Of a stretch of DNA of 64,000 bases, positions 1 to 64,000 are shown piece by piece. The notes beneath the pieces were generated by a model. That model was given only the letters and a program-made list of their open reading frames with translations, was not told the origin of the DNA and searched no databases. Source of the DNA: Planktothrix sp. PCC 11201 (GTDB lineage: Bacteria; Cyanobacteriota; Cyanobacteriia; Cyanobacteriales; Microcoleaceae); assembly GCF_900009135.1 (NCBI RefSeq), contig NZ_LT797693.1, forward strand, positions 20,050 to 84,049, written 5' to 3'. The position numbers and the translations under genes were made by a program. How positions within the stretch are numbered: position 1 is the first letter of the stretch; each line of letters starts with the position of its first letter.

Positions 1-2685
1 GATCACCGTCGAGGAATTGAGGCTGGGAGAATGGGAATTGTTATTAGACTCATGGATGGGGTTGCGAACCTCAATTAATTGAATCGCGCGATTCACACTT
101 TCGGGTAAAATCACGACCAACGATCCCGCCCCAGCCCGATCCAAAGCCGTATTCACCGCTTGGGTTTCATTCAAAATCGTTTCATAACGTACCCGAGGGT
201 TAGGGGCAGTACCTAAAACCTGCTGAATCCCTTGGCTGATTAACCGAGCCGCCAAACCCCGTTCTCGGCCCCGGGTATCATCATCCTCCTTGACAATAAT
301 CTCATCAAAGATATCCGCCGCCAGTTGACCCAAGGTGACAAAATCCTCGTCTCGGCGATCGCCCGGGCCACCAATCACCCCAATCCGATGCCCCGGCCAA
401 TTTTTCACAAACGCCCCTAACGCCATGTAACTTGCCGGGTTATGGGCATAATCAATCAGGGCGTGATAACTCCCCATATTAAATAAATTCATCCGTCCGG
501 GGGTTTGGGAAGTCGAAGCGATAAAGGTTGACAAACCCGCTCGAATATGCTCTATTTTCACCCCTTGGGCAAAGGCCGCCAAACAGGCCGCCAAAGCATT
601 GGCAATCATAAAGGGGGCCAGACCTTTCATCGTAATTGGAACATTCACCGCCTGTTCAATCCGCAGCGTCCAATCCCCTTTTAAAATCGACAGATAGCCA
701 TTTTCATAGACGGCGGCCAATCCCCCGGATTCCGTGTGTTTCAACACAATTTCATTATCGGGATTCATGGTGAAATAGGCGATTTGAGCCTTCACCCGTT
801 CGGCCATTTGTACCACCAATGGATCATCGGCGTTTAGCACCGCATAGCCTTTGGGCATCACCACTTCCGCCACCACGCTTTTCACCTTCGCCATTTGTTC
901 CGGGGTATCAATATCCCCCAATCCCAAATGATCGGCCGACACATTCAGTACCACCCCGACATCACAGGTATCAAAGCCTAACCCCGCCCGCAGGATACCA
1001 CCCCGGGCACATTCGAGCACAGCAACTTCCACCATCGGATCTCGCAGAATCAGTTGGGCGCTTTGGGGCCCAGTATTGTCCCCAGGTTCGGCTAAATGTT
1101 CCCCAATATAAATCCCGTCGGTGGTGGTATAACCTACCGATAAACCCGTTTGTTTGATGATGTGAGCTAACAAACGGGTAGTCGTGGTTTTCCCATTGGT
1201 TCCGGTGACGGCTAAAATCGGGACGCGACTGGGTTGACCGGGGGGAAACAACATATCCATCACCGCCCCCGCCACATTCCGGGGTAAGCCTTCACTGGGG
1301 GCGACGTGCATTCGGAACCCTGGGGCGGCGTTGACTTCCACTACCACCCCATCTACTTCCCGTAGCGGTTTAGAAATATCGGGGGTGACCACATCAATTC
1401 CGGCAATATCCAAACCGATAATTTTAGCAATCCGAGCAAACAGCCAGACATTATCCGGGTGAACTTCATCGGTGCGGTCAATGGCACTGCCCCCCGTACT
1501 GAGGTTAGCCGTAGCCCGCAGAAAACAGACTTCTCCCGGGGGCATAATGGTGTCCAGGGTATGACCTTTCTCCGCAATCATCGATAGCACGGTTTTATCC
1601 ACCACAATCCGAGTTAGGACATTATCATGGCCATCACCTCGACGGGGATCACGGTTGGTTTTTTCGATTAACTGTTCAATGGTTAATTTGCCATCCCCCA
1701 CCACATGGGCCGGAACCCTTTCGGCCACGGCCACCATTTTGCCGTTCACCACTAACACCCGATGATCTCGACCGGTATAGAAGCGTTCTAAAATCACACT
1801 GCGGGTTTTAGAGGCATTACTGGCTTCCTCGTAGGCCATCACCGCCGTTTCCCATTTGGTAATATCCAGGGTAATCCCGCGGCCATGGTTGCCATCGAGG
1901 GGCTTAATGGCAATCGGATAGCCTCCGACTTCCTCAATAGCATCTTGGAGTTCATCCAAATAGCGAATCACCGTCCCCCGTGGCACGGGAACCCCGGCAT
2001 CCCGGAGAATTTGTTTTGTTCCTTCCTTATCACAGGCGAGTTCTACAGCTAAGACTCCGGTTTGGTTGCTCAGGGTGGCTTGAATCCGTTTTTGATAACA
2101 GCCATAGCCAAACTGAATCATAAACCGAGCATTCAGTTGTTGCCAGGGAATATCCCGGGCTTCGGCTTCTTTAATAATGGTTTCTGTACTAGGGCCCAGG
2201 GAGGCTTGAGCTTTTAATTCCTTGAGATCTTCAATATCTTGGGCGAGTTCTTCACTGGGATAGGCACCCGTATCGGCAATACTTTGGCACAATCGGACGG
2301 CGGCCCGTCCGGCATAACGGCCAGCGTGTTCGTTATCATACTCAAAGGCCACCTGGAAAATCCCCTGACTGGAGGTTTCTCGGGTACGGCCAAATGCTAC
2401 GGGCATTCCGGCTAACTGTTGCAACTCCAGGGCAACGTGTTCAATAATGTGTCCCATTAAAGTTCCCCTTTCTACCCGACTGAGGAACCCCCCTCGGACG
2501 CCCGGTGAGCAGTGATGTTCAATTAAACTGGGGAGAACAGAAGTTAAGCCGTTATAGAAGCCTGGAATATCGCAACTATAGCGTTCCGTTAATTCTTCTA
2601 AATCCAAACGCATCACAATCAGTTGATGGCGTCGGATACTCCAGTAGTTAGGGCCTCTTAAGGTTTGTATTTTAAGAATTTTCAT
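1..2685 (-). CDS. cphA: Cyanophycin synthetase (partial, 3' end outside window)
   Basis: Builds cyanophycin (multi-L-arginyl-poly-L-aspartate), the cytoplasmic nitrogen reserve, from Asp, Arg and ATP. The frame is open from an ATG at 2685 to the left window edge (895 codons), so the stop is not seen; the family is about 870-900 residues, so little is missing. Domains in order: N-terminal domain beginning MKILKIQTLRG; ATP-grasp domain at roughly residues 220-475 (IKPLDGNHGRGI), which adds Asp; Mur-ligase-like domain with P-loop GTNGKTTTT near residue 495, which adds Arg. The last visible residues are Asn/Ser-rich, like a variable tail. It lies 258 bp downstream of cphB on the same strand, so co-transcription is likely. 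Identity is very secure. Confidence 0.97.
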   Translation of the reverse strand, partial: MKILKIQTLRGPNYWSIRRHQLIVMRLDLEELTERYSCDIPGFYNGLTSVLPSLIEHHCSPGVRGGFLSRVERGTLMGHIIEHVALELQQLAGMPVAFGRTRETSSQGIFQVAFEYDNEHAGRYAGRAAVRLCQSIADTGAYPSEELAQDIEDLKELKAQASLGPSTETIIKEAEARDIPWQQLNARFMIQFGYGCYQKRIQATLSNQTGVLAVELACDKEGTKQILRDAGVPVPRGTVIRYLDELQDAIEEVGGYPIAIKPLDGNHGRGITLDITKWETAVMAYEEASNASKTRSVILERFYTGRDHRVLVVNGKMVAVAERVPAHVVGDGKLTIEQLIEKTNRDPRRGDGHDNVLTRIVVDKTVLSMIAEKGHTLDTIMPPGEVCFLRATANLSTGGSAIDRTDEVHPDNVWLFARIAKIIGLDIAGIDVVTPDISKPLREVDGVVVEVNAAPGFRMHVAPSEGLPRNVAGAVMDMLFPPGQPSRVPILAVTGTNGKTTTTRLLAHIIKQTGLSVGYTTTDGIYIGEHLAEPGDNTGPQSAQLILRDPMVEVAVLECARGGILRAGLGFDTCDVGVVLNVSADHLGLGDIDTPEQMAKVKSVVAEVVMPKGYAVLNADDPLVVQMAERVKAQIAYFTMNPDNEIVLKHTESGGLAAVYENGYLSILKGDWTLRIEQAVNVPITMKGLAPFMIANALAACLAAFAQGVKIEHIRAGLSTFIASTSQTPGRMNLFNMGSYHALIDYAHNPASYMALGAFVKNWPGHRIGVIGGPGDRRDEDFVTLGQLAADIFDEIIVKEDDDTRGRERGLAARLISQGIQQVLGTAPNPRVRYETILNETQAVNTALDRAGAGSLVVILPESVNRAIQLIEVRNPIHESNNNSHSPSLNSSTVI

Positions 2686-2943
2686 AGGGGTGTGAGTACA
2701 TAATGCTCCGAATGGGCCGGGATGATAGTCCGCTTTATTCAATTTCAAGCTAAGGTGACTTGTAAACTGTTTGCAGTGAACAGTTTTTCACAACGATTGC
2801 CGTTTTGGAGATCAGAGCAGTGGGGATTTAAAACTTTCGAGACCTGCCCATTTTCCATCGCCCCTAATCGGGGTTCCCCATCTTCAAAATTAGAGGGGAA
2901 AACCTTGATCTGAACCACGTCCTGGAGTCGGTGATCTGTGAAT

Positions 2944-3798
2944 TTACACGCTGGGTGCAGAACTAGGACGACGGGAATGGAGGTTATACTGATCACCATA
3001 GGATAAAATATGTACCCGCAAATTGAAGACACTCAGGGGATCGGTGGCTCCTGCATTCACTAAGTTGGTGTAGGACATTTCGTGGGTATCCACAATGGTC
3101 ACGCACCCTTTTCCCACCACCCGCAATAGGCCTTCGGCTTCAAATAAGGCACAGGTATCTTCATCAATGCCAATGCCCACTTTATCGGGGTGGGCTGCCA
3201 CCGCACTCACCAATCGTGCCATGCGATTCCGGTTATGGAAGTGTTGATCGACAACCAATTCTGGCACAATATCTAAGCCCGTTGCCATATCCACCAGGGA
3301 GCGATTGGGAGATTCCCCACTGCCGCCTCCGGCAATCATGTGGTGGCCCATCACGGCGGCTCCGGCACTGGTTCCGGCCAAGGCCATGCGCCCCTGTCTG
3401 GCCCCGGCTCTAATTTTTTCCATCAGCAGGGTATCGGCTAATAAACTGTAAAGTCGCAGTTGATCACCGCCGGTCATAAATACCCCGGTACAGGTCTCCA
3501 AGAAGGCGTGCCACTTGGGATCTTCACAATGATGGCGTTCGCGAATATCAAAGACGGCAATGGATTTTGCCCCCATTTCCTCAAAGATTTTTTGGTATCT
3601 CTCTCCTTGAACCGCGGGTTCGCGGGAGGCGGAAGGAATGATGGCAAGGTTGGCGTTGGAAGCACCAGCCCGGTGAACAAAGGTTTGCAGAATCTCACGT
3701 CCATGAACTTTGTCTTCTGCTCCACCAATAATCATGATAGAGGTTTTGGTTTGTTGGGGAATCATTTGTTCAAGGGCTTGAGATGTCAACTGCTGCAT
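2944..3798 (-). CDS. cphB: Cyanophycinase
   Basis: Serine exopeptidase (family S51) that releases beta-Asp-Arg dipeptides from cyanophycin in the cytoplasm. 284 aa, close to the usual 270-290. The nucleophile Ser144 lies in the GTSAGA motif, preceded by MTGGDQ (residues 108-113), and the N-terminal IIGGAEDK is typical. The ATG at 3798 is preceded by a good Shine-Dalgarno (GAGGAG) about 8 nt upstream, which fixes the start. It is first in a probable cphB-cphA operon. Just upstream lies an unusually folded non-coding stretch (3881-4073) that could be its leader. Confidence 0.97.
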   Translation of the reverse strand: MQQLTSQALEQMIPQQTKTSIMIIGGAEDKVHGREILQTFVHRAGASNANLAIIPSASREPAVQGERYQKIFEEMGAKSIAVFDIRERHHCEDPKWHAFLETCTGVFMTGGDQLRLYSLLADTLLMEKIRAGARQGRMALAGTSAGAAVMGHHMIAGGGSGESPNRSLVDMATGLDIVPELVVDQHFHNRNRMARLVSAVAAHPDKVGIGIDEDTCALFEAEGLLRVVGKGCVTIVDTHEMSYTNLVNAGATDPLSVFNLRVHILSYGDQYNLHSRRPSSAPSV

Positions 3799-3880
3799 AG
3801 TGTGTCTCCTCGAATCAATCTATACTGGGTTCAGCTACTGGAGTGATGAGTTTTGCCCTCATGTTCGATGGGGCTGGTTT

Positions 3881-4073
3881 TGATTCCTCTGTGGAGACCG
3901 AGATCACCTGATCTCCCACCCTCCTGAATCAGAATTCACCTGGTGGAGTCCTCTGATGGGAAGGGAAGGGCCACGGGTTTTTCGTGGTAGTCACCTAAAG
4001 GATCAGCTTTGGACTCCCAATTCTTTCACGGGTTAATTTCAAACCGAACCCAGTTCGGGTAGCAAAGCCCGAG
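3881..4073. ncRNA. Strongly structured non-coding region, candidate leader RNA or sRNA (unassigned)
   Basis: Lies in the 416-bp gap between divergent cphB and trmD. Three consecutive foldable units are visible. (A) TGATTC/GAATCA (3881-3886/3926-3931) encloses GTGGAG/CTCCCAC and an inner GAGATC/GATCTC arm. (B) A perfect 7-bp stem GGAGTCC/GGACTCC (3945-3951/4011-4017) is stacked on CTGAT/ATCAG (3953-3957/4002-4006), with a CCACG/CGTGG hairpin inside (3971-3975/3983-3987). (C) CCGAAC/GTTCGG (4044-4049/4053-4058) competes with TCGGG/CCCGA (4055-4059/4068-4072), an either/or pairing as in switches. Stems pair equally on both strands, so orientation is open. On the minus strand it would end about 80 nt before cphB, with a possible -10 (TATACT) at 4095-4100. 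It matches no riboswitch consensus I know. Confidence 0.4.
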
Positions 4074-4214
4074 TCAAAAAAGCTGCTTCATTTTAGTATA
4101 TTTTGATACGAATTAACAAATATTTTAGTTTATGGACTATCATATACCATGAGATGTTTGTTACAAGTTTGAGCCTAAAAAAATTTTAAGCCTAAGTGAT
4201 CAACTAATAATACT

Positions 4215-4919
4215 GTGCGTTTTGACATTATTACTCTATTCCCCGATTTTTTTAGTTCTCCCCTTAGCTCAGGTCTTTTGGGTAAAGCCCTGGGGAAAGA
4301 AATTGCTCATGTCCATTTAGTTAATCCCCGGGATTTTACCCAGGACAAACATCACCGAGTGGATGATGAACCTTTTGGGGGTGGTGTGGGCATGGTTTTA
4401 AAACCAGAACCGATTTATGCGGCGGTTGAGTCTTTACCCCAATTCCCTCGTCGGGAAGTGATTTTTTTAACTCCCCAAGGGGAACAAATGCACCAAGGGC
4501 TATTCCGAGATTTAGCGTTAAACTGTGATCAAATTGTCTTAATTTGCGGACATTATGAAGGCATTGATGAACGAATTATCCCCTTAGTAACCAGGGAAGT
4601 TTCTTTGGGGGATTTTGTTCTCACAGGGGGAGAAATTCCAGCTATGGCACTCTTAAATGGAGTGGTGCGATTGTTACCAGGAACTGTAGGAAAGGAGGAA
4701 TCTCTCAAAGCTGAAAGTTTTGAACAAGGATTACTAGATTATCCCCACTATACTCGTCCGGCGGTGTTTAGAGGAATGCCCGTTCCTGATGTTTTATTAT
4801 CAGGACATCATGGCAAAATTGAGCAGTGGCGAAGACAACAACAACTTCAACGTACCCGTGAACGTCGCCCGGATTTGTGGCAAGATTGGATCCGCGAACA
4901 CCCGGACGAACGGGTTTAA
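4215..4919 (+). CDS. trmD: tRNA (guanine-N1)-methyltransferase TrmD
   Basis: SPOUT-family enzyme that methylates G37 of tRNAs using S-adenosylmethionine and so prevents +1 frameshifting. 234 aa, normal for the family. Hallmarks are MRFDIITLFPDFF at the N-terminus, the GHYEGIDER motif and the knot segment SLGDFVLTGGE, followed by a C-terminal helical part ending in RERRPDLW. The start is GTG at 4215; there is no strong Shine-Dalgarno. In many bacteria trmD sits with rpsP and rplS, but here it stands alone after the cyanophycin genes, as often in cyanobacteria. Confidence 0.97.
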   Translation: MRFDIITLFPDFFSSPLSSGLLGKALGKEIAHVHLVNPRDFTQDKHHRVDDEPFGGGVGMVLKPEPIYAAVESLPQFPRREVIFLTPQGEQMHQGLFRDLALNCDQIVLICGHYEGIDERIIPLVTREVSLGDFVLTGGEIPAMALLNGVVRLLPGTVGKEESLKAESFEQGLLDYPHYTRPAVFRGMPVPDVLLSGHHGKIEQWRRQQQLQRTRERRPDLWQDWIREHPDERV

Positions 4920-5044
4920 TTCGCTAATATTTTGCCTTAGTTTGCCTTTCTAACCTATTAAACTGAAGCAGTCAACGTTTGGCTTTGATTCGAGTCTCTG
5001 GTCGCTAATCGTTAAGGGCTGAAGTTTATTCGTTTTTAATCCCT

Positions 5045-5404
5045 ATGAATGCTGATACCCCGGAAGACTTAATTCAAGCGATTGATTTGGCGTTGGGTCA
5101 AGGGAATTTTAATCAAGCTAAAACCCTCTCTACTCAAGCCAGTCAAGATTATCCTAATCACGATAAAATTCAACGCTATGCTAGAATTTTATCGTCACCC
5201 AATGTGCCTTTTCAGCAACTCTCCCGCAACCCCGATACTCCTTTAAATCTCAATTGGGTAATTCGGCATCGTCAACATTATCGAGGTAGATGGGTGGCTT
5301 TGGAAAAAGGTCATTTAATTGCAGATGCGAGTTCCCTTGATGAATTATTTGCTCAGGTGGGAAAGGAAAAAATGAAGGATTTATTTTATACCATTGTTTA
5401 TTAA
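5045..5404 (+). CDS. Conserved hypothetical protein with DUF5678-like C-terminus
   Basis: 119 aa, soluble, no signal peptide. The N-terminal third (EDLIQAIDLALGQGNF, then KTLSTQASQDYP) reads like a single TPR-type helical hairpin. The C-terminal part (RGRWVALEKGHLIADASSLDELF) resembles the small DUF5678 fold (WVAL, then dG, then a helix), which often occurs in toxin-antitoxin-sized cyanobacterial proteins. The ATG at 5045 has no clear Shine-Dalgarno. Function unknown. It is a single gene, 125 bp after trmD. Confidence 0.7.
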   Translation: MNADTPEDLIQAIDLALGQGNFNQAKTLSTQASQDYPNHDKIQRYARILSSPNVPFQQLSRNPDTPLNLNWVIRHRQHYRGRWVALEKGHLIADASSLDELFAQVGKEKMKDLFYTIVY

Positions 5405-5616
5405 GTAGAGGCATACTTTTTAGGTCTGGGTTTGGAGCGGATATTGATTAAATAAATAGAACATTTCCCCATGAGTTAAATTAGAAATGCTACTATTAAT
5501 AGTATGGTTTCGGTTTATTGGTGAAAAAGGTTAAGTCTATCTTCTGGTAGAAGGTAAACCCTAATCACTCCAGATACAGTATGTTTAGCCAATTAATAAA
5601 AAATAAGGAGAAAATC

Positions 5617-5874
5617 ATGGCTACGGAAAAACGTGGATTTGCTTCAATGGATCAAGAAAAGCAACGGGAAATTGCAAGTAAAGGCGGTAAAGCAGCCCAT
5701 GAGTCGGGACGCGCTCACGAATTTACTTCCGAAGAAGCCAGAGAAGCCGGACGCAAGGGCGGTAAGGCGGTCAGCCAAAATCGCGAACACATGGCAGCCA
5801 TTGGACGCAAAGGTGGCAAGAATAGCCATAAAAAAGATAAAGAAAATGAAAACAATGCTGACGAAAATCCCTAA
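5617..5874 (+). CDS. KGG-repeat stress-induced protein (YciG/GsiB-like)
   Basis: 85 aa, very hydrophilic and basic. It contains repeated KGG units (ASKGGKAAHESGRAHEF, GRKGGKAVSQ, GRKGGKNSHK), the hallmark of the stress-induced bacterial KGG family seen in general stress and desiccation proteins. I chose the ATG at 5617 because AAGGAG ends 6 nt before it; a longer in-frame start at 5581 lacks this. Likely an abundant hydrophilic protectant, but its molecular role is not established. The tail is Lys/Glu/Asn-rich. Confidence 0.88.
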   Translation: MATEKRGFASMDQEKQREIASKGGKAAHESGRAHEFTSEEAREAGRKGGKAVSQNREHMAAIGRKGGKNSHKKDKENENNADENP

Positions 5875-5949
5875 TCTCAGGGAAGGATGTTTTAGTAAAC
5901 TGTCATAAAATCTGAGTTTTTTAACAAAAAACTGTTTTTGTTGGTGATG

Positions 5950-5997
5950 GCTTGCACAAATAGGGCTATTTATGGGATAAACCGTGTTTGTGCAAGC
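5950..5997. repeat. 11-bp perfect inverted repeat (hairpin)
   Basis: GCTTGCACAAA (5950-5960) and TTTGTGCAAGC (5987-5997) are exact reverse complements separated by 26 bp. It lies 76 bp after the KGG gene, preceded by an A/T hairpin around 5923-5942. It could be a transcription end or a small dispersed palindrome; there is no T-run after it on the plus strand, so an intrinsic terminator is uncertain. Confidence 0.55.
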
Positions 5998-6499
5998 TCA
6001 ACCTTGATCACAAGTTTTTAGACTCAACTCGGTGAGTTTAAAATTATCGGCCCTAACCTAAATAGCAAAAAAAATACTTGACATTTTCGGAGGGCTTGAT
6101 TATAGTGGATTCACCTAGTTATTAGGTTTGAGTGGAAAATTGACTTCTGTCTCATCTATCGGAATCAAAAATACAGTAGTTGCCAATGCAGTTAGGACAT
6201 TAATGATGGCTGTGATCCTTAATTATTAAGTGTTTTACTCCTGTCCCTTGTCTTCTGTCTGTTGCCTCTAGCTGTATTCCTGATTCCGATACCTGAGACT
6301 TTAGCCAAACACAATCAAAACTACGGGTTTTAATTCAATTCTTTAGACACTGCGCTGAAAGTGCTAGTTTTGGAGTCCTGTTTTGGACTCGGAAATGGCG
6401 AATAGGTCTTAATTCAGGCAAAGGCGTTTGAAGGGTTAGAATTCAAAACTTTATTAATACTAGGCGTCTAATTCATCAAAAAAAAATTAGGAGCCAGTT
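5998..6499 (+). other. Non-coding stretch before the NYN gene
   Basis: About 500 bp with no convincing reading frame. It holds the 6078-6106 promoter and, near 6240-6290, a pyrimidine-rich run (tcccttgtcttctgtctg, then ttgcctcta) of the sort scattered through oscillatorian genomes. The distal end carries the Shine-Dalgarno TTAGGAG just before the ATG at 6500. I saw no tRNA or recognised RNA family. Confidence 0.4.
6078..6106 (+). promoter_or_regulatory. Sigma70-type promoter with long leader to the NYN gene
   Basis: TTGACA at 6078-6083 and TATAGT at 6101-6106 are separated by exactly 17 bp, one of the best promoter matches in the window. Transcription would begin near 6113. The next ATG in this direction is the NYN-LOTUS gene at 6500, giving a leader of about 390 nt, or else a short independent RNA. 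A small CCTA/TAGG hairpin lies right at the 5' end. Confidence 0.6.
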
Positions 6500-7234
6500 A
6501 TGAAAGGCAACATAGCAATTTCTTGGGATGTTCAAAATGTTCGGATTTCTCTTGAAAAAATTGAACTTTTGAATCAATGGTTAAATCGACAAGGCTGTAT
6601 CTGGGAATTGAAAAAGAAAGCTTATTCTAACTGGAGGGGAGAAACTCAACTATTTGCAGAGAAAGTCTCTGCAAATAGTTTTAAAACAATTCATGTTGCT
6701 CCCTTGAAAAAAAATGCCGTTGACAATCAGATTATTCAAGATTGCGAAGATGATATAATGCCAGAGAAGAGCATTAAAATTGTAATTTTAATTACAGGGG
6801 ATAAAGACTTTTTACCCTTAGTTAAAGATTTGAAAAAGTCAGAGAAAAAAGTAATATTAATTCATGGTGCTAATGTTAGTAAAGCCTTGAAAAAATCCGT
6901 GGATATAGCCTATAATATTAATGAATTAATCGACTCTGTTAATCTCGATAAAGCAACTCCAGAAACACTAGATTCTCCCGCCATAATTCCTTATGAAGAA
7001 GCTAAAAAATGTTTAATTGAATTGATCAAAAAGGTTCAAAAAGATGGAAAAAAAGCTACTCTTGCTGTGCTAGGTCGTTTAATCAAAAACCATCCTCAAC
7101 TTGCAGGATACAAAAAAGTCTCATCCATTGCTAAACCCGATGGAAAAATTTTTGCTAAATTCGGTAAATTTGTAGAGGCGGTAATTAAGGAGGGAATTAT
7201 TCAAGATTGTAATGGAGAATTGATTTTAGTCTAA
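6500..7234 (+). CDS. NYN-domain ribonuclease-like protein with C-terminal OST-HTH/LOTUS-like domain
   Basis: 244 aa. The N-terminal half is a NYN (PIN-like) domain of the LabA/DUF88 type, with the acidic sites in SWDVQNVR (about residue 10), NAVDNQII (about 75) and TGDKDFLPLV (about 100); such domains are Mg-dependent RNases. The C-terminal half (LIELIKKVQKDGKKATLAVLGRLI, then SSIAKPDGKIFAKFGKFVEAV) resembles the LOTUS/OST-HTH RNA-binding winged helix. The ATG follows TTAGGAG at 7 nt. It sits 32 bp before rnc on the same strand, so both are probably transcribed together, pointing to RNA processing. Lys-rich and more AT-rich than its neighbours. Confidence 0.85.
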   Translation: MKGNIAISWDVQNVRISLEKIELLNQWLNRQGCIWELKKKAYSNWRGETQLFAEKVSANSFKTIHVAPLKKNAVDNQIIQDCEDDIMPEKSIKIVILITGDKDFLPLVKDLKKSEKKVILIHGANVSKALKKSVDIAYNINELIDSVNLDKATPETLDSPAIIPYEEAKKCLIELIKKVQKDGKKATLAVLGRLIKNHPQLAGYKKVSSIAKPDGKIFAKFGKFVEAVIKEGIIQDCNGELILV

Positions 7235-7266
7235 GTTGAGAAAAATTGCGATCGCCTAAATATAAT

Positions 7267-7971
7267 ATGACCAAAACCCAACTACCAGAGATTAAAAACG
7301 AACAATTGCGATTACAAGCATTAACCCATCGCTCCTATTTGAATGAACATCCTAACGCCGGAGAAGACAATGAAAGATTAGAATTTTTAGGGGATGCAGT
7401 CCTCGGATTTTTAGTGGGAGAATTGCTATTTAAAAAACGCTATCCCGAAGATATGACCAAAATGAGTGAGGCAAATATGACCCGTTTGCGGTCTGTGTTG
7501 GTTGATGAAAAACAACTGGCTAAATTTGCCGTGCAATTTAATTTAGGAGAGTTATTACGGTTAGGAAAAGGCGCGATTCGAGACGGGGGACGCACCAACC
7601 CTTCCTTGCTGAGTGATGCCTTTGAAGCCTATATTGGAGCCTATTATTTAGATACCAATATTGATGTTGTCCGAGAGTTTATTCATCCCCTATTTTCTAC
7701 TGTTGCCAATGAAATGGTCTTTCCCCAGTCGGAAACCACCCCTCAAACCTTAATTGATTGTAAAAACCGCTTTCAACAATGGGCGTTAGAAAAATCCGGT
7801 GAAAACCCCAAATATTATGTGGTGGGAGAATCTGGGCCAGATCATGCCAAGGAATTTGCCATTGAAGTTCGGGTTAGGGATAAGGTATATGGCTATGGAA
7901 AAGGGAAGCGCAAACAGGATGCGGAAAAAAAAGCCGCCGAAGTGGCGCTGCAAAAGTTGAGTCTATTGTAG
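7267..7971 (+). CDS. rnc: Ribonuclease III
   Basis: Double-strand-specific endoribonuclease for rRNA and mRNA processing. The catalytic signature ERLEFLGDA lies at residues 36-44, with the second acidic site in SDAFEAYIGA, followed by a linker and a C-terminal dsRNA-binding domain ending KKAAEVALQKL. I chose the ATG at 7267 (MTKTQLPE) over an upstream in-frame TTG at 7246 that overlaps a HIP1 octamer. 234 aa, a normal length. Preceded closely by the NYN-LOTUS gene and convergent with recA. Confidence 0.96.
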   Translation: MTKTQLPEIKNEQLRLQALTHRSYLNEHPNAGEDNERLEFLGDAVLGFLVGELLFKKRYPEDMTKMSEANMTRLRSVLVDEKQLAKFAVQFNLGELLRLGKGAIRDGGRTNPSLLSDAFEAYIGAYYLDTNIDVVREFIHPLFSTVANEMVFPQSETTPQTLIDCKNRFQQWALEKSGENPKYYVVGESGPDHAKEFAIEVRVRDKVYGYGKGKRKQDAEKKAAEVALQKLSLL

Positions 7972-7973
7972 TG

Positions 7974-8022
7974 AGTCCTTTAGGACTCTGGGCCCTGAAG
8001 GACTCTAAGCCCTAAAGGGCTT
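7974..8022. terminator. Double hairpin between convergent rnc and recA
   Basis: Two perfect small hairpins, AGTCCT/AGGACT (7974-7987) and AAGCCCT/AGGGCTT (8007-8022), separated by a third G/C-rich imperfect one, fill the gap between the two convergent genes. The second hairpin, with its following TACTAC, recurs almost exactly at 53845-53860, so it is a dispersed repeat that probably also serves as a bidirectional terminator. Confidence 0.6.
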
Positions 8023-8033
8023 ACTACATAGGG

Positions 8034-9122
8034 TTATTCTTCTTCTGAACTGGTATCGAAATCCTCGTCATCATGGCTATCAACCTGGGTGACAGAATTC
8101 GCTGAAACCACAGCCCCACTATCTAAAGCGCCTCTAACTTTTTGTTCAATTTCTTTCGCCAAGGTGGCATTTTCTTCTAAATAGGTGAGGGTTTTGTCTC
8201 GTCCTTGACCAATATTATCGCCGTTGTAACTATACCAAGCTCCTTTGCGTTTTAATACCCCGGTTTCTTCGGCTAAATCAATTAAACAGCCTAAAGTAGA
8301 AATACCTTTTCCAAAAATAATATCAAATTCTGCAACACGGAAAGGCGGGGCAATTTTATTTTTAGCCACTTTAACTTTCGCCCTAATTCCGTATTCATCC
8401 GTTCCCCGTTTTAAGGTTTGAATTCGACGAATATCTAAACGTACAGAGGCATAGAATTTTAAGGCATTTCCCCCCGTTGTGGTTTCCGGGTTTCCATAGA
8501 CAACACCAATTTTTTGACGCAATTGGTTGAGGAAAATCACGGTACAATTCGACTTACCAATATTCCCAGTGATTTTGCGTAACGCCTGACTCATTAACCG
8601 AGCTTGTAACCCCATGTGGGAGTCCCCCATGTCCCCTTCAATTTCAGCCCGGGGAACGAGGGCGGCCACGGAGTCAATCACAATAATATCCACGGCCACA
8701 GACCGTACCAGTTGATCCACCACCTCTAAGCCCATTTCTCCGGTGTCCGGTTGAGAAACCAGTAAATTTTCGGTATCCACCCCTAGGACGGCCGCATAGC
8801 TCGGATCTAGGGCGTGTTCGGCATCGACAAAGGCGGCGACTCCTCCGGCTTTTTGGACTTCGGCGATCGCGTGCAGGGCTAAGGTGGTTTTACCCGAACT
8901 TTCTGGCCCATAGATTTCAATAACCCGTCCCTTGGGTAAACCGCCCCCCAAGGCCAGGTCTAGGGTTAATGCACCACTGGGAATGGTTTCCACTTTCATG
9001 CGGGTGGAATCCCCTAACCGAACAATGGCCCCTTTGCCAAAGCTGCGCTCAATTTGGTTTAATACAAGGGTTAGAGCTTTTTTCTTTTCTGCCCCAGAAT
9101 TATCTTTAGTATCTTTAGCCAT
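8034..9122 (-). CDS. recA: Recombinase RecA
   Basis: ATP-dependent strand-exchange protein of homologous recombination. 362 aa. Walker A GPESSGKT at residues 72-79, Walker B around [11 protein letters not shown], the L2 region with [11 protein letters not shown], and an acidic C-terminus ([12 protein letters not shown]). Start ATG at 9122. No cyanobacterial LexA box (AGTACN4GTACT type) is visible in the 250 bp upstream, which agrees with recA not being SOS-controlled in many cyanobacteria. Convergent with rnc. Confidence 0.98.
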
Positions 9123-9375
9123 TCGCTGTAATTTTAAGTAACGGTTAATTTAAACATCCTAGCCACCCTAGCCGCCAGTGGCGCATAATTGGTATGGTAG
9201 CAGTTATGCCGGGGTTCTGACTATTAGACATCTCCGACGAGCTTAACAATTTTTTGCAGTTTGTCCGTCCAAGGTTTGAGGGAATTTTCCCCATTATAGG
9301 CGAGATTGATGTTTTCGTCAATATAAAAACAATAATTCTATCGTTTTTAACGAATTAAACTTAGATTAATTACCC

Positions 9376-9972
9376 ATGTCCTATCGATATATTTTATTTT
9401 ATAAACCCTATGATGTCTTGAGTCAGTTTACCGATGATGATCCGACAACAGCTATGCGTAAAACCCTGAAGGATTTTATTACGATTCCGACTATTTATCC
9501 CGTGGGACGGTTAGATCGAGATAGTGAAGGATTATTACTTTTAACCGATGATAATTTTGTGAAACATCGCTTAATTGATCCTAAATTTGCCCATCCTCGA
9601 ACCTATTGGGTACAGGTGGAAAAAATACCGGATGAAACAGCATTACAACAGTTAACTCGGGGGGTACAATTATCAGATTATCGGACAAAACCCGCCCAGG
9701 TTAAACTACTTTCTACCGAACCCAGTTTACCGCCCAGGGAGCCTCCCATTCGGTTTCGGAAAACCGTCCCAACGGCTTGGTTGGAATTAACCTTAACCGA
9801 AGGTCGTAACCGTCAAGTGCGGAAAATGACGGCGGCGGTGGGGTTTCCGACGTTGCGTTTGGTGAGGGTGGCGATCGCCCATTTAAGTTTAACAGGACTT
9901 GTACCGGGTCAATGGCGAGATTTAACCGAAGTTGAATTAAAACAATTAAGACAAGTCTTAGGAAATTATTAA
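9376..9972 (+). CDS. RsuA/RluE-family 23S/16S rRNA pseudouridine synthase
   Basis: 198 aa, soluble. The catalytic motif [16 protein letters not shown], with the active Asp, is present near residue 40, and the C-terminal [10 protein letters not shown] motif is clear. There is no N-terminal S4 domain, so it is closest to the short RluE-type enzymes that modify a single 23S rRNA uridine. Starts at an ATG directly before [17 protein letters not shown]. Single gene convergent with pyrB; the intergenic gap is only 27 bp. Confidence 0.92.
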
Positions 9973-9999
9973 TTAAACCTCCCCAAAATTAAACCCTAA

Positions 10000-10995
10000 T
10001 TATTGATTAGGTTTTCCGCCTCCAATTAAATATAAGAGTGCCATTCTAACGGCAATTCCACTGGTCACTTGTTGAGAAATTAAACTCAATTCTGGATCAT
10101 CCATTAATTCCGAACTTAATTCTACTCCTCGATTTACTGGCCCGGGATGTAATATTTTAACATGGGGTTTACAGACTTTTAACCGTTCGTGGGTCAGACC
10201 AAATAATTGATGATATTCGCGTAAACTGGGTAATAAATGGGCGGTCATCCGTTCTTTTTGTAAGCGCAAAGTCATGACAAAATCAGCATTTTCCAAAGCC
10301 TCGTCTAAATTCCAATGTAAAAATAATTTTCCGGGACGATTTTTGCCAAATTCCGCAAATAATTCTGGAAGTAAAGTTGGGGGGGCGGCTAAGTGTAATT
10401 CCGCTTGGGTAGCGGTTAAACTCCAAATATTAGAACGGGCGACCCGAGAATGTAAAATATCTCCAACGATGGCGATTTTTTTGCCATTTAATTGTTCAAT
10501 TTGAGGGTGATCCGGGTCAAGAATTCGACAAATGGTAAATAAATCTAAGAGTGCTTGGGAGGGGTGTTCGTGTTGACCATCGCCCGCATTTAAAACCGCT
10601 ACTTTTGCATTTAAACGATCTAATTCGGCGGCGATCGCAAAGGGAACTCCCGCCTCTTTATGGCGAATAACCATCATATCCGTCCCCATGGCTAAATAGG
10701 TTTTAGCGGTATCGAGAATGGTTTCTCCTTTGCTCAGGGATGAAGTCCCCGGGGCAAAATTTAAGGTATCGGCGGAGAGTCGTTTGGCTGCAAGTTCAAA
10801 GCTGTTACGAGTCCGGGTCGAGGGTTCAAAAAATAAATTAGCGACCACCTGACCTTGGAGGGCGGGGACTTTTTTGGTGCGACGTCCTAAGACTTCTCGA
10901 AAGCTAGTGGCGGTTTGTAAAATGGTATTATATTCCGTTGCTGTAAAATCAGCTAGGGATAAAATGTGGCGGCGAGTCCAGGGAGCAGTAGCCAT
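10000..10995 (-). CDS. pyrB: Aspartate carbamoyltransferase, catalytic subunit
   Basis: Second step of pyrimidine synthesis: carbamoyl phosphate plus aspartate gives N-carbamoyl-aspartate. Carbamoyl-phosphate site [13 protein letters not shown], the HPSQALLD motif and the C-terminal [10 protein letters not shown] are all present. I chose the ATG at 10995 ([10 protein letters not shown]), giving 331 aa; a TTG two codons upstream is also in frame. No pyrI is adjacent, as usual in cyanobacteria. Preceded by an AT-rich promoter region shared divergently with the GerMN lipoprotein gene. Confidence 0.97.
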
Positions 10996-11162
10996 TGTCA
11001 AATAATTAGTAATTATAGGATTTTAGAATCAAAATTTGAGGTTTAAAATCATCGAAATTTTGATCCAATATTTAATTATACTGGGTGATCGTTCAAAGCG
11101 GAATATCAACCTCAAGGCTTGAAGAATAAACTAACAGTTATTTTCAGAATACCCTTTGAACC

Positions 11163-11687
11163 ATGAACATTATCCAATCTTTTTTGACCGCTTGTATCCT
11201 TAGTGTTACTATTCTTAGCTTAAGTAGTTGTAGTACCCCTCCGGTAGACACTGAAACCCCACAGTCACCGACGCCTGAAGCCACTGTTTCCCCTCAACCG
11301 ACCTCTGAACCTCAAAAACAAACTCTCTCCCCTGCTGACACCGTTCCCGTGACCATTTATCAGGTGGATAGTCAATGTTCTGAGTTAGTTCCTCGACAAA
11401 TTACGCTTCCTAAAGAACAGGCTTTAGAAAGGGCGATCGCAGAGGTTTTAGAACAACAAAGTAGTTCGGATTTTACCTTAAATTATCGGATAAAAGTGGA
11501 GCCAGACAAACAGGTTGTGACGATTGATTTTCGGGTTCCGACTAATGCAGATCGGACGTTTAATTCCCTATCTAGTTGTGAACAATTAGCTTTATTTGGC
11601 AGTTTGAGGAAAACAATTATCAGTAATTCTAACTGGCAAATTAATGAGGTAATTTTTACTGAGCAAGGAGAAGAAATTGCCTTGTAA
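11163..11687 (+). CDS. GerMN-domain lipoprotein
   Basis: 174 aa. An N-terminal signal with lipobox LSSC (Cys23) marks it as a lipoprotein; a Pro/Thr/Ser-rich linker (residues 27-58) follows, then a GerMN-like domain (PVTIYQVDSQCSELVPRQITL, then the KVEPDKQVVTIDFR strand). GerMN domains occur in sporulation proteins but are common in cyanobacterial envelope lipoproteins of unknown role. A second GerMN protein with a membrane anchor lies at 21333-21947. The last residues end just before an STRR tract. Confidence 0.8.
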   Translation: MNIIQSFLTACILSVTILSLSSCSTPPVDTETPQSPTPEATVSPQPTSEPQKQTLSPADTVPVTIYQVDSQCSELVPRQITLPKEQALERAIAEVLEQQSSSDFTLNYRIKVEPDKQVVTIDFRVPTNADRTFNSLSSCEQLALFGSLRKTIISNSNWQINEVIFTEQGEEIAL

Positions 11688-11689
11688 AA

Positions 11690-11731
11690 GGGAATAGGGA
11701 ATGGGGAATGGGGAATGGGGAATGGGGAATG
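11690..11731. repeat. STRR heptamer tract (GGGAATG)6
   Basis: Six consecutive 7-bp units of GGGAATR start directly after the GerMN stop codon. This is the short tandemly repeated repetitive sequence class of filamentous cyanobacteria; units of the same heptamer recur at 33038-33110 and 36355-36380 (reading GGGAATG). The neighbouring SRPBCC gene stops shortly after it. Confidence 0.85.
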
Positions 11732-11754
11732 AGTTGGCTGGATTTAGAAGTGTC

Positions 11755-12099
11755 CTAACTGTAATGCGTACCGCTATATCTAAGAATATATTGAGTCCGG
11801 TTGAATCCAATTTCTTGAAGTTCAAACCAAGTTTGGTTACTAAACCCAGGAATTTCTGATTTCCAAGCCAAACAGATTTCCGGTTTTAACGTCTGTATTA
11901 AGGGTTGAAATACTGTTTCAGGTTCGTGGGAAGTTCGACGCACCGCTAAGGTCACTTTTTGGTTTAAAATGAACCGTTGACTCGGATCTCGATCCCATAA
12001 AAATGTATTCCATTTAAACCAATATTGTTTTTCATATAAAGCAGACCAAACTTGGCTTTTAGAGGCTGCAATCTCAATTTCCGTGTATAAATTTGGCAT
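11755..12099 (-). CDS. SRPBCC-domain protein, probably C-terminally shortened
   Basis: 114 aa. Begins with a START/SRPBCC-type strand-helix (TEIEIAASKSQVWSAL) and keeps the W-F-K-WN and TLAVRR strands, so it belongs to the polyketide cyclase/START-like family that binds hydrophobic ligands. The usual length is 140-150 aa with a long C-terminal helix; here the protein stops at RYSGTHYS, about 25 bp before the STRR tract, so the last helix seems lost. This could be a shortened but expressed protein or a decaying gene. Confidence 0.7.
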   Translation of the reverse strand: MPNLYTEIEIAASKSQVWSALYEKQYWFKWNTFLWDRDPSQRFILNQKVTLAVRRTSHEPETVFQPLIQTLKPEICLAWKSEIPGFSNQTWFELQEIGFNRTQYILRYSGTHYS

Positions 12100-12113
12100 A
12101 GGGATTTGTTAGT

Positions 12114-12148
12114 GAATTACGAATTACGAATTATGAATTACGAATTAT
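12114..12148. repeat. STRR heptamer tract (GAATTAY)5
   Basis: Five units of GAATTAC or GAATTAT run directly upstream of the SRPBCC start, followed by GAATGAG. Same repeat class as the other heptamer tracts but a different unit. The SRPBCC gene is thus flanked by different STRR tracts on both sides. Confidence 0.85.
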
Positions 12149-12241
12149 GAATGAGTAGGGAGTAATGGGTAATGAATATGTATTTTTATAGTGTTATTAT
12201 CGGGAAAATAATTATCAATTTCTCTGTTTTTACAGATAATC

Positions 12242-13264
12242 ATGTCTAATCTTTCCGAATGGACTCTATTACATACCCAACTCCATCGTACCCTACGCGC
12301 TCGTAATATTTTACCTGCATCTCAACGGTTATTGGTGGCGGTATCGGGGGGACAGGATTCCTTATGTTTAATTCGATTATTATTAGATTTACAACCCAAA
12401 TGGCATTGGCAAATTGCCATGGTGAATTGTGATCATCGTTGGCGTTCTGATTCTCAAGCCAATACCGATTATATTGAACAATTAGCTGATAGTTGGCAAA
12501 TCCCCTTTTATCGAGAAACTGCTGCTATTATTCCCGCTACAGAAGCCGCAGCTAGGGAATGGCGTTATCAGGTTTTAACTGAAATTGCTCAAAGCCATAA
12601 TTATCCCTATATTGTTACAGGTCATACCAAAAGCGATCGGGCTGAAACTCTACTTTATAATTTAATTCGAGGTAGTGGTGCCGATGGTTTACAAGCCTTA
12701 ACTTGGCAACGTCCTCTTGATTCAATATCAACAAATTCGATAATTTTGGTTCGTCCTTTATTAGAAATTACTCGGGAACAAACAGGGCAGTTTTGTCAAG
12801 AAAAAGCCCTAAAAATTTGGCTAGATAGTACCAATAATGATTGGCATTATGCTCGTAACCGCATTCGTCAAGAACTTTTACCCTATTTACAAACCCATTT
12901 TAACCCCCAAGTCGAATCTCATCTAGCCCAAACCGCAGAATTATTGCGATCGGAAGTTAACTATTTAGAAGAACTCACAGAAACCCTATTTCAACAGGTG
13001 GTATTTTGGGAAAATGGCAGTCAAGATCGATTAAAAATCAATCGTTTAGCCCTGCGTCAAACCCATGAAGCCCTACAACGTCGAGTCAGTCGAAAAGTCT
13101 TACAAAAGGTTATGAAAAAATCTGCTAATTTTGAACAAATTGAAAAATTAACCGCTTTAATTAGTGCTCCAAACCGTACCCAAACCGATCCTTTTCCGGG
13201 AGGAGCGATCGCCATTGTTGAGGGAGAATGGATCGTTTTTAATTTTTCTTTGAGTAACTTCTAA
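12242..13264 (+). CDS. tilS: tRNA(Ile)-lysidine synthase
   Basis: Modifies C34 of the CAU-anticodon tRNA-Ile to lysidine, using ATP and lysine, so that AUA codons are read. The PP-loop SGGQDS lies at residues 35-40. N-type ATP-pyrophosphatase domain to about residue 215, followed by a helical linker and a shortened C-terminal part. 340 aa, typical of cyanobacterial TilS, which is shorter than the E. coli enzyme. ATG at 12242, no strong Shine-Dalgarno. Confidence 0.95.
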   Translation: MSNLSEWTLLHTQLHRTLRARNILPASQRLLVAVSGGQDSLCLIRLLLDLQPKWHWQIAMVNCDHRWRSDSQANTDYIEQLADSWQIPFYRETAAIIPATEAAAREWRYQVLTEIAQSHNYPYIVTGHTKSDRAETLLYNLIRGSGADGLQALTWQRPLDSISTNSIILVRPLLEITREQTGQFCQEKALKIWLDSTNNDWHYARNRIRQELLPYLQTHFNPQVESHLAQTAELLRSEVNYLEELTETLFQQVVFWENGSQDRLKINRLALRQTHEALQRRVSRKVLQKVMKKSANFEQIEKLTALISAPNRTQTDPFPGGAIAIVEGEWIVFNFSLSNF

Positions 13265-13349
13265 TACAATTGTTAAGAAACCCTATCCTTTGAGAAACTC
13301 GACCCTACAATGCAAAATAGCACTATAGAATTGACAAAGGAGCCTTCCT

Positions 13350-13892
13350 ATGGGCTATGTATGCGAGCTAGGGACAGGTCAAAGCATTTATTTAGAAAAT
13401 CAGGGAGCCCAAACTGTTGTCACCCTCATTAGCAGTGGCCCTGGACAACAGCAACAAGCGAGTAGCAGTTTTACAACCGGAGTTTGGACTTTACCCCCCC
13501 AGGTGTTCCAAACTCCCCATGGTCTGGTACTCAAAGTCATATCCGAACAAGGGGAAAGAAGCTTACAAATTCAAGGAACTAGCGTTAGTATTCTGGGTGA
13601 AATGCCCTCGGTGATAGACTCTCAACAACTCACGGTTCACGAAGTCACGAGCGTACCTGTTTCTCCACTGAAACCGATGGAACCGATGAAAATGGAACCC
13701 ATGAAACCCATGAACCTAAAAATGGGGGATATGCAGATGAACATGAACCCGATGTCCATGCGAATGGGTGATATGGAATTGCGAATGGGGTCGGGTTCAC
13801 CGGAGGCAAGTCCTAAGTCTTTTTGTAGTCAATGTGGGACATCGGTCAAACCAGAAGACCGATTTTGTTCTAATTGTGGTCATCAATTGTAG
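13350..13892 (+). CDS. Zinc-ribbon protein with Met/Pro-rich linker
   Basis: 180 aa. Residues 1-100 form an uncharacterised beta-rich N-terminal domain. Residues about 108-150 are extremely Met-rich, with MEPMK, MKPMN, MNMN and MRMGDM units, about 16 Met in 40 residues. The C-terminus is a double-CxxC zinc ribbon (CSQCG, then CSNCG) of the zinc_ribbon_2 type. A strong Shine-Dalgarno (AAAGGAG) fixes the ATG. The stop codon TAG is formed by the first bases of the palindromic repeat that follows. Met-rich tracts often bind Cu(I), but that is only a suggestion here. Function unknown. Confidence 0.8.
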   Translation: MGYVCELGTGQSIYLENQGAQTVVTLISSGPGQQQQASSSFTTGVWTLPPQVFQTPHGLVLKVISEQGERSLQIQGTSVSILGEMPSVIDSQQLTVHEVTSVPVSPLKPMEPMKMEPMKPMNLKMGDMQMNMNPMSMRMGDMELRMGSGSPEASPKSFCSQCGTSVKPEDRFCSNCGHQL

Positions 13893-13950
13893 GGGCGGGT
13901 TCATCAAGATTTAGGTGATTAACAAAGATATCAAATAACCCGCCCGTACC
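13889..13950. repeat. Palindromic repeat, copy 1 (GGGCGGGTT/AACCCGCCC)
   Basis: About 62 bp with 9-bp perfect terminal arms GGGCGGGTT and AACCCGCCC, bounded by GTAG and GTACC. It overlaps the stop codon of the preceding gene. A second copy follows at 13976, sharing the interior block gtgattaacaaagat. This is a typical cyanobacterial dispersed palindrome, possibly a miniature element. Confidence 0.85.
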
Positions 13951-13975
13951 CGAAATCAGTCATCAGTTATTAGTT

Positions 13976-14038
13976 GTAGGGGCGGGTTCATCGAGATGCG
14001 CGGTGATTAACAAAGATCTAAAAGAACCCGCCCGTACC
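13976..14038. repeat. Palindromic repeat, copy 2
   Basis: 63 bp with the same 9-bp arms and central block as copy 1, differing at a few interior positions. The two copies are in direct orientation, separated by 25 bp of STRR-like sequence (agtcatcagttattagt). It ends 46 bp before the transglutaminase-like gene. Confidence 0.85.
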
Positions 14039-14084
14039 AGTTTTTCGTCACTAGCTAATATTGCATATCTAATATATTTAAAAA

Positions 14085-17000
14085 ATGTCCATTAAAGTTA
14101 GTCTTAACCATCAGATTTCCTATCAGTTTGAACGTCCGGTTATTCTTAGCCCTCAGACCATAGGATTGCGTCCTGCTCCCCATTGTCGGACACCGATATT
14201 GAGTTATGCTCTGAATATTTCCCCCTCCGACTATCAACTGACCTGGTTACAGGATCATTATGGCAATTTTTTGGCCAAGGTTAACTTTCCCCAAACCACT
14301 GATTATTTTAAAATTGAAGTAGATTTAATTGCCCAAATTCAACCAATTAATCCCTTCAATTTTTTAATTGAAAGCTACGCTACCAACTATCCTTTTGAAT
14401 ATGAACCGCGTCTAGCCAAAGAACTTAGTCCATTTTTAGAGATTACGGAATCGGGAGAATTACTCAAAAATTGGGTAGAACTTCATCGTCAACAGAATAT
14501 TTATACCTCTAATTTTTTACTTGATTTAAGCCAGAAACTAGCTCAAGATATCCAATATCAAATCAGATTAGATCCAGGTATCCAAACCTGTGAAGAAACC
14601 CTAGAGAAAAAAATCGGTTCCTGTCGAGATACGGGATGGTTATTAGTTCAAATTTTACGCCATTATGGATTGGCGGCTCGATTTGTTTCTGGATATTTAA
14701 TTCAACTTAGTAATGATATTCCGCCCTTGGATGGGTTGCCAGGGCCAGTTTATGATAATGCTGATTTACACGCCTGGGCTGAGGTTTATCTTCCGGGTGC
14801 GGGTTGGATTGGACTTGACCCCACCTCGGGTTTAATTACTGCTGAAGGTCATATTCCTTTAGTTTGTGTAGCCGACCCCCAAGATGCCCGGCCAGTTCAG
14901 GGAACTTTTGAACCTTGCGAGTCAAAACTAGACTTTTCGGTAACAGTTTCTCGCTATCACGAAATCCCTAGAGTTACTAAACCTTATACGCAAGAACAAT
15001 GGCAAAAAATCAATGATTTAGGCGAAATAGTTGAAAACAATTTACAGCATTTTAATGTGGGCTTAACCATGGGAGGAGAACCGACGTTTGTTTCAATTGA
15101 TGATTTTGAATCTTCCCAATGGCGGATTGCAGCATTAGGAGAAGAAAAATACAAAATTGCTGGGAAATTACTAAACCGATTAGAAGCTAAATTTGCTCAA
15201 AATGGGGGATTAATTCATTATGGATTAGGAAAATCTTATCCAGGTGAAGCATTGCCCCGTTGGGCTTTAGGGTGTTATTGGAGAACAGATGGAATTCCTT
15301 TATGGCATAATCGAGAACTCTATGCTCAGGAGGATAAAGATTATAATTATACCTCAAAAAATGCCCAGATTTTTATTGAATCTTTAGTGAGAAATTTAGG
15401 AGTTAAATCTGATTGTATTATTTCGGTTTACGAACTAAATTCTAATATTATAGCTGGATATACATTGCCGATTTTAGCAATTAAAAAGGCAGAAAATATT
15501 CATTGGAGTAGTTGCCAATGGCGACTTTCTACCCCCAACAAAATAGAACTTGTAACGGGAAATTTACCCATAGGATTTCGCCTACCTTTAAGTTCTTTAA
15601 ATTGGCAAGATGATCAACTTGAACAGGAAGCAATTATTCCCTTAACTCATCCGCCAATTATTCCGAATTTTGCACCCTTAGAATCTCCCATTAATTCGAT
15701 TCGGGTGGCTTTAAGTGTGGAAGTTAGACAGGGAAAAATTCACGTTTTCTTACCTCCAATTTCCTCCCCTCGGAGTTTTGTTGATTTAATTACGGCCATT
15801 GAAAATACCACCGCCCAACTCCAATATTCAGTCCTAATAGAAGGATATACACCCCCGGCTAATACCGGAATTATCGGGTTTCAGATTACCCCAGACCCAG
15901 GAGTGATTGAAGTTAATATTCATCCCGCCTCTAATTGGCAAGAATTAGTCGAAATTACCACTATTTTATATGAAGAAGCGAGATTATCCCGTTTAGGAAC
16001 GGAAAAATATCTATTAGATGGACGACGAATTCCTACTGGGGGAGGTGCCCATGTTACCATAGGCGGAAAAACCGTTTATGATAGTCCGTTATTACGTCGT
16101 CCCGATTTATTAAAAAGTTTAATTACCTATTGGCAAAATCACCCCAGTTTATCCTTTTTATTCTGTGATTTATTTGTGGGGCCCACCAGTCAAGCTCCCC
16201 GGGTAGATGAAGCTAGACATGAAAGTTTATATGAGTTAGAAATTGCCTTTCAACAGTTAAAACCTGAAGCCCATATTCCGCCTGAATTAGTAGATAGATT
16301 ATTAAGAAATTTATTAGTTGATATTACTGGAAATACCCACCGTTCAGCTTTTTGTATTGATAAGTTGTACCCTATTGAAAACCCTAGAAATCAATTAGGA
16401 CTATTGGAATTTAGGGCTTTTGCCATGCCTCCTCATCCTCAGATGAACCTATTACAAATGTTGTTAATTCGGGCATTAGTAGCCTGGTTTTGGGAAAAAC
16501 CCTACAACCATTCGTTAATTCGTTGGGGAACAACTCTACATGATCGATTTATGTTACCCCATTATTTGGGAGAGGATTTAAAAACAATTATTGAGGACTT
16601 AAAAACCGTTGGTTATGAATTTCAATTTGATTGGTTTGCTCCTTTTATTGAATTTCGGTTTCCCCGTTATGGAGAAATTACAAAAGAGGGAGTAGAATTA
16701 GAACTACGTCATGGAATTGAACCTTGGCACGTTTTAGGAGAAGAAACGGTGTCAGGAAGTACGGCACGTTATGTAGATTCCTCGATGGAAAGGGTGCAAA
16801 TTCTATTAAGAAATGCTCTAGGAAATTCTGCCAATATTGATAGTTATTCGGCTCGATATATTGTTACCTGTCAGGGTCGTCCTATTCCTTTAAAATCCAC
16901 TGGCAATCCAGGAGAATATGTCGGTGCGGTCAGGTTTCGGGCGCGACGCTATACATCTTTATTACATCCCTCTATTGCTCCCCATGATCCTTTAATTTTT

Positions 17001-17228
17001 GATATTGTTGATACTTGGTCAGACCGTTCTATCGGGGGTTGTACTTATTTTGTGAGTCCGCCTAATGGTAAAATCTATCAACAATTTCCGATCAATCATC
17101 GAGAAGCAGAAGGTCGAATGTTAGAACGATTTGTCGCCATAGGCCACACATCTGGGTTAATCAAACTTCCACCCTTACACTTAAATCCCGAATATCCTTT
17201 AACCTTAGATTTACGCCAAATTCCTTAA
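14085..17228 (+). CDS. Transglutaminase-like protein with DUF2126 domain
   Basis: 1047 aa, near the usual 1100. N-terminal bacterial transglutaminase N-domain (residues 1-90), then a transglutaminase-like cysteine-protease core with the triad Cys180 (GSCRDTGW), His229 (LHAW) and Asp245 (GLDPT), then a long DUF2126 domain to the end. This family is usually encoded with alpha-E and circularly permuted ATP-grasp proteins and is thought to act in peptide modification or hydrolysis; here none of those partners is adjacent. No signal peptide. ATG at 14085 with no Shine-Dalgarno. Confidence 0.92.
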   Translation: MSIKVSLNHQISYQFERPVILSPQTIGLRPAPHCRTPILSYALNISPSDYQLTWLQDHYGNFLAKVNFPQTTDYFKIEVDLIAQIQPINPFNFLIESYATNYPFEYEPRLAKELSPFLEITESGELLKNWVELHRQQNIYTSNFLLDLSQKLAQDIQYQIRLDPGIQTCEETLEKKIGSCRDTGWLLVQILRHYGLAARFVSGYLIQLSNDIPPLDGLPGPVYDNADLHAWAEVYLPGAGWIGLDPTSGLITAEGHIPLVCVADPQDARPVQGTFEPCESKLDFSVTVSRYHEIPRVTKPYTQEQWQKINDLGEIVENNLQHFNVGLTMGGEPTFVSIDDFESSQWRIAALGEEKYKIAGKLLNRLEAKFAQNGGLIHYGLGKSYPGEALPRWALGCYWRTDGIPLWHNRELYAQEDKDYNYTSKNAQIFIESLVRNLGVKSDCIISVYELNSNIIAGYTLPILAIKKAENIHWSSCQWRLSTPNKIELVTGNLPIGFRLPLSSLNWQDDQLEQEAIIPLTHPPIIPNFAPLESPINSIRVALSVEVRQGKIHVFLPPISSPRSFVDLITAIENTTAQLQYSVLIEGYTPPANTGIIGFQITPDPGVIEVNIHPASNWQELVEITTILYEEARLSRLGTEKYLLDGRRIPTGGGAHVTIGGKTVYDSPLLRRPDLLKSLITYWQNHPSLSFLFCDLFVGPTSQAPRVDEARHESLYELEIAFQQLKPEAHIPPELVDRLLRNLLVDITGNTHRSAFCIDKLYPIENPRNQLGLLEFRAFAMPPHPQMNLLQMLLIRALVAWFWEKPYNHSLIRWGTTLHDRFMLPHYLGEDLKTIIEDLKTVGYEFQFDWFAPFIEFRFPRYGEITKEGVELELRHGIEPWHVLGEETVSGSTARYVDSSMERVQILLRNALGNSANIDSYSARYIVTCQGRPIPLKSTGNPGEYVGAVRFRARRYTSLLHPSIAPHDPLIFDIVDTWSDRSIGGCTYFVSPPNGKIYQQFPINHREAEGRMLERFVAIGHTSGLIKLPPLHLNPEYPLTLDLRQIP

Positions 17229-17326
17229 ATTGAAAATTGTTAAGAAATATAAATTGATTTCTGATTAAAGATATTGCATCAGAATGAGTATTTGTTAACA
17301 TTAAACTGTTTAGGAGTTTATGTTTT

Positions 17327-17500
17327 ATGAACAATTTGCCTGACCAACCTCCTGTTGAGCAGTTGCGTGATTTTATAAATCGAGTTACGCAAGAGGCCAC
17401 AGAATTAAAAACGGATTTTGTTCCTGAAGTCGGAAAAGATATTGGAAAACTTATAGATTTTCTAAACGAAATTAAAGAAAAACTGCCAAGCTCCAATTAA
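17327..17500 (+). CDS. Small hypothetical protein, 57 aa
   Basis: Short frame missed by long-ORF cutoffs. Starts at ATG 17327, with TAGGAG about 10 nt upstream, and ends TAA at 17500. The product (begins MNNLPDQPPVEQLRDF, ends KEKLPSSN) is acidic, amphipathic-helical and without Cys, consistent with a small coiled-coil or helical-hairpin protein. A second ATG at 17320 is out of frame. It precedes a miniature element at 17504 and a coiled-coil gene on the other strand. Function unknown. Confidence 0.6.
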   Translation: MNNLPDQPPVEQLRDFINRVTQEATELKTDFVPEVGKDIGKLIDFLNEIKEKLPSSN

Positions 17501-17503
17501 CAA

Positions 17504-17619
17504 TAAGTAGGTGGGCGAGAATATCCCGAATATCCCACTATTCCAGCATAGCCGAAAGCTATTTACAGCAAGGGTTTTTCCAATCTACCTAGTTGGGTTT
17601 AATTACGCCTACCTACTTA
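17504..17619. mobile_element. MITE-like element, 116 bp
   Basis: Bounded by near-perfect terminal inverted repeats, TAAGTAGGTGGGCG on the left and CGCCTACCTACTTA on the right (13 of 14 pairs). The interior has no reading frame. It sits exactly between the 57-aa gene and the end of the coiled-coil gene on the other strand. Size and termini fit a non-autonomous miniature element; no transposase with these ends is seen in the window. Confidence 0.6.
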
Positions 17620-17623
17620 ATCT

Positions 17624-18262
17624 TCACATTTCTGATTTTAAATGATTCAGAAACATTTCAAAGTAGTGCAATTCTGCTGATTTTAAATCTGATTCCTTTC
17701 CTTGTTTTTTTATATCTTCTATTGCTGCTTGATAAGGAATAGGATTGCCAATAGAACGAACAGTGATGAAATCTGTTAAAACAAGATATCTACCTTGATG
17801 AAGGCTTTTAGAAAGCCATTCCATGTACTTACTTATGTCTTGCTTAAAATTTTCTACCTGTTCCTTTGATGTCAAAAGTTCCTGATATTTTTTTGAGATT
17901 GGCTCCATAGCCTGCTCAATCCAACAATTAGCCTTTATGTCAACCAGATGACCAGCATTATCACAAGCTTTAAATCCCTCATTCATTTTTTGAGCTTCTT
18001 GGGCTGTACGGCTGATAAAACCAGTAATCTTAGTTATATCATACTTGACGTCTGCATCATCAAGTTTTTTTTGAAAATATTGACATCTTTCAGTTAGTTC
18101 TTTAATCTCTTTCTTGCATTCTTCAATCTCCTTGTTTTGTTGCTGAATTATCATTTCTAAACTATTAATCTTTGCATCCTTTTGAAGTTCGCTTCTGATC
18201 CATTTAAACGTATTCGGAACTGAGTTAACAACAGCACTACCAATACCCGATAATGTATCCAT
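17624..18262 (-). CDS. Coiled-coil protein of unknown function
   Basis: 212 aa from the ATG at 18262, which has GGAG 8 nt upstream; an in-frame TTG two codons earlier is less likely. Residues about 28-75 are a strongly predicted coiled coil (IIQQQNKEIEECKKEIKEL). The rest is helical, with one stretch (GRYLVLTDFITVRSIGNPIPY) that looks folded. There are no transmembrane segments, though the first 20 residues (GIGSAVVNSVPNTFKWI) are mildly amphipathic. I do not recognise the family. The gene lies in a patch of accessory small genes between two repeat elements. Confidence 0.65.
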   Translation of the reverse strand: MDTLSGIGSAVVNSVPNTFKWIRSELQKDAKINSLEMIIQQQNKEIEECKKEIKELTERCQYFQKKLDDADVKYDITKITGFISRTAQEAQKMNEGFKACDNAGHLVDIKANCWIEQAMEPISKKYQELLTSKEQVENFKQDISKYMEWLSKSLHQGRYLVLTDFITVRSIGNPIPYQAAIEDIKKQGKESDLKSAELHYFEMFLNHLKSEM

Positions 18263-18346
18263 GATCAATTCTCCTTTTTTTAAAACGGCTTTTCCGTGCT
18301 GAGGTTAATAATCCAGCACGGGGAACACAGTATTATTCAACTAAAT

Positions 18347-19204
18347 CTAAATCACATAGTTAAAATAAGTCCCTGATAAGTGTAAATTTTTCACGTCTGA
18401 GACAACGCCAATTAACTCATCATTAGGGTCGAAGATATTATTCCGATTGGTGTCTAGGAAAATACCTGTGTCAGAAGCATGGAAAGGAGATGCCCCTAAA
18501 ACATAGTCATTAGAATTGCCAAACAATTGAATTGTGTCTTGATGTTTTTGAAAATCTTTAATCAGTGCATAATCCTTGACTCCAGGAGACAATAAATCCC
18601 CATCATCGTAATACACCTGATTCTTGCCCAAGATGAAAGTATCTTTCTCTCCACCTCCAGTCAGGATATCTATTTCATCTATTCCCGATGAAGAACCCGT
18701 GACGATATCAAATACACCGTCTAGGGTATCATTGCCCGCCCCTCCCACTAGGGTGTCGTTGGATGGATAAGTGATGGACGGTACACCCTGAACACCACCA
18801 TTGCCCAGTAGAAGATCATCTCCCGGGCCACCTTTCAAATAATCATTGCCACTGCCACCATCGAGGGTATCGTTGCCAGAATCGCCCTCCAGGAGATCAT
18901 TTCCCAGATCTCCCCCCATACTATCGTTACCAATACCACCAAAAATCTGATCGTCTCCACTTTGTCCAAAAATTCGGTCGTCACCCTGTTCGCCATACAG
19001 AGTATCATTGTCCTCGGCATCAGTGGAGCCTCCCCCGAAAATCAGATCGTTTCCTCGGCCACCATGGACGATATCGTTTCCCTCGCCAGGACGAATATCA
19101 TCATCGCCATTACGTCCAAAAATCTTGTCCTGACCCGATGTGCCGTTAATTAAATCGGGAGAATTGGTTCCTAATATGAGATTAAATTCTGATTTATTTT
19201 TCAT
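18347..19204 (-). CDS. Small RTX calcium-binding repeat protein
   Basis: 285 aa. About nine glycine/aspartate nonapeptides (GNDxLxGGxG type) fill residues 18-165, the Ca2+-binding beta-roll of RTX proteins, then a C-terminal domain (DILTGGGEKDTFILG, later DYALIKDFQKHQDTIQLFG) of the kind that carries the type I secretion signal. There is no N-terminal signal peptide and no toxin or enzyme domain, so this is a secreted or surface RTX protein rather than a cytolysin. ATG at 19204. No secretion genes are nearby. Confidence 0.9.
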   Translation of the reverse strand: MKNKSEFNLILGTNSPDLINGTSGQDKIFGRNGDDDIRPGEGNDIVHGGRGNDLIFGGGSTDAEDNDTLYGEQGDDRIFGQSGDDQIFGGIGNDSMGGDLGNDLLEGDSGNDTLDGGSGNDYLKGGPGDDLLLGNGGVQGVPSITYPSNDTLVGGAGNDTLDGVFDIVTGSSSGIDEIDILTGGGEKDTFILGKNQVYYDDGDLLSPGVKDYALIKDFQKHQDTIQLFGNSNDYVLGASPFHASDTGIFLDTNRNNIFDPNDELIGVVSDVKNLHLSGTYFNYVI

Positions 19205-19639
19205 GATTGCACAATACCTTAATGATTAATGGAAAACGCGCAGTCAATTGATCGACAAAGAGAGCAGAATTAAAACAATATTTAAAAAACCTTTGAAACC
19301 AAGAGCTACACTGTCTCGTCTGGTCTAAGCAACGGTAAAATTTCTTATGAATACCCTCACATTCTAGTCGAATAATTGTCGAATAATTATAAATACCTAT
19401 AATTCTTATATTTTCTTAACTTAACCTTTAGGAAAACATGAGAATGCTGAAAAGCTAAAATCTTGATCCGAACTCATTCATTAATTTTGGATTAATTGAA
19501 TAGATATCTGTCTGAAGGAAGACTCTTTTTCCTATATTTACTATTAGTATCTGTACAGATAACTAAGCCAACTGTAAAAAAATCAGTGTAGTTCAATTCG
19601 GTTTATTTAGCTGGAATCAAGCCAATACGGAGTAAGATC
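19205..19639. other. Divergent intergenic region, RTX / CsbD genes
   Basis: 435 bp between divergently transcribed genes, AT-rich. It contains the near-palindrome tcgaataattgtcgaataatt (19373-19393), a duplicated TCGAATAATTG unit. I see no ORF or known RNA. The CsbD promoter must lie in the right part; no strong -35/-10 pair stands out. Confidence 0.35.
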
Positions 19640-19822
19640 ATGAGTTTAGAAAATCGCGTTAAAGCAACCGCAAAAAATATTGAAGGTAAAATTCAAGAAG
19701 CGGTGGGAGATGTGACTGGAGATCCCCAAACTCAAGCGGAAGGAAAAGCCAAGCAAGCCGAAGCAAAAGTCCGTCATACGGTTGAAGATGTGAAGGACGC
19801 AACTAAAAAAGCTATTGACTAA
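19640..19822 (+). CDS. CsbD-family stress protein
   Basis: 60 aa, very charged and helical. It matches the CsbD signature (VKATAKNIEGKIQEAVGDVTGD, then QAEGKAKQAEAKV), a family induced by general stress in many bacteria. No membrane segment. ATG at 19640; upstream GGAGTAAG acts as a weak Shine-Dalgarno. Function is unknown in detail; the length is normal. Confidence 0.92.
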   Translation: MSLENRVKATAKNIEGKIQEAVGDVTGDPQTQAEGKAKQAEAKVRHTVEDVKDATKKAID

Positions 19823-19872
19823 TCAGTGATCAGTTATAAGTTATCAGTTATTAGTAGTTATTAGTCTGTTAG

Positions 19873-21240
19873 TTGACATCCACCCCGCCGTAAAACGGGC
19901 GGGGATTCCATCTATTTCAACAAATCAACCCTTCGACAAGCTCAGGGGACAACTGCTGAAATTCTGGCGGGTTGACGCTTCGCCGAGATGTGCTTTCTTT
20001 ACAGAAAGACTGACCTTCTCTCCACGTCCGTTTAGAGTCTCCGAATGTCCTCCGGCGACCAAAATATTAATTGCAGCGTTAACATCTCTATCGTGAGAAA
20101 TACCACAATTCAAACAAATCCACTCTCTAACATTTAACTCTTTTTTGCCACCGCGAAAACCGCAGCAAGAGCAAGTTTGAGAAGTGGGAGTCCATCTATC
20201 AATCACTCGAAAATCACGTCCATACATGACTGACTTAGCTTCTAACATAGCTCTAAAACTACGCCAACCCAAATCAGAAATAGCACGGGCTAATTTTCTG
20301 TTTTTAACCATTCCTGAAACATTCAAGTCTTCCAAGACTATTGTTTGATTCTCACGAATAATCTTAGTTGAAAATTTATGAAGGAAGTCGTTTCTAATAT
20401 CAGAAATCTTAGTGTGAAGTTTAGCTAATTTCTTTCTAGCAACTTCCCTTCTTTTGCTACCTTTCTGTTTTCTTGACAAATTGCGTTGTAATTTCCTTAA
20501 ACGCTTTAATTGTTTCTTTAAAGGTTGGGGAGATTTAACTTTTTCACCATTACTTAGTGTAGCAAAATCGGTGATCCCTAAATCAATTCCTACTGAATTA
20601 TTGTTTTTAGGTAATTGCCGAGGATTAAATTCAACTACAAAGCCAACAAAATACCTGTCAGCACTATCTTTGATTAGGGTAACACTAGAAGGTGTTGCGG
20701 GTAATTCTCTACTCCAGATTACTTTGATATCACCTATTTTAGCTAGGTGAATGTAACTAGAATCAGGATAGAGTTTGAAGCCGTTATCAGTGAACTTAGC
20801 AGACTGTTTAGACTTACGCTTCTTGAATTTAGGAGGTTTAACTTTTTTACCTTTTCTTTGTCCTTTACAGGATTTAAAAAAGTTAGAATAAGCCTGCTCC
20901 AAATCTCTCAAAGACTGTTGCAAGGGAACCGAGGAAACTTCTGTTAACCATTGCTTTTTCTCTGTTTTCTTGAGTTCTGTCAGTCTTTTAGAGAGTTCAC
21001 TGCTAGAAGGTTTTTTGTTACCCTCGCGATATTGTTCTTGGCAGTAAGCGCTCGTCATCGTTAAAAACTACACGACAACAACCAAACAATTGAGACATCA
21101 GCCTCTTTTGTTGGTTAGTTGGGTAGATTCTGTACCGATACCTGGCTTTCATTGTTTTTGTTGCTCACAATCACTTCTTTAGTATACTCTAAAATAGAAT
21201 AAAAAGCCTAAGTGGAACTTAGGGGTTTTAAACCCATTTT
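19873..21240 (-). mobile_element. IS200/IS605-type (IS1341-like, tnpB-only) element
   Basis: A single tnpB (frameshifted) without tnpA. The right end, read on the minus strand, finishes with the subterminal hairpin CCCCGCC/GGCGGGG (19883-19889/19898-19904) and the typical terminal GGATGTCAA at 19873-19881. In active relatives this end also forms the 3' part of the TnpB guide (omega/reRNA) scaffold, with the guide being the flanking DNA. The left end is less sure; hairpins CCTAAG/CTTAGG (21207-21223) and GGGTTT/AAACCC (to 21236) may belong to it. Confidence 0.65.
19925..21152 (-). pseudogene. tnpB: tnpB, RNA-guided nuclease-like transposon protein, frameshifted
   Basis: The large frame (21058 down to 19925) has the RuvC acidic sites (GIDLGITDFATLS; VLEDLNVSG; SHDRDVNAA) and the zinc finger CSCCG/CLNCG, but starts inside the protein at an internal ATG. 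The true N-terminus is in another frame from ATG 21152 (MKARYRYRIYPTNQQKRL, then GCCRVVFNDD), which stops at 21018. The two frames join around 21050-21058 (AACGATGACGAGC), where one extra base, or two missing, breaks the gene. The RuvC core is otherwise intact, so the damage looks recent, or it could be a sequencing error. Confidence 0.85.
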
Positions 21241-21332
21241 TCTGATAAAATTATAGTATTATTGTTTTGAGACTGGCTTGGTTTATCCCTAGTCAGGATT
21301 TTCTATGTTATGAAATATAAAATTTAAAATCA

Positions 21333-21947
21333 ATGGAAGATCCCCAAAAGACTCGTGTTATTCCCATTGGAATTATGGCAGGAATTGCCGCCTGCTTAAT
21401 TGCTGTGGGCGCGGGGTTAAGCTGGTGGACATTAAGCTCCCGTTCTCCCAAAGAACCTGTTGTCTCCTCCCCAACCCCAACCTTACCACTGCCCACGACC
21501 TCACCATCGGAAACCGTAGAGAAAACCCTAGGGATTTATTGGGTAGAGGATAAAAACGGTCGGTTGGCGATTATTTCTCAACCTGTACAAATTCAAGCCC
21601 AAAATGACCCGACGGTATTTTTAAGTATTGCCTTGGATCGATTATTAGCCGGGGTTTCTGACCCGAATCAATTTAGTGAAATTCCCAAGGGAACAAAACT
21701 TCTGAACTTAACCATCAACAACGATGACGTTTATGTGGACTTATCCCCCGAATTTACCCAAGGTGGGGGAAGTGCATCCATGACCGGACGCTTAGGGCAA
21801 ATCGTTTATACCTCTACAACCCTCAACCCCAACAGCAAAGTTTGGCTGTCCGTTGCCGGGAAACCCTTAACGGTATTGGGGGGAGAAGGTTTAGAAATTC
21901 CACAACCGATCACTCGCTCAATTTTTGATCGAGAATTTAGGTTTTAA
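21333..21947 (+). CDS. GerMN-domain membrane-anchored protein
   Basis: 204 aa. Residues 10-32 form one transmembrane anchor (IPIGIMAGIAACLIAVGAG), then a Ser/Pro/Thr-rich linker, then a GerMN domain (FLSIALDRLLAGV, later VYVDLSPEFTQGGGSASM and IVYTSTTLNPNSKVWLSV). The domain should face the periplasm. This is the second GerMN protein of the window (see 11163) but belongs to the longer subtype. ATG at 21333. Role unknown, probably cell envelope. Confidence 0.85.
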   Translation: MEDPQKTRVIPIGIMAGIAACLIAVGAGLSWWTLSSRSPKEPVVSSPTPTLPLPTTSPSETVEKTLGIYWVEDKNGRLAIISQPVQIQAQNDPTVFLSIALDRLLAGVSDPNQFSEIPKGTKLLNLTINNDDVYVDLSPEFTQGGGSASMTGRLGQIVYTSTTLNPNSKVWLSVAGKPLTVLGGEGLEIPQPITRSIFDREFRF

Positions 21948-21992
21948 GGAGATTTGAGAATGTCTGGATGGCTGGCCATGGGATTTGGTAAT

Positions 21993-22532
21993 TTAATCTG
22001 GTTTAATTTTAATTAATGGCTGGCCATATTCAACGGGGGAACCATTCTGAATTAAAATTTCCATTACTTGGCCAGAAAATTCCGCCTCAATTTCATTCAT
22101 CAACTTCATGGCTTCAATAATGCAAACGCTCTGACCCGTAGAAATGCGATCGCCAATTTCCACAAAAGGGGGCTCATCCGGTGCAGGAGAACGATAGAAG
22201 GTTCCCACCATCGGGGAAGTAATTTCGACCCACTTTGATTCCGCCGAAAGGGGTGGAGGAGCAGCCACCGATGGTGTTGCTGGGGTCGATGAAGTGAGAG
22301 CTTCCCCAACTGGAGGAACAATCGCAGTAGGTACCACCGGAGACGACACCAACTGTGAACTAACCCCCGCAGCCGTTAATTGCGTTTCCACCGGAGACAA
22401 AGCCTGAGATCCGGGCGAAACTTCTTTACGAACGGTCAGTTCAAAATCTGCGCTTTTGAGTGTTAGCTCTGAAATGTTAGTTTTATCGAGATCAGCCAGC
22501 AGTTCACGAAGCTGGTTCAAATCTAGTTGCAC
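21993..22532 (-). CDS. accB: Acetyl-CoA carboxylase biotin carboxyl carrier protein
   Basis: Biotin carrier of acetyl-CoA carboxylase, first step of fatty-acid synthesis. 179 aa. The biotinylated Lys143 lies in EAMKLMNE. The N-terminal dimer-like part (residues 1-37) is joined by a Pro/Ala/Ser-rich linker (to about 100) to the biotinyl domain. It follows efp by 117 bp on the same strand, the common cyanobacterial efp-accB order; accC is not adjacent. Confidence 0.97.
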
Positions 22533-22649
22533 AGTTGGTATGTCTCCCCTAAATTTGCAGTCTATCTTGATTCAGTCCGTTGGGGTGTGTTTAACCCATC
22601 GCCCAACAGCCTAAACCGCTTAAATATGAAATCATAGTTCGGCGAGTTT

Positions 22650-23207
22650 TCACTCTCGACCTTGGTAGCTATCGGTACGGGTATCAATCCGAATCCGTTC
22701 CCCCTTAGTAATAAATAGGGGAACCATAACCTGAGCACCTGTTTCCACAATAGCGGGTTTTGTACCCCCTGTGGCGGTATCTCCTTTGACTCCGGGATCG
22801 GTTTCGACCACTTCTAAGGTGACAGAGTTCGGGAGTTCTACTTCCAGAACCTGCTCTCCCCAACGAACCACGTTAACGGTCATGTCATCTTTAAGATATT
22901 TAACCCGATCACCAATCTCAGATTCCTTCAAATGGGCTTCTTCATAGGTTTCCATATCCATGAAAACGAAGTCTTCCCCATCTTTATAGGTATGTTTCAT
23001 TTCGCTTTTTTCCAGGGTCGCTTGAGGAACAGTCTCTCCCGCCCTAAAAGTGCGTTCTACTACACTACCCGTCTGTGCGTTTTTGAGCTTTGTCCGCACA
23101 AAAGCAGAACCTTTTCCGGGCTTAACGTGCAGAAATTCTATTACACGCCAGACTGAACCATCTAATACAATCGTGACACCTGTGCGAAAGTCGTTACTGG
23201 AAATCAT
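22650..23207 (-). CDS. efp: Translation elongation factor P
   Basis: Relieves ribosome stalling at polyproline stretches. 185 aa, exactly the usual size. Three beta-barrel domains: the N-terminal KOW-like domain ([20 protein letters not shown]), the Lys-bearing loop KPGKGSAFV, and the C-terminal SYQGRE end. ATG at 23207. First gene of the efp-accB operon. Confidence 0.98.
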
Positions 23208-23339
23208 GCAAGCTAATACCTGGGCAGAATAATCGGCATCTAATTGTACCCCTGAACGGGGAACAGAGGATTAATTTTTTTCCCGCAACAACGGGCTAAA
23301 TAGTGGCAATATCAGTATAGAGAACAAAAGTTAAGATTT

Positions 23340-24473
23340 ATGTTGCATTTGTCCAATTCCATGAGAAACACCTATAAACATTGGTTGAGAACGGGTTTAG
23401 TGGCTGTGCTGCTATTTACCCTATCGGTGGGTCTGAGTGCCGCCTGGTGGGAGGGTGACAGTTCCCCAAAACGGGAAAGTATCCTACCCCAAGGCAATGC
23501 CATTACCGATGGTCAAGCCCTATTACGCTATGCTCTGCCCATTGATAACGAAGCAGCGAGAAAAATCCAATCCAGTTTGGAAGGCATTAAGTCCCAACTG
23601 CGGGGAAAACGCTGGAGTAATATTAATGGCAATATCACCACCGCTTCTCGGGTTTTAGCCACCAAAGAGGCAGAATTATTGGCCAATATTCCCGAAGAAC
23701 GCCAGCCCCAAGCTCAAGTATTAGTTGAACAAATTAAACAGGATATTGATAGTTTACGGGCAGCCGTTGAACTCAAAGATACGCAAACCCTTTTATTAAC
23801 TCAGGGTAAAATATTAGATAACATTGGCACATTAGAAGAATTAATGGTTAAGGAATTTCCCTTTGAAGTTCCCGCCGAATATTCTAATTTGCCTCAATTA
23901 AAAGGTCGGGCTACCATTGAAATTCAAACCAATAAAGGCGATTTAACAGTGGTTGTGGATGGTTATAGTGCCCCAGTGACGGCGGGTAACTTTGTTGATT
24001 TAGTGCAACGGGGATTTTATGATGGCTTAAAATTCATTCGTTCAGAAGAATCCTATGCCCTACAAGTTGGAGATCCTGAAGGCGCGGACGATGGTTTTAT
24101 TGATCCTAAAACTGGAAAATATCGGGGTATTCCGTTAGAAATTTTAGCCCAAGGAGATCAAGAACCGATTTATAACACCACCTTTGAAGAAATTGGTCGT
24201 TATCAAGATCATCCGGTTTTGCCCTTTTCTGCTTTTGGAACTTTAGCCTTAGCCCGTCCAGAAGCCATTCCCGACGGTGGATCTTCTCAAGTTTTCTTCT
24301 TCCTATTTGAACCGGAATTAACTCCGGCTGGACTTAATTTATTAGATGGTCGTTATGCTGTCTTTGGCTATGTCACCCAGGGAAAAGAAGTGTTAGAAGA
24401 ACTGAGAAAAGGAGATGTGATTGAATCAGCAAAAGTGATTCGAGGGGCTGAAAATCTTGTGCAACCCTCTTAA
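23340..24473 (+). CDS. Lumenal cyclophilin-type peptidyl-prolyl isomerase (TLP38-like)
   Basis: 377 aa. An N-terminal signal/anchor (residues 16-36; LVAVLLFTLSVGLSAAWW) is followed by an all-helical domain (about 60-170) and a C-terminal cyclophilin domain beginning KGRATIEIQTNKGDLTVVV. This order is that of plant TLP38/CYP38 and its cyanobacterial homologues, which assist photosystem II assembly in the thylakoid lumen. The cyclophilin active site is degenerate, as in CYP38. Start ATG at 23340; an in-frame Met at codon 8 is an alternative. Confidence 0.9.
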   Translation: MLHLSNSMRNTYKHWLRTGLVAVLLFTLSVGLSAAWWEGDSSPKRESILPQGNAITDGQALLRYALPIDNEAARKIQSSLEGIKSQLRGKRWSNINGNITTASRVLATKEAELLANIPEERQPQAQVLVEQIKQDIDSLRAAVELKDTQTLLLTQGKILDNIGTLEELMVKEFPFEVPAEYSNLPQLKGRATIEIQTNKGDLTVVVDGYSAPVTAGNFVDLVQRGFYDGLKFIRSEESYALQVGDPEGADDGFIDPKTGKYRGIPLEILAQGDQEPIYNTTFEEIGRYQDHPVLPFSAFGTLALARPEAIPDGGSSQVFFFLFEPELTPAGLNLLDGRYAVFGYVTQGKEVLEELRKGDVIESAKVIRGAENLVQPS

Positions 24474-24486
24474 TTTAGGGTAAATT

Positions 24487-24526
24487 ATTAACAATTAACA
24501 GAACCGATAAACTGTTAATTGTTAAT
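24487..24526 (+). terminator. 15-bp perfect inverted repeat, probable terminator
   Basis: ATTAACAATTAACAG (24487-24501) and its exact reverse complement (24512-24526) with a 10-nt loop lie 14 bp after the cyclophilin stop. A following TATTTTGTTT supplies T-rich sequence. The hairpin is AT-rich, so it may be a weak terminator or an mRNA 3'-end stabiliser. Confidence 0.6.
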
Positions 24527-24559
24527 CCCATATTTTGTTTAATTTAGTTTTTATTAATT

Positions 24560-24874
24560 ATGGCTATCCTAGAGTTGATTTCCGTTGCTGGTTTGGGTGT
24601 ATTAGTAACTTTATTGATTGTTAATTTAGGAAATAGTCGAGAACAACAACGTCAATTAGATTCGGCATTTTATCGATTAGTTGCAGCCCAAGGTGGCAAA
24701 GTATCCCTAATTCAACTATCAGCTTTAGCCGGAGTTAGCCCCGAATTCGCCCAAAAATATTTAGATCATCAAGTTCAAGTCTTTTTAGCATTCCCTGAAA
24801 TTGATGATGAGGGAAACACCTTTTATCAGTTCCCTAAATTGCGTTTACCTCCCCGTTTAGAGCGAGAATGGTAA
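24560..24874 (+). CDS. Conserved hypothetical single-pass membrane protein
   Basis: 104 aa. Residues 4-25 form one transmembrane helix, then a short basic segment and a small winged-helix-like domain (QGGKVSLIQLSALAGVSPEFA) ending in RLPPRLEREW. Its small size and position suggest a conserved cyanobacterial protein. It follows the cyclophilin gene after a terminator-like hairpin. Function unknown; the helix-turn-helix look is only suggestive. Confidence 0.7.
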   Translation: MAILELISVAGLGVLVTLLIVNLGNSREQQRQLDSAFYRLVAAQGGKVSLIQLSALAGVSPEFAQKYLDHQVQVFLAFPEIDDEGNTFYQFPKLRLPPRLEREW

Positions 24875-24886
24875 TAGGTAATGGGT

Positions 24887-25041
24887 AGGGGGAGCAGGGG
24901 AGGCAGGGGAGGCAGGGGGAGCAGGGGAGGCAGGAGAAGTAAACTCTTTCCATTACCCATTACCCATTACCCATTACCCATTACCCATTACCCATTACCC
25001 ATTACCCATTCCCTATTCCCTGTTCCCTGTTGCCTGTTGCC
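24887..25041. repeat. STRR tract: G-rich block plus (CATTACC)8
   Basis: A G-rich quasi-repeat (GGGGAGGCA units, 24887-24936) is followed by eight exact CATTACC heptamers (24951-25006), then degenerate CATTCCC, TGTTCCC and TGTTGCC units to about 25041. The right half runs into the 3' end of the AAA-GAF gene and encodes its last residues. Confidence 0.9.
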
Positions 25042-28000
25042 TTGATTAAATTTTTCGCGGAAACTTTTCTCCTGGTGTTTAACGGCGGCTAAAAGTTCAG
25101 CATTTTGTAATATTACCCCAACTTGATTATTAAAAACCTGCATATATTTCTGATCATTGCTATCAAAACTGACTCGAAATGCTTCGGGAACTTCCGTATC
25201 ATAACTTAACACTTGATCATTATCTTCAAGGGGTTTCTTTTTATTAACTAATTGAGTCACGCCAATTAACTCGCCATCCGGGTTCCAAACAGGCATACAC
25301 AATAAACTACAGGTACGATATCCCGTTTTTTGATCGGTTTTTTTAGCCGTTTCTGAGTCAGGATAATCATATAAATCAAAGGGAATATTCAAAGAAACTC
25401 CCATTTCTGCCACTTTTCCCGCATACCCTTGACCTACTTGAATTCTAATTTCATGCTCTGAACCATCATTAAAAGTAATTTTAGTCCAAAGTTGATGATT
25501 TTGCCGATCTAATAACCATAATGTACTGCGATCTGCCATCATTAAATCTTTGGCAGCAGCCATGACTCGTTTGAGAATTTCATCAAGTTCTAAACTACTT
25601 TGACTCACAGAACGAGTCGCGGCCATTAGAGCGGCTGCAACTCTTTGTCCTCTGGCGGTTTTATGATAGGAACAAAAACTTTCTAAAATCATCCGAATTA
25701 AGGGAGCATTTTCTAAAAATTGTTGTTCGTCATCACTTGTAAATCCTTGATGATCGATTTTTTCTGATAAGGGAAGACTGCGATCGCATCCTAATTTTAA
25801 CTTATTAATCGCTTGCACAACCGTCACTAAAATTCCCTGTTCATTTAATAACGGAAAAGCCAACATTGAATAAGTTCGATAACCATTTTTCCGATCTTGT
25901 TCTTGAGCCGTTTTTGATCTAGGATCATCATAAAAATCATAAGGAATATTCACGACTTTTTTTAATTTGGCAACTTCTCCCACAATCCCTTTATCAGCCG
26001 GAACTCGAATTTCTAAGGGACAATTTTCTTCGCTTTCAGCAATCATTGACCAAAATTCATTCCGTTCTTCATCCAACATAAATATAGTCGTGCGATCTGC
26101 ATTTAATAACTTTCCTGTTTTCAAAGTAATTGAGCGTAATGTGGCATCTAAAATTTCATCAAACCCCTGTCCATCCATAACTTGATTTAACATAGCTAAG
26201 GTTTGGCTAATCACGCCTTGGGGAGTATTTTCGGCGTGTTGTTTCATAGCTTCATATTGTCTGGCATTATATAAAGCTACGCCGACTTGGGAATTAAAAA
26301 TCTGCATATATTTTTGACTATTAGCATCAAAACTTGCTTCAAAACATTCCGGTGCCGTCGGCCAATCATCGGGTTCATATTCGGGAAATTCACCCTGTTT
26401 GCGCCTATTAATTAATTGAGTTACACCGATTAATTCACCATCGGGATTTAAAACAGGCATACACAATAAACTACAAGTACGATATCCGGTTTTTTGATCG
26501 GTTTTTTGCGATATTTCCGAATCAGGATGAGCATATAAATCAAAGGGAATATTTAAAGTATTTCCCGTTTCTGCCACTTTTCCAGCAAATCCTTGTCCGA
26601 TTTTTAATCGCAGTTCTCGAATTGAGCCATCTTCAAAGGGAATTTGTGTCCATAGTTCCTGGGTAATTTTATCTAATAACCATAGGGTACTTCGATCTGC
26701 ATTCATCAATTTTTTAGCGGCTTTCATCACCCGTTGAATAATTTCTTCACAGTCTAAACTACTTTGATGAACCGTTCTAGTGGCTTCTGTTAAGGCTTCA
26801 GAGGCTTGTATTTTTTGGGTTAGTTTATAACTTTCATAACAGCTTGTTAAAATGCGTTGTAAACCGGGAGCATATTGTAAAAATTGCTGAGGTTCGATTT
26901 CAGTAAATCCAGCTTTATCAATTTTATCTGGAAAAGAATCGGCTAAAAAGTGATTTTTTTTAAGTTTATTAACTAAATGAACAAAAGCAAAAATTGTTTG
27001 ATTATCTTCTCCTAGAGGAAGGGTTAACTGATTATAAATTTGATACCCAATTCTAGGATTTTGGGTTTCGGCAAAAATCGAATACCAGTCCGCAGAATAA
27101 TCTGAAGTCGTGGGAATGGCTTTTTTATAAATCGTGACTCGTCCGGCGGTTTGATTATTCGCTAAAATTGAAATTTTTGTGGTTTGATTTCCGGTAAATC
27201 GGGTACTAATTGACCAAATTTCGTTTTTATCTTTATCAATAAAATAAATCGTCATTCGATCCACACACATTAATTCTACCAGTTTTAAGGCAATTGAACC
27301 TAAAATTTCACTTAAAATATCATCAAATTCTTTACCCTCCATTTCTCGCAACATGGACAGTAGTTTTTGTTCTTTTTCCCCAATAATTTGATTAAAACTT
27401 GGTTCTTGACTCGCTAAGGTTCTTTGTAACCAATTTTCGTTAAAAACCGTTTCATAAATTCGGTTATAGACTTTTAATTCGGTTCCCTGTTTAACCACTA
27501 ATCCCGACAATCGCAGTTCCATTTGTTCCACAGTAATATCCGTGGGAATACTGCCTTTTTGCAAAATATTTTGATATAAAGTTAAGCGAGATATAATCCG
27601 ATTATCGGCTTTTAGAATCCGATCTCGAATGGTTTTTAAATGGGGAGGTTCATCTTGAGATTCCCAATTGTCAATAAAACGGGTATGGATTAACTGTTCA
27701 ACCCAACTCTGGACTTGAGAACTAGGAATATCCAAATATTGAGTATTTTCAATTACTTTTTGATGAATTAGATAACAGAGTTTTTGAGTTAAAAAAGGTT
27801 GTCCTCCTGTCCAGTCTAAAATAGTTTTTAGGACTAACTCAGGCTGACTAATTTTCCCGATTAATCCATTAATTAAGGGTTGCACTTCTTGATAACAAAA
27901 TCCATTCAGTTGAATGGGACGACCTACATTAAAAGGGTTACAGCTTTTATCCTGCATTAAATCATTGGGTGTGGCGACCCCTAATAAGGCAAAGGTTAAT

Positions 28001-28512
28001 AAGGGATATTCGTCACAGGTTCTAATAAATGCAAAGAAATCATCCGCACAAAAATTCAGGCTAAGAATACTATCAACTTCATCAATAAAAATAATAATCG
28101 GTTGTTGAATACAGTCTAATAATACCTGTTCAATTAACTCGCTTAACCGTTGAATGGGGGGTAAAAATTCTCGTTCCTGTAACCAAGCTTTTAAATGAAT
28201 GGGAAGCCGAAAACTGGTGACTAAACGCCTCATAATTCCCGCATACCATTGATCGGGTGTAATATCTTGGGAACCAATTTTTGTTAAATCTACGGCCGCA
28301 CAAGCAAAACCTTCATCTTGTAGTTGATGTAAAGTTCTGACTCGTAAACTGGTTTTTCCCATTTGACGCGCATTCAAAACATAACAAAATTCTCCCGCTT
28401 TTAAGGCTTCATATAAGTCCCGGTCGGCTTGTCGAATCACATAACTAGGAGTATCTAAAGATAGATGTCCACCGACTTTATAATGATAGGTTTGAGTAGA
28501 TGTTAAATTCAT
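24988..28512 (-). CDS. AAA-like ATPase with four GAF domains
   Basis: 1174 aa. Residues 1-370 are an AAA-like STAND-type ATPase (AAA_35) with Walker [10 protein letters not shown] (47-55) and Walker [11 protein letters not shown]. Four GAF domains follow at about 385-540, 575-760, 770-910 and 955-1110. GAF2 and GAF4 are nearly identical in places (e.g. [19 protein letters not shown]), the signature of the GAFs in cyanobacterial adenylate cyclases that bind cyclic nucleotides. No cyclase, kinase or other output domain is present. The last ~20 residues ([13 protein letters not shown]) are encoded by an STRR tract. Only 17 bp separate it from the TIR-AAA gene upstream, so an operon is likely. 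Confidence 0.9.
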
Positions 28513-28529
28513 AAAATTAAAGTAAATTA

Positions 28530-30485
28530 TTAGGTTTTAATCATTAAACGATGACCAAAATAGTTTTGATAAAGTTCAAAGCGAGGAGTAACTTCATTTC
28601 CTTGCAAATGAACTAAACCTAAACTATGTAATTTAAACGCTAAAATTGATTCTAATTCCACAGGTTGAGGAGAACAAACCACCTGATAAAAAGCTTGGGC
28701 TAATTCAGGATGTTGTTGTAAATTCCATAAATGTCGGCGGAGATGGTCGCCATAAATTCCAGCTTCTGTAGGTGCTATTTCTGCGAATTGTTCTAAACTT
28801 ATGGAATATTGAACCAGATGATAAAGTGCTACTCGAACTAAATAGGGATGTCCCCCCACTATTCTCATTAAAGTTTCGACTTCAATATCTCCCCAATTTA
28901 ATCCATGTCGGTGTGCTAACTCGTTAACTTGAGTTGCGGTAAATTCGGTTAATTCAATCGGTAAACCGACATTAAATGGAGATTGATTAATGTCTAAAGG
29001 AATATAAACTTCTGTAGAATGAACAATTACTAAGCGGAGTTTTTCCCAGAGTTCACTATCTCCTCCTCCATAGTTAGCTTCTTCATACCAAGCTCGGAGT
29101 AAACTAAAGAAATCATCGGCAATATTCGGATATTGAAACACTCGATCTACTTCATCTAATCCTAGGACTAAAGGCGTATCACTTTCTGATAACAAATAAT
29201 CCTCAAAATAAGCTGTACAATTATCTTTACTCCCAAATGTATCACTCCAATAATCGGGAACGTGATGGGCTAATTTTAATTTACGAGTTACTTTAGAACA
29301 TAACCATTGTAACAGATGATTTAAGTTAGTAAAAATAGATTTATCCGCGTGTTGAAAACTTAAAGGAACCGTGCGATAACCCTGTTCCCGTCCCTGTTCT
29401 AAAATTCGCGCCATCAGTGAAGTTTTCCCCATCTGACGAGGTGCTTTTAAACGAATTAATGCCCCTGGATGGGTCATTTCGTGATAACATTGATCTTCAT
29501 GGGGAACCCGTTTAATATAAAAAACCGATTCTAAACGGACTTGTCCACTGGGTAATTCCGGTTCTGCTACGGGAAGGGGAGAGGGAATTTCCGAGGAATA
29601 AAGGGGTTTAATTGAAAGGGGAAAAACCGAGGATATTTGCTGGGATTCTATTGCTAAATTCGGATGTTCTTCGAGTTCCGATTTATCCCAATTTAACCGT
29701 AAATTTTGCTGTGGAGATTCGGGAATAGACTCTTGCAAAAAACCCAGAATTTCTTGTATAATTAAGGTCGTATCTTGTTGATCTGTCCAGTTGCGTTGAA
29801 GGGTTCCCAATAAATAACTTCTTAGATCATGATTTAAGGGTAAATTAGCTGGACAATTCACCCAAATTGAAATAATTATTGGTAAACGGTGAGAATGAGT
29901 ATCTTGTAATTCTCGGACTTGACGCAATTCTTCAATCACCATTTCACTAAGGGTTGATTGAGGGGATAACAGTAAAATAAAATAGTCACAGTGTTTTAAT
30001 TCTGTATCAATTTCAGCTAAAAAATCAGTTTCCTGTTGATTGATTTGAGAGCGGGTGACTTCCCAAGCGGCTGAAAATACCTGATGCCCAACTTGAATTA
30101 AAATTGCTTCTAACTGCTGTGCAAAATTAATATTTAACTCAGTATTTCCGTGACTGATAAATACTCGATAAGAATGCGGAGAGAGTTGCAGTAGTTCCCC
30201 AGGAATTTGACTCAACCGAACACAATCATCTTGGTTTTGATACCTTTCTACTGCGCCTCTAATTGTTTTTTTTGTAACTTTTTCTCCGAAGGTTTGAGAG
30301 ATTTTCTGCCAAAGTTTATAGCCAACATATTTTTCAATATAGCTAGGATTTAAAGGATAAATTTCATGGTAACTTTTCCCTTCCCAAGAGCCAATAAAAA
30401 CCTCCCTTTCTAAATCATTGAAATGCTTACCCTGATGTTCAAAAATCAATTGATCAATCCATTCTAATGCTGCTTTAGCATCCAT
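28530..30485 (-). CDS. HTH-TIR-AAA ATPase (vWA-MoxR-associated-type N-terminus)
   Basis: 651 aa, three parts. Residues 1-85: an HTH domain like that of vWA-MoxR-associated proteins ([21 protein letters not shown]). Residues about 105-235: a TIR-like domain (YRVFISHGN, then [20 protein letters not shown], with the Glu of the NADase-type S-x-x-x-E helix kept). Residues about 310-650: an AAA-like ATPase with Walker [10 protein letters not shown] near 350 and Walker [10 protein letters not shown]. This architecture belongs to NTP-regulated signalling or conflict proteins. It pairs with the AAA-GAF gene 17 bp downstream. Confidence 0.88.
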
Positions 30486-30929
30486 AGTCTAGTTATAATA
30501 TATTTAATTTATTCATAAAAAATACTGTGATTAAACTGATGATGTTACAATTTTAATCAAGATTTTTGCACAAACCTCTCCCATCCGTGACCATTATACC
30601 CTTTACGCACAGGTACATTTTAATTATAAGTATTAATTTTAATCCCGGTGTGAGTGAAATCACTGAAAGTGTATAGAGAATTGTGATAGAAGTCAATCAA
30701 ATCTTGGTAATTCCTGAATATTTCTGAGGTTTTATGAGGTTTTAAGGAGAGAATTCAGGATAAAGTATCAACTTAGCCTGGGGGAATTTTACCTATCGGT
30801 AAAAATTTGGCAAAACTAATGAGCTTTTCTGGTTTTCATTCGGTTCAAATTGAATCAAAATATAAGTAAATCCATTCTTGATCACCATTCAATGGAAAAT
30901 CCCCTCTATCTCTAAGGAAAACCCTCGAT
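30486..30929. promoter_or_regulatory. Divergent control region, TIR-AAA operon / HD gene
   Basis: 444 bp without ORFs, AT-rich. It holds a perfect operator-like inverted repeat TTTTACC/GGTAAAA with a 4-bp spacer at 30787-30804, and AT-rich promoter-like stretches at both ends. The HD gene ATG at 30930 follows CTAAGGAAAACC, a fair Shine-Dalgarno. Placement makes it the likely shared promoter of both transcription units. Confidence 0.45.
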
Positions 30930-31820
30930 ATGTGCTACCTAACTCAAACTCTGATGATTCAAGACTGCATTCATCGTTTATACTTATGTTACTATCAAGT
31001 TTACGGCCACCAACAACTTGATTATGCCGACTTGATGGTCGAGGTGGCTAATTTTGCTTTGGAGCGAATTTCAAAAAGTAATGCACCATACCACAATGTT
31101 GAACATACGATTTTAGTAGCTTTAACTGGGCAAGCAATTTTGCGGGGAAAATATCTCAGCGAAAAAAATGTTTCCCCCCAAGAGTGGCTACATACAATTA
31201 TTGCTTTATTGTGTCATGATATTGGCTATGTTAAAGGCATTTGTCGTCAAGACAGAATAGAAGACAGAATCTATGCTACGGGAAAAAATGCAGCAGCAAT
31301 TCAACTTCTACCGGAAACAACTGATGCTAGTTTAACTCCTTATCATGTTGATCGGGGAAAACAGTTTATCCAAGAATATTTTGAACACAATCTCTTAGTT
31401 GATATTAACACAATTCAACACTATATTGAGTTAACTCGTTTTCCGGTTCCTAATGATGAAGAACATCGAGGTACCAGCGATTATCCTGGTTTAATTCGGG
31501 CTGCGGATTTAATTGGTCAGTTGGCTGACCCAAAGTATCTTCATAAAATGCCCGATTTATTTCAAGAATTTGAAGAAACTGGATCAAATCGACAGTTTGG
31601 CTATCATCATCCCGATCATATTAGACAGGCTTATCCAAATTTTTTTAAAAATGTTATAGCCCAATACATTCAAACCGGGTTGCATTATTTAACCTTCACT
31701 ATGGAGGGAAATGAAATGATCAATCACCTGTATCAAAATGTGGAATTTGCCCAAAAGTATCCCGAAGACAAACCGATTAATTATTGCCCTATTCCTTATC
31801 AAAATTCTTCAATTGCTTAA
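30930..31820 (+). CDS. HD-domain phosphohydrolase, class I cyclic-nucleotide phosphodiesterase-like
   Basis: 296 aa, soluble. Metal-binding motifs YHNVEHT (54-60) and CHDIGY (His96-Asp97) are followed by later His/Asp sites (TRFPVPNDEEH and AADLIGQLAD), the pattern of HD-family phosphodiesterases; HN-x-x-H is the class I cAMP/cGMP PDE signature. It lies divergent from the TIR-AAA/AAA-GAF operon, whose GAF domains resemble cyclic-nucleotide-binding ones, which makes a shared nucleotide signal plausible but unproven. The substrate cannot be read from the sequence. Confidence 0.85.
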   Translation: MCYLTQTLMIQDCIHRLYLCYYQVYGHQQLDYADLMVEVANFALERISKSNAPYHNVEHTILVALTGQAILRGKYLSEKNVSPQEWLHTIIALLCHDIGYVKGICRQDRIEDRIYATGKNAAAIQLLPETTDASLTPYHVDRGKQFIQEYFEHNLLVDINTIQHYIELTRFPVPNDEEHRGTSDYPGLIRAADLIGQLADPKYLHKMPDLFQEFEETGSNRQFGYHHPDHIRQAYPNFFKNVIAQYIQTGLHYLTFTMEGNEMINHLYQNVEFAQKYPEDKPINYCPIPYQNSSIA

Positions 31821-31902
31821 AATAGATATTACACTGTAAATAGGCTGCTAAACCCCATGAATCTATCAGCTAGTCAATCGAATCCACCAACTCAAAAAAT
31901 AT

Positions 31903-32226
31903 ATGTTAAAATCATCAATAGCATTGCGTACAGGATTGGGAACGGGATTATTTTTTACCCTCTGTTTTCTCGCTGTAGGAGATTTGTTACTGACCAGTGT
32001 AGAGTTAGGGATTATATCGGGATGGTCTGTAGGCTGTTTAGTCAAATGGTGGCAAATAGATCAGAAACCAGAATCAACAGAGACTTTTGAAATTGAAGCC
32101 ATTACCGATAATCTTTCCGATATTCTAACGAAATCCAAGCTATTACCACGCCAATCTAAATCAAATCCCCGTCCCACCCAAGCTACAACCCTTTTGGGTT
32201 GGATTTTTAAACAAAATAAAAATTAA
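31903..32226 (+). CDS. Conserved hypothetical membrane protein
   Basis: 107 aa. Two close transmembrane helices at about residues 10-28 (TGLGTGLFFTLCFLAVGDLL) and 31-48, then a hydrophilic C-terminal tail (ESTETFEIEAITDNLSDIL). The overlapping frame from 31857 codes for a shorter, less protein-like product and is rejected. The gene lies 10 bp before ydcF-like, so co-transcription is probable. Function unknown. Confidence 0.65.
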   Translation: MLKSSIALRTGLGTGLFFTLCFLAVGDLLLTSVELGIISGWSVGCLVKWWQIDQKPESTETFEIEAITDNLSDILTKSKLLPRQSKSNPRPTQATTLLGWIFKQNKN

Positions 32227-32236
32227 TTTTTTTATC

Positions 32237-33031
32237 ATGTTTCTGTTTTTATCTAAACTTTTACCTTTATTTATTTACCCCTTGGGATTGAGTTGCTTAT
32301 TAATGTTTGTGGCTCTATTTACCCTGTGGAAATATCCTCGATGGACAGGAGCCGTGATCGGTTGTGCCCTAGTGATTTTATTATTAGGAAGTAGTCGAGG
32401 GGTTGCTCAATTATTAGTGGGATATCTTGAATCTCAAAATGTGCCCAAAACTGAACTTCCTAATGCTGCGGCTATTGTTGTTTTGGGAGGTGGGACTAAA
32501 CCTGCTTTACCGCCACGTCCTTGGGTAGATGTCGGGGAAGCCGGCGATCGCATTTTATATGGAGCCTTATTACATGGTCAGAAAAAAGCCCCTTGGTTAA
32601 TCTTAAGTGGGGGTAGAATTAATTGGCAAGGAGGGGGTGATCCCGAATCTCAAGATATGGCTAAAATTGCTGAAGCTATGGGTGTTTCTCCCTCGGCAAT
32701 TTTACAAGATCGGACTTCATTAAATACCTATGAAAATGCGGTGAATGTACAGAATATTTTGAAAGAAAATAATATTCTAGGGCCGATTTTATTAGTGACT
32801 TCTGCTTTACATACTCCGCGATCACTATTAATTTTTAAACGTCTAGGAATGGATGTGATTCCAGCACCCACGGATTTTTTAATGATTCCTTCTGAAATTA
32901 ATCAGGCTCAAAAAACTTGGCAAGGTGTTTTACTCAGTTGGATACCCGATACCCTGTCTTTGCATCAAACCACCCAAGCCTTAAAAGAATATATTGGATT
33001 AGGAGTTTATCGGTTACGGGGTTGGTTGTAG
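32237..33031 (+). CDS. YdcF/ElyC-family (DUF218) membrane protein
   Basis: 264 aa. Two N-terminal transmembrane helices (residues 5-25 and 36-55), then a DUF218 domain with AIVVLGGGTKP, LILSGGR, SLNTYENAVN and LLVTSALHTPRS. ElyC-like proteins help envelope and peptidoglycan synthesis in enterobacteria; the cyanobacterial role is unknown. The catalytic-like His/Arg of the LHTPRS motif is present. Directly follows the small membrane protein. Confidence 0.92.
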   Translation: MFLFLSKLLPLFIYPLGLSCLLMFVALFTLWKYPRWTGAVIGCALVILLLGSSRGVAQLLVGYLESQNVPKTELPNAAAIVVLGGGTKPALPPRPWVDVGEAGDRILYGALLHGQKKAPWLILSGGRINWQGGGDPESQDMAKIAEAMGVSPSAILQDRTSLNTYENAVNVQNILKENNILGPILLVTSALHTPRSLLIFKRLGMDVIPAPTDFLMIPSEINQAQKTWQGVLLSWIPDTLSLHQTTQALKEYIGLGVYRLRGWL

Positions 33032-33037
33032 TAAAGA

Positions 33038-33110
33038 TGGGGAATGGGGAATGGGCAATAGGCAATGGAAATCTCAACCTATTGCCCATTGCCTATTCCC
33101 TATTGCCTCT
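33038..33110. repeat. STRR-derived imperfect inverted repeat
   Basis: Heptamer-type units GGGGAATGGGGAATGGGCAATAG on the left are mirrored by TATTGCCCATTGCCTATTCCC on the right around a short loop, giving a long imperfect hairpin just after the YdcF gene. It could end transcription of that gene. Confidence 0.75.
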
Positions 33111-33167
33111 TGCTATAACTGATTCCTGTGTTAAGGTGAAAGCATTCCTTAATCTAGGATTGTGATC

Positions 33168-33392
33168 ATGCCATTTGAATGGGAACAGACAGTTAAACAA
33201 CCCGATCAGGCTGTGGTGGCAGCACTCCAAGCTCATCAACTGACCCGTGAGTTTCACCAAGAAGTTGAATATCGGGATGAATTTGCTCAATATTGTTACT
33301 GGTATTATCAAACCGCCGCACGCCACCGCCAAGAACTTGAAACAATGCGAAGGGATATTAATATTTTAGGTTGGTTTTTGGGTAAAAAATAG
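33168..33392 (+). CDS. Conserved small cyanobacterial protein
   Basis: 74 aa. Start at ATG 33168 (MPFEWEQTV); an upstream in-frame GTG at 33162 is less likely. Helical, Gln/Tyr/Arg-rich (EYRDEFAQYCYWYYQTAARHRQEL), with no membrane segment and no enzyme motif. It faces ftrV convergently, 52 bp apart. Function unknown. Confidence 0.6.
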   Translation: MPFEWEQTVKQPDQAVVAALQAHQLTREFHQEVEYRDEFAQYCYWYYQTAARHRQELETMRRDINILGWFLGKK

Positions 33393-33444
33393 GAGACAAA
33401 GAGAAATCATGAATCAAAATTCTCTTGTCCCCTATGTTCTCAAA

Positions 33445-33669
33445 CTATTGTATCAATTCTAACTCATCTTCTCGGAAATGGGCCTTGAATTTATTGCCAA
33501 AATCCACAACAATAGGCAAATTCGGGCTAAGGGGTCTTCCCCGCCAGTCGGTAATCACAGATACAATATTTCCTTCAAGTCCCTTAGTATCAAATTCCTG
33601 ATTCCGATGTTCGGGATGGACATAAACGACAACAGATGTTTTAACAGAAACGCGATCGCCAGCCTTCAT
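33445..33669 (-). CDS. ftrV: Ferredoxin-thioredoxin reductase, variable (alpha) chain
   Basis: Non-catalytic subunit of the FTR heterodimer that passes electrons from photosynthetic ferredoxin to thioredoxin. 74 aa, a beta-barrel of SH3 type: MKAGDRVSVKTSVVVY, then PEHRNQEFDTKGLEGNIV, then KFKAHFREDEL. The length and the conserved HPEHRNQ and FKAHF patches match the family exactly. The catalytic subunit gene ftrC is not in the window. ATG at 33669. Confidence 0.95.
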   Translation of the reverse strand: MKAGDRVSVKTSVVVYVHPEHRNQEFDTKGLEGNIVSVITDWRGRPLSPNLPIVVDFGNKFKAHFREDELELIQ

Positions 33670-33859
33670 AAATTGTAACCTAGTATTTCTTCTCTAACTC
33701 CCCGGTAATAGCACCTGTAAGTGTCACTGGTACTCTTATCAGACAGTCTTTCTATATTTGCACAAAATTGCCACAAAACTCGCAGTAGCACAGGAAAATT
33801 TTGTTCTGGATTTAGCCGGAGAATCTGACCTTGACCATGAAGAAGAAGGAATACACCCT

Positions 33860-34141
33860 TCAAATCCAGTCTTCTTGATCGTTTTTTTTGCCTCGATAAA
33901 TTTGACCTGTGGCGTGAATTTGGCGAGTTTTTTCAAATAAAGTTTCGTCGGTATATCCCCAGGTTTGTAAGATTATTTCTAAATTGCTTTGAATATCCTT
34001 CGCCCCCGGAAAACCTCGATAACGAATTTTTAAACGGGCTAACTCTACTAGATTATAGTCCGTTGCTTCTTGCTCTAAAAGACTCAGAACAATCATTCGA
34101 TCAGTATTGTATTGAGGATGTTTCTGTTCTTGAGTTGTCAT
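33860..34141 (-). CDS. DUF3288-family protein
   Basis: 93 aa from the ATG at 34141 (MTTQEQKHPQYNTDR). A longer frame from 34186 adds only non-conserved residues and is rejected. The core (YNLVELARLKIRYRGFPGAKDIQSNLEIIL) fits the small DUF3288 family restricted to cyanobacteria. Soluble and helical. A HIP1 octamer lies just upstream. Function unknown. Confidence 0.8.
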   Translation of the reverse strand: MTTQEQKHPQYNTDRMIVLSLLEQEATDYNLVELARLKIRYRGFPGAKDIQSNLEIILQTWGYTDETLFEKTRQIHATGQIYRGKKNDQEDWI

Positions 34142-34242
34142 AACTAGCGATCGCTTACCCGAGTCTTGATCACAAAATTTATCCACTTTATTCTAACACT
34201 ATTACAGGACTCAAAAGCAATCTGGGGAAAGTTTGTTTTTTT

Positions 34243-34248
34243 ACCGGA
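34243..34248 (+). promoter_or_regulatory. DIF1-like motif (ACCGGA) upstream of patX
   Basis: One mismatch from TCCGGA, the DIF1 motif reported upstream of patX genes and linked to promoter induction in differentiating cells of Anabaena. Its first base is exactly 60 nt before the patX ATG (34303), inside the reported window of about 69 nt. The second peptide gene has an exact TCCGGA at the same spacing. Confidence 0.55.
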
Positions 34249-34265
34249 TCAATTTGATTGAACTT

Positions 34266-34291
34266 GTATTAGAGAATAGACACTCTAATAC
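34266..34291. promoter_or_regulatory. Operator-like perfect palindrome upstream of patX
   Basis: GTATTAGAG (34266-34274) and CTCTAATAC (34283-34291) are exact reverse complements with an 8-bp spacer, centred about 25 bp before the patX ATG. Dyads of this size bind dimeric regulators such as HetR; it does not match the NtcA consensus GTA-N8-TAC. It could instead form an mRNA hairpin shielding the start. Confidence 0.5.
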
Positions 34292-34302
34292 GGACAACTC
34301 TT

Positions 34303-34482
34303 ATGCGAATCTACAGCACTATTTTACTATCGACTTTGTTAGTAGCTACCCTGACTCGTTATCTTCTTAATCCGATTAATGTTAACTCATCTTCAAAAAG
34401 TGAAGTGGTAGCTTTTATCGCAACTCAAACCAGTCCAGAATTTGATACACAAGGCGTTCCTCATCGGGGAAGTGGACGTTAA
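34303..34482 (+). CDS. patX: PatX-type peptide precursor, RGSGR C-terminus
   Basis: 59 aa, below usual ORF cutoffs. A hydrophobic N-terminus (residues 5-22; STILLSTLLVATL, then LTRYLL) works as signal or export sequence, followed by a Ser-rich spacer and the C-terminal HRGSGR, whose last five residues (55-59) are the RGSGR pentapeptide of PatS/PatX that binds HetR and blocks differentiation. PatX is known in nearly all filamentous cyanobacteria that carry HetR, heterocystous or not. DIF1-like ACCGGA lies 60 nt upstream. hetR itself is not in the window. Confidence 0.85.
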   Translation: MRIYSTILLSTLLVATLTRYLLNPINVNSSSKSEVVAFIATQTSPEFDTQGVPHRGSGR

Positions 34483-34616
34483 TGATCATGATCAAAAAAC
34501 ACAGGAGTGAGTTAAGAAACAATAGAATCATATCTATAATATTTCTTGGAATTTTAGACTCACTCCATTTTTTTTACATTTGATGAGGGGATGATCAATC
34601 AGGATTTGATTGATGA

Positions 34617-34622
34617 TCCGGA
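34617..34622 (+). promoter_or_regulatory. DIF1 motif (TCCGGA) upstream of the second peptide gene
   Basis: Exact TCCGGA, its first base exactly 60 nt before the ATG at 34677, the same spacing as the patX site. It is embedded in ATCCGGATC, which also gives a small palindrome; the patX copy shares CCGGATC. Confidence 0.6.
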
Positions 34623-34676
34623 TCGGTAATTAAAGCATTGGTATTCACAGGTAGTCGTCCCAACAATCAGGCAAAA

Positions 34677-34913
34677 ATGTCTAACTTTATTACCGTCTTA
34701 ATGATCAGTACCATTGTGAGTGTGCCTCAGAGTTTTGACCCTCAACCTCAAATCATGGAACAGCGTGATCCAGAACAAATTCAGTTTTTCAAGTCCAGAG
34801 AATTCCCTGCGTCTCTGAACTCCGATCAAATAAAAATCACCCATCACAGCCACGACGATCAAAATACCGAAGATATTTCTCCTAAACGCGGTGATGGACG
34901 ACGGAACACCTGA
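34677..34913 (+). CDS. Second PatX-like peptide precursor (RGDGR)
   Basis: 78 aa. ATG at 34677 (MSNFITVLMISTIVSV), giving a hydrophobic N-terminus over residues 3-16. A hydrophilic His/Asp/Gln-rich middle leads to the C-terminus KRGDGRRNT; RGDGR at residues 71-75 differs from RGSGR by one residue. Unlike patX, three residues follow the pentapeptide. It lies 194 bp downstream on the same strand with the same DIF1 spacing, so I read it as a diverged tandem paralog. A longer TTG start at 34638 would bury the hydrophobic segment and is rejected. Confidence 0.6.
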   Translation: MSNFITVLMISTIVSVPQSFDPQPQIMEQRDPEQIQFFKSREFPASLNSDQIKITHHSHDDQNTEDISPKRGDGRRNT

Positions 34914-34943
34914 TCACCATTTAATCGGCTGACCGTTTTTTCG

Positions 34944-36344
34944 TTATTCCATAGCTTCTCCTCCAACAACGACATTGCGGATGCGTAAACTCGGGCCACC
35001 GCAGCCTACGGGTAAACCATTTTGTCCTCCCTTTCCACAACCCCCCGATTCATCCCAATAAAAGTCATCACCAATGGCTTCAATATCTGCTAGGGTGGTG
35101 AACACATTTCCCGATAACGTCACATCTCGGACTGGTTCTTCTAATTTGCCATTTCTAATCATCCAGGCTTCCCCGGCACTGAATGTAAACATTTCACCAT
35201 TAGTCATTCCCCCCAACCAATTGCGAGCATAAACCCCTTCTTTCACATCACTGAATAAGTCCTCAACGGAAGTATCACCCCGTTCGATCCAAGTATTTGT
35301 CATTCTGACTAAGGGGGGAAAATGATAATTCAAACAACGGGCATTTCCAGTAGGGACTTCTCCTAATTTACCTGCGGTTTCACGGGAATGAAGGCGACCG
35401 ACCAAGGCCCCATCTTGGATCAGTTGGGTGGTGGTCGCTGGAGTTCCTTCATCGTCATACTGATAACTTCCCCGATGTCCGGTCGGGGCTGCACCATCAA
35501 AGATTTGGAGATTTTTCGGGCCAAATTGACGCCCCAAGGTCATAACTTCTAATAAATCAGGATTTTCATAGGTCATATCCGCTTCCGACAAATGACCAAA
35601 GGCTTCATGGACAAATAAACCGGACAAAATGGGGTCGATGACAACGGTATAAACATTCCCTTTAACGGGGGGAAGGGCCAGGGAATTTACCGCCCGCCCC
35701 GCCGCACTGCGAACCTGCTGATCAAGATTTGTCAGGTCTTCATAGGCCTTGCGGGAACCGGTGGTTTCTCGTCCCGTTTGTACGGTTTCCCCATTTCTGG
35801 CGGTGGCTGCAAAGCGCATTTCCATATCGACCCAAGATTGTTCTAAGAGGGTTCCTTCGGAGGTGATCAGAATTATTCTTTGGGTGCTGTCGTTGTAGCG
35901 GACAGAAATGGTGGCAATACAGGGGTCAACACTACGCAGAATTTGGCCGTAGCGATCGCATAATTCTTTTTTTTCGGCTAGGGGAATTTGACGGGGATCG
36001 GTTCCCGTTAAGGGTAGGTTACAGCTATCTTGAATAATTGGAACTGGGGCGAGAATAGTTTCTTCGGTACCAATAAGTTTGGCGGCGGTGATGGCTTCAC
36101 CAATGCGATCTTCTAGGGTTGAGAGGCGATTAAAACTAGAAAAACCCCATCCGCCTCGATAGCAAGCTCGAACCTGACCGCCGATGGAAAGTCCTTCACT
36201 CAAGGTTTCAATTCGATCTCCTCGTAATAATATATCTGTTTCTTCAGCTTCTTCCAGACGAATGGCTAAGTAATCTACTTGGGACTGGTAACGCCCCATT
36301 AAATCGGCTAACAGATTCTTCACATCGGCAAGCAAACTAGGCAT
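34944..36344 (-). CDS. tldD: TldD-type metalloprotease
   Basis: TldD/PmbA-family zinc peptidase; with TldE it degrades unfolded peptides and matures small peptides. 466 aa from the ATG at 36344 (MPSLLADVKNLL). A longer frame from 36416 would add about 24 residues coded mostly by an STRR tract (PFPIPHSLL), so I reject it. The HEAFGHLSEAD metal site is near residue 247 and the C-terminal GGxxG region is present. No tldE/pmbA is adjacent. Confidence 0.93.
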   Translation of the reverse strand: MPSLLADVKNLLADLMGRYQSQVDYLAIRLEEAEETDILLRGDRIETLSEGLSIGGQVRACYRGGWGFSSFNRLSTLEDRIGEAITAAKLIGTEETILAPVPIIQDSCNLPLTGTDPRQIPLAEKKELCDRYGQILRSVDPCIATISVRYNDSTQRIILITSEGTLLEQSWVDMEMRFAATARNGETVQTGRETTGSRKAYEDLTNLDQQVRSAAGRAVNSLALPPVKGNVYTVVIDPILSGLFVHEAFGHLSEADMTYENPDLLEVMTLGRQFGPKNLQIFDGAAPTGHRGSYQYDDEGTPATTTQLIQDGALVGRLHSRETAGKLGEVPTGNARCLNYHFPPLVRMTNTWIERGDTSVEDLFSDVKEGVYARNWLGGMTNGEMFTFSAGEAWMIRNGKLEEPVRDVTLSGNVFTTLADIEAIGDDFYWDESGGCGKGGQNGLPVGCGGPSLRIRNVVVGGEAME

Positions 36345-36479
36345 AATGGTCAGCAGGGAATGGGGAATGGGGAATGGGGGACAGGGAACACCCAGTAATA
36401 GTTCTGGTTGTTTCATATCAGTATTGAAATATTATAACCTTGGCGCGGGTTGCTATATTCGGATATTGAGCATCACCGG

Positions 36480-37676
36480 TTAAGGGGAATCTCGACGCTG
36501 AATAAATTCAAACCCGCCATCTTTATTTAACTGCATAATATTTCCTCTCCAGTTAATTTTTCGAGGTAGAAACAGGGTGATAATAATATGAATCGGCAGT
36601 AAAACTTGAACTAAAATTAATACAATAATATGGGTTTTTGGTGTGGCATTTCGCAGATATTTTTGATTGAAGTTATTTAACAGGGCATAATTTAGACCAA
36701 AGTAAATAACTACATAAATCAAGGTATAGATAGAAGGAAATAATATACTGTAAATCAAGACAATTGACGGGAACATTGTGGGGATAAATGCTGTCAAATA
36801 AAAGACAATTAGTTCGGAAAAATGGGAAGATTTTAAAATAGAGGCTTGGGGAAAGATAAACCAGCGTGTGATTAGGTTAAAATAGTGGGTGGAGTCTTGG
36901 ATTTGGGTACTAATTCCATGACAAACGGGAGTTTGGGCGAGTTGATAACCCCGTTGGCGAAAATGTTGGGCGATCGCATAATCATCAACAATAAATTTAT
37001 CTAAAGCGGCAAAACCATTAACCTTTTCTAATACTTCTTTTTTGATCACAAAAAACATTCCATTAATGGTAAAGGGATTAATTAGATAGGTATAGGGAAT
37101 ATAGGTAAGTAGGTTATTGCCATTAACTACACTGGAAACTAAGGTTGACCAAAAATTAGAAAAATTGATATAATAGGGTAAACCAAACGCCACACCAATA
37201 TCAGGTTTTTCTAAATATGGTAGACATTGATCAAAGGCTTGATTAGGTAACATAGTATCATCGTCCAACACCGCAATAATATTACCCTTTGCTTGTTTTA
37301 CTCCTTCAATCAGTTTAAACATTTTCGGACTAATTTGATTCGGAGATGGAGGTAGGGAGATTAATTTAATCTGGACATCGGCATAGGTTTCCATTAGTTG
37401 ACGACATCCCATTTCTGCCGGGGCATCATTCTGATCAATTAGCCAAATAAATTCTAGTTGATGGGATGTTTTTAGGGCTAAATTGTGACCCAGACAGTCC
37501 CATAAGGTCGGATCACCGCTGAGGATTGGTTGTAGGATGGAAATTTGATAGGATGATACCGTTTGTATAGATTCAGATAACCGTTGCGCTTTTTGGAAGA
37601 AATGTTGAATTAAAACCCATTTTATTGCCCGCTCTGATATAATTATTATTCCTAAAATGACGATTAAAATATTCAT
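36480..37676 (-). CDS. Membrane glycosyltransferase family 2/21 (ceramide glucosyltransferase-like)
   Basis: 398 aa. One N-terminal membrane helix (residues 2-14), then a GT-A catalytic domain with Asp triad DDD at 138-140, the VDDYA motif near 235 and the (Q/R)xxRW-type end TRWFIF, then three to four C-terminal helices. The closest family is GT21, which transfers sugars to lipids such as ceramide. It lies 24 bp after a KAS III gene on the same strand, so the acceptor may be a lipid made by that enzyme. The acceptor cannot be read from sequence. Confidence 0.85.
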   Translation of the reverse strand: MNILIVILGIIIISERAIKWVLIQHFFQKAQRLSESIQTVSSYQISILQPILSGDPTLWDCLGHNLALKTSHQLEFIWLIDQNDAPAEMGCRQLMETYADVQIKLISLPPSPNQISPKMFKLIEGVKQAKGNIIAVLDDDTMLPNQAFDQCLPYLEKPDIGVAFGLPYYINFSNFWSTLVSSVVNGNNLLTYIPYTYLINPFTINGMFFVIKKEVLEKVNGFAALDKFIVDDYAIAQHFRQRGYQLAQTPVCHGISTQIQDSTHYFNLITRWFIFPQASILKSSHFSELIVFYLTAFIPTMFPSIVLIYSILFPSIYTLIYVVIYFGLNYALLNNFNQKYLRNATPKTHIIVLILVQVLLPIHIIITLFLPRKINWRGNIMQLNKDGGFEFIQRRDSP

Positions 37677-37700
37677 AATTTCTCCTGATTAATTAATTAT

Positions 37701-38777
37701 TTAATATTCTAAAACCATTCCCCCAAGGGAGAATCCGGCGGAAGTTCCTAATAGCAGAATGCGATCGCCTCGGTGAATTTTACCTTGTTGGATAGCTTCG
37801 TGGAGGGTCATCGGAATTGAGGCGGCGATCGTGTTTCCGTGATTTGTGGCAATCACCATCCATTTTTCTTCAGGAATATTCAATCCTTTGCGAATTAAAC
37901 CCATCGCCATTAAACTCGCTTGATGGGGAATCACTAAATCAATATCTGCTAAGGTTAATCCCGCAGGTTGTAATAATCTTTCTATAAATCCAGGTAAAAT
38001 TTTAGCCGCCAAACGATAAATGGCGCGACCTTGCATTTTAAATAAAAACCGATCTATATTATCGGAGTATTCCCGGGGATGATAGCGATTTCCCGCACCC
38101 AAACATTGGGATAAATTCGCACCTTGACTATAGGTTTCTAGGCGAGAACAGATAATTTTTGATCCCTCCTGAATATCGGTTTTACCAATAATGGCGGCGG
38201 CGGCACCATCTCCGAATAAGGTGCTACTTTCTTGATCTTTCCAATCAATTCCTTGGGTAATTTCCGAAGCGACTAATAACACCCGGGAGTAACGTCCAGC
38301 ATCGACTAAATAGGAGAGGGTATCTAACCCGACGACGAAACTTAAACAAGTTGAATTAATATCAAAACTAGGAATTCCCGAAGACTCACCGCCCAATTGT
38401 TTTTGAACTAAAGCCGCCGTACAAGGAATTGATTGCTCAGGAACACTACTGGTACAAACAATACAATCAATATCACTTAAGGATAGTCCCGCAGCCTCTA
38501 ACGCCTTTTTAGACGCGATCGCACCCATTTGAGAAGCCGTTTCATCTTCAACAAAATGACGCACCATTACCCCGGATTTTTTTTGAATCCAAGCAGCTTC
38601 AATTCCTAATTTTTGCCCTAATTGTTCGGCGGTAACTTGATTTTTAGGCAGGTATTTTCCCGTCGCTAATAGTTTTACTCGCCTTGATTGTACTAAGTTT
38701 TGAGGTAAGGGGTCAGGGTCAGGGGTTTCTGTGCTTAAATGGTGGAGATCTTGAGGGTGGGTACGGCTAATTACCAT
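37701..38777 (-). CDS. 3-oxoacyl-ACP synthase III-like (FabH/OleA-type) condensing enzyme
   Basis: 358 aa from ATG 38777 (MVISRTHPQDLH); the frame continues upstream to an ATG at 38816, and neither start has a Shine-Dalgarno. Thiolase-fold triad: Cys144 in NSTCLSF, His in IPHQAS, Asn in NHGNT. The first ~33 residues are an extra N-terminal extension before the core (VKLLATGKYLP). Genuine FabH starts lipid synthesis and is usually beside plsX/fabD; here it sits with a GT21-like enzyme, so a secondary lipid or polyketide role is more likely. Confidence 0.85.
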   Translation of the reverse strand: MVISRTHPQDLHHLSTETPDPDPLPQNLVQSRRVKLLATGKYLPKNQVTAEQLGQKLGIEAAWIQKKSGVMVRHFVEDETASQMGAIASKKALEAAGLSLSDIDCIVCTSSVPEQSIPCTAALVQKQLGGESSGIPSFDINSTCLSFVVGLDTLSYLVDAGRYSRVLLVASEITQGIDWKDQESSTLFGDGAAAAIIGKTDIQEGSKIICSRLETYSQGANLSQCLGAGNRYHPREYSDNIDRFLFKMQGRAIYRLAAKILPGFIERLLQPAGLTLADIDLVIPHQASLMAMGLIRKGLNIPEEKWMVIATNHGNTIAASIPMTLHEAIQQGKIHRGDRILLLGTSAGFSLGGMVLEY

Positions 38778-39486
38778 ATTTTTATTGATTTTGAAAATAT
38801 TTAAAAATATTAGCATTATTTTTTTGACATTGAGAACAATTTAAAGATTCAATTTAGATTCTCCGTGGCTATTCGTTTTGAGGTTTGATCCTAGGTGAAT
38901 AAATTTTGATTTGGGTCGATTGTCTAATCCGATCTTTTGCTAAAATGTGGCTCAACTCTGCTGTTCAAAATTTTCCCTACCCTATAATTTAGAACGGTCA
39001 ATCTCCTTCACTTTTAACCTAGCAGCACCTATCTGATTACAAACGATTATCCCCAAAATCATCTCAAGTTCTTGTTTTCACCCTAGGACTGTTCTCCCCG
39101 CTAGACCTAAAATTGGTCTGGGTAGGGTCTTCCCAGATCAAAAGCAGATTCGATATCAACCCTGGCTTCAGTAGTGGGGGTACCGAAAACCCAAAATTTT
39201 AAAAATTAGCTCATAAAACCGAGAACCTATGATAGAATCAAAAATTAGAGTTTTTTAGTTTTTTGGACTAATTACTCACGCGAGAACTGAGCGGTTTTTG
39301 AAGGTGTGGAGCATACTCAGATGTATAACTCAAAATTGTTATGGCTGTGTTTTCTCTGCGCCAGAGATCAGATGGGATTGATCCTTGGTTCTGAATATGA
39401 ATCGATAGAAATTAAAACCTATTGACAGAATTAGCACTAGGCATCAATCTTAAAATTCACTCTTAATTTATTAGGTTAAATTTGAT
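38778..39486. other. Long divergent intergenic region before the STAND gene
   Basis: About 700 bp without a convincing gene. A 34-codon frame at 39320-39424 has no Shine-Dalgarno or recognisable product. Poly-T stretches near 39250-39265 and the -10-like TATGAT at 39227-39232 lie in the right half and may give the STAND gene a leader of about 250 nt. I see no tRNA or known RNA. Confidence 0.35.
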
Positions 39487-41409
39487 ATGGTACCCAGAGA
39501 ATTTTTAAAGACTGTGGCCGCGAGAGTTGGAATTTCCGACAATGAACTCGAAGTGATGGCACGGGCAATCCAAGGAGAACCAATGACCGCGATTTCCAAG
39601 CAATTAGGGGTTCGCAAGGACGCTCTACAAAAGCGCTTGGGGGAGGTGTATAGGAAATTAAACATTAGTGGTGCTGGCCCGGGAAAATTAGCCAAACTTC
39701 AGCAAAAGTTACTGTCAGAATATCAAGCTGATGGCAACAATCAAGGAGGACAAATTAACGGTCAATCTGGGCGCAAAAAGCGGTCTATGAGTGGCCTTGA
39801 TCCCCAGGGTTTCAGTAGTAATATTTCAATTGATTGGGGTAACGCCCCTAAATTGGGAGCCTTTTATGGCCGTTCTGATGCCCTGGTCACCTTAAAACAA
39901 GGATTAGTTACCGAACGCGCTCACCTGATGATCTTGGAGGGGATGGGAGGTATTGGGAAAACCGCCTTGGGGGTTAAATTGGTACAGGAAATTGCCCCGG
40001 ACTTTGACCAAGTGATTTGGCGATCTCTCCGAGATAAACCTTCCCCGAGTGAATTCATCGCCTCAGCTTTTCCCGAACATTCTCAAGCACCTTTAGATTG
40101 GGATGATTCGGAACAGATTGCTCAATTGTTAAAAAGCTTGTCCGATTCTCGATATTTGTTGGTGATTGATGAGGTAGAATATATCTCACAACTCGGTAGT
40201 AAAGATGCGGCTTTCAAAAGTTATGAATCTTTATTTCAACAAATTAGTGAATCGTCCCATCGCAGTAGTGTTTTATTAATCGGCTGGGAATTTCCACAAT
40301 CCTGGCAAAACTTCGCGTCTCAACCCCCTTTACAACTCACTGGTTTATCGGAACAAGACGCTCAACAAATGGTTTTATCCGGTCAAGAAACCTTCTATTT
40401 GGATGGAAAATTCCTCTCGGAATTGATTCATTTATGTGGCGGGAATCCCTTGATTTTAAAATTATGGGCGGCTAAGATTCCTGATTTTACCGTGAGAAAT
40501 CTGACGAAACTCATCAAGCAAAATACCTTAGTGATTGAAGAACTGGTGCGTCAATCCCTGCGAACAGAGCAGGAATTGTCGGAGCTTGAAATTCGTCTGG
40601 TCTGTTGGTTGGCCGTAAATCAAAAATCTGCAACTTTGAGTGAGTTGGCAACGGATTTGATTCTCTCGGAAACGGAAACCGAAGTCCAGACTTCCTTGGA
40701 CTTTTTAGTTGAGCGATCGCTATTAGAAACAACAACTTCCGGCGCTCCTATTGCTTATACTGTTAATAGTCACTTCCGCAAAGAAGTCTGGTATCAGTTG
40801 ATGGGTAAATCCTTTAATGAATTGGGTTATAAACACTATTTAGAAGGTGAATTTCAATCGGCTAAAACCAATTTGTTACAAGCCATTCGCTATCATGGGG
40901 CTTTAAGTGCGGGTCACTATAATTTAGGTTCGACCTATGAGAAACTTGACCAGTTTGAGGAAGCCAGAAAACAGTATCAAATTCTAGTCGATGTGGATAA
41001 TAACCGAGCAGCCCAGGCGGCGGTTAATAATTTAGCACGATTGGAAATTTTAGATGGCAAAACCGAGGAAGCCATTGATAAATTAGAAAAAACCTTGGTA
41101 CAGGTTAAGGATAAAGGAGTCCGAGCCGCCTTGTATAAGAATTTAGGCTGGGCTTATTTCCTGGAAAATAATCCAAAACAGGCTGAAGTTGAGTTACGCC
41201 AATCCTTAGAATTAAAAGAATCTAATGTGGTGGCTTACTATATTTTAGCTCAAGTTTTGGAAGCCCAAAATCGCCATAAACAAGCCTTAGCTTTTTGGAA
41301 AACTGCTTTGGAGCAGGACGAATTAGATCAGAAATCTAATGGAGTTACCTGGCGTTTACCTGAATTGCTGGCTTGGCGCATGACCGCCCGTCAACGCTTA
41401 CCCAAATAA
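39487..41409 (+). CDS. STAND ATPase with N-terminal HTH and C-terminal TPR repeats
   Basis: 640 aa. Residues 1-62: LuxR-like helix-turn-helix (ISDNELEVMARAIQGEPMTAISKQLG). Residues 120-440: NB-ARC/STAND ATPase with Walker A GMGGIGKT (152-159) and Walker B LLVIDEVE. Residues 450-620: TPR repeats (e.g. GYKHYLEGEFQSAKTNLLQAI). Such HTH-NB-ARC-TPR proteins act as signal-sensing regulators. ATG at 39487. It splits the lipid-like gene set and has a clear terminator after it. Confidence 0.9.
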   Translation: MVPREFLKTVAARVGISDNELEVMARAIQGEPMTAISKQLGVRKDALQKRLGEVYRKLNISGAGPGKLAKLQQKLLSEYQADGNNQGGQINGQSGRKKRSMSGLDPQGFSSNISIDWGNAPKLGAFYGRSDALVTLKQGLVTERAHLMILEGMGGIGKTALGVKLVQEIAPDFDQVIWRSLRDKPSPSEFIASAFPEHSQAPLDWDDSEQIAQLLKSLSDSRYLLVIDEVEYISQLGSKDAAFKSYESLFQQISESSHRSSVLLIGWEFPQSWQNFASQPPLQLTGLSEQDAQQMVLSGQETFYLDGKFLSELIHLCGGNPLILKLWAAKIPDFTVRNLTKLIKQNTLVIEELVRQSLRTEQELSELEIRLVCWLAVNQKSATLSELATDLILSETETEVQTSLDFLVERSLLETTTSGAPIAYTVNSHFRKEVWYQLMGKSFNELGYKHYLEGEFQSAKTNLLQAIRYHGALSAGHYNLGSTYEKLDQFEEARKQYQILVDVDNNRAAQAAVNNLARLEILDGKTEEAIDKLEKTLVQVKDKGVRAALYKNLGWAYFLENNPKQAEVELRQSLELKESNVVAYYILAQVLEAQNRHKQALAFWKTALEQDELDQKSNGVTWRLPELLAWRMTARQRLPK

Positions 41410-41422
41410 TTCCTTATGGTCG

Positions 41423-41452
41423 CCTTCCCCTAGTTTCCTGGCTGGGGGAAGG
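41423..41452 (+). terminator. Hairpin terminator after the STAND gene
   Basis: CCTTCCCC (41423-41430) and GGGGAAGG (41445-41452) pair perfectly over 8 bp with a 14-nt loop, 14 bp after the stop, followed by the AT-rich aatttat. It lies between convergent genes and can serve both. Confidence 0.75.
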
Positions 41453-41469
41453 AATTTATCAAAAGGGTA

Positions 41470-42297
41470 TTATTGCCCAATTTCTGTTAAGTCAATAGAA
41501 TTATGGGAAGGAATAATTTTAACATCAGGATTATTTCGATATAACTGATTAATTTTTTTCAAGGTTTCTCGATAGGCGGTTTTATCAGCAAACAAGATAT
41601 CCGCAATTCGTTGAGGATAAATTAATTCCTGATAGGCACGATTTAACCAGCAAGCATCGGCAATTAAAAAATACTGTTTTCCCCTATTATCCGTTAAATA
41701 TAAACCCATTTGTCCCACCGCATGACCTGGTAATTCAATGGCAATTAAACTCCCATCTCCAAACAAATCAAACCCCCATTCAAAGGGTTGAAAATTTTCC
41801 GGTAATTTTAGGGTATGATGATTCTCAACAAAAACCACCCGCTTCTCAAAATTATCTGGCATCAAACCCGATAAAAAACCCGCTTTTAATGCCTGAAAAC
41901 CCCGTTTGTTTTTAATCGCATTATATCCCGATTCAAAACAAATAAATTTCGCTTGAGGAAAATCTTTTAATCCCCCAATATGATCGGCATGGAAATGGGA
42001 AATAATTATATATTTTATATCCTCGGGTGCAATTCCTAACTGTTCCAGTTGAGCAACAGCACTGTCTTGAGGTTGCAAATAAACCGGGGTTAATACCGCA
42101 TACAGTTTATTCGGCAGAGATTGGGTTTCTTGATAAAATCGTTCTGAATATCCCGTATCAAATAAAATCCACCCCACCGGATGACAAATTAAGGCAAGTA
42201 ATGCCGGAAAAACCATGGGTTTCCAACTTCCCCCCGGAAGCACCATGACTTCTGGATGGGTACAATATCCCGCCTTCAAAAACGTAATTTCTACCAT
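41470..42297 (-). CDS. MBL-fold hydrolase (lactonase-like)
   Basis: 275 aa. The zinc site HFHADH (His101, His103, Asp105, His106), with further His in GHAVGQMG and Asp in ADACWL, fits metallo-beta-lactamase hydrolases of the AHL-lactonase subgroup (LFDTGYSERF is typical). Substrate unknown. It lies 29 bp after the OleD-like dehydrogenase on the same strand and may hydrolyse a lactone or thioester of the same pathway. ATG at 42297. Confidence 0.9.
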   Translation of the reverse strand: MVEITFLKAGYCTHPEVMVLPGGSWKPMVFPALLALICHPVGWILFDTGYSERFYQETQSLPNKLYAVLTPVYLQPQDSAVAQLEQLGIAPEDIKYIIISHFHADHIGGLKDFPQAKFICFESGYNAIKNKRGFQALKAGFLSGLMPDNFEKRVVFVENHHTLKLPENFQPFEWGFDLFGDGSLIAIELPGHAVGQMGLYLTDNRGKQYFLIADACWLNRAYQELIYPQRIADILFADKTAYRETLKKINQLYRNNPDVKIIPSHNSIDLTEIGQ

Positions 42298-42326
42298 ATT
42301 CCGTTGTTGCGCTTAAGCGCATCTTA

Positions 42327-43313
42327 TCAAAATCTCCCACATCTCACAAACTCATCTAACCCCTGTTCCATCGAAATTCGAGGTTCATACCCTAATTTAA
42401 TTCTAGCCGATGTAATATCCAAGGTTTGACTAAAGGCTAATAAACCCAGAGTATAACGAGTTAAAGGAGGTTCTTGATCGGTTAATAAGTATTTATAGAT
42501 CCATTCCATTGCTGTTGATAGAGTATAGGCGATCGGGTATGATAACGGTTTAAAATTTAAGGAAATATTCAGTTTTTTCGATAATCTTTGTAATAAATCA
42601 AACAATTCCGTCGGTTCACCATTGCTAATATTAAAATATTCTCCTAATACCTGATCTGGTGCAGTTTGACATAATAACAACCCATCCACAACATTATCAA
42701 TATAAGTCATATCAATAATAGCTTTTCCCCCATTAATTAAGGGAATCCCCGTTGTTTCACTCACCTTTAAAAGTCGAGGAAAAATCACCCTATCCCCAGG
42801 GCCAAAAATTCCCCTGGGACGAATAGAAATCACGGGTAGACCCTGTTGAAACCCGCGATTAATTTCCTGTTCTGCCAATTGCTTGGTTTTAATATAAGGA
42901 TGAATCGGATATGCAGCTAAATTATCGGTTTCTTTGATATTAAACCGATGGGATAAATCAAAATAAACCGCCGAAGTGGAAACATAGATTAAACGTCTGA
43001 TTTGATGGGTTAAACAGCTTTGAATAATATTCCGAGTTCCGATCACATTTGTTAAGTAAAAATCCTTCTCCCGTCCCCAAGGAGAGGATAACGCCGCACA
43101 ATGAAACACATCCTCTTGTTCTGAAATAGCTGATAATATTTTATCGAAATTTGTAATATCAACAGGTAAAAATTTGAGTCCTAATTGTTGTAAGCGATCG
43201 CCTATAATTAAGTTACGACCTAAAACGGTAACATCCTGACCCAAAGAATGTAATTTTAACGCCAATTTTTGCCCTAAAAATCCAGTTCCCCCCGTAACTA
43301 AAACCTTTTTCAT
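42327..43313 (-). CDS. NAD-dependent epimerase/3-beta-HSD-like dehydrogenase (OleD-like)
   Basis: 328 aa. Rossmann GGTGFLGQ (8-15), catalytic YxxxK (Tyr140-Lys144, YIKTK), and the extended-SDR SIRPRGIFGPGDR segment. The 3-beta-hydroxysteroid dehydrogenase subgroup, which includes OleD of olefin biosynthesis, fits best. It is followed by the MBL hydrolase and lies on the same strand as the KAS III/glycosyltransferase pair 3.5 kb away. ATG at 43313. Confidence 0.88.
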   Translation of the reverse strand: MKKVLVTGGTGFLGQKLALKLHSLGQDVTVLGRNLIIGDRLQQLGLKFLPVDITNFDKILSAISEQEDVFHCAALSSPWGREKDFYLTNVIGTRNIIQSCLTHQIRRLIYVSTSAVYFDLSHRFNIKETDNLAAYPIHPYIKTKQLAEQEINRGFQQGLPVISIRPRGIFGPGDRVIFPRLLKVSETTGIPLINGGKAIIDMTYIDNVVDGLLLCQTAPDQVLGEYFNISNGEPTELFDLLQRLSKKLNISLNFKPLSYPIAYTLSTAMEWIYKYLLTDQEPPLTRYTLGLLAFSQTLDITSARIKLGYEPRISMEQGLDEFVRCGRF

Positions 43314-43334
43314 ATTCAGACTTGACTCAAGATC

Positions 43335-44480
43335 TTATAATGGTTCAATTTCAATGGAAACCCCAGTTTTTTTGGCATCGGGATCGAATTCAACCGTTAA
43401 TTGGGGTAAACAACTTAAACGGTCATCAATTAATACTCCCGCACCATTTAAGGTTAAGGCATCTAAACAAGCACCTGCTAAATTATCAATGTCGGAATTT
43501 GTGCGATGATTTCCTAATAATTTAATGACAATTGCTGCTTTGCGTAAAGGAAATTTATGGGTAATATTTTGTTCTGAAATTTGCCGATAGATTTCTACTT
43601 CTGCACGATTTCGCCACGCTCGATAACGAGGCGGTAAATAGGTTCCATTTCTGGTTACCCGAGGACGAGCTTTTGGCACAACAACCCCAGGAATCATTAA
43701 TTTAATAATTTCTACGGTTTTTTTCGGAGGTTTTGGCGGGTCAATGGCTGGAGGTTTAGGCGGGTTGATAGCAGTAAATTCAACATCAATACTGGATTCT
43801 TTGGGGTTAATTTGAATCCGAGTTACAGGAGATTCTAATATTTCTAATGGTTTCTGAATTGTAGTGGTTGATTCAGTTGAAATCCCATGTAGAGACGTTG
43901 CATGCAACGTCTCTACATGGGACTCTGGATTTAATAACGGCAAGTCGGGTTTTGGAGGTAGAATTTGAGAGGATTTATCAGAAATATTTTTAACTTCATC
44001 CGTTGAATTAAGAGCTTGAGAATATGGTATAATTGGAATAACTAGAGTTTTTGTTGGCTGAGAAATAGAATCAATTGTTGAGGAAAAAATACCTGGATTT
44101 ACCCCAGGCATTTTTTTGGCAATTTGCATATACATGGTGGCCGTTTGTTGGGAAAAAGTGAAATGTTCCTGAAACCAAACTTGCCAATTTTCCGGGGATA
44201 ATTGAGTTTGAACGTGCAGCAACCATTCTCCCGCATTCCGCCCATGAATTAAAGCGGTTTGTGGGGAATCTAAACACTGTTTGTGTTCTTGATTAATCCG
44301 TTGGGCAAAATCATCTAAAGTCGCTAGAGGGGGCTGAGAATCACTGAGGATTTGTAGATAGGTAGATAACATTAAATAAAAGTTTTGAAGTGCAACGGGG
44401 CTGCGGTAGAAACTTTCCCCCATCCAGGAGAAAAAGGGGGAGGTTACAGGGTTGGAAGGGGGGTAAAAGGGTTGATTCAC
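43335..44480 (-). CDS. DUF3102-like / RusA-type endonuclease fusion
   Basis: 381 aa. Residues about 50-125 resemble DUF3102 (AGEWLLHVQTQLSPENWQVW, later TATMYMQIAKKM). A long disordered Pro/Ser/Thr linker follows, then a RusA Holliday-junction resolvase domain at about 265-375 with KARPRVT and acidic residues in NSDIDNLAGACLDAL and IDDRLS. RusA is usually a stand-alone phage or prophage protein of about 120 aa. The linker contains a 13-codon insertion made by a 40-bp perfect palindrome (43883-43922). Likely of phage origin, now chromosomal. Confidence 0.8.
   Translation of the reverse strand: MNQPFYPPSNPVTSPFFSWMGESFYRSPVALQNFYLMLSTYLQILSDSQPPLATLDDFAQRINQEHKQCLDSPQTALIHGRNAGEWLLHVQTQLSPENWQVWFQEHFTFSQQTATMYMQIAKKMPGVNPGIFSSTIDSISQPTKTLVIPIIPYSQALNSTDEVKNISDKSSQILPPKPDLPLLNPESHVETLHATSLHGISTESTTTIQKPLEILESPVTRIQINPKESSIDVEFTAINPPKPPAIDPPKPPKKTVEIIKLMIPGVVVPKARPRVTRNGTYLPPRYRAWRNRAEVEIYRQISEQNITHKFPLRKAAIVIKLLGNHRTNSDIDNLAGACLDALTLNGAGVLIDDRLSCLPQLTVEFDPDAKKTGVSIEIEPL
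43883..43922. repeat. Perfect 40-bp palindrome inside the RusA-fusion gene
   Basis: TCCCATGTAGAGACGTTGCA (43883-43902) followed by its exact reverse complement, with no spacer. The GTAGAGACGTTGCATGCAAC core is a common dispersed palindrome in cyanobacteria. It lies in the coding frame and adds residues around HVETLHATSLHG, in the flexible linker where it is tolerated. Confidence 0.95.
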
Positions 44481-44558
44481 TAACGGTAATCAAGATAATG
44501 ATTAATTCAGACCTTTTAGTTAAGTTGTAACATCTTTTATCCAAAACGATCCGTTTTG

Positions 44559-45302
44559 TTATTTGATGTTTGACTTAACTAAAACTCCGGTTTCTTTTTG
44601 CATGGGTAGCACATCTAAAATATCCTCCTGGGCGCAATACTGCAAGTCTTCATAACACCCTAAACGCAATAATCGTTGACCATGACTGGCATGATTTAAC
44701 AGTTCAAACAGGTTATTTTGCCATTGGGAATAAAGAGAAATAGCAGCAAAAACTTCATCATTTCCCGCAAAATCATCTAAAGGATAACCCATTTCATGGA
44801 CTAAATTTTGGGCCACGGCTCCGGCACAGGCGGTGTCTTCGAGGGAAAAACTGCCTTCCCAACCAGAACCTAATACCCAAACGGTTTCTGGACTTTTGGC
44901 GATCAAATATTCCACAATCGCCCGTCGATTAATAAAAGCGGCAGTTAAGACGACCGGGGTGGCTTGTATCCTTTCTAAACTGCGGGTTCCGTTGGTGGTG
45001 GTCATAAACAATCGTTTGTTTTTGACAAATTCCGGGGTACAACTCAGGGGAGAATTGCCTAAATCAAACCCCTCCACCTTGGCCCCGCCCCGTTCACCGA
45101 CCCGGATGCGTTGATCGGCGGGCCATTTTTCGCTGGTTTGCATCAACGAGTCAATGTCACTGAAAACCTGTACCGCTTCGGCTCCAGCATTTAAAGCGGT
45201 GGCGATGGTGGTGGTGGCGCGGAGCACGTCCACGACGATGGCACAGTCGGGAAGAACATTCGCAGGGGCTAGTTCAGGAGTATGATAGACAAAAAATTTC
45301 AC
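44559..45302 (-). CDS. comB: 2-phosphosulfolactate phosphatase family protein
   Basis: 247 aa. ComB family, with [21 protein letters not shown] and GNDEVFAAI. In methanogens ComB makes sulfolactate for coenzyme M; cyanobacteria have the family without coenzyme M, so the true substrate here is unknown. Soluble. ATG at 45302. The gene is divergent from the LpxB-like gene. Confidence 0.93.
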
Positions 45303-45415
45303 GGTTGGGGTTATGTTTGATAGAATTGTCAGTTTTTATTTTACATAAAAATTGATCATTAGATGAATTAAATCTTAAATTGACGAATATTTTTATATAA
45401 TTGTAGCATAGTTTT

Positions 45416-46603
45416 ATGAATAATCAACGAATTTTATTTTTAAGTAATGGTCACGGTGAGGATACCTGTAATGGGGAGATTATTAAGGCGTTATTATCCT
45501 TAGATGCAAATGTTGAAATGGCGGCAGTGCCTATTGTGGGAGAGGGGAATATTTATCAAGGGTTGGGAGTTCCAATTCTGACTCCGACTCGAACTTTACC
45601 ATCGGGGGGATTTTTATATATGAATCCTTGGGTTTTTTTCAAGGATATCGCATCAGGTTTAATAGGTTTATTAGGTAAACAATTACAAATTATTGGGAAA
45701 CAGGCTGCATATTATGATATTTTAATGGTAACGGGAGATATTGTTGTAGCTGCGATCGCCTATTTAACCCGAAAACCTTATATTATTTTTCTTTCTGCCT
45801 ATTCGAGTTATTATGAAGGGAAACTTAATTTAGGGTTGATTTTACCTTTTCTGCTCAAGTCTCCTCGCTGTTTGGTTGTATTTACAAGAGATCAGTTTAC
45901 CGCAGAGGATTTACAAAATCAAGGGATAAAAAATGCTCAATTCGTGGGAACACCCATGATGGATAATCTTACCCCAAGGGGAGTTAATTTAAACCTTGAT
46001 TCTGAATCCCTAATGATTGCTATTCTTCCGGGTTCTCGTATTCCTGAAGCTAGAAATAATTTAATCTTGCTGTTAAAATTAGTAGAAGCAATTGATCAAA
46101 TTAGTTCCCAAAAAATTCAATTTCGAGTGGCTGCGGTAGCTAGTTTAATGGCGGAGTTAGATGGAATTGCCAGAGGTTTAAATTGGCAACATCAAAACGG
46201 CAGATTAACCAATAAAAAGGGTTTAGAGGTGATTTGTTATTCTGATAGTTTTGCCGATATTTTAAACGCGGCTAATTTAGTCATAGGAATGGCGGGAACA
46301 GCGAACGAACAAGCCGTAGGTTTAGGAAAACCTGTGATTACAATTCCGGGGAATGGCCCGGCATTTACCTATCGGTTTGCAGAGGCACAATTAAGATTAT
46401 TAGGATTATCAATTCAACTCATCGGAACTAAACCTGCGGATGATTTTATCTTAAATCAAGCTGCCCAAAAAGTCAATCAAACCTTAGAAAATACCGAGTA
46501 TTTAAAATTATGTTTAAATAATGGAGAACAGCGCATGGGAAAACCGGGAGGAAGTCTAAAAATTGCTAATTTTGTTTTAATAGGGAATAGGGAAAACACT
46601 TGA
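45416..46603 (+). CDS. Lipid-A-disaccharide-synthase-related glycosyltransferase
   Basis: 395 aa. GT-B fold related to LpxB, with FLSNGHGEDTCNGEI at the N-terminus, ILPGSRIPEARNN and GMAGTANEQAVGLGKPVITIPG at the C-terminus. The group is a cyanobacteria/plant-type LpxB paralog (TIGR03492) of unknown acceptor; true LpxB is separate. No signal peptide. ATG at 45416. Plus-strand genes follow in series (dacB, purU). Confidence 0.88.
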   Translation: MNNQRILFLSNGHGEDTCNGEIIKALLSLDANVEMAAVPIVGEGNIYQGLGVPILTPTRTLPSGGFLYMNPWVFFKDIASGLIGLLGKQLQIIGKQAAYYDILMVTGDIVVAAIAYLTRKPYIIFLSAYSSYYEGKLNLGLILPFLLKSPRCLVVFTRDQFTAEDLQNQGIKNAQFVGTPMMDNLTPRGVNLNLDSESLMIAILPGSRIPEARNNLILLLKLVEAIDQISSQKIQFRVAAVASLMAELDGIARGLNWQHQNGRLTNKKGLEVICYSDSFADILNAANLVIGMAGTANEQAVGLGKPVITIPGNGPAFTYRFAEAQLRLLGLSIQLIGTKPADDFILNQAAQKVNQTLENTEYLKLCLNNGEQRMGKPGGSLKIANFVLIGNRENT

Positions 46604-46689
46604 CTTTATCAGTTTACTGTAGTATTCTTAGCTTTAACTGTTCGGTGCAACTGTTATATTAATAAAAACTCTAAACTTTAAAAATAGTT

Positions 46690-48120
46690 GTGAAAAAATT
46701 TTTATTCAGTAGTTTAATCTCTCTATTTAGTTTATCTCAACCCGTTTGGGGTCAAACCACTTCACCCGCTACAAAAATTTGTCCTGCGGAATTAGAACCT
46801 GCGATTAATGCGATCGCAAATCGTCCTCAATTTCAACGGTCTCGGTGGGGAATTTTAATCGAAACTCTCACTAAAAATATAACAGTTTATGATCGAGATA
46901 GTCAATATTATTTTATTCCCGCTTCCACGGCTAAACTATTAACAACGGCCGCCGCCCTACAAAAATTAGGAGCCAATTTTAGGATTAGAACTTCTGTTTA
47001 TGGAGACACTCAAGGCAATATTTATGTTGTCGGGAGAGGCGACCCCACTTTAACAGAAACCCAACTCAAAGATCTAGCCCAACAGCTAAAAAAAAGGGGA
47101 ATTAATCAGATTAATCAATTAATCGCTGTAGATGGTTATTTTACCGGTTTACCCATTCATCCGACTTGGCAATGGGAAGACGTGCAAGCGGGTTATGGAG
47201 CCCCGATTAATAGTTTAATCTTAAATCAAAATTCCCTAGACTTAAAATTAGCTCCTCAAGCCGTAGGACAACCCCTAAAAGTCACCTGGGTACGACCGGA
47301 ACAATCGGCAGGATGGACAATTGAAAATCAAACTCGAACTGTCAGAGAAAATGAGCCAGAATTTGTGAGAATTGGGCGAGATTTCAGTCAACCTATTATC
47401 AGAATTTCAGGACAATTAAGAGTAGGTCAAGCACCGGAATCCGCTTATGCGGCTGTTATCGAACCAACCGATAACTTTATTCAACAATTCCAGAAAATAT
47501 TACTCGATTCTGGAATTAAAGTATTAAAAACCTCAATTTCTTCTAATTTTTCCTATCCACAATCAGAATTAGCGTTTGTGGAATCTCCTCCCTTGGCAGA
47601 ATTAATTAAAACCATTAACCTAGACAGTAATAATCTTTTTGCTGAATCTCTATTAAGAACCTTGGGCGCACAAAATTCTCGGGGTGATAGTGTGGAATTA
47701 GGACTCCAAGAAATCAAATTAATTTTAAATCAATTGGGCGTAGATCCCAAAGGTTATCAACTCGTTGATGGTTCAGGAATGTCTCGGAATAATTTAGTTA
47801 CGCCTTCCGCTTTAGTACAAACTTTAAGAATCATGGCGACCTCTCCCACCGCAGAATTCTATCAAAATTCTCTCCCTATTGGGGGAGTAAGTGGAACCTT
47901 AAAAAGACGCTTTACAGATAATTCTGCCACGGGAATTGTACAAGCTAAAACTGGAACAATGAGGGGAGCTACCTCCTTATCAGGTTATATTTCTCCTCCA
48001 GATTATCAACCCTTAGTGTTTAGTATTACCATTAATCAAAGCAACCTATCAACTCAAGAACTCAGACAAGCTGTAGATGAAATTGTATTACTATTAACAC
48101 AATTAAAATCCTGTCCTTAA
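46690..48120 (+). CDS. dacB: D-alanyl-D-alanine carboxypeptidase / endopeptidase PBP4 (S13)
   Basis: Periplasmic penicillin-binding protein trimming peptidoglycan cross-links. 476 aa. Signal peptide with cleavage near GQTTS (residue 21). Active-site motifs are SxxK at Ser79-Lys82 (ASTAKLL), SxN in SGMSRNN and KTG in AKTGTMRG. The start is GTG at 46690. Separated from purU by a palindrome repeat. Confidence 0.95.
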   Translation: MKKFLFSSLISLFSLSQPVWGQTTSPATKICPAELEPAINAIANRPQFQRSRWGILIETLTKNITVYDRDSQYYFIPASTAKLLTTAAALQKLGANFRIRTSVYGDTQGNIYVVGRGDPTLTETQLKDLAQQLKKRGINQINQLIAVDGYFTGLPIHPTWQWEDVQAGYGAPINSLILNQNSLDLKLAPQAVGQPLKVTWVRPEQSAGWTIENQTRTVRENEPEFVRIGRDFSQPIIRISGQLRVGQAPESAYAAVIEPTDNFIQQFQKILLDSGIKVLKTSISSNFSYPQSELAFVESPPLAELIKTINLDSNNLFAESLLRTLGAQNSRGDSVELGLQEIKLILNQLGVDPKGYQLVDGSGMSRNNLVTPSALVQTLRIMATSPTAEFYQNSLPIGGVSGTLKRRFTDNSATGIVQAKTGTMRGATSLSGYISPPDYQPLVFSITINQSNLSTQELRQAVDEIVLLLTQLKSCP

Positions 48121-48135
48121 ACCGTTGTTGCGCCG

Positions 48136-48198
48136 TTGTTGCGCTTTAGCGCATCTTAATCTTAATTAAAAATAATAAAATGCGCTGAAGCGCAACAA
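48136..48198. repeat. GCGC-type palindromic repeat pair
   Basis: TTGTTGCGCTTTAGCGCAT (48136-48154) and ATGCGCTGAAGCGCAACAA (48180-48198) are almost perfect inverted copies, and each is itself a small hairpin. The left unit recurs as TTGTTGCGCTTAAGCGCAT at 42304-42322 between the MBL and OleD-like genes. It may terminate dacB transcription. Confidence 0.85.
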
Positions 48199-48242
48199 TG
48201 TTTGATATAATTTTGATTATATTTAATCAATAAAAGTTTAAG

Positions 48243-49097
48243 ATGAACTCACCTACAGCAACTTTATTAGTTTCTTGTCCCGACCAAAAAGGTTTGGTTG
48301 CTAAAATTGCTAATTTCATTTATGCCAATGGGGGAAATATTATTCATGCCGATCAACATACGGATTTTAGTGCTAATATTTTTTTAACCCGTATTGAATG
48401 GCAATTAGAAGGATTTAATTTACCCCGTGAGGTAATTTCTCCTGCGTTTAGTGCGATCGCCAAACCTTTAAATGCGAATTGGCAACTCCGTTTTTCCGAT
48501 ACCATTCCTCGGTTATCCATTTGGGTGACAAAACAAGATCATTGTCTATTAGATTTACTCTGGCGATGGCAAGCCAAAGAAATTATTGCTGAAATTCCGT
48601 TAATAATTAGTAATCATGCTAACTTAAAACCTATTGCCGATCAATTTGGCATTAATTTTCATCATTTGCCCATGACAGCAGAAAACAAATTAGAACAAGA
48701 AGCTCAACAGTTAGAACTTTTAAAACAATACCAAATTGATTTAGTAGTTCTCGCTAAATATATGCAGATTTTAACTCCCCAAATTGTCGAAAATTTCTCC
48801 CAAATCATCAATATTCATCATTCATTTCTTCCTGCTTTTGCCGGGGCAAATCCCTATCAAAGAGCGCACGAACGGGGGGTTAAAATTATCGGTGCAACCG
48901 CCCATTATGTAACCGCAGATTTAGACGAAGGGCCAATTATTGAACAGGATGTCGTGCGGGTTAGTCATCGGGACACCGTAGCAGATTTAATTAGAAAAGG
49001 CAAGGATTTAGAACGATTAGTTTTAGCTAGAGCCGTTCGTTTACACTTGCAAAATCGCGTGTTAGTCTATGGAAATCGAACCGTTGTTTTTGCTTAA
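48243..49097 (+). CDS. purU: Formyltetrahydrofolate deformylase
   Basis: Hydrolyses 10-formyl-THF to formate and THF, supplying formate for purine synthesis and balancing one-carbon pools. 284 aa. N-terminal ACT domain (LVSCPDQKGLVAKIANFI), C-terminal formyl-transferase fold with NIHHSFLPAFAGANPY and the catalytic Asp in TADLDEGPIIEQDV. ATG at 48243. Confidence 0.96.
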   Translation: MNSPTATLLVSCPDQKGLVAKIANFIYANGGNIIHADQHTDFSANIFLTRIEWQLEGFNLPREVISPAFSAIAKPLNANWQLRFSDTIPRLSIWVTKQDHCLLDLLWRWQAKEIIAEIPLIISNHANLKPIADQFGINFHHLPMTAENKLEQEAQQLELLKQYQIDLVVLAKYMQILTPQIVENFSQIINIHHSFLPAFAGANPYQRAHERGVKIIGATAHYVTADLDEGPIIEQDVVRVSHRDTVADLIRKGKDLERLVLARAVRLHLQNRVLVYGNRTVVFA

Positions 49098-49118
49098 ATA
49101 CTCGAAGGAAATGATCAA

Positions 49119-49664
49119 ATGAGCCAAACTTTAGAAGATTTACAAACAGAATGGGACGCGATTAAAGATCAAATTAATGCGGTCAAAGCTGAATATAATA
49201 GGTTAAGAAGTAAGCGTTCTAACTTTCATGTTACCGTTTTCTTATCCTCTGATGCTTCCCCAGAATCCTTAGTCACCTTAGAACAACAAACCCAAGATGA
49301 AGCCCAGCGCTGGTCATTGAATTTACAACAACTCGATCAAGAAATTCAATCCACTCGCATTAAATTAAGACAAGTTAGGGCTAAACTCGCCGTTAAACAG
49401 GCTCAAATTTATCGCTTTCAGGCTCAAAAAAATTGGATTGAACTTAAAAAAAATTGTGATCGTATTAATCAATTGGCGAATAGTTTAGAAGAAGAAATTT
49501 TTTTATTATGTAAAAACGCAGAAAATTTTCAACCTACTTCTGAAGACTGGCTGCCTAAATATCCTCAATTATTGGAATTAGAAACCATAAATATTCCCTG
49601 TGTTAAAATAGAGGATAAACAATTTAAGCTAACCAGTAAACCGATTAATTTTAATTTTGAATGA
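49119..49664 (+). CDS. Coiled-coil hypothetical protein
   Basis: 181 aa, no signal peptide. Two long coiled-coil segments (about residues 5-35 and 55-125; LNLQQLDQEIQSTRIKLRQVRAKL has clear heptads). No enzyme motif. It follows purU by 21 bp and overlaps the next gene by 4 bp (ATGA), so it is probably translated with the M28 peptidase. Function unknown. Confidence 0.7.
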   Translation: MSQTLEDLQTEWDAIKDQINAVKAEYNRLRSKRSNFHVTVFLSSDASPESLVTLEQQTQDEAQRWSLNLQQLDQEIQSTRIKLRQVRAKLAVKQAQIYRFQAQKNWIELKKNCDRINQLANSLEEEIFLLCKNAENFQPTSEDWLPKYPQLLELETINIPCVKIEDKQFKLTSKPINFNFE

Positions 49665-50737
49665 AGGTAAAACCGTGGATTAAGATTTTTTTGTGGATGG
49701 GAATTGCCATCGGAATTATTGTCGGATGCTATGCTGGATTCCCCGATGATAAAATAGAGCCAATTTCTATCAATTCTCAACCTCAGATTACGCCTTTTCC
49801 TTCCCTAATTTCTCCTCAAATTGATACAATTGATCCCGCCAAACTATGGAGTCACCTTAAAGTATTAGTGGGAAAAAGATTTCAAGATCCTGATCGAGAA
49901 AGGGTGCGAAATTATTTGGTCAAACAATTAGAATTATTGAACTTTTCTCCCGATTTACAATTCTTTGATCAAGGTGTTAATATTGTAGCAGAACATCTAG
50001 GAACCGATCCAAAAGCCGGAGTGATCTTACTCGCTGCTCATTATGATACGGTTCCCAATTCTCCGGGGGCTAATGATAATGCCAGTGGAGTAGCGGTAAT
50101 TTTAGAAATTGCCCGTTTGTTGGCTCAAAAAAACACCCCTCGCAGCTTAAAAATTGTCTTTTTCGATCAAGAAGAAGTCGGGCTTTTAGGAAGTTTTGCC
50201 TTTACGGAAAAACCCAAAAATCTGACAAATTTACAAGCGGCAGTTATATTAGATATGGTGGGTTATGCTTGTCATTTACCCGGCTGTCAAACCTATCCTC
50301 CAGGAATTGCTGTAACTTCCCTTTTAGAAGCTGCTGGAGTTGAATTTCCAGATCGAGGAGAATTTTTAACCGTGGTGGGAGAAGTCCAACATTTATCCCT
50401 ATTAAAAGTGTTTCAAAGGGTTGGTCAATCCGTTAGAAAATCAACCTCTAATTCCGTTCAATTTCCGCCCCTTGTCGCTGTACCTATTCCCTTAAAAGGT
50501 TTGGTCACACCGGATGTTTTACGCAGTGATCATGCTCCCTTTTGGTATCAAGGAATCCCGGCGGTTTTAATCACCGATACAGCCAATTTGCGATCGCCCC
50601 ATTACCATCAACCCAGTGACACGATGGCCAATTTAGATCCCAACTTTTTTGAAGGATCAGCCGAAATAATTTATAATGTAGTTGCTGAACTTCTGAATAG
50701 TCAGACCTCCTTTAATCTTCCCACTTCCCTTAATTAA
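49661..50737 (+). CDS. M28-family zinc aminopeptidase
   Basis: 358 aa. N-terminal signal/anchor (residues 6-25; IFLWMGIAIGIIVGC), with a possible lipobox around IIVGC. M28 metal site: HYDTVPNSPGANDNASG (His, Asp), the EE of FDQEEVGLLGS, and SDHAPF near the end. A periplasmic aminopeptidase or cyclase-like enzyme is expected; substrate unknown. The start overlaps the coiled-coil gene by 4 bp. Confidence 0.9.
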   Translation: MKVKPWIKIFLWMGIAIGIIVGCYAGFPDDKIEPISINSQPQITPFPSLISPQIDTIDPAKLWSHLKVLVGKRFQDPDRERVRNYLVKQLELLNFSPDLQFFDQGVNIVAEHLGTDPKAGVILLAAHYDTVPNSPGANDNASGVAVILEIARLLAQKNTPRSLKIVFFDQEEVGLLGSFAFTEKPKNLTNLQAAVILDMVGYACHLPGCQTYPPGIAVTSLLEAAGVEFPDRGEFLTVVGEVQHLSLLKVFQRVGQSVRKSTSNSVQFPPLVAVPIPLKGLVTPDVLRSDHAPFWYQGIPAVLITDTANLRSPHYHQPSDTMANLDPNFFEGSAEIIYNVVAELLNSQTSFNLPTSLN

Positions 50738-50758
50738 ACTAATTATTTTTTATCTAAT

Positions 50759-52576
50759 ATGAAGACTCAAGAAAATCTCCGACAGCTATTATTTGATCTC
50801 GATAATCGAGGCTATAAAGCTTATAAAGATATTGTAGGGACTTATGAATTTCCCAATTTCACCCTAATTATTGATTATGTGCAAGGCGATCCCTTTGCTG
50901 CACCCAGTAAATTCCGTGTTCAAATTCCCCCAAAAATTGCGGGATTTCCCCCAGAATTATACCGCACCCACAGCCGTGAAATTGCCCTAAGAGACTATCT
51001 AATTCGGGAATTTGATCAAAATTCTATGGAGATAAGTAGCCATCGGGGAACGGGCAAAAGTGGCATGATTGGGGTGACAAAAATGGGTCAGGAAATATTA
51101 GAACGGACGGCCGCTTCACTGATTACTATAACCCCCCCTTCTGCTAAACCCATAATTAGCGGAAACCATGTATTACAACGCACCCGTCCAACCGCTTCTA
51201 CTTCAGAAAAAGGGGTAGAAATGCGTTTTTTTGTCGGACTTCCTGCCCGGGGACGAAATATTTTAGGTCGTCAAGCTACGATGATGATTTGTGATGATAT
51301 TCCCACCCTTGTAGACCGATCTTTAAGATATCAAAATTTAGATGCAGAGGCTATTAAACGTCACGTTGAAACGGCGGAAGATGCTGATTATTTACGCGAA
51401 CAATTAGCAGAAAAAGCGTTAGTTGCCTTTGTCGCCAATGGTGCAATTTTACCCCGTCGCAGTGGGGTTGATAGTCGCCCCTTAACCGAAAATGTGATCA
51501 CTTTTCAATCGCCAAAATCCTTAGAAGTGGAGTTTAATTGTCCCAACCAAGGATTAATTAAAGGCATGGGAATTTCTCAAGGAATCACTTTAATTGTCGG
51601 TGGCGGTTATCATGGGAAATCAACCTTATTAAAAGCAATTGAATTAGGGGTTTATAATCATATTCCTGGGGATGGTCGGGAATTTGTGATTACCAATCCA
51701 TCGGCGGTAAAAATTAGGGCGGAGGATGGTCGCAGTGTGGCGGGAGTAGATATTTCTGCATTTATTAATCAATTACCTCAAGGTCGTTCGACAACGCAAT
51801 TCTCCACGGAAAATGCTAGTGGTAGTACCTCCCAAGCTGCTAATATTATGGAGGCATTAGAGGCATTAGTTTTAACCGAAAATTCTCCCTCAATTCCGGC
51901 GGTATTATTAGTAGATGAAGATACCGCAGCTACTAATTTTATGATTCGCGATCGCCGAATGCAAGAATTAATTGCTAAAAATCAAGAACCTATTACCCCT
52001 TTTATTGACAAAGTTCGCCAACTTTATACCGATTATTCTGTGTCTACTATTTTAGTTATGGGTGGCAGTGGAGATTATTTTGATGTGGCAGATCAGGTAA
52101 TCGGAATGGAGAATTTTCAAGCCCTAGAATTAACTAAAAAAGCCAAAGAAATTGCCCATCAATATAGTACGGGTCGCACCTTAGAAGGGGGAGAAAACTT
52201 TGGTGTAATTCGTCCGCGAATTCCTTTGTCTGAAAGTTTAGATCCCAGTCGAGGACGTTGGGATGTGCGGGTGAAGGTTAGGGATGTGGACGAGGTGTTA
52301 TTTGGAACCGAAGATATTGATGTTTCTGCGGTGGAACAAATTGTTTCTCAAGATCAATTACGGGCGATCGCGGCGGCAATGGTTTATGCTAAACAACAGT
52401 ATATTGATGGAGAGAAAACCCTACCTCAAATTTTAGATCAAATTATGAATGATATTGCCACCAAAGGATTAGATATTATTGCCCCATTTCCCCAAGGAGA
52501 TTTGGCAATCTTTAGACGATTTGAATTAGCTGCGGCTATCAACAGAATTAGAACCTTAGAAGTCAAACAATCTTAA
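50759..52576 (+). CDS. ABC-class ATPase domain protein (DUF2791/MRB1590-like)
   Basis: 605 aa. P-loop VGGGYHGKST near residue 285, an ABC-type signature region (TTQFSTENASGSTSQAAN) and Walker B AVLLVDEDTAATNF fit the PF09818 ABC-ATPase family, whose members are soluble and not transporters. The role is unknown; a trypanosome homologue binds RNA. No membrane partner gene is adjacent. ATG at 50759. Confidence 0.9.
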   Translation: MKTQENLRQLLFDLDNRGYKAYKDIVGTYEFPNFTLIIDYVQGDPFAAPSKFRVQIPPKIAGFPPELYRTHSREIALRDYLIREFDQNSMEISSHRGTGKSGMIGVTKMGQEILERTAASLITITPPSAKPIISGNHVLQRTRPTASTSEKGVEMRFFVGLPARGRNILGRQATMMICDDIPTLVDRSLRYQNLDAEAIKRHVETAEDADYLREQLAEKALVAFVANGAILPRRSGVDSRPLTENVITFQSPKSLEVEFNCPNQGLIKGMGISQGITLIVGGGYHGKSTLLKAIELGVYNHIPGDGREFVITNPSAVKIRAEDGRSVAGVDISAFINQLPQGRSTTQFSTENASGSTSQAANIMEALEALVLTENSPSIPAVLLVDEDTAATNFMIRDRRMQELIAKNQEPITPFIDKVRQLYTDYSVSTILVMGGSGDYFDVADQVIGMENFQALELTKKAKEIAHQYSTGRTLEGGENFGVIRPRIPLSESLDPSRGRWDVRVKVRDVDEVLFGTEDIDVSAVEQIVSQDQLRAIAAAMVYAKQQYIDGEKTLPQILDQIMNDIATKGLDIIAPFPQGDLAIFRRFELAAAINRIRTLEVKQS

Positions 52577-52662
52577 AGTCGTCCTCCCTTAATAAAGGGA
52601 AACAGGATAGTAAAACCTTGATAAATTCTCAAATTAATTTAACTTTTTATTGAAGATTATTA

Positions 52663-53793
52663 ATGATTATGTCTCCGATTCCTCTCCGAGTTATGGTTGT
52701 TTTTGGGACTCGTCCAGAAGCGATTAAATTAGCCCCTGTTATTCAACAGTTAAAACAAACCTCTGGATTTGATACCCAGGTGGTTTTAACGGGTCAACAT
52801 CGAGAAATGGTAACCCAGGTCATGACGTTGTTTAATTTAACCGCAGACCAAGATTTAGACATCATGCAAGCGCAACAAACCTTAACAGATATTACCTGTG
52901 GAAGTTTACGCGGATTAGAAGATTTATTGCAACAATTAAATCCCCATTTAGTCTTAGTTCAAGGCGATACAACAACGGCTTTTGCTGCGAGTTTAGCCGC
53001 TTTTTATCAAAAAATTCCTGTTGGTCATGTTGAGGCCGGATTACGCACCAATGATGTGTTTAATCCCTATCCTGAAGAAGCCAATCGGCGGTTAATTTCT
53101 CAGTTAACCCAACTCCATTTTGCCCCCACCAATCAATCGGTTCAAAACCTAAAAAATTCAGGGGTTTGGGGAGAAATTCATCACACGGGAAACACAGTTA
53201 TTGATGCTTTATTATCCGTTGCTAAACAAAAACCTAAACTCAATATTCCCGAATTAGAAAATAGTCCCTATCGGTTAATTTTAGCCACGGTTCATCGGCG
53301 GGAAAATTGGGGAGAACCGCTTCAGGGAATAGCAGAAGGATTCCTAGAAATTCTGAATGAATTTCCCGATACCGCCCTATTATTACCTTTACATAAAAAT
53401 CCAACGGTTAGGGAACCTTTAACCGAAAAATTAGGGAGTCATCCCCGGGTATTTCTCACCGAACCTTTGGATTATACCGAATTAGTAGCGGCGATTGATC
53501 GCTGTTATTTTGTATTAACCGATTCCGGGGGATTGCAAGAGGAAGCACCGAGTTTAGGAAAACCGGTATTAGTATTAAGAACAACCACAGAACGTCCTGA
53601 AGCAGTGGAAGCAGGAACCGCTAAATTAGTTGGAACAAAAGCACAGGATATTTTTACAGAAGCGAGTATTTTATTAAAGAATGGAATTACCTATCAAAAC
53701 ATGGCAAATGCCATTAATCCCTTTGGAGATGGTCACGCTTCGGAACGGATTATTAATATTATCAAAAATTATTTTAATCCTATTAACGATTAA
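52663..53793 (+). CDS. wecB: UDP-N-acetylglucosamine 2-epimerase (non-hydrolysing)
   Basis: Converts UDP-GlcNAc to UDP-ManNAc for surface polysaccharides. 376 aa. GTRPEAIKLAPV at the N-terminus, VLTGQHREMV, GHVEAGLRT, ATVHRRENWG, the LTDSGGLQEEAP motif and LRTTTERPEAV are all typical. Two close ATGs (52663 and 52669); neither has a Shine-Dalgarno. No other polysaccharide genes are adjacent. Confidence 0.96.
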   Translation: MIMSPIPLRVMVVFGTRPEAIKLAPVIQQLKQTSGFDTQVVLTGQHREMVTQVMTLFNLTADQDLDIMQAQQTLTDITCGSLRGLEDLLQQLNPHLVLVQGDTTTAFAASLAAFYQKIPVGHVEAGLRTNDVFNPYPEEANRRLISQLTQLHFAPTNQSVQNLKNSGVWGEIHHTGNTVIDALLSVAKQKPKLNIPELENSPYRLILATVHRRENWGEPLQGIAEGFLEILNEFPDTALLLPLHKNPTVREPLTEKLGSHPRVFLTEPLDYTELVAAIDRCYFVLTDSGGLQEEAPSLGKPVLVLRTTTERPEAVEAGTAKLVGTKAQDIFTEASILLKNGITYQNMANAINPFGDGHASERIINIIKNYFNPIND

Positions 53794-53844
53794 ATAAACA
53801 TCGTTGTTGCGATTCATTGACGAGGTACTGTTAATGTGGGGAAA

Positions 53845-53860
53845 AAGCCCTGAAGGGCTT
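53845..53860. terminator. Hairpin AAGCCCT/AGGGCTT between convergent wecB and cupin genes
   Basis: Perfect 7-bp hairpin with a 2-nt loop, preceded by GAAA and followed by actac. It is the same dispersed unit as at 8007-8022 after rnc, which supports a shared repeat or terminator function. Confidence 0.55.
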
Positions 53861-53868
53861 ACTACGGG

Positions 53869-54204
53869 TTAGGTGCGTAAACCGAAATAGGTTAAAATTA
53901 AATCTGTATTTCCTGTATTACTAACTTCGTGAACCTCCCCAGGTTCGACTGCAATACAAACCCCTGGGTTTAATTGATAATCTATACCATTAATACGGAT
54001 ATTTCCTAAACCTGATTCTACAAAAAATACCTCACACATATCTATATGGGAATGACTGCCCGCTACCTGTCCAGGGGCAAAAAACGCCTGAGAAAAATTT
54101 GTTAAGTGGGGTAAATCTCCTAAACTCAACATCACCTTTTTTTTGATTGCTGGGTTATGGGAAACTTCCTGTTCTGGAATTTTGGCTAAATCTGTTATTT
54201 TCAT
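53869..54204 (-). CDS. Small cupin-domain protein
   Basis: 111 aa, single conserved cupin barrel. Metal-type residues are in HSHIDMCEVFFVESG (H-x-H, later E) and PGEVHEV. Such one-domain cupins act as sensors, isomerases or dioxygenases; substrate unknown. No signal peptide. ATG at 54204. Confidence 0.88.
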   Translation of the reverse strand: MKITDLAKIPEQEVSHNPAIKKKVMLSLGDLPHLTNFSQAFFAPGQVAGSHSHIDMCEVFFVESGLGNIRINGIDYQLNPGVCIAVEPGEVHEVSNTGNTDLILTYFGLRT

Positions 54205-54326
54205 AAAACTTTAAATTTAGAAGTTATATTATTATATCATTTTTATGCTAATATGCCCTAAATCTATTAATCTCTAGTGGTCGATAATCGCTGATTGTTA
54301 AACTTTCATAAATCTTAATATTCGTC

Positions 54327-55292
54327 ATGAAAAGTAGGCTCAAATTCAAAAAAGTATCCGATGATGCCCTCATCCAAATGCGACAGAATTTAATGGCTGA
54401 ATCTATACTGTGTTTTAACTATATTGTCTTAGTAATAACAGCTTGTTTAATTGCTACCTTTGGATTACTAAGTAACAGTACAGCCGTAATTATTGGGGCG
54501 ATGTTAGTGGCTCCGATTATGTTACCGTTGCGAGGATTAGCCTTTGGAATTTTAGAAAGTGATCAAGAATTATCTCGTCGTAGTATGATCTCGATTATTG
54601 TAGGAACGGTGGTGGCACTAATCTTATCAATGATCTTAGGAAAAATAACGGGGATTGAAGATTTTGGTTCGGAAGTTTTAGCCCGAACTGAACCGACATT
54701 AATTGACTTGGGAATTGCCGTTGTAGCAGGAGGATTAAGCGGTTTTACCAAGGTGGAAAAGGGGATTAGTGATGCGGTGGCTGGAACCGCAATTGCCGTG
54801 GCTTTAATGCCTCCTCTTTGTGTGGTTGGTTTAACCTTATCTCAAGGTTTTTTTGATTTAAGTTATGGCGCAACGTTACTTTATTTAACTAATTTAATTG
54901 GGATTGCCTTAGCTTGTATGGTAGTTTTTATTTTGGCAGGTTATTCCCGACTGCGAAAACAATTTGCTTTAACATTAATGATTACTTCCGTTGTAGCAGT
55001 TCCTTTAGGGATTAGTTTTTTACAATTCGTAACTCAACTACAGTTACAAACGGATTTGAGAAACATTTTTGAACAGAAAACCTTAACGGGACAACGGGTG
55101 GATTTACAAGATACTCATATTAATTGGAAACAAGATCCTCCTATTGCTTATTTAAAAGTTCGAGCTACCGAACCTGTTACGCCAAGACAAGTACGTTTAG
55201 TTCAAGATTTTATTAATCAAAAAATGAGGCGGAACTTCGCATTAGTTTTTTTAGTTGAAGAAGTTGCACAAGTAGAAGCAGAAAAGGAATAG
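54327..55292 (+). CDS. DUF389 family membrane protein
   Basis: 321 aa. Six or so transmembrane helices (e.g. IVLVITACLIATFGLL; AVIIGAMLVAPIMLP; VVALILSMILG) fit DUF389/TIGR00341. The APIMLPLRG and GLSGFTKVEKGI motifs are conserved. A C-terminal soluble part (about 240-321) follows. Function unknown. Confidence 0.93.
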   Translation: MKSRLKFKKVSDDALIQMRQNLMAESILCFNYIVLVITACLIATFGLLSNSTAVIIGAMLVAPIMLPLRGLAFGILESDQELSRRSMISIIVGTVVALILSMILGKITGIEDFGSEVLARTEPTLIDLGIAVVAGGLSGFTKVEKGISDAVAGTAIAVALMPPLCVVGLTLSQGFFDLSYGATLLYLTNLIGIALACMVVFILAGYSRLRKQFALTLMITSVVAVPLGISFLQFVTQLQLQTDLRNIFEQKTLTGQRVDLQDTHINWKQDPPIAYLKVRATEPVTPRQVRLVQDFINQKMRRNFALVFLVEEVAQVEAEKE

Positions 55293-55351
55293 ATAAGGAA
55301 TAGATATTGATATTTTATTCCTATTCCTTTGCACCCTATGACCACCTGTTA

Positions 55352-55813
55352 TTAAAAGCCACCGAAATCAAGGGGACTGGATACAGGACTGGTGAAGACA
55401 AAATAAATAATTCCTGCTCCTAATAAAGTGACCGCTAAACTAAACAAAATCACCCAACGGTCAGGGGGTTCATAACTATCTTCTTCAATATCTCGACGGA
55501 CAACAAAATATTGAACCGTCGATAATAATACGGTTAATAAACCGACTCCTGAAAATAATAATCCTAATTTCCAACCATAGCCAGGGCCAGGGACAGTCAC
55601 GGGTTGAAACGCGCGCAGACGTAAAATCACCACTCCAAATCCCATTAAACCAACCGCAGTTCGCATCCAAGCTAGATAGGTACGTTCATTGGCTAAATGA
55701 TCTCGAACCCTGGAGGGGTTGAGTTTTTTTCGCTTTTGATTGGTTTCAGGCTTAGATTCGGATGAGTCCATCAATTTAGGGGGGTTAGTTTCGGTATAAT
55801 TTTCAGTTTTCAT
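55352..55813 (-). CDS. DUF202 (YidH-family) membrane protein
   Basis: 153 aa. The DUF202 hallmark RDHLANERTYLAWMRTAVGLMGFGVV is complete, with three transmembrane helices and a Lys/Pro-rich N-terminal extension of about 40 residues. Function unknown. ATG at 55813, convergent with the DUF389 gene. Confidence 0.93.
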   Translation of the reverse strand: MKTENYTETNPPKLMDSSESKPETNQKRKKLNPSRVRDHLANERTYLAWMRTAVGLMGFGVVILRLRAFQPVTVPGPGYGWKLGLLFSGVGLLTVLLSTVQYFVVRRDIEEDSYEPPDRWVILFSLAVTLLGAGIIYFVFTSPVSSPLDFGGF

Positions 55814-55947
55814 TGTTTGGAATTAGACAAAAATAGAGAAAACCATCTTAACCTAGATTGTTGAAATTGCAAGTAGTTAATTTATGATTAAAGGGCTTAA
55901 TATGATTAAAGGGATTAATGAATAGCCCGTTAATTTTAAAATTTAAC

Positions 55948-56637
55948 TCAGGTTATTTTATCTGGACTAGAAAATAAGACCCAAGCATAACTAATGAACA
56001 GAGCCAGAAGTGCTAATAAAAGGTTTTCTTTAACGATAAAAACTCCTAAACCAATCAAAACACAGGGAACAAAAGTATGACCATACCCGGTTAAAATTCT
56101 GGAAATAGCGGGGAAATTGGTTAACTGATCAGCCAGATAACACCAAACCCCCACCAGGAATAAAAATGTCCCGATGATGGTTAATAAACTGTCTAAACTA
56201 CTACTGGCAAATAGGGTAAAATAAACCGCAATATTATCACTGCCATTAGCAACTGTTACCGCCGCTACTCCATAGGTTTGAGGAGATAAAAAATTTCGAG
56301 AGAAAGACGGGTTATCCGGCATTTTTGGCATTGCCATAGGGCTGGAAGTTTCCATTTTGTCTGCTTCGGATTTTAAGAGATAAGAAATCCCCAAAATCAC
56401 AGGAACCACACCTAACCAACGAATCCAGTCACCAGGAATCCATAAACTGCCAAAAAAACCGGGCAAACTGACAAGTAATATAAAAATAAATCCTAAATAT
56501 TGACCGATGATAATTTGGCGACGGCGGAAGTGGGCATTAACCTTGGAAAAAAATAGGATGAGGATGAGAATATCATCAATATTCGTAGCGGTAAAGGTGG
56601 CAATTCCCTTGAAGATATCAGCAATTAATGGGGTCAT
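55948..56637 (-). CDS. CadD/LysE-type transporter
   Basis: 229 aa, 5-6 transmembrane helices. N-terminal FTATNIDDILILILFF contains the ID-D signature of the CadD cadmium-resistance branch of the LysE superfamily, and GVAAVTVANGSDNIAVYFTLFA repeats the pattern in the second half. The real substrate is unknown; cadmium specificity is not shown by sequence alone. Together with mgtC-like and crp-like genes it forms a probable metal/ion cluster. Confidence 0.88.
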   Translation of the reverse strand: MTPLIADIFKGIATFTATNIDDILILILFFSKVNAHFRRRQIIIGQYLGFIFILLVSLPGFFGSLWIPGDWIRWLGVVPVILGISYLLKSEADKMETSSPMAMPKMPDNPSFSRNFLSPQTYGVAAVTVANGSDNIAVYFTLFASSSLDSLLTIIGTFLFLVGVWCYLADQLTNFPAISRILTGYGHTFVPCVLIGLGVFIVKENLLLALLALFISYAWVLFSSPDKIT

Positions 56638-56659
56638 TTGTTTTGTTTATTTTGCGATC

Positions 56660-57226
56660 CTAGTCTTCTGAATTTGTTCCCTCAGTATGGGTATGAGTTT
56701 GGGTTTTAGGACGATAGATGCGTTGCTGTTTATAAAAGGGTCTATACACTCGCAGCCGATAAAGTGAAGTCCCTTTGACTTTTTTGAACCCCCTTAAAAT
56801 CAGTAAAGTCATTAAGGTTCCGATTAAACTCATCTGCCATAATCCACATCCGGTAGCCGTTCCCAAACCAGCCGTCAACCATAAAGCCGCCGCCGAAGTT
56901 AGCCCTTTAACTTTAGGTTTAAGGTTGGGTTTTGACTGTTGAAAAATAATTCCTGCCCCGATAAATCCTACCCCGGTGGCAATTCCTTGAATAGTCCGAC
57001 TCAGGGCATTAGTTGAGTTAAGATCTAGCCCGGCTTGTAGGGTGATCATCACAAAAATTGCAGCCCCTAAGCTGACAATCATATAGGTTCTAAGTCCAGC
57101 AGGTCTACTCGGTTGCTCCCGATCTAATCCAATCACACCTCCAATTAACAAAGCTATTCCTAGGCGAAAGATCAGGGTTAACCAGTCATCGGAAGGAAAA
57201 AACATTGGGTTAGAATTGACAGCCAT
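56660..57226 (-). CDS. MgtC/SapB-family membrane protein
   Basis: 188 aa from ATG 57226 (MAVNSNPMFF); a GTG at 57244 is an alternative. Conserved RLGIALLIGGVIGLDREQPSRPAGLRTY and TGVGFIGAGIIFQQ segments and four to five helices. MgtC proteins modulate ATP synthase and help Mg2+-limited growth. The His/Thr-rich C-terminal tail (TQTHTHTEG) is unusual. 22 bp before the CadD-like gene, so probably one operon. Confidence 0.93.
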   Translation of the reverse strand: MAVNSNPMFFPSDDWLTLIFRLGIALLIGGVIGLDREQPSRPAGLRTYMIVSLGAAIFVMITLQAGLDLNSTNALSRTIQGIATGVGFIGAGIIFQQSKPNLKPKVKGLTSAAALWLTAGLGTATGCGLWQMSLIGTLMTLLILRGFKKVKGTSLYRLRVYRPFYKQQRIYRPKTQTHTHTEGTNSED

Positions 57227-57327
57227 TGATGGTATAAACCTCACTAATTATTAAGGTAAAGATTTGGGTTACTCTTTGTAACCTTACAATCAATTTTATC
57301 AATTTATTTGTCAAAAGATCTAACCAA

Positions 57328-57915
57328 TTAAATTTCATAGTGCCAAAAGGCTTGATGTCCGGGCAGAATAATAAATTGCCTATTTAAGCGTTCAATAATC
57401 CCTTGCTGTTCAAATTCTTTTAAAAGTCGGGTGACAGTGACTCGTGTTGTCCCAATACTTTCAGCAATTTCTTGATGGGTCAAATGGAACTCAATCAGTT
57501 GTCCATGGGGAACATCACTGCCAAATTTATCGGCTAATAACATGAGTAATTTATGCAAAGCTTCATCAACCGGACGAGAATGGACAATTTCTAAAAAGGT
57601 TTGCAGTTGATGAATATGTTCAATTAATAGGGGCTGCAAATCATCAAATTCCGAGATAGGAAAGGAGGTCGCCTGAACTGGGGTGACGCACTCCATATAG
57701 TAGGGGTCAGCTTTGGATAAAACCCGTGACACCACATCCCCTACCCCCCATAAACCCAGGGTTACAACGGTTCCATTTTCCAGGTAGGTGAAGGTACGCA
57801 CAACACCAGACTGAATTTTCCACAGGTGATCCCGTCTTGCAGGAAGTTGGTCACGACGTTGGAAATAACGCTGTTGCTGGCTAAATTCAGGTGCAATCCT
57901 TTGAGCTAAAGTCAT
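57328..57915 (-). CDS. Crp/Fnr-family transcription regulator
   Basis: 195 aa. N-terminal cNMP-type barrel (WGVGDVVSRVLSKADPYYM) lacks the phosphate-binding Arg of CRP, so cAMP binding is unlikely. C-terminal HTH THQEIAESIGTTRVTVTRLLKEFEQQG at about 147-173. It could regulate the downstream mgtC/cadD-like genes and may autoregulate through the palindrome in the divergent region. ATG at 57915. Confidence 0.92.
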   Translation of the reverse strand: MTLAQRIAPEFSQQQRYFQRRDQLPARRDHLWKIQSGVVRTFTYLENGTVVTLGLWGVGDVVSRVLSKADPYYMECVTPVQATSFPISEFDDLQPLLIEHIHQLQTFLEIVHSRPVDEALHKLLMLLADKFGSDVPHGQLIEFHLTHQEIAESIGTTRVTVTRLLKEFEQQGIIERLNRQFIILPGHQAFWHYEI

Positions 57916-57979
57916 GTAAGATACTGGCTAAGTGAAATTAAACTAAAATTGTAAAGCATATTAACTCAATTTGCATTAG

Positions 57980-57999
57980 AATACAATTTCGATTGTATT
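57980..57999. promoter_or_regulatory. Perfect palindrome between divergent Crp-like and LysR-like genes
   Basis: AATACAAT (57980-57987) and ATTGTATT (57992-57999) are exact inverted copies with TTCG between. It lies 65 bp upstream of the Crp-type gene and 45 bp upstream of the LysR-type gene. Crp/Fnr and LysR proteins both bind such short dyads, so it is a plausible operator for one or both. Confidence 0.55.
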
Positions 58000-58043
58000 A
58001 AATTGTTTTAGTCCCCATTCAGACTAATCCCAATCCCCTGATA

Positions 58044-59012
58044 ATGCGAGAGGTAAGTGACTTTATAATGGCTGGAATGACCCTAGAGCAACTGCGAATT
58101 TTTTTGGCGGTGGCGGAACACCTACATTTTACCCGGGCGGCTGAAGGACTTTATATTACGCAACCTGCGGTAAGTGCTGCGATTCATAGTTTAGAAACAG
58201 AATATCGAGTTAAGTTATTTCATCGGATTGGTCGCCATGTTGAAATTACAGAAGCGGGGGAATTACTACAACTTGAAGCTCAAAAAATATTGGAACAAGT
58301 GGCTTTAACTGAACGAGGATTAAAAGAGTTAAATAATCTCCAACGGGGGGAACTCAAATTAGGATCTAGTTTAACTATTGGTAACTATTGGCTACCGGAA
58401 AAAATTAGTAAGTTTCAACGGCAATATTCGGGAATTATGGTCAATTGCACCTTAGCAAATACGGAAGAAATTTGTTTGGGTACAGCCAACGGACAGTTTG
58501 ATTTAGGCTTAATTGAAGGTGAGGTCAAACCCACCCTAAAAAAATTGTTAAATCAAGAGGAAATTGGTAGCGATCGCTTATTAATTGTTGTCGGACAATC
58601 CCATCCTTGGTTTGCGCGGGAAAAGGTTGATTTAGCAGAGCTTAAAAATACTGATTGGGTAATGCGAGAGCCAGGTTCAGGAACTCAACAACGTTTGGAA
58701 GAAGCTCTGCAAAATTGGGGAATTAACCTGAATGAATTAAAGGTTATTTTAGTTTTAAATACCGGAGAAATGGTGAAATCCGTTGTCGAAGAAGGTCATG
58801 TAGCCGCGGGAATTTCTGAGTTGATGGTTAAAAAAGAATTAAAATTAGGGTTGTTAAAAGCAATTGGGATTATTGATCATCGTCAAGATTATGGTCAAGA
58901 ATTAGAATTAATTCGACCTTTTTTAAAAATCAAACATTGCCAAAGGTTTCAAACCCAAATTTCTCAAACCTTTGAAAAAATGTTATCCTTAGCTGATCAA
59001 ATTAACGATTAA
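58044..59012 (+). CDS. LysR-family transcription regulator
   Basis: 322 aa. N-terminal winged HTH (MTLEQLRIFLAVAEHLHFTRAAEGLYITQPAVSAAIHSLE) and a C-terminal periplasmic-binding-type effector domain (ELKLGSSLTIGNYWLPE). The ATG at 58044 opens the frame, but Met at 58068 or 58077 may be the true start; an AGAGG 14 nt before 58068 is suggestive. Divergent from the Crp-like gene. The last 11 bp overlap the convergent SPFH gene. Confidence 0.93.
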   Translation: MREVSDFIMAGMTLEQLRIFLAVAEHLHFTRAAEGLYITQPAVSAAIHSLETEYRVKLFHRIGRHVEITEAGELLQLEAQKILEQVALTERGLKELNNLQRGELKLGSSLTIGNYWLPEKISKFQRQYSGIMVNCTLANTEEICLGTANGQFDLGLIEGEVKPTLKKLLNQEEIGSDRLLIVVGQSHPWFAREKVDLAELKNTDWVMREPGSGTQQRLEEALQNWGINLNELKVILVLNTGEMVKSVVEEGHVAAGISELMVKKELKLGLLKAIGIIDHRQDYGQELELIRPFLKIKHCQRFQTQISQTFEKMLSLADQIND

Positions 59013-59802
59013 GTAGGGTGTCCAGATTGAATCTATGAATTGATTTATCATCCAGAACTAAGGGTAATTTTCCATTCCATTGATCAACTACTTGTCTTTG
59101 CAATATTTCTGGAGTTAATGTTTTTTGTAACAAAGCATTAGCTTCCGCTTCTCCTTTCGCTAAATTAACTTTAGCTTCCGCTTCCTTAATGGCTTTCAAA
59201 ACTAAAAAGCCTGCTTTTTTGGCATCCTGTTCAGCAATTTGTTTGGCTTCCACCGCATCCATAAACCGTTGGGAAAAATGAACATGAACCAGAGAAATAT
59301 TATCCACTTGAATATGATAATTAATTAATTGACCCGTTAATAAATTATCAACTTCTGATTTGACATTTTCTCGACGAGTAATAATTTCTTCGGCGGTATA
59401 TTTGGCCATCACTGCTTTGAGAATTTCTTCAATCACCGGATTAATAATCGCTTCTATAATAGCATTTTCATCCCCAATTTGTTGAAATGCTAAATTCGCT
59501 TCTTCAGGAAGAATATGCCAATTCAAGGCTACATCGGTAAACACCTCCTGTAAATCTTTTGATGACGCTTCGGCGGATATTTCCTGTTTTTGAATCCGCA
59601 CAGTCATCTTTTGTACGGTTTCCGCCACTGGAATAATAAAATGCAATCCTTCATCTAAAATTTCAGTTTGAACTTTCCCAAAAACCATAAAAACCCCCCG
59701 TTCTCCAGCCTTAACAATTACCAGGGGATTAAAAAATATCAGGAGTAATAATAACAAAAAAAATAGATTAAGGGGTTTGAAAAACTCTGAATATCTGGGC
59801 AT
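59002..59802 (-). CDS. SPFH/band-7 prohibitin-type protein
   Basis: 266 aa. N-terminal membrane anchor (residues 9-31; FKPLNLFFLLLLLLIFFNP) followed by a prohibitin/HflC-like SPFH domain (IVKAGERGVFMVFGKVQ; VFTDVALNWHI) and a coiled-coil C-terminus (AEQDAKKAGFLVLKAIKEAEAKVNLAKGEA). Such proteins form membrane scaffolds and affect protease function. ATG at 59802. Confidence 0.9.
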   Translation of the reverse strand: MPRYSEFFKPLNLFFLLLLLLIFFNPLVIVKAGERGVFMVFGKVQTEILDEGLHFIIPVAETVQKMTVRIQKQEISAEASSKDLQEVFTDVALNWHILPEEANLAFQQIGDENAIIEAIINPVIEEILKAVMAKYTAEEIITRRENVKSEVDNLLTGQLINYHIQVDNISLVHVHFSQRFMDAVEAKQIAEQDAKKAGFLVLKAIKEAEAKVNLAKGEAEANALLQKTLTPEILQRQVVDQWNGKLPLVLDDKSIHRFNLDTLLNR

Positions 59803-59835
59803 TGATGTGATGATAATTCAAGGGTTAACTGGAGT

Positions 59836-60537
59836 CTATGATTGATGATTTGGAATGGAATTAAATCGATGGATATTGAACAATAAACTACTGAAAACTG
59901 ACCAGGTTATCGCCAAAAACCAACCCCCTAAAATATCACTGGGAAAATGAACTCCTAAATACAGTCTTGTCCAAGCAATTACTAGGGTGAATAATCCCCC
60001 TAAACTAATTACTAACCAGCGCCATTTTGTCTTCCAAGTTAGAATCACTAAAGTAATTGCAAAGGTCATACTTAATGTAGCATGACCACTGGGGAAGGAA
60101 AAATCTCCAGGTAGAGGATAGGAAGATTCAAACAAACTAGGTCGCATCCGATGAAAGAAAATTTTAGTGGATATACTGATAATTACACTACCTAAAATAG
60201 TTAAAACTAAATATAAAAGCGATCGCCATTTTTTTTGATATCCTAAAGTTAAAATAACTGGAATTACCAGTAATACAATTCTAGGAAATATACCAAGAGA
60301 AGTTAAAATGATAACTAAGGGTTCAATTTCCGGTTGCCAAGTGGTATGAATTGCAGATAAAATCGACAGATCCCAGGACAAACCATTGGGATGTTCACCG
60401 ACTTTTAAAGCTAGAATTCCAAACAAAAGTAAAGGTAAGGAAATGCCTAATATTAAAAACCGCCAATGTAGGGTGAACCAATGTTTTAAAGAACCCCAGT
60501 CCCCAAATGACGGTTTATTTGGACTCAAATCAGACAT
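59836..60537 (-). CDS. PAP2-type membrane phosphatase
   Basis: 233 aa from ATG 60537, which has GAGG 8 nt upstream; an upstream in-frame GTG is rejected. Six helices. The three catalytic motifs of PAP2 phosphatases are present: KIFFHRMRP, PSGH (FSFPSGHATLS) and SRxxxGxHxxxD-like TRLYLGVHFPSDILGG. Likely phosphatidate or undecaprenyl-pyrophosphate phosphatase. Confidence 0.93.
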   Translation of the reverse strand: MSDLSPNKPSFGDWGSLKHWFTLHWRFLILGISLPLLLFGILALKVGEHPNGLSWDLSILSAIHTTWQPEIEPLVIILTSLGIFPRIVLLVIPVILTLGYQKKWRSLLYLVLTILGSVIISISTKIFFHRMRPSLFESSYPLPGDFSFPSGHATLSMTFAITLVILTWKTKWRWLVISLGGLFTLVIAWTRLYLGVHFPSDILGGWFLAITWSVFSSLLFNIHRFNSIPNHQS

Positions 60538-60569
60538 GATTTTTTCCTCAAACTGCACGGATGTACAGT

Positions 60570-60926
60570 CTAATGAGGTAACAGCGAAAGGTCAATCACA
60601 TTAGACTGAACTAATGCTACCATAACTACAGTAAAAGCTGTTGATGAAAACACACCCATTGCTAAATCTTTCTTGATATTTCGTTCCGGGGTGGAAGATT
60701 CAACTACATTCATCGCTCCATATTGCATGAGTAAAATTCCCACTAAATTAGAGAGCCAATATCCAAAAATAGAACTAGGAAAAAATAAGTCTTGAGACAG
60801 TTTGCTAAAAACATATCCAAACCCATAAGCAATAGGTAAGTTAAAAATTAAATCATTCCACCAGCACAACGGAGACATCATAAAACCTAGAAAAACCAAG
60901 ATTCCGCCAATCATTTTTTTAGACAT
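60570..60926 (-). CDS. Hypothetical membrane protein
   Basis: 118 aa, about three transmembrane segments (IGGILVFLGFMMSPLCWW; YWLSNLVGILLMQYG; VFSSTAFTVVMVALVQ). Lies 32 bp upstream of the PAP2 gene on the same strand, so an operon is probable. No known family recognised. The last residues (NVIDLSLLPH) are hydrophobic. Confidence 0.7.
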   Translation of the reverse strand: MSKKMIGGILVFLGFMMSPLCWWNDLIFNLPIAYGFGYVFSKLSQDLFFPSSIFGYWLSNLVGILLMQYGAMNVVESSTPERNIKKDLAMGVFSSTAFTVVMVALVQSNVIDLSLLPH

Positions 60927-61401
60927 AAATACCTCTATTGTTTACAGTTTCAACCCAGTTGATCTCTATTTTTATCAAAAAGAATCTAAAAATGCCAAAA
61001 AAATTGGACTTTTGGCTGTTGTCTGGGGGATTGAATCGATTTCTCCCAGGATTCTACATTAATTTTGCGTGAATTTCAATACATTTATAATTAAATTTCA
61101 CTTACCAGATCCCCAAGTTGGCCCCATCAGGGTTCCTCGCGGTCGCCAGGGGGGTTATTGAGGAATATCAATCTCCAATTGACCACTGTGATTTGGAAAA
61201 CCATGGACAAATATCTCAGGTCTGACTTTGCCGGGGGTAACCTGACCGGGTACAATCCTCGAATCTAGCATGAGGAATTTGTACTGGGCAAAAAGCAATA
61301 GAGGTAAATTTGTAACTGATAATTGATGACTGATAACTGATAACTGAACTCTGAACATTTAAGATAAAATGGGAAACGCAGTCAATCGGAGGATTTGTTA
61401 G
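60927..61401. other. Intergenic region with a possible coding remnant
   Basis: 475 bp. The left part is AT-rich without features. On the minus strand a stretch around 61155-61275 reads like the C-terminal end of a protein (RIVPGQVTPGKVRPEIFVHG then FPNHSGQLEIDIPQ, stop at 61155), but its 5' side dissolves into STRR repeat sequence (ataactgataactga units, 61310-61345), so it is at best a gene fragment. The right end holds the Shine-Dalgarno (GGAGG) of the CnoX-like gene. Confidence 0.35.
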
Positions 61402-62220
61402 ATGGGATATGCGATCGATGTTGATCAATTTAACTTTGAGCAAGAGATTATCAAGGTTTCCTATGAAAAACCTGTATTGGTAGACTTTTATGCGACTTGG
61501 TGTGGCCCTTGCCAAATTTTAAAACCAATCTTAGAAAAGTTGGTGAAAGAATACGATTTTATTTTAGCAAAAATTGATATTGATCAAAATCCTGAATTAG
61601 CAAGTGAGTATCAAGTTGAAGGTGTACCCGATGTCAGAATTGTTGATCAAGGGGAGGTGCGTCCGGGTTTTGTTGGTGCTTTAACGGAAATCCAAATTCG
61701 GCAAACCCTGGGTAAAATGAATTTAAAATCTGATTTTGAACTGAGTTTAGAAGCGTTAAAAAATGCAATTACTGATCAAAAATTTCCCCAGGCTAAACAA
61801 TTACTCGATCAGCTATTTTCTGCCTATCCAGATCGACCGGAGGTGGTGTTAGAAGCGGGTAATTTTTTAATTGTGTTAAACCAATTTGAAAATGCTGAAA
61901 AACTGTTAAATACAATTCCAGAAGATCAGCGAGAATTTTTCCTGAAAGCTCAGGCGTTGAAACAATTAATTCAATTTAAAAAAGATGCTACCGCCCCTGG
62001 AGATAGCCAATTAGAACAGAATTATGCTAAGGCCTGTCAATTCACCTTAGCCCAGCAGTATCCCGCGGCCCTATCTTTATTTTTAGAGATTGTGTCAACC
62101 CATCGTCAATTCAAAGAAGATGCCGCTAAAAAAGCGATGTTAACTATTTTCAATTTACTCGGAGACGAACATCCTTTAACCCAGGAATATCGCAAAAAAT
62201 TAATGCTAGAATTATATTAG
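61402..62220 (+). CDS. Thioredoxin-TPR protein (CnoX/YbbN-like co-chaperone)
   Basis: 272 aa. N-terminal thioredoxin domain with active site WCGPC (residues 33-37), followed by TPR-type helices (about 125-270). This is the CnoX architecture: in E. coli it lacks redox activity and guards oxidised substrates, whereas here both Cys of the CxxC are present, so it may still be redox active. GGAGG lies 10 nt before ATG 61402. Confidence 0.92.
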   Translation: MGYAIDVDQFNFEQEIIKVSYEKPVLVDFYATWCGPCQILKPILEKLVKEYDFILAKIDIDQNPELASEYQVEGVPDVRIVDQGEVRPGFVGALTEIQIRQTLGKMNLKSDFELSLEALKNAITDQKFPQAKQLLDQLFSAYPDRPEVVLEAGNFLIVLNQFENAEKLLNTIPEDQREFFLKAQALKQLIQFKKDATAPGDSQLEQNYAKACQFTLAQQYPAALSLFLEIVSTHRQFKEDAAKKAMLTIFNLLGDEHPLTQEYRKKLMLELY

Positions 62221-62321
62221 ATGGAAGAAAATGGGGAATAGAACCTTTTGTTATCATTTAAAATGTAATCGACAATTTAAATGCTTTTCCATTGATTATT
62301 TTCTCTAAAAATTAAGACATT

Positions 62322-62840
62322 ATGACCAATGCTTCACTGATTTTAGGGGAATTAAATGATCGGGATATAGACTGGATGGTGACAGAAGGTAAGCGAGAAA
62401 CCATTCAAGCTGGTGCTATTCTGATTGAAGAAAATCAACCCTTAGATGCCTTATATATTGTGTTGAGTGGAACCCTAAATGTTTCTGTGGCTGCATTGGG
62501 GAATCAAATTGTGGGAAAAATTGGTGGGGGTGAGGTATTAGGAGAAATGTCTTTTGTCGATGGACGTTTACCTTCCGCTACGGTACAAGCGGCGGAAGAT
62601 TGTTGTGTATTATCTATTTCTCGACCTCTGTTGTCTCAAAAATTAGACGAAGATGTTTTATTTTCTTTGAGATTTTATCGTGCTATTACTAAGTTTTTAT
62701 CCTCTCGTTTACGGGCAACGGTGAACAATCTTGGCTGTGATGAAAGTACCAATCTATTGCCTAATAAACCACCTGAAAATGGTATTCAAACTGAGCAAGA
62801 TCATCGTTTGGATTGGATTATGCAGCGTTTAAGTGGATAA
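62322..62840 (+). CDS. Cyclic-nucleotide-binding-fold protein (probably not cAMP-binding)
   Basis: 172 aa. A single cNMP-type barrel. The phosphate-binding cassette reads GEMSFVDGRLPSATV (residues 74-88) with Pro-Ser where CRP-type proteins have Arg-Ser, so cAMP binding is unlikely. There is no HTH; a hydrophilic tail follows (about 130-172). Role unknown, perhaps a sensor or scaffold. ATG at 62322. Confidence 0.85.
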   Translation: MTNASLILGELNDRDIDWMVTEGKRETIQAGAILIEENQPLDALYIVLSGTLNVSVAALGNQIVGKIGGGEVLGEMSFVDGRLPSATVQAAEDCCVLSISRPLLSQKLDEDVLFSLRFYRAITKFLSSRLRATVNNLGCDESTNLLPNKPPENGIQTEQDHRLDWIMQRLSG

Positions 62841-62912
62841 GAAACGGATAATATGACTCGATATTTTATGTGAATCCCAATATTTATTATCTTAAAATAA
62901 GGATAAAAGCCA

Positions 62913-63803
62913 ATGATTTTATGTCAAAAAAAAAGTTTAATTTTTTTGTCGTTAGTCTTAAATTTAGTCGGTTTTAGTGTAGCAAATTTAGGGATAAATT
63001 CTGCTATTATTCCTGTTATCTTAGCGGCTCAACCTGAAAATCCGGTGGTTAAACAATTAGTAGGAAAATGGCAAGTTCCTACTAATCTTTACTCTGGTAT
63101 TATTTTTACTGAGGATGGCAAGATTTATATATTTGTAACACCCATCGAAGCCATACAATTACAATACACGATTGATCCGACTTTTAAACCCGGATTTATG
63201 CTGTTTCGTGATGCTCAAGGAAAAATTGTCGGAACTGCAATTTTTGAGTTACAGGAAGATGGACAACTTCAGTTAGACTTAAATATTAGTGGGGATGAAC
63301 AACCTGCAATCACAACGTTTAAATCTCAACCTTTGCTGTTTAAAAGAACATCTGAAGACCCTAGAATTGCCACTTCAGTTACTATTAAAATGCCAACAGC
63401 ATCAGAATTAAAAGAACAAGCCGATCAAGATGCACAATTAGAAGCACAACAATATATTGAGATTATGAATCGAGGTAACCAAGCCAGTTATACTAAGTAT
63501 AATCTTTTTAGGAGTAATTTAGAAGAATTTATTAAAGGTATTCCCGAGGAAACTCGAAATTATCGCTATAATATTAGAGTTGTTGATGAAAAAAATATGG
63601 TTCAATCGGTTGCAATAGCTAAACGAGACGGATTAAAAAGCTATATTGGAGTGGTTTTTATTGAACCTTCACCCATTAGTAATGTCAACACGAAATCAAT
63701 TATCTGTGAGAGTGATCAATCAACCCAAAAAGTTCCTTCTCAACCCGTATTATTCAGCAATCAAGCAGTTAATTGTCCGGCGGGATATTCGATAGCAGAG
63801 TAG
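62913..63803 (+). CDS. Type IV pilin-like G/H domain protein
   Basis: 296 aa. Signal-peptide-like N-terminus (residues 9-38; LIFLSLVLNLVGFSVANLG), a beta-rich middle (SGIIFTEDGKIYIFV), then a pilin G/H-type domain at about 185-255 (QYIEIMNRGNQASYTKYNLFRSNLEEFIKGI). Such domains are found in cyanobacterial minor pilin-like and surface proteins. It lacks the type IV prepilin cleavage motif, so it is exported rather than assembled. Two Cys at the C-terminus (SIICES, NCPAGYS) may pair. Confidence 0.75.
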   Translation: MILCQKKSLIFLSLVLNLVGFSVANLGINSAIIPVILAAQPENPVVKQLVGKWQVPTNLYSGIIFTEDGKIYIFVTPIEAIQLQYTIDPTFKPGFMLFRDAQGKIVGTAIFELQEDGQLQLDLNISGDEQPAITTFKSQPLLFKRTSEDPRIATSVTIKMPTASELKEQADQDAQLEAQQYIEIMNRGNQASYTKYNLFRSNLEEFIKGIPEETRNYRYNIRVVDEKNMVQSVAIAKRDGLKSYIGVVFIEPSPISNVNTKSIICESDQSTQKVPSQPVLFSNQAVNCPAGYSIAE

Positions 63804-63841
63804 GAGTGATTTTCTCAGCACTCCAATTAAGAAATAAATAA

Positions 63842-63972
63842 TATAGCAATCCGTGCCGAAGTTGTAACATTTTATCGTAGGGGTTGGGAGACCCAACCCA
63901 GGCGCAAAGAAAGAGGGTTGGGAGACCCAACCCCTACAGGTTGTGCTCGCAAATCCTACACGAATTGCTATA
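63842..63972. mobile_element. Nested-palindrome miniature element, 131 bp
   Basis: Terminal inverted repeats TATAGCAATCCGTG (63842-63855) and CACGAATTGCTATA (63959-63972) match at 13 of 14 positions. Inside lie two copies of GGGTTGGGAGACCCAACCC (63881-63899 and 63914-63932), each self-complementary, and the outer GTAGGGGTTGGG/CCCAACCCCTAC arms also pair. No reading frame. Fits a MITE-type element built from dispersed palindromes. Confidence 0.75.
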
Positions 63973-64000
63973 ACAATTTTGGCAGTTGCTCTAATAGGCT

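Follow-up and report, generated by a model that had tools for sequence, protein, structure and literature searches.

PatS and HetN of Anabaena are described as RGSGR-type inhibitors of HetR, and PatX is defined by an RG(S/T)GR pentapeptide located at or near its C-terminus (PMC7761841). In Nostoc, PatX reportedly undergoes export and cleavage by PatP, which yields HRGTGR (PMC12756182). The account of the HetR-PatS6 complex describes a hydrogen bond between the Ser of the peptide and Glu253 of HetR, as well as contacts of the two Arg with Glu253, Asp270 and Asp278; it places Arg223 near the carboxyl end of the peptide and reports that the E253A substitution abolishes binding (PMC4649674). The role of hetR and patX in filamentous cyanobacteria without heterocysts has been called a mystery, and the effects of patX on expression are presented as basically independent of hetR (PMC11298460), so that a second target would fit.

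A second PatX-like precursor gene downstream of patX

The window, i.e., the whole 64-kb stretch of Planktothrix DNA that we analysed, carries on its + strand a patX gene (34303–34482; 59 aa, C-terminus PHRGSGR) scoring 37.6 bits with the PatX model NF047413, for which the cut-off is 30. Directly downstream on the same strand lies a second PatX-like precursor gene, hereafter B (34677–34913), supported by the comparison of 9/9 loci and by codon-model analysis of selection. Its translated ORF has a hydrophobic N-terminus and ends in SPKRGDGRRNT, which bears out the preliminary description of a 78-aa product with such an N-terminus and a KRGDGRRNT end. On the opposite strand, the divergent neighbour of patX is a DUF3288 gene (33860–34138; PF11691) that marks the locus common to Planktothrix and Arthrospira, and a TldD/PmbA metallopeptidase gene, identified by family match, is convergent with B (34944–36416). 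The tail of the latter gene is seen in all nine Planktothrix loci (as a 75-aa fragment in genome G006) and is absent from both of the Arthrospira loci examined. Since it is found in Planktothrix only, we rejected TldD/PmbA as a demonstrated partner of B, to which it may or may not be linked.

Promoter motif and intergenic region

B is preceded by an exact DIF1 motif, TCCGGA, in a −35-like position (34617–34622, + strand), which starts 59–61 nt before the ATG in 9/9 Planktothrix loci. In the window, a −10-like TATTCA (34642–34647, + strand) lies 19 nt after it. The DIF1-like motif of patX (34243–34248, + strand) stands 60 nt before its ATG, a distance equal in 9/9 loci. The equal spacing initially noticed for the two genes thus holds, both being at 60 nt in the window, but the patX motif reads ACCGGA and not the exact TCCGGA. 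TGGTATT and GATCCGGAT are likewise invariant in the region upstream of B in the nine Planktothrix loci. A promoter scan yielded one promoter-like site, elsewhere in the window, for 1.9 expected.

The hexamer TCCGGA is depleted in the window, where it occurs in a single copy versus 16.4 expected from shuffles; this depletion suggests avoidance, perhaps by restriction-modification. Among control ORFs from the fetched loci, which are partly redundant, exact TCCGGA was found at 54–72 nt in 7 out of 1383. The wider motif NCC[GT]GA occurred at that distance in 101 of 107 distinct small GxGR ORFs as against 31 of the 1383 controls, with several ATGs tried per ORF in the first set and the first ATG only in the controls; this set, drawn mostly from loci fetched for PatX matches, includes two evident false positives and excludes identical proteins as well as the copies with RGGGRR or RGEGRR. 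The motif at the DIF1 position of these 107 PatX-type ORFs was often TCCTGA (45) or CCCTGA (15), and not TCCGGA (25).

Between patX and B, a terminator-like hairpin, GGAGTGAGT...ACTCACTCC followed by a T run (34504–34576, + strand), is present in 9/9 loci, with a consensus fold of −15.3 kcal/mol and a weakest single fold of −11.0 (G006); a simple terminator scan of the window, with a loop limit of 8, did not list this hairpin and returned no terminator. Given the hairpin that follows patX in every locus, B looks like a separate transcription unit, and we rejected read-through from patX as its sole transcription route because of the intervening hairpin and its own TCCGGA/TGGTATT. With a DIF1-type promoter of its own, B is probably expressed in the cells and under the conditions in which patX is.

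The ~40 nt before TCCGGA (34577–34616) are also well conserved across Planktothrix. With the bases after TCCGGA, they form in some species an open frame (FDQG.I.QD.INDPD.E.KHWY), which is the frame of B in G007 and probably in G006. A 22-residue reading of this block matched the same locus in four of the six genomes given and, in three of those genomes, also a frame of 787–792 codons (E ~2) that we read, without a family search, as a probable glycosidase. We rejected the idea that this block is what remains of the 3' part of a former gene; it has single-base gaps in G002 and G003.

Conservation and selection

B is present in nine of the ten Planktothrix genomes searched, including that of the window, always directly downstream of patX, at a spacing of 194–195 or 352–355 nt, and its 78 codons are free of indels and stops in all nine; the patX products of the same loci all retain RGSGR. 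The one exception, G004, has a completeness of 73%; its best match to the patX of the window (E 0.486) is not a clear one, and it does carry a third PatX-family paralogue. A codon model applied to the nine genomes, on a tree that we fixed, returned omega values of 0.61 (LRT 7.56, p = 0.006) and 0.39 (p = 9e-6) for B and patX, respectively, whereas the other two frames of B, reduced to 66 and 62 codons after dropping stop codons, gave 0.90 (p = 0.57) and a value above 1 (1.62, p = 0.019). In pairwise comparisons, the median omega was 0.50 for B and 0.52 for patX, and the shifted frames had medians of 0.72 and 1.06; the close pair G002/G003 alone had a pairwise omega of 1.93, on few changes. Selection and synteny led us to reject B as a chance ORF. 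The proposal that B is a PatX-like gene in tandem with patX, under a DIF1-type promoter of its own, is therefore supported by a pair conserved in nine of ten genomes and by purifying selection, the absence of which on this frame had been named beforehand as the result that would speak against it.

The search for tandem pairs beyond Planktothrix, suggested in the preliminary description, also gave a positive result. In two Arthrospira genomes (G018, G023), DUF3288 and patX are arranged as in Planktothrix, and the ORF that comes next, of 79 aa, ends in PQPGDGRR, with Pro at the first Arg of the motif and no residue after GDGRR; as the G018 and G023 proteins are identical, we counted them as one observation. 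This Arthrospira B scores 10.4 bits with the B profile, has no NF047413 match at E ≤ 1, and is preceded by TCCGGA 71 nt upstream of its start and 19 nt from TATTTT. Elhai and Khudyakov are said to have placed, in 2018, a DIF1 motif within 69 nt upstream of patX; the Planktothrix B genes fall within this distance and the Arthrospira one lies slightly beyond. Among 61 DUF3288 loci in titled genome records, filtered within the fetched 4 kb and in some cases ending at contig ends, the pair of patX and a GDGRR gene occurred only in Arthrospira PCC 9108 and in four records of the Planktothrix type, of which two are MAGs.

A B-profile search of 388 genomes gave 25 with a match at E ≤ 0.1: nine correspond to B, one (G004) to a dual-motif protein described below and two (G042 and G341) to PatX-family members, and six further loci plus G184, upon inspection, had no PatX-like tail. 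In the search that located B in nine of the ten Planktothrix genomes, 27 genomes outside the genus matched at E 0.03–1, and the loci obtained for these (L010–L030) contained no ORF passing the filter. In IMG/VR, pattern matches to B were obtained, none of them confirmed.

Relation to the PatX family

In sequence, B is only weakly similar to PatX, which tells against their kinship. The B protein of the window scores 18.7 bits with NF047413, below the cut-off of 30, and six of the nine B proteins match this model at E ≤ 1 (scores seen, 16.4–20.1 bits; best E 0.00046). Reciprocally, the window patX scores 1.1 bits with the B profile, and profile-profile alignment (hhalign) of B with PatX gave a probability of 39% over 14 C-terminal columns. 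Pfam searches with PatX and B found nothing at the cut-off.

NF047413 matches above the cut-off occur in 71 of 158 relatives. In the loci fetched, which are a subset of these matches, many contain a second kind of PatX ending in RGSGRR-x-F, which in at least seven genomes of the genus labelled g11 is part of a tandem pair. One PatX-family copy, in G042, ends in QKGDGRREF and scores 36.4 bits, over the cut-off; the corresponding copy of its close relative G047 reads QSGSGRRNF, so that GDGRR in G042 may be drift. The third Planktothrix paralogue ends in RGGGRRDF in eight of ten cases and in RGEGRRDF and RGSGRRDF in one each; in the genome of the window it is located at L114 (G000 contig C21, 97069–97251), with 13 residues after RGGGRRDF. 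Five loci (L088, L089, L156, L162 and L169) encode PatX-like precursors with serial RGSGR copies (3, 3, 11, 4 and 3, respectively), resembling multi-copy peptide precursors.

The GDGRR tail and the HetR pocket

The tail of the nine Planktothrix B proteins has the consensus [AS]P-[KL]-[RP]-GDGRR followed by two residues. GDGRR is present in all nine, whereas RGDGR occurs in six, the first Arg being replaced by Pro in the other three. RGDGR had been advanced as the conserved element, with its lack of conservation among orthologs as the refutation test; it fails that test, and the conserved element is GDGRR, while the gene itself stands. The GDGRR codons (34890–34904, + strand) vary synonymously at third positions with an invariant protein sequence, indicating that the constraint acts on the protein. 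An invariant run of five residues among 18 invariant columns is moderately unusual (reached in 2460 of 100000 shuffles). The N-terminus of B is hydrophobic in the manner of PatX, with a best 12-residue mean hydropathy of 2.2–2.8 in 9/9 proteins; since this stretch has neither Lys nor Arg ahead of it, a Sec signal is at best putative and the export of B uncertain. B does not have the C-terminal RG(S/T)GR that defines PatX. Our literature search found nothing on RGDGR, on GDGRR in cyanobacteria or on PatX in Planktothrix, an earlier mention in Elhai and Khudyakov 2018 being possible; within the literature searched, B is an undescribed, real and conserved variant of the PatX kind.

Each of the ten Planktothrix genomes has one match to PF03574 (HetR), and residues 223, 253, 254, 256, 270 and 278, read against the description of the HetR-PatS6 complex (PMC4649674), are canonical in all ten. 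With an unchanged HetR pocket and an Asp opposite Glu253, an ordinary RGSGR-like binding of B is unlikely. The B peptide would thus not occupy the HetR cleft as RGSGR does, and canonical inhibition appears unlikely. The B gene and its promoter motif are well supported; from sequence comparison, we infer its target as follows. Our preferred reading, to which we give even chances, is that B may be a diverged and co-regulated PatX-type precursor acting as a companion that tunes the PatX-HetR signal outside the cleft binding typical of RGSGR. B would be transcribed from its own DIF1-type promoter alongside patX, and its precursor would be exported via the hydrophobic N-terminus. By analogy with the maturation of PatX by PatP, a peptide around P-x-[R/P]-GDGRR might be released, on which the two residues after GDGRR in Planktothrix would remain unless trimmed. 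With Asp in place of the Ser that bonds HetR Glu253, and a first Arg that seems dispensable, this peptide would act outside the canonical cleft, tuning the signal as a co-expressed companion through a different contact on HetR or on a partner or, alternatively, through competition for processing or uptake.

A somewhat less probable explanation is that B is an ordinary PatX paralogue whose peptide would enter the cleft of the HetR hood with lower affinity, as a weak inhibitor or decoy, along the lines of the preliminary description, which named a different HetR affinity or a decoy signal. This would fit its PatX-like layout and promoter kind, the RGDGR found in six of nine proteins, the PatX-family copy with KGDGRRE and the unchanged HetR cleft. 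However, Asp at the Ser site would set charge against charge with Glu253, the residue whose E253A substitution is reported to abolish binding (PMC4649674). Moreover, Pro replaces the first Arg in a third of the Planktothrix proteins and in Arthrospira, and Asp is invariant in B, whereas the third Planktothrix paralogue has G, E or S there. If B indeed provides a further conserved peptide, its motif altered while the HetR pocket is unchanged, it becomes directly testable whether such peptides have another receptor.

Dual-motif proteins in prophage-like DNA

In three of the 158 genomes, all of Planktothrix, DNA of a prophage or resembling one encodes a short protein in which a single hydrophobic stretch and RGSGR precede a tail of the GDGRR type. 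In G004 (L085:3175–3408, + strand), the protein has 77 aa, one hydrophobic stretch and HRGSGR, then TETQDMAPKPGDGRR; in G009 (L251:5287–5619, + strand), NRGSGR is followed by DEAPKRGDDRRE, so that the tail has GDD (GDDRR); and in G003 (L252, about 3807–4034, − strand), a shorter protein has NRGSGR and then VKPGDGRRT. The G004 protein was reached by the B profile at E 0.023, and a dual-motif search of the 158 relatives at E ≤ 0.01 retrieved only these three and, in G005 and G008, B itself. The G009 gene sits in a prophage with matches to tail needle/fibre, HNH, DnaB-like helicase and integrase; a small gene divergent from it is read, without a family match, as a putative helix-turn-helix repressor. 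The G004 and G003 neighbourhoods have several genes in common with that of G009, as judged by eye. No DIF1-like site was found at 54–72 nt before the G004 gene, the copy tested. IMG/VR yielded pattern matches to the dual-motif protein, none confirmed, and INPHARED phages and PLSDB plasmids gave one and four weak matches, respectively, none better than E 0.2 and all to apparently unrelated records.

That a single protein carries both tails is the best indication that RGSGR and GDGRR may act together, and phages may exploit host signalling in this way. In an extended, and unlikely, scenario, RGSGR from PatX and GDGRR from B would be two matched signals of Planktothrix and Arthrospira, each perceived by the HetR system at a different site, and temperate phages of Planktothrix would have acquired the two on a single membrane protein, as a means of reading or jamming the cell-to-cell signalling of their host.

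These prophage proteins that join both motifs, like the PatX-family member with KGDGRRE, argue against a quite improbable alternative in which B would be an exported small protein with no relation to PatX, merely using a DIF1 promoter and with another role for GDGRR. In its favour, B scores under the NF047413 threshold, its N-terminus is unlike the MRxY start of PatX, and DIF1 motifs are reported to drive genes not making peptides too (PMC7377430), but the tandem position, the similar size and the P-x-R-G-x-G-R tail also speak against it. Least probable of all, a decaying patX duplicate retained by chance could account for the higher omega of B than of patX and has a parallel in the tandem PatX-type copy of the g11 genus (L129) that lost its motif, but it is highly improbable for a gene with an intact reading frame in nine of nine genomes, omega significantly below 1, a conserved promoter motif, an invariant GDGRR and a counterpart in a second genus.

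Comparison with known systems

B resembles PatX as modelled by NF047413 in being a short precursor with a hydrophobic N-terminus, a C-terminal P-x-R-G-x-G-R and a DIF1-type motif ~60 nt upstream, in a gene that adjoins patX; it differs in having GDGRR instead of RG(S/T)GR, a first Arg that is not conserved and a score below the model cut-off. With the RGSGRR-x-F members and the third Planktothrix paralogue it has in common a second Arg after the motif, often followed by an acidic residue, a length of ~75 aa and a DIF1-like site. However, those genes are found at another locus and have a PatX-like N-terminus (44.1 and 44.9 bits for the copy in the genome of the window), and the third position of their motif is S, G or E, with D only once, in G042. 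PatS and HetN of Anabaena are HetR inhibitors of the RGSGR type, from which B is set apart by its motif.
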